Positions 1-33,912 of a DNA stretch of 33,912 nt are shown here, in pieces. The position numbers and the translations under genes were made by a program. Below the pieces are notes generated by a model. It was not told where the DNA came from, did not search any database, and saw only the letters and a list, made by a program, of their open reading frames with translations. The stretch is from Elusimicrobia bacterium LH_S2 (GTDB lineage Bacteria > CG03 > SLGR01 > JAGXOG01): the NCBI GenBank assembly GCA_023660015.1, contig JAGXOG010000009.1:1-33912 (forward strand), read 5' to 3'. The first letter of the stretch is position 1. The number at the start of each line of letters is the position of its first letter.

Positions 1-475
1 CGGAAAGGAGTCTTGATGCCCTCCTATCTCAGCTAATTTCGGATAGTTACGACGATTTCTCCCGCTTTTCAGGGAAGTCCGTATCGCCAGGATTAATAAA
101 ACCTGAAAATTCCCACAGGAGGGCCTTTGATGCCCAATTACCCTTCTTGCAAATGTCTTTGGTTGTATGCGTTATTTAATTGTCAAAGTTCTCATGTTTA
201 TATCTGTTTTTAAAATCCGTTTCATTTGAATTATTTAACTTCACTTGACTTTTATATTGCTACCTTCTTATATAGTCAGGGAATATGCCGCGTTCTTTAG
301 CAATCAAAAACAAAAGTATTGTTTCATTTGCCTTACGCTGGTTAACTTGTAATAAACAGGGACCTCCCTTTTACTCTTCATTTAAAAAATACTCTTTAAT
401 TTTTTACTGGCTGTTTCCGTAGATACCGCACCTAATGAAATATATCTACCTGTTTTTTATAGCTTTTGTCGGTAA

Positions 476-3400
476 CTATGATTCCAATATTCTATTTAAA
501 AATTGTTCTGCTTCTTTTATTCCCATTTCTGAACTTGAAATAAAGGCATGAAGATTAATTATTATTTCGTCCGTTTCTAAAATCTCATGATCATCAATAT
601 ATCCTTCTGCCATTAAATACTGTTCTAATTCATCCGCATTGTCCGTTCTAAATCGCGCTATTTCACCATTCCTTAATGCTTGTATCAATTGTTTCGGATC
701 CCTATTTAATGCACTCAATTTATCCGAAACTTTATCAATGAAAGCATCTGTAATAGCATCGGATTTTTCTAAAACACCTCTGTCAACTGGGAGAGAACGA
801 CCTTGTTGATATAATTCTTGAAATCGCTTTAAAAGATTAATCTTACTTTGTACTTGTTTAAATTTTTCTTCATCGAAATCCTGAATCCGACCATTATTCC
901 TGTAAAAACTCTCTAATTGTCCCCAAGATTTTATTCCTCTTTTCAAACAGGCATACAATAAATCAACATTTTCAATTAAATACCAAAGTGGAAGTTCACT
1001 GCAATTTTGTATCAGCATGTTAAATGGTTGTCTGCCGATTAACTCACCATATTCCTTATGATTTTCCCCATTTGGCGAAGGAACTTGTTGAGCTAAATTA
1101 ATGGTAGGCAAATCAGGTTTAAAATCCTTGTAATTATAGGATTCATTTGCTCCGCCATTTAATTGGATTATTTTATATTCAAGGTCACTTTGTTCATCCA
1201 AATGAGCCAACCACTTACCAACTTCATCAGTCTGTGCAGTAAAATAAAATACCTGCCGACCCTCCCGACTTATTTCAATTAATGATTCAATAATAGCCTT
1301 CGCCCGTTCATCATCACTATTGGCCAATAGCTCATCGGCCAATAAGGGTAGTTTTATGGATGATTCCTCAGTTTCCACGTATGCCAGTCGAACTGAAAGC
1401 AAAAGTTGAACACGCGTGCCAGTTGATAATTCAGATAAGTTTTGGCCGACGTTCAAGACCGTGTCATAAGCCCTGAAATTCGGTTCTTCTTTTTCCCCCA
1501 AGCGTAACTCATATCTCCCGTTTGTAATGTTGTTAAGAATAACATTCGCACGTTTAAATATTTTGGGGCGGTTTTGATCTCGAGTTTCCTTTTTTAATTG
1601 ATTTATAATTAGGTTTCCGGTAGCAGAAGACAAATTGTTTTCATATAACCGATCAAGACTGTCTAATGCTTCTTCTTTTTCGGCCAGGACATCCTCTAAT
1701 TCGTGTCCCTTTTTCTTGTCCTGAATTCGGGTTTCAATACTTGTAATTTCCTTTTGAATACTTTCTAACCCATCAGCTATATTCTTGTTTTCATTTTCCA
1801 GCTCTTGTGCCTGATCCACACTTAAACTTTGGATTTTTTGTTCATATTCATCATACAAGGAATGTTCTTGTAAAAGACGTTTCTTCTTTGAATAACTTTG
1901 TTCAGCAGAATAATGATCTTTAGACTTTTGTTCGTAGTCAGATAACTGCTTCACCAATTTCCGTACACTTTCTTTGTCATTCTCATCTATATCCAATACC
2001 TGATAAATTTTTGAAAGTTCCTGTGTAGACCCTTGCTTCGACCTCTTATGCTCTTCGATTTTCTCGTTTCTTTCTTTAATTAACCGAGAACATTCCGTAC
2101 GTGTAATTTCCTGCTCTTTCAGTTCATTGAACGTTGCCTTTACTTCAGTTACATCATTAGACTGATCAAAATTTGATTTTACAAACAAGGCATTGACTTT
2201 GTTCATTTCATTTTTGTATTTTTCTTTTGACTTTGCCTTTTTAGCTTTCAATCTTTCCAATTGTATATGGGCATCTTGCCATTTTTTTACCTGTATTAAA
2301 AACCAGTACAAACTACTGAAGTCATTTGAGTTGGTTTCAGGAAAACCAGGTGCGGTTTGTAACTTCTCCACCCATTCTTCACGTGTTTTATTTATCTTAT
2401 CAAGTTGTTTTTGCAGTTTCTCCAGGTTGTCTTTGCAGTTTTTTGATCTTTGCCTGATCCTTTCTGCTTCTTTAGCGTCTCTTAAATTTTCAATCAATTC
2501 TCCAATCCGCTCAGCTACATTTTCCACATTCCATTGAGAAGGCGGTGTAAGGTCGGATTTGATAAAATCATTTTCCCTTAAGTTGAGAGTATTTGAATTC
2601 TTGTTTTTTGTGGAATAAGCGTATAGAAAAAATACAGCAATCAAGACAATCCCCAGAAGCCCGGGCCATCCTGAAAAAAAAGTAACAATGCCTGTCGCAA
2701 CTCCCAGAAGTGAAATTGAAATCACAACCCAGAAAGGTATGCCGGTGGAAGCTGTTTGTTCCTTCAACCAGTCGCCCAGCGTTTTTATTGCCTGAATGAA
2801 TATGTCGGAATTCTGCTCTTCCTTTTCGAAATTTTTTATTTCTTTTTCCAATGATTTAATCTCTGAATGTAAAAATTCCTTTTCGCCCAAAACCTGGTGA
2901 GCTTTCTTGAGCATCTTATCAAGACCGCTTACATCTTCAATATTTAATTCATTCCATTCTGTGGGATCAATTGAATCGTCAAAACCTTGTAAGGCCTCTG
3001 ATTCTTCAGCTTCGAACCCGGCTATCTGTTCATCCTTAGTATCAATATCTCGTTTAAGATCACTTAGTTTATCAAGTCTTTCTTTTAAATCTTCTATAGT
3101 CTTATCACTAACTTCCTTTTCCGGAATGGTTAACTTTTCAAGTTCCTTCTGGCTTTTTTTTATTTCGTCTCGGGCTTGCTCAATGGCACCTTCGGAATCT
3201 TTGATCTGATTTTCCAAGCCCTGAATGTTATCATATTCTTTGCCAAAGAGTTTCTCCATCGAATCCGGAAACTCATTCATCTGATCAGAAAGTCGGGTGT
3301 AATCCAATTTTGCCTCCAAGTAATCAGCAACATTATTATAAAACTCATTTAGCTTAGCTGCATGTTGGGCTTTTTCTTCTTCTTTCTTCAGGTCAGTAAG

Positions 3401-3952
3401 TCTTTCTTCATCCTTTTTTAACTCCTTTTGCTTGTCCCGAATTTCCTTGTACTTTTTTTCCTCTTCCTCAACTTTTTTATGCTCTGAGACGTTCTTGTTT
3501 TTTGGACCGGATGAATATTCCAGGTTTTTTTGAACAGCATCTAAATCGAACCCTCCAATAGATTGTTTTGCTATCTCTTTAGCTAAGTCATTATCATGGC
3601 CCTCAACCAATTTATGTAAGGCTAACAGATAACGATGTTTCCCTTCTACTGCAGGGATCCCGCTAAACTCATCTTCATTTCCGTTTCGTTGAACGGTTAT
3701 GTTTTTAGAGTCAATCTTTATCTCCCATGGTTCTTTATCAAGAATGACTGAACCTTCAACATTTAACCCTTTTGTATTATCACGCCATACAAGTTGCTGA
3801 ATAATACGAGCAATTGAGCTTTTACCGGAGGCATTTGCACCGGCAATAATATTAATGTTGGCTGCTAAATCCTTCAATGAACCAAAGCCTTTGTCGAACC
3901 CAAGCATTTTGTGAATAGAAAGGTGTTTTAATATGTATGGAACTTTTTTCAT
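476..3952 (-). CDS. SMC/Rad50-like AAA ATPase (SbcC/YhaN-like), long coiled coils interrupted by a two-helix membrane hairpin, C-terminal extension of about 200 aa
   Basis: 1158-aa ORF. Walker A AGANASGKSS near the N-terminus, ABC-signature-like LSTGTRVQ, Walker B-like LPLLADELLANSDDER, extensive K/E-rich heptad regions, central hydrophobic pair IPFWVVISISLLGVATGIVTFF / GLLGIVLIAVFFLYAY. Stop/start overlap with the upstream phosphoesterase gene. Confidence 0.88.
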   Translation of the reverse strand: MKKVPYILKHLSIHKMLGFDKGFGSLKDLAANINIIAGANASGKSSIARIIQQLVWRDNTKGLNVEGSVILDKEPWEIKIDSKNITVQRNGNEDEFSGIPAVEGKHRYLLALHKLVEGHDNDLAKEIAKQSIGGFDLDAVQKNLEYSSGPKNKNVSEHKKVEEEEKKYKEIRDKQKELKKDEERLTDLKKEEEKAQHAAKLNEFYNNVADYLEAKLDYTRLSDQMNEFPDSMEKLFGKEYDNIQGLENQIKDSEGAIEQARDEIKKSQKELEKLTIPEKEVSDKTIEDLKERLDKLSDLKRDIDTKDEQIAGFEAEESEALQGFDDSIDPTEWNELNIEDVSGLDKMLKKAHQVLGEKEFLHSEIKSLEKEIKNFEKEEQNSDIFIQAIKTLGDWLKEQTASTGIPFWVVISISLLGVATGIVTFFSGWPGLLGIVLIAVFFLYAYSTKNKNSNTLNLRENDFIKSDLTPPSQWNVENVAERIGELIENLRDAKEAERIRQRSKNCKDNLEKLQKQLDKINKTREEWVEKLQTAPGFPETNSNDFSSLYWFLIQVKKWQDAHIQLERLKAKKAKSKEKYKNEMNKVNALFVKSNFDQSNDVTEVKATFNELKEQEITRTECSRLIKERNEKIEEHKRSKQGSTQELSKIYQVLDIDENDKESVRKLVKQLSDYEQKSKDHYSAEQSYSKKKRLLQEHSLYDEYEQKIQSLSVDQAQELENENKNIADGLESIQKEITSIETRIQDKKKGHELEDVLAEKEEALDSLDRLYENNLSSATGNLIINQLKKETRDQNRPKIFKRANVILNNITNGRYELRLGEKEEPNFRAYDTVLNVGQNLSELSTGTRVQLLLSVRLAYVETEESSIKLPLLADELLANSDDERAKAIIESLIEISREGRQVFYFTAQTDEVGKWLAHLDEQSDLEYKIIQLNGGANESYNYKDFKPDLPTINLAQQVPSPNGENHKEYGELIGRQPFNMLIQNCSELPLWYLIENVDLLYACLKRGIKSWGQLESFYRNNGRIQDFDEEKFKQVQSKINLLKRFQELYQQGRSLPVDRGVLEKSDAITDAFIDKVSDKLSALNRDPKQLIQALRNGEIARFRTDNADELEQYLMAEGYIDDHEILETDEIIINLHAFISSSEMGIKEAEQFLNRILES

Positions 3953-5244
3953 TGTGTTTTCTGACCAATTAGTTCTGCCAAAATACGATTACATTCTTTT
4001 AGGATATATTCTTTTGATTCCGGATTTTGTTCAAATTGAAATCTTTCTGTTGTACGAAGAGGTTGATATGTGCTCGCCGTACTAATGGAACCATGGATCG
4101 ACTTCCAGACCTCAAACAAGTTGTCCAAAAAGTCGGTAGTTTCTCCTTTCTGAAGTGCAATGATCGTTCTGGCTAAAACACCAGCAGGAGAGGATCCTTG
4201 AGCCAATTTTTCCAAATTTTCCACTTTCGGTTGAACATCAATCAGAATTTTTCGAACCGAAAGTCGGATTTCTGTTGTATCGATCTCCTGATCATAATCA
4301 TCTACAATTGGATTTACCCATGTTTCCAAATCTCTGATCTTGCTATGCCAGCCTTCAAGTTTTATGTCATAAATTAAAAAAGAAACATTCTCTAAGTCCA
4401 TTATTTTTGACTGTGCATCATCATACAATTTTGAAGTAACAGCGTCTCTGACCCTGGCTTCATCAGATTTATCACTAATGTTAATTGAGAGATTCTCATA
4501 CCTTATCGGTGATACCGGGATTTGCTTTATTTGTATATCCTCTTTGGTATGAATTGTAAATAAAATCGGACCGTGTATACCTTGTTCCTTAGCACTTAAA
4601 GCATGTGGTGAGCCGGGATAGTACACAATTGGCTCAGATTCCTTCATTTGTAGTTTATGAATATGTCCAAGAATCCACGCGTGTACAGGAGGGGTCGAAA
4701 AATTTTTGGAATTTATTGGGGCATATTTGCTATCGGGAACATCAACATCTCCATGAACAAGACCTATTGTGGTGATATTTGAATCAATTTCAGCTATATC
4801 AAATTTCGAAAGGGGATCTTCGCTAACATGTTTACTTGGAAATGACCAACCAACAAATTGTATTTTTTCTCCATTCTTTGAGAATGTTTTCATCTCCCAT
4901 TTCCCGTTAACTCCTAGGAGATGTACATTGTCATATCTTTCTGGGTCTATTAACTGAGGCAGAACATCATAATCGTGATTCCCTGCAACTATATAAATTG
5001 AAATATCTGATTGCTTTAATTTTTCGAAACCATCTTGTAGAGGCCCAATCGCCTCAAAGAAGCGGTTATCCTGATCTACAATATCTCCTGTAAGAACTAA
5101 TACATCAGCTTTTTCCTTCTTAATTGCCAGGTTAACTATTTTTTCCCAGGTGTTTTTTGTTGCACTTTCTTCGTCGTTCAGCGGAACACTGGAGGATTTT
5201 TTCCCAATATGAATATCGCCCGTAGCTAATATTTTTAGTGCCAT
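3949..5244 (-). CDS. SbcD/Mre11/YhaO-like metallophosphoesterase (DNA repair exonuclease family)
   Basis: 431-aa ORF with the full calcineurin-like motif series: GDIHIGK, GDIVDQ, GNHDYD, HGDVD, GHIHK. Overlaps the SbcC-like ORF by 4 nt. Confidence 0.9.
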   Translation of the reverse strand: MALKILATGDIHIGKKSSSVPLNDEESATKNTWEKIVNLAIKKEKADVLVLTGDIVDQDNRFFEAIGPLQDGFEKLKQSDISIYIVAGNHDYDVLPQLIDPERYDNVHLLGVNGKWEMKTFSKNGEKIQFVGWSFPSKHVSEDPLSKFDIAEIDSNITTIGLVHGDVDVPDSKYAPINSKNFSTPPVHAWILGHIHKLQMKESEPIVYYPGSPHALSAKEQGIHGPILFTIHTKEDIQIKQIPVSPIRYENLSINISDKSDEARVRDAVTSKLYDDAQSKIMDLENVSFLIYDIKLEGWHSKIRDLETWVNPIVDDYDQEIDTTEIRLSVRKILIDVQPKVENLEKLAQGSSPAGVLARTIIALQKGETTDFLDNLFEVWKSIHGSISTASTYQPLRTTERFQFEQNPESKEYILKECNRILAELIGQKTQ

Positions 5245-5277
5245 ATCTTTAGTTTACTTGTTTTTGATTGCTTGTTA

Positions 5278-5297
5278 GCAAAATTGCACACTTTTGC
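5278..5297. promoter_or_regulatory. Short inverted repeat GCAAAA-N8-TTTTGC upstream of the phosphoesterase start; possible operator
   Basis: gcaaaattgcacacttttgc, 6-bp arms, 34 bp upstream of the ATG at 5244. Confidence 0.25.
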
Positions 5298-5298
5298 A

Positions 5299-5484
5299 TT
5301 AATCAACCCCTCTTTCTATGAGTAGTCTTGCTGTATCTGTATGACCTTCCTTAGAAGCATACATTAAAGAAGTAACCTCATATTCAGCTTTTGCATTAAC
5401 ATCTGCTCCGGATTTAATTGCTTCTTTAACTTTTTTTAGAGATCTTTCTTTAACTGCCTGAAAAAGTTTTTTGTTTTTGTTCAT
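5299..5484 (-). pseudogene. Truncated ankyrin-repeat protein fragment
   Basis: MNKNKKLFQAVKERSLKKVKEAIKSGADVNAKAEYEVTSLMYASKEGHTDTARLLIERGVD-stop: about 1.5 ankyrin repeats. After GVD the next repeat start NAK is readable after a frame change (gat-t-aat-gca-aaa). Confidence 0.65.
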
Positions 5485-5522
5485 TTTTTTATTTTTTAAA
5501 CTCTTTAAGTATTTTTACAATA

Positions 5523-5630
5523 TCATCGATTTTTGGGTGTGTTAAATTTTTTCTGTAATTTAACCCTTGCAACCTTAGTAATCAATCGCAGAGAGCTTTT
5601 TTTATCGGGAAAAATCCTCACTACTTTTAC
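5523..5630 (-). pseudogene. Possible decayed IS256-like transposase C-terminal fragment
   Basis: Minus-strand reading frame VKVVRIFPDKKSSLRLITKVARVKLQKKFNTPKNR-stop. The VVRIFPDKKSSLRLIT segment resembles the VVGIFPNE.S.LRLVTA region near the C-terminus of IS256/mutator transposases. Short and not verified by search. Confidence 0.3.
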
Positions 5631-5747
5631 AATTTTATATCATCGATATTTTCTACAATAATTTTATTTACCCCATTTATGTTGTTATCTGCTAATTAAT
5701 AACCTCTTGTATTTATCCTATCTTTATCGTCTTTTAGGCTCACCTTT

Positions 5748-6266
5748 TTATATTTTCCCGGATTTTAAAAGTTTCTGATAAATTTTATGGTTTTCTTCGT
5801 CGTAGCAGACAAATATTACTTTCTCCGGTGTGTCGTTATCCGATAAAAAATCATTTACGGTTTTGACAGCTATATCGGCGGATTTTTCTTTCGGGAACCG
5901 GTAAACCCCCGTAGAGATATTGGGAAAAGCTATCATTTTAATCTGTTTTTTAACAGCAAGTTTAAGAGAATTAAGATATGCTTTTTTAAGCATCTCTTCT
6001 TCATTGTTATTACCACCTCTCCATACAGGGCCCACGGTATGGATAACATACTTTGAGTTTAAATCTCCCCCCGTTGTTATGACCGCTTCACCAACATCGC
6101 ATCCCCCTATTTCTTTACACTCTTTTAATATCTCTTTACCTCCGGCCCTGTGTATAGCCCCGTCAACACCTCCACCACCAAGCAAACTTTTATTAGCGGC
6201 ATTAACTATCGCATCACAGTTTAATTTCGTAATGTTTTCTTTTATTAAATCTATTCTGTTATCCAT
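5748..6266 (-). CDS. Macro-domain (O-acetyl-ADP-ribose deacetylase / ADP-ribosylhydrolase-like) protein
   Basis: [51 protein letters not shown]: complete macro-domain signatures, 172 aa. Confidence 0.92.
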
Positions 6267-6497
6267 AAAAATAAAAAAATTTGCATTTTACTGCCCTCTT
6301 TGAAAAATCTTATATAGCCATGAACATATTTACTCTAAAACATTTGTGATTTTAAAAACTATATTTAATAAATTAGAACAATTAGAACGAAAAGTCAAGG
6401 AATTTAAGTCGACAAAATGTCGGGATCATAACTTCCGGTTGAAGCGAAGCAACGTATTAATATCATTATCCATCAAGAACCTTTTAAACTTGTTATT

Positions 6498-6692
6498 ATA
6501 TCATCCACTATTTCTTCTGTCCTGTCCTTGCTGATACTTCCAGAGTGAAGGTAAGATTAACAAAATCAGGATGCAGGTCTCTAATCCCTGTTATAGTGGA
6601 ATAAACAGAATCTATTTCATCTTACGGTTTAGGCGAAATATTTCATAGGAAAATACAATGTCCTTTTTTCGGTATATCTCTTCTATCTTCAT
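6498..6692 (-). pseudogene. metF: Decayed N-terminal fragment of methylenetetrahydrofolate reductase (MetF)
   Basis: From the ATG at 6692: MKIEEIYRKKDIVFSYEIFRLNRKMK-stop, then a frame change to EIDSVYSTITGIRDLHPDFVNLTFTLEVSARTGQKK-stop, then another frame to DRTEEIVDDIITSLKGS-stop. Together this follows the MetF N-terminus order (FSFEIFPPK..LxPDFVSVTYG..xRDRTxEI). Confidence 0.72.
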
Positions 6693-7750
6693 GGCTTTAT
6701 TAATTTCTTGCTTTCGTAATCGTACAACATTACTTTATCCGGTTCAATTTTCAATTCAACTGCTTCTTTTTCTTCAGGAATAAGATCTCTTTTTTCTTTT
6801 GAAACCCTGAGCCGTATCTGTTTATCATCTTTCTTAAGATAGAGAATTGTATCCGGACCCGATACTTCTTTGATTTCAAGCTGTGCCTGAATTCCATTTC
6901 CGGAATCAATGATTTCAATATCCTCGGGCCTTATTGCGGCAATCACCTTTTTATTACCGATTTTACTATATTTTTTTATTTTAGCATCTGTCCCCATAAT
7001 TTTAAATTTTCCTTCTCTTAGCTCTGTTTCAAAGAGATTGATTTCGGGAAACCCGATAAACTGTGCCACAAACAGATTAGCCGGTGATTCGTATATATCC
7101 TCAGGAACACCGACCTGCTGTATCTCGCCTTTTTTTAACACAAGTATCCTGTCGCCCAGAGTCATTGCCTCAGCCTGATCGTGAGTTACATAAACAGTAG
7201 TTATATTAAGCTCTTTGTGGATTCTGGCAAGCTCAACCCTCAGATGCTGCCTGAGTTTTGCATCAAGATTTGAAAGAGGTTCATCAAGAAGGAATATTTC
7301 AGGTTTTCTTACCAGGGCTCTTCCTACGGCAACTCTCTGCTGCTGTCCGCCGGAGAGTTTAACAGCTTTTTTATCGAGAAATTCAGCCATCTGCAGCAGA
7401 CCTGCAATCTCCTCAATAATCTCAGGTATCCGGTTTTTATCCGTTTTTCTCATTTTAAGCGGAAATTCAAGGTTCTTTCGAACCGTCATATTGGGGTAAA
7501 GAGCATAGTTCTGAAAAACCATTGCCACATTCCTGTCCTGGGTGTCTACTTCATTAAGGCTCATGTTATTGGATATTATATTGCCTCGGTCAAGTGTCTC
7601 AAGACCGGCTATCAGTCTTAATACCGTTGTCTTACCGCATCCTGAAGGACCAAGCAACACAAAGAATTCACCATCATCCACCTTAAAATTTATATCTTTG
7701 CACGCAACTGTCTGTTTAAACTTTTTTGTAAGCTCTTTTACTTCAAGCAT
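6689..7750 (-). CDS. ABC transporter ATP-binding protein, CUT1 sugar family (UgpC/MsmK-like)
   Basis: 353 aa, GPSGCGKTT, LSGGQQQRVAVGRALVRKPEIFLLDEPLSNLDAKLR, C-terminal TOBE region (AAIRPEDIEI). Confidence 0.95.
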   Translation of the reverse strand: MLEVKELTKKFKQTVACKDINFKVDDGEFFVLLGPSGCGKTTVLRLIAGLETLDRGNIISNNMSLNEVDTQDRNVAMVFQNYALYPNMTVRKNLEFPLKMRKTDKNRIPEIIEEIAGLLQMAEFLDKKAVKLSGGQQQRVAVGRALVRKPEIFLLDEPLSNLDAKLRQHLRVELARIHKELNITTVYVTHDQAEAMTLGDRILVLKKGEIQQVGVPEDIYESPANLFVAQFIGFPEINLFETELREGKFKIMGTDAKIKKYSKIGNKKVIAAIRPEDIEIIDSGNGIQAQLEIKEVSGPDTILYLKKDDKQIRLRVSKEKRDLIPEEKEAVELKIEPDKVMLYDYESKKLIKP

Positions 7751-7782
7751 TTCTTTATCTTTCCTTTCATATTACAGTTTTA

Positions 7783-8595
7783 TCAGCCCTTTACGCCTCC
7801 AAGAGAAATCCCCTGAATCAGTTTTTTCTGACCGACTATAAAAAGAAGCAACGTAGGGATAGTTATTATAATCACAGCTGCCATAAGCTGGACATAATTA
7901 GTGGAGAACTGTTCCTGAAACACTGACAGGCCCAGTTGAACGTTTCTCATATCAGTGGAATTGGTGAATATGAGCCATTTAAAAAGGTTGTTCCATTCAG
8001 CCACAAACGTAAAGACAAACAATGTGCCTGCCGCAGGCCTGACCTGGGGAAAGACCACCCTCCAAAGGGTAGACCATCTGCCGGCTCCGTCAATAGCAGC
8101 AGCTTCCTCCAGTTCCCAAGGTACTTTTATAAAAAACTGTCTAAAGAGAAATATTCCGAAACCGTTTGCAACCATAGGTATTATGAGCCCCTGGTATGTA
8201 TTTATCCAGCCGAACTTAGAGAGCATCACAAAGAGAGGAACAATGAGAATATGGAATGGGATTATCAGTGTGGATAAGACTATCATGAACACTACTTTTC
8301 TTCCCCTGAAATTAATTCTTGCCAGTGCATAGCCTGCCAGTGCTGATGTCAATATCTGGCCGATAGTGACAGAGACTGCCACTATCATGGAATTTAAAAA
8401 CTGCCAAGCAAAATTAGCAGCCTCCCAGGCATTCACGTAATTTTCAAAGCGGAACTGTTTTATCAAAAAACTGTAGGATGTCAGGACTTCTACCCTGCCT
8501 TTCAATGAAGTAATGATTATCCATATAAAAGGAATTAAAAACAGAAAACTTATAATTACAAGCAGAATATGTATTAAGAGTCGTTTGGTCTTCAT
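7783..8595 (-). CDS. Carbohydrate ABC transporter permease (MalG/UgpE-like)
   Basis: Hydrophobic multi-TM ORF with EAA loop PWELEEAAAIDGAGRWSTLWRVVFPQVRPA. Confidence 0.94.
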   Translation of the reverse strand: MKTKRLLIHILLVIISFLFLIPFIWIIITSLKGRVEVLTSYSFLIKQFRFENYVNAWEAANFAWQFLNSMIVAVSVTIGQILTSALAGYALARINFRGRKVVFMIVLSTLIIPFHILIVPLFVMLSKFGWINTYQGLIIPMVANGFGIFLFRQFFIKVPWELEEAAAIDGAGRWSTLWRVVFPQVRPAAGTLFVFTFVAEWNNLFKWLIFTNSTDMRNVQLGLSVFQEQFSTNYVQLMAAVIIITIPTLLLFIVGQKKLIQGISLGGVKG

Positions 8596-8625
8596 TTTAA
8601 AATTCCTCTTTACTGAAATATTGCT

Positions 8626-9501
8626 TTATCTCTCTTTTGCACTGAAATAATTTATCTGCACATAGGTTAATATCATGACAAGTACAAACAGCACCATTGA
8701 TACTGCGGCTGCATATCCGATATTAAACTCATTAAAGGCGGTCTCATATATATAATACACCAGCGTGGTAGTGCTGCCTATGGGACCGCCCCTGGTCATC
8801 ACATATATCTGGGAGAAATCCCTGAAAGCAAAAATAAGATTGATTATCAGTACAAATGAAGTTGTCGGCAACAGGTTCGGCCAAGTCACATACTTGAATT
8901 GGCTGCCTGCACGGGCCCCGTCTATTTTTGCTGCCTCATATAACTGAGTAGGAATTACCTGAAGTCCTGCAAAGAATATCACCATATTATATCCTATCCT
9001 TTTCCATAAAGTCACAGACATTACAGAAAACAATGCTATATCGGGGTTGCCCAACCAGTTAACTTTTCCTAAACCTATCTCCACCAGTATGTGATTAAGT
9101 ATTCCGTTCTGATAATCATATATCCAGAGCCATATTATTCCTGTTGCTGCAAGAGAGACTATAACCGGCATAAATATGGCTGTTCTATAGAAACTGAAGG
9201 CTCTGATTTTTCTGTTTATTATCACAGCTATTAAAAGCGCTGCTGCCATACCCAGAGGAACCGTTCCCAAGACATATATTACTGTATTGCCCAGTGCATT
9301 ATAAAAATTCGGGTCTTTCAGCATGCCCAAGTAGTTGCTCAGCCCGGTAAAAGAATATATTCCGGAGAGCATATCCCATTTAAAAAAAGAAAGGCCTAAC
9401 AAGAATAGTATGGGAAGGATAATAAAGACAGAAAGAAAGGACATTGCCGGTCCAAGATAAATCAGGAGTGCCCATTTCTTTCTTTTTGCTGACTTACTCA
9501 A
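8626..9501 (-). CDS. Carbohydrate ABC transporter permease (MalF/UgpA-like)
   Basis: Multi-TM ORF with EAA loop PTQLYEAAKIDGARAGSQFKYVTWPNLLPT. Confidence 0.94.
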   Translation of the reverse strand: MSKSAKRKKWALLIYLGPAMSFLSVFIILPILFLLGLSFFKWDMLSGIYSFTGLSNYLGMLKDPNFYNALGNTVIYVLGTVPLGMAAALLIAVIINRKIRAFSFYRTAIFMPVIVSLAATGIIWLWIYDYQNGILNHILVEIGLGKVNWLGNPDIALFSVMSVTLWKRIGYNMVIFFAGLQVIPTQLYEAAKIDGARAGSQFKYVTWPNLLPTTSFVLIINLIFAFRDFSQIYVMTRGGPIGSTTTLVYYIYETAFNEFNIGYAAAVSMVLFVLVMILTYVQINYFSAKER

Positions 9502-9502
9502 C

Positions 9503-10774
9503 TTACTGTTGCATTATTTCTTCTGTTTTTTCGGCTGCTTTCTGAAGCGCTTTTCCAGGCGTCTGCTTCCTGTACAAAGCCTCTTCTATGGCTTCACCTA
9601 TGCGTCTGGACATCCTTGAATATCCTGGCACGGGAGGTCGTGCTTTGCCGAAATCCATGGAATCTATAAAAGTCCGCACAAAGGGATTATCTCCAAGAAA
9701 CTGCTTATATCTTTCAGAGGTGGCAGCTTTTTTATTTACAGGCAGATAACCTGTATTTATTGCCCAGTCCACCTGGAAATCCTTAGACATTACATATACT
9801 GCAAACCGCCATGCAGCCTTTTCTTTTTCAGAAGTGGTTTTAAAAAGGTAGAGGTTTTCCCCCCCAATATTAGTCGCATCTCTGTCTCCGGCAGGAAGAG
9901 CAAAAGAACCGTATTTAATATAATCTTGGTCTTTAAGTATAGGGTAGTTCCAGGGTCCGTTGACCATCATGGATACCTGTTCGGACAGGAAAGGGTCAAG
10001 TTTATATCCGGCATTGCGCGCAGAGAAAGACGCACATTTATATTTATATCTTAAATCCAGCCAGTAATTTAATGCTTCTACTCCGGGCTGTTTTTGAAAC
10101 ATAGGCCGGGTGCGGTCATCGTTAAGCAGGCTACCACCGGCCTGCCACAGGAATGTTTCCCAGGTCCAGACTGTCCACTCTTCGGTTCCCAGAGGGATGA
10201 GAAACCCGTACTGTTCGGGTGCCCCGTCGTTATTAATGTCAACTGTCAGTTTCTGAGCAGCCTGCCTGAACTCATCCCATGTTTCTGGAGCTTCATTTAT
10301 CCCTGCTTCTTTAAAATGATTCTTATTATAATATACGGCAAGGCAGTTTGTCTCGAAAGGCACTGTATATATTTTACCCTGATACTGTCCGCTTTCAAGA
10401 AGACCCTCGTATATATTATTTTTATCAAATTCAGGGCCTCTATCAAAAAAATCTTCAGCTGCAAGAAGCTTGCCGCTCTGCGCTATTTTTCCCGTATATA
10501 CAGGAGCAAACCAGAGTATTTCCGGATATTCTCCTGAGGAGATGGCAGTCATTATCTTAGGCATTGCCTTATCCTGCGCACCAATATTCTGCAGTTCTAT
10601 TCTTATATCCGGATTTTTCTTTTCAAATTCCGCAACTTTCTGTTTAAGAAGTTTGTTATTTTCAGGACTCTCTATTCCGTGCCAAAATTTCAGCACAACT
10701 TTATCACTGTCACCGGTTCCGCAGGCACAAATAAAAATTAACAAAATAAGAATATATTTCATTGGTAGTTGCAT
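9503..10774 (-). CDS. Extracellular solute-binding lipoprotein (CUT1 family)
   Basis: MQLPMKYILILLIFICACG lipobox-like signal, VVLKFWHGIESPENNKLL. Start trimmed from the listed 10807 to the ATG at 10774, which is preceded by aaggagacgat (Shine-Dalgarno). Confidence 0.93.
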   Translation of the reverse strand: MQLPMKYILILLIFICACGTGDSDKVVLKFWHGIESPENNKLLKQKVAEFEKKNPDIRIELQNIGAQDKAMPKIMTAISSGEYPEILWFAPVYTGKIAQSGKLLAAEDFFDRGPEFDKNNIYEGLLESGQYQGKIYTVPFETNCLAVYYNKNHFKEAGINEAPETWDEFRQAAQKLTVDINNDGAPEQYGFLIPLGTEEWTVWTWETFLWQAGGSLLNDDRTRPMFQKQPGVEALNYWLDLRYKYKCASFSARNAGYKLDPFLSEQVSMMVNGPWNYPILKDQDYIKYGSFALPAGDRDATNIGGENLYLFKTTSEKEKAAWRFAVYVMSKDFQVDWAINTGYLPVNKKAATSERYKQFLGDNPFVRTFIDSMDFGKARPPVPGYSRMSRRIGEAIEEALYRKQTPGKALQKAAEKTEEIMQQ

Positions 10775-11013
10775 ATCGTCTCCTTTACTTAATTTCGTGC
10801 CTGTCACAAAACTATTTTCTCGTCAATCGTTTTCCTTAATTTCACTTAGAATTTATCTCTTTTATCCTATTTTTAGTTTCGTGACAACCATACTTTTTTC
10901 TAAAATCTATCTTCTTAAAAATTCTACCTCCACCTTCTAAAATATTATATTTCCTAAGTTGAACGATTCTTAGTTGAAAAAAAATACATCCAGAAAGTAT
11001 AATATTAGAGGTA

Positions 11014-11036
11014 AAAAAGACCTTAAAGGTCTTTTT
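11014..11036. terminator. Bidirectional intrinsic terminator-like hairpin
   Basis: AAAAAGACCTT-A-AAGGTCTTTTT: perfect 11-bp inverted repeat with A- and T-tracts. Confidence 0.55.
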
Positions 11037-11183
11037 CAATATTAACTCAGAAGATACTGATAAAATGATACGAAATTATGGCGAAAAATGCAAAACCAAC
11101 TCTCTTCTAATCTAAAAATTGCCCTGAAATGTAGGGAGCCCTAATTTTCCTGCATTTCAATGAAAACCCACTCAATACTATTT

Positions 11184-11456
11184 TTATGCCGCTGACAATA
11201 TTTTGTCAAACATTTTTATTCTTCCCTTCTGCACAGTCCTTACCATTTCATTGTCAATATGGTGTATATCTGTCTTATCCAGTTTCTCAAACGTTACCTC
11301 TTTGTTGAGATATTTTTCCGCATCAGGGAGATTTTTCAGCTTTTTATACAACATCATATAGGTGTTATACGGATATTTTTTTACTTTACCTTTTTTGTTT
11401 ATTGTTTCGTGCACAAATCCGCACGGCCGGTGAGATAAAACATGAGAGAGGTTCAA
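11184..11456 (-). pseudogene. C-terminal fragment of a transposase
   Basis: RPCGFVHETINKKGKVKKYPYNTYMMLYKKLKNLPDAEKYLNKEVTFEKLDKTDIHHIDNEMVRTVQKGRIKMFDKIL resembles the C-terminus of DDE-type transposases. No ATG; the ORF opens only from a TTG inside a palindrome. Confidence 0.5.
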
Positions 11457-11470
11457 CCTCTCTCATGTTT
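11438..11470. repeat. Perfect 33-bp palindrome (16-bp arms, 1-nt centre)
   Basis: aaacatgagagaggtt-c-aacctctctcatgttt. Terminator-like or a recombination/insertion scar. Confidence 0.85.
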
Positions 11471-11626
11471 CTTTTCAAATATCCGGGTTTTTATTTCAGG
11501 AAATCTTGCGTTGGGTAAGACTTCATATACCAGTAAGGAATAATTATAATTCGGAGAAAATACTTTTTCACCGGACTCTAATTAGACAAACAGATAAGCA
11601 GAAAAGTTTCAGCACTCTATTTTGGA

Positions 11627-12103
11627 TTAGTCAATTCTTCTGAGGCTAATTACCGAACCCGGTTTTTTCTTTAAGATATCTTCTCCAGTTATATATTTAT
11701 CATGGCGTTTAATAAGGAGCCAGTTTTTATTTTTGCCCGGCATATCCGTCTTTACCAGGACAAATCTGCCTTTAAGTTTTTTGCCATAAAGAATAAACTC
11801 TATTTTTCCGGATTTATAACTTTCTTCCGGAGTTTGCGGACTTTCATTATCCTTATATATCTCATAATTTCCTTTATCCCATATTATAACTTCGCCCGCC
11901 CCGTAGCTGCCTTTTGGGATATCACCTTCAAAAAAACGGTAGCTTAAATTATGGTCATCAGTCTCGATTGCCAACCGTTTTATGTCGGAATCCATAGATG
12001 GGCCTTTGGGTATAACCCAACTTTTTAAAACGCCGGCGATTTCCAGGCGAAAATCATAATGAAGTGCAGTTGCTTTATGTTTTTGAACGACGAATACCGG
12101 CAT
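11627..12103 (-). CDS. Stand-alone LigD-type 3'-phosphoesterase domain protein
   Basis: FVVQKHKATALHYDFRLEIAGVLKSWVIPKGPSMD...FFEGDIPKGSYGAGEVIIWDKG matches the LigD PE domain core; 158 aa with no ligase or polymerase domain. Confidence 0.9.
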   Translation of the reverse strand: MPVFVVQKHKATALHYDFRLEIAGVLKSWVIPKGPSMDSDIKRLAIETDDHNLSYRFFEGDIPKGSYGAGEVIIWDKGNYEIYKDNESPQTPEESYKSGKIEFILYGKKLKGRFVLVKTDMPGKNKNWLLIKRHDKYITGEDILKKKPGSVISLRRID

Positions 12104-12443
12104 TTGCTCGAGCTAACGCATAAATATATCCAATGAGCCCTCCTATCCAATCAATAGAAATATCGTAGACACTCATATTCCTGCCCAGCACAAAGCTCTG
12201 GTGAAACTCATCTGATAGAGCATAGATAAAAATTATAAGCAGCATCCATATCCTGTTTTTCGTATTATTAACTTTAAAGTTAGGAATAATAAGCAGATAG
12301 AAAACAAGGTATTCCGTTATGTGGGCAGCTTTTCTTAAGTAGATATCCCATATCCCGAAAGGAGACTTTAAGGAAGGTATTGAAGAAAGATAAAATATTA
12401 TCCCTGCCCATATTACCGGGGGAATAATCTTTTTTATTTTCAC
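12075..12443 (-). CDS. VanZ-like membrane protein
   Basis: 122 aa, WAGIIFYLSSIPS, KAAHITEYLVFYLL, ALSDEFHQSFVLGRNMSVYDISIDWIGGLIG: VanZ family pattern. Confidence 0.88.
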   Translation of the reverse strand: MKIKKIIPPVIWAGIIFYLSSIPSLKSPFGIWDIYLRKAAHITEYLVFYLLIIPNFKVNNTKNRIWMLLIIFIYALSDEFHQSFVLGRNMSVYDISIDWIGGLIGYIYALARANAGIRRSKT

Positions 12444-12862
12444 TTTACCATCCAGACGCCTGCTATGATAAGCACCGTTCCTATTAATTTGGAAGCAGTT
12501 AAATTTTCCCCCAGTATTATAATTCCTAAAAGAGCGGCGATTAAAGGATAAGTGGCTGCTATGGGGACCGCTTTTGAAGCAGGGGAAGCTTTAAGCGCAT
12601 AAAAATAAGTCAGCATCCCCAGAAGACCGGCCATGATGCCGGATAGGGAAAAGAGAACTTTGCTCTTTAGGGGAAGTTCGACGACTTCCCTCCACCGGCC
12701 GGAAAAAAGGTGAAATAAAATAAGAATAAAAGTTATCGCCAAACTTCTTACCGTAACTCCTATCAAAGGTTGGGAACCCGTGAGGGCGTATTTTTCAATT
12801 ATCGGAGTAGAGCCCCATAATATTGCCGTCAAAAGCAGCAGTGACAATACCTTTAAAGTCAT
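12440..12862 (-). CDS. EamA/DMT-type small transporter
   Basis: 140 aa, hydrophobic, AILWGSTPIIEKYAL, AVPIAATYPLIAALLGIIILGE, LIIAGVWMV. Confidence 0.85.
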   Translation of the reverse strand: MTLKVLSLLLLTAILWGSTPIIEKYALTGSQPLIGVTVRSLAITFILILFHLFSGRWREVVELPLKSKVLFSLSGIMAGLLGMLTYFYALKASPASKAVPIAATYPLIAALLGIIILGENLTASKLIGTVLIIAGVWMVK

Positions 12863-13040
12863 AAGTTTTTAAAAATTCCCGGGTATCTCTTTGATCTTAA
12901 CCAATTGCCTCTATATCTCTTTATTATAAGTCACGTTATTAAAATAAATTTTAAAGTTGTGCCAATGGTCTTATTATTATATACGAAAAGAAGCATCCTG
13001 ATTTAATATTTATATGCCGTAACGCTAAAAAAGCAATAGA

Positions 13041-13409
13041 CTAAAATCCGATGTTTTTATCCATTTTTTCGGACGGCGAAATCTTACCGAATTTTTTCTC
13101 ATATTTTTTAATATTGTCGTTTAACGCCAACTGGAGTCTTTTGGCGTGACCGGGGGACATTAAAATTCTGGAGACTATTTTTGCCTGAGGACTATTTGGC
13201 GGCATAAATATATAATCAACTACAAATTCTTCCGGAGTATGGCTTAGCGAGCATATATTTGAATATTTACCCATTGCCGTATCTTCATCCATCTTAATCT
13301 CTACTTTTTTCTGTTTATTTTCTTTTTTAGACACTTTCTTTACCTCCTTAACACCTTTACCCCAGTCAACATATGTATGTTTGCCTTTTCTAAATTTTTT
13401 CGGGTTCAT
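13041..13409 (-). CDS. DUF3467 domain protein
   Basis: GKYSNICSLSHTPEEFVVDYIFMPPNSPQAKIVSRILMSPGHAKRLQLALNDNIKKYEKKFG is the DUF3467 core. Confidence 0.85.
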   Translation of the reverse strand: MNPKKFRKGKHTYVDWGKGVKEVKKVSKKENKQKKVEIKMDEDTAMGKYSNICSLSHTPEEFVVDYIFMPPNSPQAKIVSRILMSPGHAKRLQLALNDNIKKYEKKFGKISPSEKMDKNIGF

Positions 13410-13414
13410 AGGGA

Positions 13415-13864
13415 TTAATCTTCAAATATAAAAAGCCGGCTTATGCGGGCATTTTCTTTGATAGAAATTTTTTCCGACATTACTATAAGATTGTTAGTTA
13501 TTTCGCCGCTTTTATCATATATCCTTGCCGCTTGGCCCGCCGCCGAATCTATCAATCGCTGGTGGGGAGTAATAATTGCTTTCTGTCCGGGAGCAATTGT
13601 AAGTCTTTCGTTGTATTTTAGGATATAATACCCCTGTTCCAGCTCCCACCATCCGTAATCGTCGTCTTTCTCTTTAAGCTCGGGTTTTAGTATATCCCGC
13701 GGCGCCTCTTTGTATTCGCTGTCCCCGAAATCAAGTTTTGCCCCTCCTTTTAATTTATATATCTTTTTTACAGTCAAATCTATGCAGTTTTTGTGAACCT
13801 GTTTTTTTGCATAAATTAAATCCGAGAGAAAATTTTGAACTTCTCTATTGCTTAAAAAACCCAT
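13415..13864 (-). CDS. dUTPase / dCTP-deaminase-fold protein, possibly non-catalytic
   Basis: 149 aa. Overall pattern IDLTVKKIYKL...GYYILKYNERLTIAPGQKAIITPHQRLIDSAA...ISIKENARISRLFIFE resembles the dCTP deaminase core, but I see no ARSSLAR-like or DPGF-like active-site motifs. Confidence 0.6.
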   Translation of the reverse strand: MGFLSNREVQNFLSDLIYAKKQVHKNCIDLTVKKIYKLKGGAKLDFGDSEYKEAPRDILKPELKEKDDDYGWWELEQGYYILKYNERLTIAPGQKAIITPHQRLIDSAAGQAARIYDKSGEITNNLIVMSEKISIKENARISRLFIFED

Positions 13865-13870
13865 AATTAA

Positions 13871-15118
13871 TCATTCCTCCTTTTTACTTCCCAATATTTC
13901 ATAAGCTAACTTCTTGCCCACTTCCACCCCCGGCTGGTTAAAGGGGTCGATACCAAACATATACCCGGTTATAGCGCAGGCCATCTCCAGCTGATAGAGA
14001 AGCTCGCCGGCATTATACGCATCTATTTCAGGTATCTCAAAATTCATATTCGGCCGCCCGGCTTCAGTTAGAGCCCTCATAGTTCCTTCCAATTCGGCAT
14101 TAAATAAATCTCTCATTGTTTTGCCTCCCAGAAAATGGCTGTCATAATTAAGTTTAATATCCGCAGATGTACCCTTGGTGCTTAAAAAAGTATATACCTT
14201 GTCTTTCGGGCCTTCCATATAAAGCTGCAGCTGGGAGTGCTGATCGGTAGTCCCGGCCGCTTTTACCGGGGTAGGGCCGACTTTTTCATTTTTCCCCAGC
14301 GATTCGGCCCAAAGCTGCCTGAACCAGTCAGCGGTGCTCTCCAGTTTCTTTGAATAAGGCATGAATACGGATATATTTTTGCCTTTCTTATAAAAATAAT
14401 ACTGAAGCGCCGCATAAGTTATCGGCACGTGTTCGTTCTCTTCGGCGTCGGCAGCGCCCTCTAAAAGGGACTCAATATCTACGCCGACAGCCGCTGCCGG
14501 AAAAAGCCCCACCTCGGAAAGCACAGAATACCGTCCCCCCACATCTTCGGGGACAGGATAAGTCTTTATTTCATTGGAGGAGGCAAATTCCCTTAAAAAA
14601 CCTTTCTGCCCGGTAGTAAAGACAAGGTGGTCTTTCCAGTTTTTAGTTTCTTTTTTAAGTTTTTCAAGAAAAAAGAAAAAATTAGAGAGGGTTTCGGCAG
14701 TTGAGCCGGATTTGGTTATCACATTAAATACCGTATCTTTTAGATCAATTATTTCGCTAAGCTCTAATGTCCAGACCGGGTCGGCATTGTCAAGCAGATA
14801 GATATTAGGAAAACTACCGCTTCGGTCCTGGTTATAATAAGTGTGAGAGAGCATATTTTTAAGGGTTATATTACCCAGCGCCGAGCCGCCTATTCCCACC
14901 ACAATCAGGTTCTTAAACTTTCTATACTTTTTAACGTCCTCTTTAATTTTGCGCGCATTATCAAACTTCAGGGGAAGTTTCATAAAACCCGGAGGGTTTT
15001 TCTTAATCTTTTCTAACTCACCCGAGGCATGCTTTTTTAATGAGAAAAATTTTTCTTCCGATATGCCTTCCGAACCTATCTCTTCTGCCAGGCAGTTTCT
15101 GTAATCTAATTCAATCAT
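13871..15118 (-). CDS. pgi: Glucose-6-phosphate isomerase
   Basis: 415 aa; VVGIGGSALGNITLKNML, VITKSGSTAETLSNF, DVGGRYSVLSEVGLFPAAAVG, TTDQHSQLQLYMEGPKDK. Confidence 0.95.
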   Translation of the reverse strand: MIELDYRNCLAEEIGSEGISEEKFFSLKKHASGELEKIKKNPPGFMKLPLKFDNARKIKEDVKKYRKFKNLIVVGIGGSALGNITLKNMLSHTYYNQDRSGSFPNIYLLDNADPVWTLELSEIIDLKDTVFNVITKSGSTAETLSNFFFFLEKLKKETKNWKDHLVFTTGQKGFLREFASSNEIKTYPVPEDVGGRYSVLSEVGLFPAAAVGVDIESLLEGAADAEENEHVPITYAALQYYFYKKGKNISVFMPYSKKLESTADWFRQLWAESLGKNEKVGPTPVKAAGTTDQHSQLQLYMEGPKDKVYTFLSTKGTSADIKLNYDSHFLGGKTMRDLFNAELEGTMRALTEAGRPNMNFEIPEIDAYNAGELLYQLEMACAITGYMFGIDPFNQPGVEVGKKLAYEILGSKKEE

Positions 15119-15459
15119 CCTACCAGCGCCACTATTTCAACGAAATAAGTTACAGTGCCCTCCACCAGGTGACCACTCAGGGCCGCTCCGCCTTCCAGTC
15201 CCCCGGTTATATGAATATGAGCTTTTCCTTCATCTATAATTCCGTTTCCGGTAAGTTCAATTTTATTATTAAACTCCTTTTCAAAATGTTCCGGCGGCAC
15301 CTCATTGGAATCTTGGTATATAGTGACAATCTTAAAATTTTTAAGCGCTCCCACTACGGTCATTATCGTACCGGACTTAATCCCTTCAGCGGATAGATCT
15401 TTTTCAAATTCTCTGATTAACGACTGCCCTTCTTCATACCTGAATTTTATCTGTTTCAT
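15115..15459 (-). CDS. PPC/DUF296 domain protein
   Basis: 114 aa; SGTIMTVVGALKNFKIVTI, GKAHIHITGGLEGGAALSGHLVEG; overlaps both neighbours by 4 nt. Confidence 0.85.
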   Translation of the reverse strand: MKQIKFRYEEGQSLIREFEKDLSAEGIKSGTIMTVVGALKNFKIVTIYQDSNEVPPEHFEKEFNNKIELTGNGIIDEGKAHIHITGGLEGGAALSGHLVEGTVTYFVEIVALVG

Positions 15460-16331
15460 CTTATATCTTTTCCCTTTATTGTTTCCTTTACTGTTTCTTT
15501 AAGTAAAATCCTCTCCAATAAAACTCCTACCATCCGAGAACAATATTCTGCCGTGGAACGAAAATCATCTATGGGAGATGCTTCGGTCTTTATGGTTTCT
15601 TTTGCTTCCTGAATTATTTCCGGAAGCAGTGGTTCTCCTTTTAAAAGTTTTTCGGTTCTTTGAGCATTAATAGTTTTAGGGCCAACTGCTCCCATAAATA
15701 TAGAGATATTGCCTATAAGATCATCTTTCATTGTCCACCAAGCAGCAACCGATACTTTAGAAATAGCCAGCGCCTGCCGGGAACCGAGTTTTAAAAACCC
15801 CGAACTGCTTCCCGGATAAATCGGTATCTCCACCGAAAAAATTATCTCTCCTTCATTTAAAACATTATCGCCAGGGGCAACAATAAACTCGGAAACCGGA
15901 ATCTCTCTTATTCTGCCGGCTGTCTTTGTTTTAACAATAGCATCAAGCACGCATAAAGCAGGGATTGTATCCCCGGCCGGGCTGGAATTAGCAAGATTAC
16001 CGCCGACAGTGGCCCGATTTCTTATAAGCGGCGAACCCATATCCTTTGCCGCGTCTTTTAAGGCAACAGCATGCTCATTTATAATATCCGATGAGGCAAT
16101 CTCGGCCATTGTAGTCAGGGCCCCTATCCTTATATAATCATCATCTCGTTTTATTTTTTTTAACTCCTCCAGGGCACTTATATCAACCCAGATTCGGTCT
16201 TCAAGAAGTCCGTCTTTTTTAAGCGCCATAATATCGGTTCCGCCGGCAAGATAATATGCTTTGCGCCCGCGGACTTTCCGGCTTATGTCATCTATGGATT
16301 CGGGTATAATATAATCCATGTCGAGTTTCAT
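15456..16331 (-). CDS. Xanthine dehydrogenase/CO-dehydrogenase family FAD-binding (medium) subunit
   Basis: MKLDMDYIIPES..., YYLAGGTDIMALKKDG, RNRATVGGNLANSSPAGDTIPAL. Start set to the ATG at 16331 because the listed upstream extension is frame read-through of a tandem repeat. TAATG overlap with the upstream gene. Confidence 0.92.
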   Translation of the reverse strand: MKLDMDYIIPESIDDISRKVRGRKAYYLAGGTDIMALKKDGLLEDRIWVDISALEELKKIKRDDDYIRIGALTTMAEIASSDIINEHAVALKDAAKDMGSPLIRNRATVGGNLANSSPAGDTIPALCVLDAIVKTKTAGRIREIPVSEFIVAPGDNVLNEGEIIFSVEIPIYPGSSSGFLKLGSRQALAISKVSVAAWWTMKDDLIGNISIFMGAVGPKTINAQRTEKLLKGEPLLPEIIQEAKETIKTEASPIDDFRSTAEYCSRMVGVLLERILLKETVKETIKGKDIR

Positions 16332-16951
16332 TATAAATTTCCCCCGGGCAAATGTTCCTCGGATAAATGTTCCCCTGACAAGTTTTCTTCGGGCAAATGT
16401 TCCTTGGACAAATCTTCCCCTGACAAGTTTTCTTCGGGCAAATGTTCCTCGGGCAAATCTTCCCATGACAAGTTTTCTTCGGGCAAATTTCTTTCGGCAT
16501 ATTTTGCGGCAAGCTCTATTGCATCTATTATTTTAGTATATCCGGTGCACCTGCAAATATTGCCGGATATCGCCTGGCGTATCTCGTCCCGGTCAGGGCT
16601 TGAATTTACTTTAAGCAGAGCATAGGCCGACATTATAAATCCCGGAGTACAAAATCCGCACTGAATAGCCCCGGATTCTTTAAAGACCTGCTGCAAATCA
16701 GCCACATACCCCCCGGATTCTAAACCCTCTAAAGTAGTCACATTCCGGCCTCTCACCTGACCGGCTGCGACCATGCAGGAAGTTACCGGAACTCCGTCTA
16801 ATAAGATAGTGCAGGTACCGCACTCACCGCGACCGCATCCTTCTTTTACGCTTTTTACATCGAAATCCTCACGTAGAACCCTTAAGAGCGGTTTATCTCC
16901 CGGAACATCAGTATTTACTTTAATATTATTTAATATAAATGAAATATTCAT
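16331..16951 (-). CDS. Xanthine dehydrogenase/CO-dehydrogenase family [2Fe-2S] (small) subunit with repeat-encoded C-terminal tail
   Basis: CGRGECGTCTILLDG and CGFCTPGFIMSAYALL...ISGNICRCTGYTKIIDAI motifs, then a tail NLPEENLSWEDLPEEHLPEENLSGEDLSKEHLPEENLSGEHLSEEHLPGGNL. Confidence 0.93.
   Translation of the reverse strand: MNISFILNNIKVNTDVPGDKPLLRVLREDFDVKSVKEGCGRGECGTCTILLDGVPVTSCMVAAGQVRGRNVTTLEGLESGGYVADLQQVFKESGAIQCGFCTPGFIMSAYALLKVNSSPDRDEIRQAISGNICRCTGYTKIIDAIELAAKYAERNLPEENLSWEDLPEEHLPEENLSGEDLSKEHLPEENLSGEHLSEEHLPGGNL
16340..16489. repeat. 15-nt tandem repeat (about 10 monomers) organised in 45-nt higher-order units
   Basis: On +: TTCTTCGGGCAAATG / TTCCTTGGACAAATC / TTCCCCTGACAAGTT (16385-16429) is followed by a copy with 3 differences out of 45 (16430-16474) and preceded by a more diverged copy (16340-16384). 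Confidence 0.95.
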
Positions 16952-16954
16952 AAC

Positions 16955-19234
16955 TTACTTTAACTCTTTGGATAACTCTTTAACGATATCTTCGGGAAGG
17001 CAGGGAACTTTTCTGAACCATATCCCGGTAGCGTCGTGTATTGCATTTAATATGGCCGCCGCCGGGCCCACCATCGGGGGCTCTCCTAACCCTTTTGCCC
17101 CGCGGGGCCCTTCGGGGTAAGCGGATTCAACGAGTATCGGTTCCACATCGCAAATGTCCATGGTGGTAGGAACAGTATACCCAGAAAGCGACGGATTCAG
17201 TATTTTGCCTTCTTCCATGACAAGATTTTCATATAAGGCGTAGCCGATTGCCTGAACGGCACCCCCCTGAATCTGGCCTTCGGCTGAAGGCGGGTGTATA
17301 GCCTTGCCCACATCATGGGCGGCAACCAGGCGTTTAACGTTAACTACACCCGTTTCGGTATCTACCTCTACTTCGCAGGCATTTGTGGAAAAAGAATATA
17401 CCGGATAAGCGTCTCCTAATCCCGTCTTTTCATCAAAACTTACATTTTCTATCTTATACCAACCCTGGGCGGCAACCCGTTCTCTTGACTGGTAAGCAAG
17501 GTTTACTGCATCGACATAATCAATTTCCCCTTCGTCGGATACGTATTTACCGTCTTTTACCTTTATATCAAAAGGCCTGACCCCCATCTTATCGGCGGCG
17601 GCCTTAAAAAGAGATTCCCTCACCTTTAATGCCGCGTCCTTTACAGCATTACCCCCCATGAGCGTAGTTCGTGAAGCCACCGTGGGCCCGGAATCCGGAA
17701 CCCTTGTTGTATCGGGTTTAAGTACCTCTACCATATCATAAGAGCAGCCCAGTATATCCGCACATATACGGTTAAATACTGTCTCTGCACCCTGCCCCAT
17801 CTCGACATTTCCTATAGCCACAAAGACCGTGCCGTCTTCTTTAATATGCACTTGGGCTGCGGCCTTGGCAAAATATTTGCCTTCCGCACCGAGACCGACA
17901 CCATAAAATACGGTAGCCATCCCCATCCCCCTCTTTACGGGGCCGCTGTCTGACCCCTTGTATTGCTTGAATTTAATTCTGTCCAGGGTTTTCTCAACGG
18001 TTTCGGCCATGCCGCATGAACTGCCGACAGTCTGGCCGGTTGCCGTTATGCTTCCCGGCTTTAAGAGGTTCTTCTTTCTTAACTTTACGGGGTCCATATC
18101 TAATTTTTCGGCGAGTTCGTCAATTAAAATTTCGTTGGCAAAATTCACTTGTGGCTGCCCAAATCCCCGGAAAGCTCCGCAGGGAACAGTATTTGTAGCC
18201 ATCGCATAGGAATCCGCTTTTACATTATCTATCTGGTAAGGCCCTGTAATATGTATTATTCCCCGCCAGGCAACTATGGGAGAAAGAGTGCAGAAGGCTC
18301 CCCCGTTTACAATATATTCGGCTTCGCAGGCCACTAATTTCCCCTCTGATGTGGCACCGTATTTTATCCTGGTACGGGCCGGGTGTCGTTTGGACATGGC
18401 GTGAAAATCTTCTTCCCGGTCATATATTAAACTTACCGGCATACCGGTTTTGCGGGCAAGCAGCGCGGCATGAGTAGCTATTATTGAAGGCATATCCTCT
18501 TTACCGCCGAATCCACCGCCGGTTTCGGCCTGGATAACCCGGACATCGGAATATTTAATTCCCAGCACTTTAACTAAAGCATTATGCACATAAAACGGGC
18601 ACTGCATAGAGCCTTTTACCAATATCCCCCCCGAAGGCAACGGTTCGGCCGTCATTCCCTGGTTTTCAAGGTAACAGTGCACCTGGTGTCCGGTATTATA
18701 TACTCTTTCTATTATCACATCGGCATTCTTAAAACCCTCGTCTATATTGCCTTTTCTTATTTTAAAATTGGAATGTACGTTTTCATCGCCCCCTACATAG
18801 ACGGCATCCGGAGTCATAGCCTCCACCGGGTCGTAAATACCCGGATATTTGTCAATCTTAAGCTCCGCCGCACGCATCGCTGCCACCGCCTGTTCGGGAG
18901 TTTCTGCTGCCACCAGGGCCACGGCCTGACCGTAGAATTTTACTTCTTTATCGGCAAGGCAGGGATAATCTTCTTTTACAAAAGGCACGACGTTATCACC
19001 CGGTATATCTTCGGCCTTTACTACCGCTCTCACCCCGGGCATCTTTTTTATATCCTCAAGGTTCTTAAAACCCCTTATGCAGCCGTGGGTGACGGGACTT
19101 CTTATAGTAGCCCCGTGCAGAATATTTTTATATTCCGCATCTTCTATAAACTTTGCTTTGCCCGATACCTTCCTCTGGGCGTCTACCCTGATATTTCTGT
19201 CTTTCTTATTTTTTTTAGGTGTAATTACAGACAT
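16955..19234 (-). CDS. Xanthine dehydrogenase/aldehyde oxidase family molybdopterin-binding large subunit
   Basis: 759 aa; ETGGGFGGKED, CGAFRGFGQPQVNFANE, GNVEMGQGAETVFNRICADILG, PSAEGQIQGGAVQAIGYALYE, GAKGLGEPPMVGPAAAILNAIHDATG. Confidence 0.94.
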   Translation of the reverse strand: MSVITPKKNKKDRNIRVDAQRKVSGKAKFIEDAEYKNILHGATIRSPVTHGCIRGFKNLEDIKKMPGVRAVVKAEDIPGDNVVPFVKEDYPCLADKEVKFYGQAVALVAAETPEQAVAAMRAAELKIDKYPGIYDPVEAMTPDAVYVGGDENVHSNFKIRKGNIDEGFKNADVIIERVYNTGHQVHCYLENQGMTAEPLPSGGILVKGSMQCPFYVHNALVKVLGIKYSDVRVIQAETGGGFGGKEDMPSIIATHAALLARKTGMPVSLIYDREEDFHAMSKRHPARTRIKYGATSEGKLVACEAEYIVNGGAFCTLSPIVAWRGIIHITGPYQIDNVKADSYAMATNTVPCGAFRGFGQPQVNFANEILIDELAEKLDMDPVKLRKKNLLKPGSITATGQTVGSSCGMAETVEKTLDRIKFKQYKGSDSGPVKRGMGMATVFYGVGLGAEGKYFAKAAAQVHIKEDGTVFVAIGNVEMGQGAETVFNRICADILGCSYDMVEVLKPDTTRVPDSGPTVASRTTLMGGNAVKDAALKVRESLFKAAADKMGVRPFDIKVKDGKYVSDEGEIDYVDAVNLAYQSRERVAAQGWYKIENVSFDEKTGLGDAYPVYSFSTNACEVEVDTETGVVNVKRLVAAHDVGKAIHPPSAEGQIQGGAVQAIGYALYENLVMEEGKILNPSLSGYTVPTTMDICDVEPILVESAYPEGPRGAKGLGEPPMVGPAAAILNAIHDATGIWFRKVPCLPEDIVKELSKELK

Positions 19235-19253
19235 TAAGTTTCCTTATTATATC

Positions 19254-21758
19254 CTATTCTTCACTTAACTCTTCTGTCTCTTCGGGGGTTCTTTCTCTCA
19301 TTTCAAGTGCGCCGGAAAAGCATCTTTTTGTGCATATAGAACACCCTATGCAGTTTGAAGGGTCGATTTCCGGCTTAAGATTGTCATCGAGAGTTATAGC
19401 CAGATACGGGCACCGGGCGCAGTTGCCGCAACCCAAACAAAGGTCGGGGTCAATAAGCGAAGATATCTTTTTAGTAGCCGAAAGGTCCATGAAATTCGTT
19501 ATCGGGTCCGGCTGGGCGATTCCTATAAGTTTCTTCATCGAACTTATTCCCCGCTCTTTCATAAGAAAGCTCACCCCGTTTTTAAGCTCACCTATAATGC
19601 CGTAGCCGTATTTCATGACAATTGTGCAATATTGAACTGTCTTTGCCCCCAGGGCGAGAAAATTAGCGCTCTGAAGATAATCCATGGGACCGCCGTTACC
19701 TGATATAGGAACTCCCATCGGGGCCGTGCGGGCCAGCGTAAAATAACTTATGGGGGCTACCCCCTCTCCGCTCATACCGAGAACTACCCCGTCGGGCCAT
19801 CTTTCTTTTTCCCTATCTTCAAATCCGAGAACCGGGAAAGTGTTAGCCAGCGTAACGCCGGCTTTCTTATCCGGATATTTCGAGAGCGTCTCTTTTACTG
19901 CCTCCATTATGGTCTCAATAGAAGTTACCGCCGCGGAAAGTTTAAAGAGCTTGGGTATCTCCGGGTTACTTACTTCCATTACCCATTCTATAACCTTAGC
20001 TGTAGCTTCGGCGCTCTGGGAAACTATATCGCCCTCTGTTCCCTCACCGCCCTGCGGACAGGAAAGGCTGTACTCTATTCCCATGGCCCCGGCCTCTTCA
20101 AGCCGTTTTGTATTGGACTGCCACCCTTTTTTATCCTCCGTATCATTTCCGGTTACCGGCCCGCCGGTTGAAGACATGGTAAGCTTATCCGGGTATTCTT
20201 TTACCAGACGCTCAACTTCGCCGCAGACCCTCTCTAAGAGGTGGCCTGAGACATTGTCGCAGTTGCCGTAGGTGGTGTCGTTGAAAGTATGCATATATTC
20301 ACCGGGAATATATATGGGACCCGAAGCAAATGATGTTTTCAGGACTCCGCCCGACCAGCCGGCTTCGTAAGCTTTTTTCATCTGGTCGTAACCGTCGGAC
20401 GGAGGAGCGGCAGAAAGCAGGAAAGGAGTATCTATTTTCCTGCCGAAAAAATCTGTCTCCAGAGATACCGGCGTGCTGATATAACCTTCAATAGAAGAAT
20501 TGTTTTTATTTTTCTCTTTTATTTCAATATTTCTGCCTGATATAATAATTGAATCAATTTTTTCAGCGGCGTTTTTACCCGAAGAAAGAGCTTCTACCAC
20601 CGTAGAAGGCCCATAGTCACAGTCCCCGGCAAGTATCACATCTGTGCCGGAAATTTCAGGTAGTTTTGGGCGGTTGCCCACTGCTATTATTACATATTCA
20701 ATGTCGCTGCGGGACCGGGCGGAATCTCCGACTTCTGAAATATCGGCAAGATTAAAGAGTTCGCCTTTTAATTTAACTTTTACGGTTTCAAGCCCGGTTA
20801 CCTTATCGCCGGACATATTAATTTTATTTACTTTTGTCCTTCCGGAGACCTCTATATTATAGTCGAAAATTTCTTCCCTCTCCCTTTGGGTTAAGGGGAG
20901 TTCGGAAACTGTTTCCAGAGCAAACATCTCTACATCGGATGCTCCGTTTATCTTAGCTATAGTAGCGCAGTCAAGAGCCACGGCTCCGCCGCCTATTACC
21001 GCTACTCGTCCGGAGAGATCATAATCATCAGGATTATCTAAATAATCTAAAGAATTTATTGCTTTCTCTTCGTTTTCTGCTCCGGGATAAATTGGTTTCC
21101 ATAGACCGACAGCAACTATAATACCATCGTATCCTTTATCCTTAAGTTTACTTATATTCTCTATCCTGGTTCCGGTATTAATATTTATATCTCCGAGCCC
21201 GGAAATAAATTCTGTATCTTTTCTTAACATATTCTTGTCAAGCCGGTAATCGGGGATTAAATTACACGCCCCCCCGAGGTCGTCTCTCTCTTCGTAAATA
21301 TCTACACTATATCCTTTCTGTCCCAAAATAGCCGCAGCGCCGAGACCGGCCGGTCCGGCGCCTATAACAGCAACCCTTTTTCCGTTAGACTCGGGCCGAA
21401 GAAATTCCGGAATTCCCCCTACTTCCCGCGCCTTATTAATTATATGGGCCTGGAGGTCAGGTATATTTATCGGGCTATCAAAAAGTTCATGGCTGCATTC
21501 GGCCATACAGTGGGTTTCCGGGCATACCATGCCGCATACTCCGCCCAGAGGATTGTTTTTCATAATCATTGCCGCAGCACGCTTATAGTCACCTTCGGAA
21601 GCTACCCGGGCGGCCATTATAAAATCTGCCGGTGAGCAGCCTGCCGGACATCCGTCCTTGCACGATTTTTCCTCGCAGTATTCACATCTTTGAGTCTCGG
21701 CTAAAAACTGTTTTTTCGTATATACCTGGCCCTCTTGTTTGTAATGATTTTTTTCCAT
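19254..21758 (-). CDS. PreT-PreA fusion / dihydropyrimidine-dehydrogenase-like flavo-iron-sulfur oxidoreductase
   Basis: 834 aa. N-terminal Cys-rich GltD-like domain (CEYCEEKSCKDGCPAGC), FAD motif VAVIGAGPAGLGAAAIL, second nucleotide-binding motif VAVIGGGAVALDCA, DHODH/PreA-like TIM barrel, C-terminal 2x[4Fe-4S] (CLGCGNCARCPY; CIGCSICTKRC). Confidence 0.88.
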   Translation of the reverse strand: MEKNHYKQEGQVYTKKQFLAETQRCEYCEEKSCKDGCPAGCSPADFIMAARVASEGDYKRAAAMIMKNNPLGGVCGMVCPETHCMAECSHELFDSPINIPDLQAHIINKAREVGGIPEFLRPESNGKRVAVIGAGPAGLGAAAILGQKGYSVDIYEERDDLGGACNLIPDYRLDKNMLRKDTEFISGLGDININTGTRIENISKLKDKGYDGIIVAVGLWKPIYPGAENEEKAINSLDYLDNPDDYDLSGRVAVIGGGAVALDCATIAKINGASDVEMFALETVSELPLTQREREEIFDYNIEVSGRTKVNKINMSGDKVTGLETVKVKLKGELFNLADISEVGDSARSRSDIEYVIIAVGNRPKLPEISGTDVILAGDCDYGPSTVVEALSSGKNAAEKIDSIIISGRNIEIKEKNKNNSSIEGYISTPVSLETDFFGRKIDTPFLLSAAPPSDGYDQMKKAYEAGWSGGVLKTSFASGPIYIPGEYMHTFNDTTYGNCDNVSGHLLERVCGEVERLVKEYPDKLTMSSTGGPVTGNDTEDKKGWQSNTKRLEEAGAMGIEYSLSCPQGGEGTEGDIVSQSAEATAKVIEWVMEVSNPEIPKLFKLSAAVTSIETIMEAVKETLSKYPDKKAGVTLANTFPVLGFEDREKERWPDGVVLGMSGEGVAPISYFTLARTAPMGVPISGNGGPMDYLQSANFLALGAKTVQYCTIVMKYGYGIIGELKNGVSFLMKERGISSMKKLIGIAQPDPITNFMDLSATKKISSLIDPDLCLGCGNCARCPYLAITLDDNLKPEIDPSNCIGCSICTKRCFSGALEMRERTPEETEELSEE

Positions 21759-22052
21759 CTAATTATTTCCTTTACTTTAATTCCTCTTTCCACCGACTGT
21801 AAATATTATTTTTATATCCATTATTATATAAAAAATATTTTTCTTATCAAAATTAATCCCTATTCCTTCTGCCGTTAAATTTAAATTTGATTTTACGCTA
21901 TAAACCAATAATTAAAAAATTTTTGTACCTTAGCTTATCGCCGTATCTTTTTTTACAAGACACCGGATGCTTTGCCGCGCGTATTTTACATCTCTGTGGC
22001 ATAGATTATATGGTATAGAATGCTTTTAAATTCTATTCTCTTTTGCATCTTT

Positions 22053-23696
22053 TTAAATTTTATACTCAAGTTTATCCATACTTTTTGCGCCTATTTTTAA
22101 AGGAAGAATATTTGCCGTCGCATTTAAAATTACCAGCGCTATTACTATAACCGCCACCGCCGGTTTATAGTAAGTCCCCGACGCCATTTTGCTCATAAAA
22201 TACATCCTTACCCAAACGGCTTCCAGACCTAGAGTTATTCCTATATAAGCAAAACTGTATATCATATAGATTACTCCGCCCCAGGATGACTCTATCTCGG
22301 CGGGATTATCTGCATCGAATTTAGGATAGAGAGCCGAAAGACCTATTCCGATAGAAGTTATAGCAAATGCTGCCGCAAATACGGTTACCGACGAAAGAAT
22401 GCTTAAAAATGACGGTGCTTTTAAAATAATATTTGAGGATACTATAAGAATCACTCCCATAAATAAAACCGGAATAATATTCTGAATATATTTTTTACGC
22501 AATACTTTTGCGGTGTTAAACGGCGAGGTCATCACCACCCAGAAATATTTTCCTTCCAGGCTTATAGCGCTAAACGAAAACCTTAACCCCACCGCGGCAA
22601 TAACAAACCCCACCATGCCTATATTTAAAAAAGCTATAAGGTAATGTATATAAGAAATATCGAGCGGGAGTTTGTATATATTAAAAATATATATAAATAT
22701 CAGGGCCGCTATAAGCAGCAACTGCGTCCATTGGCGGGTATCCCTGAAAAAGGTCTTTATATCTTTGGCAAATATGGGATCCTTATAAAATTTTTGGGAA
22801 GCAAATCTTTTTTTCTCTTCGCTTCGGACTTTCTCCCAACCCACATAAAAATATTTTTTAGCTATATAGCCGTAGAGCGCGGCCACCGAAAGAGAGATAA
22901 GAGTCAGAATTGTAAGTGATACCCACCATCCGGGACGGTTATTTATAAATTCCACGGCAAGTCGGCTTATCCAGTGAGATGGAAGATAAAAAGAGTCGGG
23001 AAGCTCAAACTTAGCCAGGTATCCGGCAGCTAAACTGCCCTGCCCCGGACGGAGTATCTGCTCCAGCTTTAACATTCTAAAAAGGACATAGAGCCCGGTA
23101 CCAAATATCACAAGGCCTAGTATAAGAAAATCCCGTATCTTTCTGGCCGGAAAGATTTTTACTATTATAACCACAAGCGTCATTCCCCCGGCGGCAGCGC
23201 TTAAAAAGAAAAAAATTACGGCCGGCGGAAAAAAGATATAGGCCTTAAGGGCTACGGGGAAATTCACCGCAAGAGCTATAAATAAAGGGACTATAACAAT
23301 TACGCTCATCCAAGCAGCATAAACCGCCGTCCGAAGAAGCTTGCCGTATAATACCCCCCTTAAATCAAGGGGGGATACTATCAAAAAATCATTATCCCCG
23401 GAAAAATAAAGAGTTGAAAAGGCGGTTATAATACTTGAATAGACCAGGAGCACAAATAAAGCGAGAAAAACAGTTCCGATAAGGCGCCCTACCAGCGGCG
23501 CCCCTACTATGGGGATATCTTTAATATAACTTATGACCCGGTAAAAACCGACAAAAAGAAGGCTCATAAAAAAAAGAGCCAGAAAAAGCGAAATAAAAAA
23601 TTTAACTTTGTTGTTTAAAAGCTCTTTAAAATTATGTCTGTTCTCTTTCAGCCAGGCGCCGAGGTAAAGTTTGAAAGTATTAAAAGCGCTTTTCAC
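22053..23696 (-). CDS. ABC-2-type transporter permease (putative exporter)
   Basis: 547 aa, many TM segments, pattern typical of large ABC-2 permeases; immediately downstream of an ABC ATPase. Confidence 0.8.
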   Translation of the reverse strand: MKSAFNTFKLYLGAWLKENRHNFKELLNNKVKFFISLFLALFFMSLLFVGFYRVISYIKDIPIVGAPLVGRLIGTVFLALFVLLVYSSIITAFSTLYFSGDNDFLIVSPLDLRGVLYGKLLRTAVYAAWMSVIVIVPLFIALAVNFPVALKAYIFFPPAVIFFFLSAAAGGMTLVVIIVKIFPARKIRDFLILGLVIFGTGLYVLFRMLKLEQILRPGQGSLAAGYLAKFELPDSFYLPSHWISRLAVEFINNRPGWWVSLTILTLISLSVAALYGYIAKKYFYVGWEKVRSEEKKRFASQKFYKDPIFAKDIKTFFRDTRQWTQLLLIAALIFIYIFNIYKLPLDISYIHYLIAFLNIGMVGFVIAAVGLRFSFSAISLEGKYFWVVMTSPFNTAKVLRKKYIQNIIPVLFMGVILIVSSNIILKAPSFLSILSSVTVFAAAFAITSIGIGLSALYPKFDADNPAEIESSWGGVIYMIYSFAYIGITLGLEAVWVRMYFMSKMASGTYYKPAVAVIVIALVILNATANILPLKIGAKSMDKLEYKI

Positions 23697-23702
23697 GGTG
23701 AT

Positions 23703-24473
23703 TTAAGTATTTCGGGTTATATGGAGATATACTTCTTCCAGGGTATCTCCCGAAGTAGACGGAAGGCCGGCCTGCGCGCTTATCTTATCGGCTATTTTTT
23801 TAAGTTCCTCAAAGGACCCCTCTGCTATTATTTTCCCTTTATTAATTATAGCTATCCGGTCGCAGAGCTCATGAGCGTCGGTAAGCGTATGAGTGGATAA
23901 AAATATTGTTCTGTTTTTTTTATCTTTTAACTCGAAAAAAATATCTTTAACCATCCGGGCCGCTTCGGGGTCGAGACCCACCATAGGTTCGTCAAGTATT
24001 ATAATCTCCGGGTCTCTCAACATCACAGAAGCAAGAAGAAGACGTTGGCGGAAACCGTGCGAATAAGATTCAACCAGATCGCAGGCAACATTGTCTATGC
24101 TGAAAATTTTAAGCTGTTTATCTATTTCTTTGTCTATACCCTCATTATTTAAATCGTATATTCCGGCGATGAATTTCATAAACTCCCAGCCGGTAAGTTT
24201 TTTATATAGATAGGGCACATCCGGCAACAAAGCAAACTTTCTTTTTGCCTCGCGGGGATTTTCAACTATATTCTCGCCACCAACAAGGATACGGCCGCAG
24301 TCGGGTTTTAAAAGCCCTGTCATCATCTTTATGGTGGTAGTCTTTCCGGCGCCGTTAGGGCCGAGAATTCCGAATATATTCCCCCCTCCTACTTCAAGAT
24401 TTATTCTATCGACGGCCACTGTATCGCCGAAACATTTCTTTATATTTTCTATTTTTAAGGCCTTGTCATTCAT
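23703..24473 (-). CDS. ABC-2-type transporter ATP-binding protein
   Basis: 256 aa; GILGPNGAGKTTTIKMMTGLLKPD, YSHGFRQRLLLASVMLRDPEIIILDEPMVGLDPEAARM. Confidence 0.93.
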   Translation of the reverse strand: MNDKALKIENIKKCFGDTVAVDRINLEVGGGNIFGILGPNGAGKTTTIKMMTGLLKPDCGRILVGGENIVENPREAKRKFALLPDVPYLYKKLTGWEFMKFIAGIYDLNNEGIDKEIDKQLKIFSIDNVACDLVESYSHGFRQRLLLASVMLRDPEIIILDEPMVGLDPEAARMVKDIFFELKDKKNRTIFLSTHTLTDAHELCDRIAIINKGKIIAEGSFEELKKIADKISAQAGLPSTSGDTLEEVYLHITRNT

Positions 24474-24479
24474 CTTTTA

Positions 24480-24737
24480 ATTATCCTTCCGGATCTACTC
24501 TGGTGTACCGTGCAGGTTAAAACCATCTGCGGCAACTATTACCTTCCCGGGCGCAACAGTTTTAACTTTTCCTCCCCTGCTGCCGTTGAGTATTTCCCCG
24601 GTTCGGTATCTAAGGGTATGCCGTAATAGACAGCTAAACCTCCGGACATATCCGTAAAAACTTAAAAATTTTTTCTCTGAAAAAGAGTTCATAGATGCAG
24701 CAAAGAAAACGCCCGCGCCGCGAATACTGCAGGGAAC
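24480..24737 (-). pseudogene. Possible decayed CDS of unknown family
   Basis: Protein-like segments switch frame: VFFAASMNSFSEKKFLSFYGYV (frame a), FTDMSGGLAVYYGIPLDTEPGKYSTAAGEEKLKLLRPG (frame b), GKVIVAADGFNLHGTPE-stop (frame a). Family not recognised. Confidence 0.3.
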
Positions 24738-26123
24738 TCACTGTAAATAATAGGGCGGTGCTTTTCTTTTTAGAAATTGCCCTCTCCCTTTCCGGCCAAT
24801 GATTTTTCCCTTCTCATATATAACTTTCCCTCTTGAAATGGTATATTCGGGATATCCTTTTACTTTAAAATTTTCATAAGGCGACCAGTCGCACATAGAA
24901 TGGAGTTTAGCAGCTTTGAGTTTAACTTTCCTGTCAGGATTAAATATAACTATGTCCGCATCGGTTCCTTCATCCAAGCTGCCCTTTTGGGGATAGAGCC
25001 CATGTATTTTAGCAGGATTAGAAGAAAGTAAACTCACCATCTTTTCAATCGGAATATCTCTTTTCACAACTCCTTCGGAATAAAATAACGGCAGCGAATT
25101 TTCAACGCCGGGCAGCCCCATCGGTATCTTTGTAAAATCATCCCCCGGGGATCTTTTTTTAGCCGCCGAAAACGGACAGTGATCGGTACCGATAGTATCT
25201 ATATCGTTTTCAAGAATACCCCTCCAGAGCTCGTAATTATCTTTAGCTTTCCTTATCGGGGGACAGGAGGCGTAGAGATACCCGTTTTTCTCTTTAAGTA
25301 TATCATCGGTAAGCATAAGATATTGCGGGCAGGTTTCAATATAAATTATGTTGCCTTCTTTTTTTATCTTTCTTATTTCTTTGGCTGCCTTAGCGCTGCT
25401 TAAATGACATATATGAAGCGGGCTTTTTGCCTCCTGGGCAAGCAGGGAAGCTCTAAGGTTTGCTTCTTTTTCTATAAATGACGGACGCGCCCAGCAATAA
25501 TCTTTCATAGTCACCCGGCCGGATTTTTTTAATTTTCCGGTAAAATAATCGGCAAGAATACCGTTTTCGGCATGGACCAAAATCAGACTTTCTAACCGGA
25601 CAGATTCTATCAGAGACCGGTATATCCCCGCGTCGTCTACTCCCCAACCTTCGGTGGCGGGCATAAATATTTTAAAGCTTTTTATTCCATATCCGGCTAC
25701 CTCTTCCATTTCCCGAAGTTTATTATCGTTGAAATTTGTCAGCTGGGCATGGAAAGAAAAATCTATTATTGATTTACCGAGGGCGGACTCTTTTTTTTCT
25801 TTAATTCTTTCCAGCATGGTCTGGCCTTCTTTGGGTATGGCAAAATCTATAAATGTAGTGACGCCCCCGGCTGCGGCGGCGGCCGAACCGTGATAAAAAT
25901 CATCCTCGGAGAAAGAATTATATGCCGGCAGCTCTAAATGAACATGGGGGTCGATTATCCCGGGCAGAGTATATAACCCGTCAGCTTTAATTTCACGGGC
26001 TCCGGCCGGGGTTTTAAGAGAAGGCGCTATCTTTGCTATTTTCTGACCTTGAATTAAAAGATCGGTTTCCTTTATGCCGGTGTCCGTTACCAGCCGACTG
26101 CCTTTTATTACAAGACCAGTCAT
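24738..26123 (-). CDS. Dihydropyrimidinase / hydantoinase (HyuA-like cyclic amidohydrolase)
   Basis: 461 aa; GIIDPHVHLELP, carbamylated-Lys context GIKSFKIFMP, LILVHAENG, LHICHLSS, IGTDHCPF, SNPAKIHGLYPQKGSLDEGTDADIVIFNP. Confidence 0.9.
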   Translation of the reverse strand: MTGLVIKGSRLVTDTGIKETDLLIQGQKIAKIAPSLKTPAGAREIKADGLYTLPGIIDPHVHLELPAYNSFSEDDFYHGSAAAAAGGVTTFIDFAIPKEGQTMLERIKEKKESALGKSIIDFSFHAQLTNFNDNKLREMEEVAGYGIKSFKIFMPATEGWGVDDAGIYRSLIESVRLESLILVHAENGILADYFTGKLKKSGRVTMKDYCWARPSFIEKEANLRASLLAQEAKSPLHICHLSSAKAAKEIRKIKKEGNIIYIETCPQYLMLTDDILKEKNGYLYASCPPIRKAKDNYELWRGILENDIDTIGTDHCPFSAAKKRSPGDDFTKIPMGLPGVENSLPLFYSEGVVKRDIPIEKMVSLLSSNPAKIHGLYPQKGSLDEGTDADIVIFNPDRKVKLKAAKLHSMCDWSPYENFKVKGYPEYTISRGKVIYEKGKIIGRKGRGQFLKRKAPPYYLQ

Positions 26124-26132
26124 GGATAAGAA

Positions 26133-26504
26133 TTAAATTGTAACCATTTCTTTGCGTAGAGTTTTAACTGCATTATTGTCGTCTATAATTATAACTTTGA
26201 CTTCCTGTTTTTCGCCTTCGGTAATCCAGGCCGAGGCAAAGACTATAAGTTTATCACCAGGATTCCCTTTTCTTGCCGCCCCGCCGTTTAGACAGATATA
26301 GCCCGAACCTCTTTTCCCTTCAATTACATAGGTCTCAAATCTTTCCCCGTTGGCTATATTAATAACCTCAACCATCTCATACTCTTTAATGCCGGCAGCG
26401 TCAATAAGATTCTTATCTATAGTTATACTGCCTTTGTAATTAAGATTTGATTCTATAACCGTCAATCCGTGAAGTTTTGATTTTAAAAATTTTTTAAGCA
26501 TCAT
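26133..26504 (-). CDS. panD: Aspartate 1-decarboxylase
   Basis: KFLKSKLHGLTVIESNLNYKGSITIDKNLIDAAGIKEYEMVEVINIANGERFETYVIEGKRGSGYICLNGGAARKGNPGDKLIVFA, including the Gly-Ser self-processing site (YKGSITID). Confidence 0.93.
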   Translation of the reverse strand: MMLKKFLKSKLHGLTVIESNLNYKGSITIDKNLIDAAGIKEYEMVEVINIANGERFETYVIEGKRGSGYICLNGGAARKGNPGDKLIVFASAWITEGEKQEVKVIIIDDNNAVKTLRKEMVTI

Positions 26505-27263
26505 GAATATAATCTCCTCATTTTTGCTGCTGCGGCCACTCTCCGGACTGCCAGAATATATGCTGTCATCCTCATAGAGACATCCCGCTTTTTTGATATC
26601 TTATATGCGCTGTAAAAAGCAGCGTGAATAACTTCGCAGAGATTCTCAACTACGTCTTTCTCTTTCCAGAACATTGACTGCAAATCCTGCACCCATTAAA
26701 ATAGGAGACGGCTACACCCCCGGCGTTAGCCAGAATATCGGGAACTATAAAGACACCTTTTTCATTAAGTATTGCATCTGCTTCAGGGGTTATTGGACCG
26801 TTGGCGGCTTCTATAATTATTTTTGGATTTATACCTGATACATTTGAAGTAGTAATTTGGCTTTCTAAAACCGCCGGTATCAAAAGATCAACTTTTAATT
26901 TAAAAAGATCAAGGTCATCTTTGACGGATCGCAGATTACCCCTCCTTTTGCTCCCCCTTAAGGAATATTGACTACCGCTCATTTCCATCTCATCCACATC
27001 GCCAGCGCCTTAATCTCGTCAAGGGAGACATCCGGGTGATAGCGGACCCCGCCTTTTGCCTGCCCCCTCTCAATAAAATGCTGTATACGGTAACCCCGGT
27101 ATACCTTGATTTTCCCTGATTCTAAATATATGGGCACCGAAACAGTTAGAATTCTCTTAGGATATTTAAATTTTTCATGAATACCTCCATCAAGATCTAT
27201 TTCCCGGGCCACTTCATCTAACTACTTAACTGCTATTTTATAAGGGTTTAATTCTTCACTCAT
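26501..27263 (-). pseudogene. gdhA: Glutamate dehydrogenase pseudogene
   Basis: MSEELNPYKIAVK(TAG)LDEVAREIDLDGGIHEKFKYPKRILTVSVPI...GVRYHPDVSLDEIKALAMWMRWK(TGA)AVVNIP(TAA)GGAKGGVICDPSKMTL, then a large internal deletion to VDLLIPAVLESQIT...ANGPITPEADAILNEKGVFIVPDILANAGGVAVSYF, then a frameshift to WVQDLQSMFWKEKDVVENL...AYILAVRRVAAAAKMRRLYS. Confidence 0.93.
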
Positions 27264-28209
27264 ATTTATAAAATTTTATACCCCTGAATTTTTCATATCT
27301 CTGCTGAAATATATTTTCCGAATTAGTTCTTTTTAAAACCCCAAGGTGATGGGTAATCCGTTTCTTGAGATTACTGAAAGTCCGGTTGTAATCGCTGAGG
27401 GCTGAACCAGCAGGTTCTTCAATTATTTCATCTGCTATATCCAGCTCTTTTAAATCCTCGGCAGTAAGTTTCATATTATCGGCTGCAGTTTCAGCCATAG
27501 ACGGATCTTTCCAAAGTATAGAACTGCAGGCCTCCGGGGTGCATACAAAATATACGGCATTTTGGAGCATAAGTATCCTGTCCCCCACTCCTATACCTAA
27601 AGCTCCGCCGGAACCGCCTTCGCCTATTATAACCACAATTATAGGGACTTTCAACATCATCATCTCTTTTAAATTGGTAGCTATGGCTTCTGCCTGGCCT
27701 CTTTCTTCGGCTTTTACTCCCGGATAAGCTCCGGGCGTATCTATAAAAGTTATTACCGGGAACGAAAATTTTTCCGCAAGTTTCATCATCCTAAGAGCCT
27801 TTCTGTATCCTTCCGGATGGGCCATACCGAAATTGCGTTTAATATTTTCTTTTGTCCCCCTTCCTTTCTGGTTACCGACAAAGATAACGGTATCGCCGGC
27901 CAGCTTTGCCGGGCCGCCAACTATAGCTTTATCATCCCCGAAATAACGGTCACCGTAAAATTCTTCGTAAGTATCAAAGATGCCTTTTACAAAATCAAGA
28001 GTATGGGGCCTATTCGGGTGGCGGGCAAGCTGCACCTTCTGCCAGGAAGTAAGATTGGAAAATATTTTTTTTGCCAGCGCCTCTCTTTTTTTTACTAATT
28101 TTTTATATTCATCGCTATCTTTATTCTCAGAAGCAAATTCTTCTAACTGTTTATCTATCTTAATAAGCGGTTTTTCAAATTCAAGAAGTTTTGTTTGTAC
28201 ATTATCCAT
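27256..28209 (-). CDS. accA: Acetyl-CoA carboxylase carboxyltransferase subunit alpha
   Basis: 317 aa; RHPNRPHTLDFVKGIFDTYEEFYGDRYFGDDKAIVGG, MAHPEGYRKALRMMKLAEKF, FIDTPGAYPGVKAEERGQAEAIA, GEGGSGGALGIGVGDRILMLQNAVYFVCTPEACSSILWKD. Confidence 0.96.
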   Translation of the reverse strand: MDNVQTKLLEFEKPLIKIDKQLEEFASENKDSDEYKKLVKKREALAKKIFSNLTSWQKVQLARHPNRPHTLDFVKGIFDTYEEFYGDRYFGDDKAIVGGPAKLAGDTVIFVGNQKGRGTKENIKRNFGMAHPEGYRKALRMMKLAEKFSFPVITFIDTPGAYPGVKAEERGQAEAIATNLKEMMMLKVPIIVVIIGEGGSGGALGIGVGDRILMLQNAVYFVCTPEACSSILWKDPSMAETAADNMKLTAEDLKELDIADEIIEEPAGSALSDYNRTFSNLKKRITHHLGVLKRTNSENIFQQRYEKFRGIKFYKYE

Positions 28210-28216
28210 TTTATTA

Positions 28217-28945
28217 TTAGAAACAGCCGCTGTAAGAAATCCTTATTATACGCTCAACATCTCCGCCGCCTATATTTAAAGCAGAAAAATCAAAATGCAG
28301 TTCAGGGGTAAGCATATACCTGACACCGGCATTGACATAACTGTTCCAGTTATAAATATCCCTGACCTCGGTCCGCAGCATAACTTCGGGCCCCAGGGTA
28401 AAGCTTGCGTTTACAAAGCCCTTTACTCTCTCTTTATTTGTTTTAGTTATTGAATAATCGGCATTTATACCTGCTCCCATGTTAAACCCCGGACCCAGAT
28501 CGGTTTTAGTCATAACCATAAAAAACCCCATAGGGTTAAACTGGTAATGTTTATCGGTATCATTGTATCTTCCAAACCCTTGTTCATCGAACCCGACACT
28601 TATTGCCGGCAATTTATATCCTCCGCTATAAAGCGGAAGTTTAATATAAAGATACGGCCGATGGGCTTTAACTTCTCCGGAACCCACCACATTTTCAGCG
28701 TCAAAACTAATCCCCAAAGTTAAATCCTTCATAATTATACCGTAAAGCAGGCGAGCCATTATAGACCCTTCGTCATAGAGTCTGAATGACAAATCATACG
28801 AGCCAAATCCCACAGAAGCTGCGGTAGGAGTATCAATTATTTCCACATCACCTTCATAGCATATACCGACAGTGGCGAGCCCCCCCGCAATTACCGCAAC
28901 CATACTTAATATAACTATAAATTTTTTCGCCTTTTTCATTAACAC
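28217..28945 (-). CDS. Exported beta-strand-rich (outer-membrane barrel-like) protein, unknown function
   Basis: N-terminal signal MKKAKKFIVILSMVAVIAGGLATVGICYE followed by alternating short beta-like segments; SD-like gagaggtg upstream. Confidence 0.65.
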   Translation of the reverse strand: MLMKKAKKFIVILSMVAVIAGGLATVGICYEGDVEIIDTPTAASVGFGSYDLSFRLYDEGSIMARLLYGIIMKDLTLGISFDAENVVGSGEVKAHRPYLYIKLPLYSGGYKLPAISVGFDEQGFGRYNDTDKHYQFNPMGFFMVMTKTDLGPGFNMGAGINADYSITKTNKERVKGFVNASFTLGPEVMLRTEVRDIYNWNSYVNAGVRYMLTPELHFDFSALNIGGGDVERIIRISYSGCF

Positions 28946-28967
28946 CTCTCTTTATTTATCTTATTTG

Positions 28968-30188
28968 TTATAACTTTTTTTCTACTTTTTGAGCTCTTAT
29001 TCTTGCTGCTCCGGATACAAAGTCTGCGCCCAGCATAGGCCTTAGATATTTTATGAATTTTTCTGTAACATCATTTCCGGCCTCATTAATAAATTCTTCG
29101 GGCATAACCCTTGTCTTGCCGGCGACTTTTTTAAGCTCAACTAACTTATATTCTACCCCGTAATCTCCGACCCGTTTAATAGTTACCGAACCGCTTTTAT
29201 TTTTATCAGCCGCATAAAAGAGAGCTTTCTGGCCGACATCAAATGCTTCCCGACGGTCTACCGAGCTTGCGCACATTCTAAAAGAGCGTTGCAGATACCC
29301 AAATGTGTCCGAGCGAACTCTCTCTATATCAGTATTGTCTTTTATATGGCCCGAAAGTGCGTCAGCGAGCGACCCAGTTCCTGAAAGCTGGATATTCCCG
29401 TGGGCGTCTTTTTCCACCTCGTCAGATAGTTTTGCCGTTATAGGGGTCCCGTTTTCATCCGCTATCCCTTCGGATACCGCCACAACGCATCTACTGTATC
29501 TATTATAAGAATCTTTTACGTCTTTTACAAAATCTGTTTCCGAAAAAGGCCTCTCGGGTAAATATATAAGATGCGGACCGTCATCAGGATATCTGCGGGC
29601 TAAAGCGCTTGCGGCAGTTAAAAAACCTGCATGGCGGCCCATAACCACAGCTATATAAACCCCGGGCAAAGAACGATTATCCAAATCAAGTCCTACAAAC
29701 GCTTCTGCTACAAACCTCGCTGCGGAAGGATAGCCGGGTGTGTGGTCATTTAATAAAAGGTCATTATCCACTGTTTTAGGTATATGTACGGTTATTATTT
29801 CGTAGTCCTCCCTTTCGGCAAACTCCTTTACTATCTGCAAGGTGTCGGAAGAATCATTCCCCCCTATGTAAAAAAAGAATCTTATATTGTAGGCTTTAAG
29901 AACTTTAAAAATTTTTCCGCAATATTTTTCGCCGGGTTTATCCCGGGTGGAGAAAAGCGCCGCGGCCGGCGCCCGGCTGATACTGTCAAGGTTCCCGTCT
30001 GTCTCACCGGAAAGATCTACAATGTTCTCATTAATTATACCGTTTACCCCGTTTAAAGAACCGTATATCCGGTCTATATTACTATATCCTTTAGCCGCTT
30101 TTATGGCCCCGGCCAGCGAACTGTTTATTACCGCCGTAGGCCCACCCCCCTGAGCAATTAACATATTCCCTTTTAACTTTTCCGACAT
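28968..30188 (-). CDS. 6-phosphofructokinase, probably PPi-dependent type
   Basis: 406 aa; AQGGGPTAVINSSLAG, FFYIGGNDSSDTLQIV, HIPKTVDNDL, VVMGRHAGFLTAAS; GGND at the position where ATP-PFKs have GGDG. SD aaggagaaa upstream. Confidence 0.88.
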   Translation of the reverse strand: MSEKLKGNMLIAQGGGPTAVINSSLAGAIKAAKGYSNIDRIYGSLNGVNGIINENIVDLSGETDGNLDSISRAPAAALFSTRDKPGEKYCGKIFKVLKAYNIRFFFYIGGNDSSDTLQIVKEFAEREDYEIITVHIPKTVDNDLLLNDHTPGYPSAARFVAEAFVGLDLDNRSLPGVYIAVVMGRHAGFLTAASALARRYPDDGPHLIYLPERPFSETDFVKDVKDSYNRYSRCVVAVSEGIADENGTPITAKLSDEVEKDAHGNIQLSGTGSLADALSGHIKDNTDIERVRSDTFGYLQRSFRMCASSVDRREAFDVGQKALFYAADKNKSGSVTIKRVGDYGVEYKLVELKKVAGKTRVMPEEFINEAGNDVTEKFIKYLRPMLGADFVSGAARIRAQKVEKKL

Positions 30189-30198
30189 ATTTTTCTCC

Positions 30199-33100
30199 TT
30201 ATGTTTTCTTTTTACCTAATTTGATTTTTCCTATCAGCTCGACGTTATCTTTTCCTAATTCTGCATATAGTTCTTCCAGCATTGAATCATTTATCCTTAC
30301 CCCGGCGGTTGTACTTACATTTATTTCAGAAAATTTGTCGGTCTTCACCAAAAACCATACCGGCACATTCCCGGGATATTTAGAAATTATTTTCTTGATA
30401 TCCTTAATATCTTCTTTTGAGGTACCTGACGATTTAATATTTAATTTTATTTTCCCTACCAACTTGTTGCGGGCGGCTTGAAGCGGTATAACCGTATCGG
30501 CGATAATTTGTTTGTTGCCTTTTCTGTCGTCAACGTTACCGGTTACAACCACTATTTCATCCTCGGTTATTTTTTCCGCGATATCCTGCGTATACGAAGA
30601 AGGAAAAATAACCGCCGGTATAGTTCCGGTCAGATCCTCAAGTGTAAATACAGCCATTTGATCGCCTTTACGGGTTTTTATCTTTCTGTTCTGTTTAACC
30701 ATACCCCCGGCGACCACATTGCTTTCCGACTCCATCTCCTGCATGATATATTTTAACGTACCCGAACTTATATTATTAATATCATTTTCATGTTTTGCAA
30801 GCGGGTGCCCCGAAAAATAATACCCCAGAGCTTCTTTTTCCATAGTAAGCAGTTCGTTCTCTTTCCACCGGGCGGTGTCTTCTATATTTACTTCCGGAGT
30901 TTGACCATTGTCGAACGTCCCGAAAAAAGTCTTTTGGCCTTTCTGTTTATCCGCCTGTTCTGAAGATGCCTGAGCCATAGCGGTTTCAATAACATTAAAA
31001 AGCGGACGCCGGCCGATTCCGAGAAAATCAAAGGCCCCGGATTTAACCAGGCTTTCAATAACCCGTTTATTAACCTTACGCATATCCACCCGCGTGCAGA
31101 AATCATAGAATGATTTAAACGGGCCGTCGCATCTGCGGGCGTCCACTATGGATTCAATAGCACCTCTTCCAACATTTTTAACTGCTAATAGCCCATATTC
31201 TATTGTCTCCTTTTCGGAAACCTCAAACTCTATTTTAGAAGTTTCGGCCGAAGGGGGGCGCACGGTAAGCCCCATCCTCTTTGCTTCCTCGACATATTTG
31301 GCAATTTTATCGGTATTATCCATGTCGCAGGTAAGGGCCGCAGCCATATACTCAGACGGATAGTTTGCTTTCAGGTATGCTGTCTGATATACAATCAGCC
31401 CGTATGCGGCCGAATGGCTCTTGTTAAATCCGTAGGAAGCAAATTCAGCGAGCATTGAGAATATATCGTCGGCTTTTTTCTTTTTTATATTGTTTTTGAC
31501 CGCCCCTTCTATGAACTGTTTTCTCAGTTTCTCAATAACCTCGGGTATTTTCTTAGACATGGCCTTACGCATATCATCGGCCTGCGAGGGAGAAAAGCCC
31601 GCAAGCTTGCGCGCAACCTGCATAACCTGTTCCTGGTATAAAACCACACCGTATGTATCTTTAAGTATCGCTTCCAGCGAAGGGTCAGGATATTTCACCC
31701 GGGAAGGGTCTTTTTCCCGCCTGAGGTATTCATCGGTCATTCCGCTTCTTACTACTCCCGGCCGGTTAAGAGCAACGAGGGCTATTATTTCTTCGAACTT
31801 GCTCATATCCATTTTTCTTAAAAGAGCCTGGAAACCTTCTCTCTCAATTTGAAATACTGCGACCGAGTTAGCACTGTTTAATAATTTATATGTCTTTTTG
31901 TCATCCAATGCAATATTATCTATGTCTATTTCTTGACTCGTGGTCTTTTTAATATTTTCAACGGTTTTTCGGATTACGGTAAGGTTTTTTAAACCCAGAA
32001 AATCCATCTTTAATAGTCCCAGTTCTACCAAATCCTCACCTTCATACTGGGTAACTCCCCGATTATCGCTTGAAATCCCGCGGGGTATAAACTTAGATAG
32101 TTTATCCTTGGCAATAACTACTCCGGCAGCATGGACCCCGGGCTGCCTTTTTGAGCCTTCAATGGTGCGGGCGACATCTATCATCTGGCGAATACGCTCA
32201 TCGGAATTATAGGCTTTCTTAAAAGCATCTACATCTTCCAATGCTTTGTATATCGTAGCATCCGGACCCTCGGGTATCATCTTGGATATCTTATCTACTT
32301 CCGATATAGGTATAGAAAGAACTCTTCCCACATCCCGTATAGCCGCCCTGGCACGGAGCGTAGCAAAAGTCCCTATCTGTCCGACGCGGTCGTGTCCGTA
32401 TTTTTCTTTAACATAATCTATAACTTTATCTCTGCCGTCGTCAGCAAAATCTATATCCAAATCAGGCAGCGTCTTACGGGCCGGATTTAAGAACCTCTCA
32501 AATAAAAGGTCATACTTAAGTGGGTCTATCTCAGTTATGCCCAGTAGATAAGATACTATGCTTCCCGCGCCGCTGCCACGCCCCGGCCCCACCGGTATGT
32601 CGTTTTCTTTGGCATACTTGACAAAATCCCAGCAGATAAGAAAGTATCCCGGAAACCCCAGATGGTTTATAGTTTCCAGTTCCATATCCAGCCGAGCTTT
32701 TACTTCTTCGGGGGCCTTGACTGTTTGATACCGCTTATTTATTCCGTCTTCACAGAGTTTCCGAAGGTAATCCTGCCTGGTGTATCCTTTGGGCACCTTG
32801 TATTCGGGAAGGTAGGTATTGTCAAAATCCAGGGTAAGGTTACATCTTCCGGCTATTTTTAATGTGTTCTCCAGGGATTCGGGATACCGGCTGAATATAG
32901 CCTTCATCTCATCGGCGGATTTCAGATAGTATTCGTCTCCGGAAAATTTCATGTGATTTGGGTCGTCTATCGTGCTGCCAGTTCCTATGCACATAAGAAT
33001 TTCCTGGGCGTAGGCATCCTCTTTTCTTATATAATGGCAATCGTTTGTAGCAACGCACCCTATATCTTCTTCGGAAGATATGCGATAGAGCTCTTCGTTG

Positions 33101-33663
33101 ACTTTTTTCTGTTTTTTAATTCCGGTGTCCATCATTTCCAGATAAAAATTATTTTTCCCGAATATCTCAGCGTATTTTCTGACTTCTTCTCTGGCCCTGC
33201 CTGTGCGGTTATCCTGTATTAGTCTGGCAATCTTGCCCTTGAGACATCCGGAGAGGGCAATAATCCCGTCACTGTGCAGGCGGAGTGCCTTATGATCTAT
33301 GCGGGGTTTATGATAAAAGCCCTCCATATAGGCAATTTCGTTCAGCCGCATTAAATTCATATAGCCGTCATAATTTTTGGCAAGAAGAGTTATATGAAAG
33401 TTGGTCTTGTTCTTCTTATCTTTTTTATTGCGCGAGCCCGGGGCTACATAAAATTCACAGCCTATAATAGGTTTTATGCCGTTTGCCCTGCACTCTTTAT
33501 AGAATTTTACCGCCCCGCACATATTTCCGTGGTCGGTTATAGCCAAGGCCGGCATCTTAAGTTCGGCGGCTCTTTTTATTAGAGGTTCTATGCGACTTGC
33601 ACCGTCAAGAAATGAATAATCCGTATGAAGATGAAGATGTACAAAACTGGAATGTTTCATCAA
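30199..33663 (-). CDS. dnaE: DNA polymerase III subunit alpha
   Basis: 1154 aa; PHP domain HLHLHTDYSFLDGASRIEPLIKRAAE, PVGPGRGSGAGSIVSYLLGITEIDPLKYDLLFERFLNPARKTLPDLDIDFADDGRD, GVVLYQEQVMQVARKLAGFS, YGFNKSHSAAYGLIVYQTAYLKANYP. Confidence 0.97.
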   Translation of the reverse strand: MMKHSSFVHLHLHTDYSFLDGASRIEPLIKRAAELKMPALAITDHGNMCGAVKFYKECRANGIKPIIGCEFYVAPGSRNKKDKKNKTNFHITLLAKNYDGYMNLMRLNEIAYMEGFYHKPRIDHKALRLHSDGIIALSGCLKGKIARLIQDNRTGRAREEVRKYAEIFGKNNFYLEMMDTGIKKQKKVNEELYRISSEEDIGCVATNDCHYIRKEDAYAQEILMCIGTGSTIDDPNHMKFSGDEYYLKSADEMKAIFSRYPESLENTLKIAGRCNLTLDFDNTYLPEYKVPKGYTRQDYLRKLCEDGINKRYQTVKAPEEVKARLDMELETINHLGFPGYFLICWDFVKYAKENDIPVGPGRGSGAGSIVSYLLGITEIDPLKYDLLFERFLNPARKTLPDLDIDFADDGRDKVIDYVKEKYGHDRVGQIGTFATLRARAAIRDVGRVLSIPISEVDKISKMIPEGPDATIYKALEDVDAFKKAYNSDERIRQMIDVARTIEGSKRQPGVHAAGVVIAKDKLSKFIPRGISSDNRGVTQYEGEDLVELGLLKMDFLGLKNLTVIRKTVENIKKTTSQEIDIDNIALDDKKTYKLLNSANSVAVFQIEREGFQALLRKMDMSKFEEIIALVALNRPGVVRSGMTDEYLRREKDPSRVKYPDPSLEAILKDTYGVVLYQEQVMQVARKLAGFSPSQADDMRKAMSKKIPEVIEKLRKQFIEGAVKNNIKKKKADDIFSMLAEFASYGFNKSHSAAYGLIVYQTAYLKANYPSEYMAAALTCDMDNTDKIAKYVEEAKRMGLTVRPPSAETSKIEFEVSEKETIEYGLLAVKNVGRGAIESIVDARRCDGPFKSFYDFCTRVDMRKVNKRVIESLVKSGAFDFLGIGRRPLFNVIETAMAQASSEQADKQKGQKTFFGTFDNGQTPEVNIEDTARWKENELLTMEKEALGYYFSGHPLAKHENDINNISSGTLKYIMQEMESESNVVAGGMVKQNRKIKTRKGDQMAVFTLEDLTGTIPAVIFPSSYTQDIAEKITEDEIVVVTGNVDDRKGNKQIIADTVIPLQAARNKLVGKIKLNIKSSGTSKEDIKDIKKIISKYPGNVPVWFLVKTDKFSEINVSTTAGVRINDSMLEELYAELGKDNVELIGKIKLGKKKT

Positions 33664-33717
33664 TTAATAATAAACTCTGTAATAATTAAATATTTTTTCT
33701 TACTTAGTAAAAAGATA

Positions 33718-33912
33718 CTATATACTCTTACTTATATCAATTACAGTTCCCATAAATTCATCTATTGAAAACGGTTTTGCTAAATATCCATCAGCACCCG
33801 CAGAAAGCACCTTCTCCTTGGTCTCGTTATCCCCGTATGCAGTAATTGCCAGTATTTTCTTGTTCCCGCCTTCTTCTCTTATCTTTCTAATTACGCTGTA
33901 TCCGTCTATACC
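33718..33912 (-). CDS. Response regulator receiver domain, C-terminal part (runs off window)
   Basis: Minus-strand reading from the window edge: GIDGYSVIRKIREEGGNKKILAITAYGDNETKEKVLSAGADGYLAKPFSIDEFMGTVIDISKSI-stop; the conserved (T)AY and KPF motifs are present. Confidence 0.85.
   Translation of the reverse strand, partial: GIDGYSVIRKIREEGGNKKILAITAYGDNETKEKVLSAGADGYLAKPFSIDEFMGTVIDISKSI

Follow-up and report, generated by a model that had tools for sequence, protein, structure and literature searches.

An 11-unit, 15-nt tandem repeat at the C terminus of a molybdenum hydroxylase [2Fe-2S] subunit of Elusimicrobia bacterium LH_S2 and a class of 12- and 15-nt arrays in its genus

Short tandem repeats in proteins are biased to the protein flanks (PMC7230257), and replication slippage has been proposed as a source of such variable segments (PMC2884548). 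Bacterial intragenic minisatellites and short protein repeats resemble the array described here in their short unit, in a unit length that is a multiple of 3 and in their position at a terminus; different from them, many arrays occur here in one genus, with a common CGGR/TCCGGA core and a preference for 12- and 15-nt units. Rickettsia palindromic elements (RPEs) are likewise lineage-restricted in-frame additions to many unrelated metabolic genes (PMC10969869), but they are palindromic, ~150 bp long and inserted whole, whereas the 12- or 15-nt units considered here appear to come from resident sequence, with one unit present at several empty sites. Comparable as very short, dispersed tandem units are the small dispersed repeats, which are tandem, possibly mobile and about 20 bp long (PMC2884548); here, however, it is the local sequence that seems to expand, and no insertion signature was seen. 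PARCEL repeats are likewise coding repeats, arrayed in tandem, variable in number and scattered over genomes (PMC2996958), but their unit has 25 residues and dyad symmetry, and they are tied to membrane proteins and mobile elements. Finally, pentapeptide repeat proteins (PF00805) share with our locus a five-residue period and a central Leu, whereas the tail examined here has Glu at the inward position and matches no such profile.

The repeat tail and its host gene

The window, by which we mean the whole stretch of DNA analysed (33,912 nt), belongs to a draft genome that totals 1.04 Mb over 130 contigs and is 66.6% complete. Its minus strand carries the genes of a molybdenum hydroxylase of the xanthine dehydrogenase family, in which the molybdopterin-binding large subunit (16955 to 19234) precedes the [2Fe-2S] small subunit (16331 to 16951; 206 aa; Pfam Fer2_2, 3.6e-31, and Fer2) and the FAD-binding subunit (15456 to 16331) comes after. 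The [2Fe-2S] domains and the operon shared with FAD and Mo subunits are those of a small subunit of this family. No named xanthine dehydrogenase subunit reached its curated equivalog score in NCBIfam (XdhC model, 170.4 versus a cut-off of 217); because these models do match, but under their cut-offs, the enzyme family is clear and the substrate is not. Upstream, a dihydropyrimidinase, which scores above its cut-off, and a PreT/PreA-like fusion, which stays under its own, suggest that the neighbourhood is a nucleobase-catabolism cluster. Elsewhere in the window, at 476 to 5244 on the minus strand, a 1158-aa AAA/SMC-like protein adjoins a calcineurin-like phosphoesterase, an arrangement that is SbcCD-like.

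The normal domain of the Fe-S subunit covers about residues 1 to 151, and residues 153 to 206 form a repeat tail. The tail is encoded by a tandem array on the minus strand (16331 to 16495), in which 11 units of 15 nt make up the last 55 codons of the gene, the last unit including the stop codon. Read in the Fe-S frame from 16495 to 16331, the units are ERNLP, EENLS, WEDLP, EEHLP, EENLS, GEDLS, KEHLP, EENLS, GEHLS, EEHLP and GGNL*. Three 45-nt higher-order units of the EENLSxExLxxEHLP type (16346 to 16480, minus strand) differ between neighbours at 3 of 45 positions, and the units at the edges of the array are more diverged than the inner ones. TRF called the array unprompted at 16345 to 16488 (period 45, 3.2 copies, 93% matches, score 253), with a second call at period 15 (9.6 copies). 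Given that the best score among 200 codon-shuffled versions of the Fe-S gene was 52, the array is beyond chance. The 15-nt/45-nt repeat described in an earlier, sequence-only reading is thus real, including the 3/45 differences, but its copy number is 11 rather than about 10 and its strand is the minus strand. All three minus-strand frames are open across the array, which makes by-products of the ARGTFARRKLV and ICPKKTCQGK reading frames, as that reading had supposed; on the plus strand, stops interrupt one frame and leave the other two open.

The Fe-S subunit extends 68 residues past the CRCTGY motif, versus 15 to 21 residues in the subunits of the same genus and the same order (15 to 19 in the order members outside the genus), a comparison of small subunits that bears out the earlier view of the tail as an addition. 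In particular, the orthologue in a second genome of the genus (hereafter, the sister genome), 80% identical, ends with KYNKGLNNEI* and overlaps the FAD start without any tail, in a genome that shares the gene order of Mo subunit, Fe-S subunit, FAD subunit, PCC domain and PGI. The tail is also missing from the paralogue in the LH_S2 genome and from all the close orthologues examined. Head-to-tail copies well above chance, a unit that is a multiple of 3, a preserved frame and absence from close relatives are the features of a coding minisatellite, and the sequence-only reading of a minisatellite expansion proves largely right.

At the end of the array, we could confirm the TAATG junction noted previously, where the stop codon TAA (16333 to 16331) overlaps the ATG of the FAD subunit (16331 to 16329). 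A Shine-Dalgarno-like site, CCGGGGGA, lies in the last unit (16340 to 16347, minus strand), 8 nt before this ATG; its predicted pairing, computed against a generic anti-Shine-Dalgarno sequence, is -8.6 kcal/mol, the strongest among the 7 starts examined in the window, versus -4.0 in the sister genome. The last unit is therefore likely, on this prediction, to supply the ribosome-binding site of the FAD gene. The array RNA is less structured than its shuffles (z +2.5), which ruled out an RNA hairpin at the junction. Translational coupling and FAD initiation are probably maintained across the array, because it offers a strong predicted Shine-Dalgarno pairing and is unstructured. An N-terminally extended FAD subunit, starting from the ATG at 16466 and reading through the array, was also considered and is probably spurious, with a weak Shine-Dalgarno pairing (-1.5).

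Arrays of 12 and 15 nt in the genus

The window unit had no other copy above control in its own genome and was at control level in 16 genomes of the phylum, where one match was a 2.4-copy 15-nt array in the thiE-like gene of the sister genome; the viral contigs searched gave no match. The exact three-unit pattern was met in GTDB contigs in three unrelated genes (LSKED-, LPEED- and LSEEN-like repeats), which we took as convergence. Thus, of the dispersed repeat family proposed for verification in the earlier reading, the same unit is found nowhere else in the genome above control level, but a genus-level class sharing core and unit lengths does exist.

The scan for arrays covered about 700 kb of LH_S2 sequence and 273 kb from the sister genome. 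Arrays inside ORFs mostly have periods divisible by 3 (17 of 20 in LH_S2 and 16 of 20 in the sister genome), and, among exact 8-mer repeats, spacing 12 is prominent in LH_S2 and in the sister genome alike, and spacing 15 clearly exceeds the adjacent spacings that 3 does not divide; spacings 22 and 42 are also high in LH_S2, from unrelated arrays. Many arrays of the sister genome have CGGG/CCGGA-type cores. The words most shared by its arrays were more frequent than under a tiled-random null for 5-mers (P 0.014) and 6-mers (P 0.004), with P 0.076 for 7-mers, the top words being in part A-rich.

In whole-genome pattern searches, controlled by reversed patterns, the sister genome gave 14 matches for CGGGMAA pairs (1 in the control) and 12 for TTCCGGA pairs (0 in the control), all 26 with a spacing of 12 or 15 in a search that admitted 13 and 14 just as well. 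Furthermore, TCCGGRMA pairs gave 11 matches versus 0, all at spacing 15 with 13 to 16 allowed, whereas TTCGGGVA pairs, searched at spacings 13 to 16 only, gave a single match, so that the 15-nt form of this word is rare. Some of these matches overlap or represent both strands of one palindromic site, and we count about 22 separate loci. The LH_S2 genome gave 3 and 1 core-pair matches versus 0 and 0 in the controls, one of them being the window array, and the rest of the phylum was near background; the sister genome thus carries a strong signal and LH_S2 a weak one. What is new is this set of sister-genome arrays, mostly in frame, which have in common a CGGR/TCCGGA core that recurs at exactly 12 or 15 nt. 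The core is not an over-represented genome-wide word of the uptake or HIP1-like kind, CCGG and CGGG being at expectation.

The window array is the longest short-unit example read in this class. The 6-mers that it has in common with the sister arrays score 102.5 versus 27.5 +/- 18.2 (P=0.0006), a value obtained post hoc, the core having been noticed first, and with a modelled null. The frames in which the core is read vary (SGK, PED, VRK), and in the window array it is mostly antisense; the core is therefore a feature of the DNA and not of the protein alone. Ser-Gly readings of the core nevertheless prevail, and the ease with which proteins accommodate Ser-Gly loops may play a part.

The empty sites are informative about the origin of these arrays. 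LH_S2 often holds one unit where the sister genome has three to five: HisA has a single TTTTCGGGCA versus three copies of a TTCGGGCAAAAA-like unit in the sister, and further empty sites show TTCCGGA versus three 15-nt copies, or GCGGGAAAG versus four 12-nt copies. Because of these resident units, local expansion seems favoured over the insertion of a mobile element. An RPE-like mobile dispersed element also fits poorly with the one unit kept at the empty sites of HisA, L163 and L165 and with the lack of a second copy of the window unit in its own genome. The exception is L238, where no seed can be made out clearly. Nor does the sister sequence show a resident seed at the tail locus, a point against in-place expansion there. 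C-terminal growth by 12-nt repeats occurs elsewhere in the genus, namely in the FAD subunit of the window, whose C-terminal tail KETVKETIKGK (15473 to 15501, minus strand) is missing from the same-genus orthologue ending in LERILVGK, and in a sister-species protein (SGKSSGKFSAKSSGKES).

Other repeats were recorded along the way. In the PreT/PreA-like gene of the same operon, the sister genome has an in-frame SGKASGKA (L112, 2253 to 2275), and the LH_S2 orthologue (window, 19254 to 21758) has a shorter ISGR. Within LH_S2, a UvrD/AddA-like helicase (L168, 12926 to 12972) contains a three-copy, 15-nt in-frame repeat, VPELNVPELNVGELNE, whose AAATGTTCCT is also found in the window array. Tandem repeats of 56 to 60 nt lie outside called ORFs in L153 (3933 to 4066) and L168 (14433 to 14547); they have in common AGCACACTTGTT and a stem-loop, the two arms of which vary in concert (AACAACCTAAATGGTTGTT, AACAGTCTAAATGACTGTT), possibly a dispersed hairpin element. 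Two different 22-nt units, with about three perfect copies each, occur in L148 (895 to 957 and 8800 to 8864), and a 291-nt tandem repeat (2.8 copies, 90% matches) occurs in L139 (3855 to 4657).

Nature and origin of the tail

A period of five residues, with a central Leu preceded by N or D in most units, recalls the right-handed quadrilateral beta-helix of pentapeptide repeats, but a Pfam search of the tail at E<=10 returned no PF00805 match and a single insignificant line. Furthermore, the inward residue two positions before the central Leu, for which the published consensus is A/C/S/V/T/L/I (PMC8145042), is Glu in 9 of the 11 units, Arg in the first and Gly in the last, and Pro directly follows the Leu in half of the units. 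The doubt already expressed about a standard beta-helix was well placed, and we regard such a fold as extremely unlikely. A single-sequence AlphaFold model, built without an alignment, has no strands in the tail but is uninformative, its mean pLDDT being 37 even across the known domain. A selected module, that is, an acidic, leucine-periodic tether or docking segment aiding the assembly of the three-subunit hydroxylase, would agree with the Leu of every unit, with the acid-rich pattern throughout and with a position where two co-translated subunits meet. We nevertheless judge it improbable: no relative examined has the tail, including the 80%-identical orthologue, Leu conservation is expected from recent copying alone, and the differences mostly change the amino acid. 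In particular, five of the six substitutions between 45-nt units are amino acid changing (W/G, P/S, E/K, D/H, K/E) and only TTG/TTA is silent, so that there is no sign of purifying selection, with little power from six substitutions; these few, nonsilent-rich changes are compatible with neutrality and lend no support to the linker or assembly tether suggested from the sequence.

About as improbable is that the array chiefly tunes translation of the FAD subunit, through the purine-rich, Shine-Dalgarno-like runs of its units, with the last one as the ribosome-binding site. The predicted pairing, above that of the sister and of every other window start examined, and the under-structured RNA speak for it; however, the last unit alone is positioned to act, the start codons available after the inner ones, read in the Fe-S frame, are TTGs, and the same effect is achievable without an array. 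As for the repeat or its copy number being an artefact of metagenome assembly, short tandem arrays are prone to miscounting and the genome is a fragmented, incomplete draft, but the units carry distinct substitutions, both flanks lie in a gene order conserved with the sister genome, and similar, smaller arrays occur in that separately assembled genome, which makes an artefact very unlikely.

The explanation that we consider likely is an in-place expansion at a permissive C terminus, one large case of a genus-level tendency. Where the small-subunit gene ends at its 3' side, a stretch of 15 nt would have been duplicated in tandem in place, by replication slippage, as we infer, or by short-homology recombination, and a 45-nt block would have been duplicated in a later step. 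The array would owe its survival to a unit length divisible by 3 that brings no in-frame stop, to a C terminus that tolerates additions, and to an array end that still provides the next subunit with its ribosome-binding site and TAATG start. The product would be an acidic, disordered extension, probably near neutral and most likely with little or no function; the functional suggestions were not supported by the tests run. Across the genus, single resident units of 12 or 15 nt with a CGGR/TCCGGA-type core would expand into short arrays at many genes, for the most part in frame.

The tail alone is an ordinary lineage-specific coding minisatellite rather than a known functional domain, and the genus-level tendency is of greater interest. 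Together with its sister counterparts, the tail illustrates how in-frame repeats begin and grow in unrelated bacterial enzymes, in a small natural series that starts at one resident unit and reaches eleven, and the common sequence core points to a testable mutational cause. It is possible to hypothesize, tentatively and as something we hold to be rather unlikely, that a genus-specific mutational process, such as breakage or slippage at CGGR/TCCGGA, repeatedly duplicates 12- or 15-nt stretches surrounding this core, genome-wide, with the window tail as its most advanced product. If so, this process would make the proteins of the genus grow loops and tails of the (S-G-K/x)n type.
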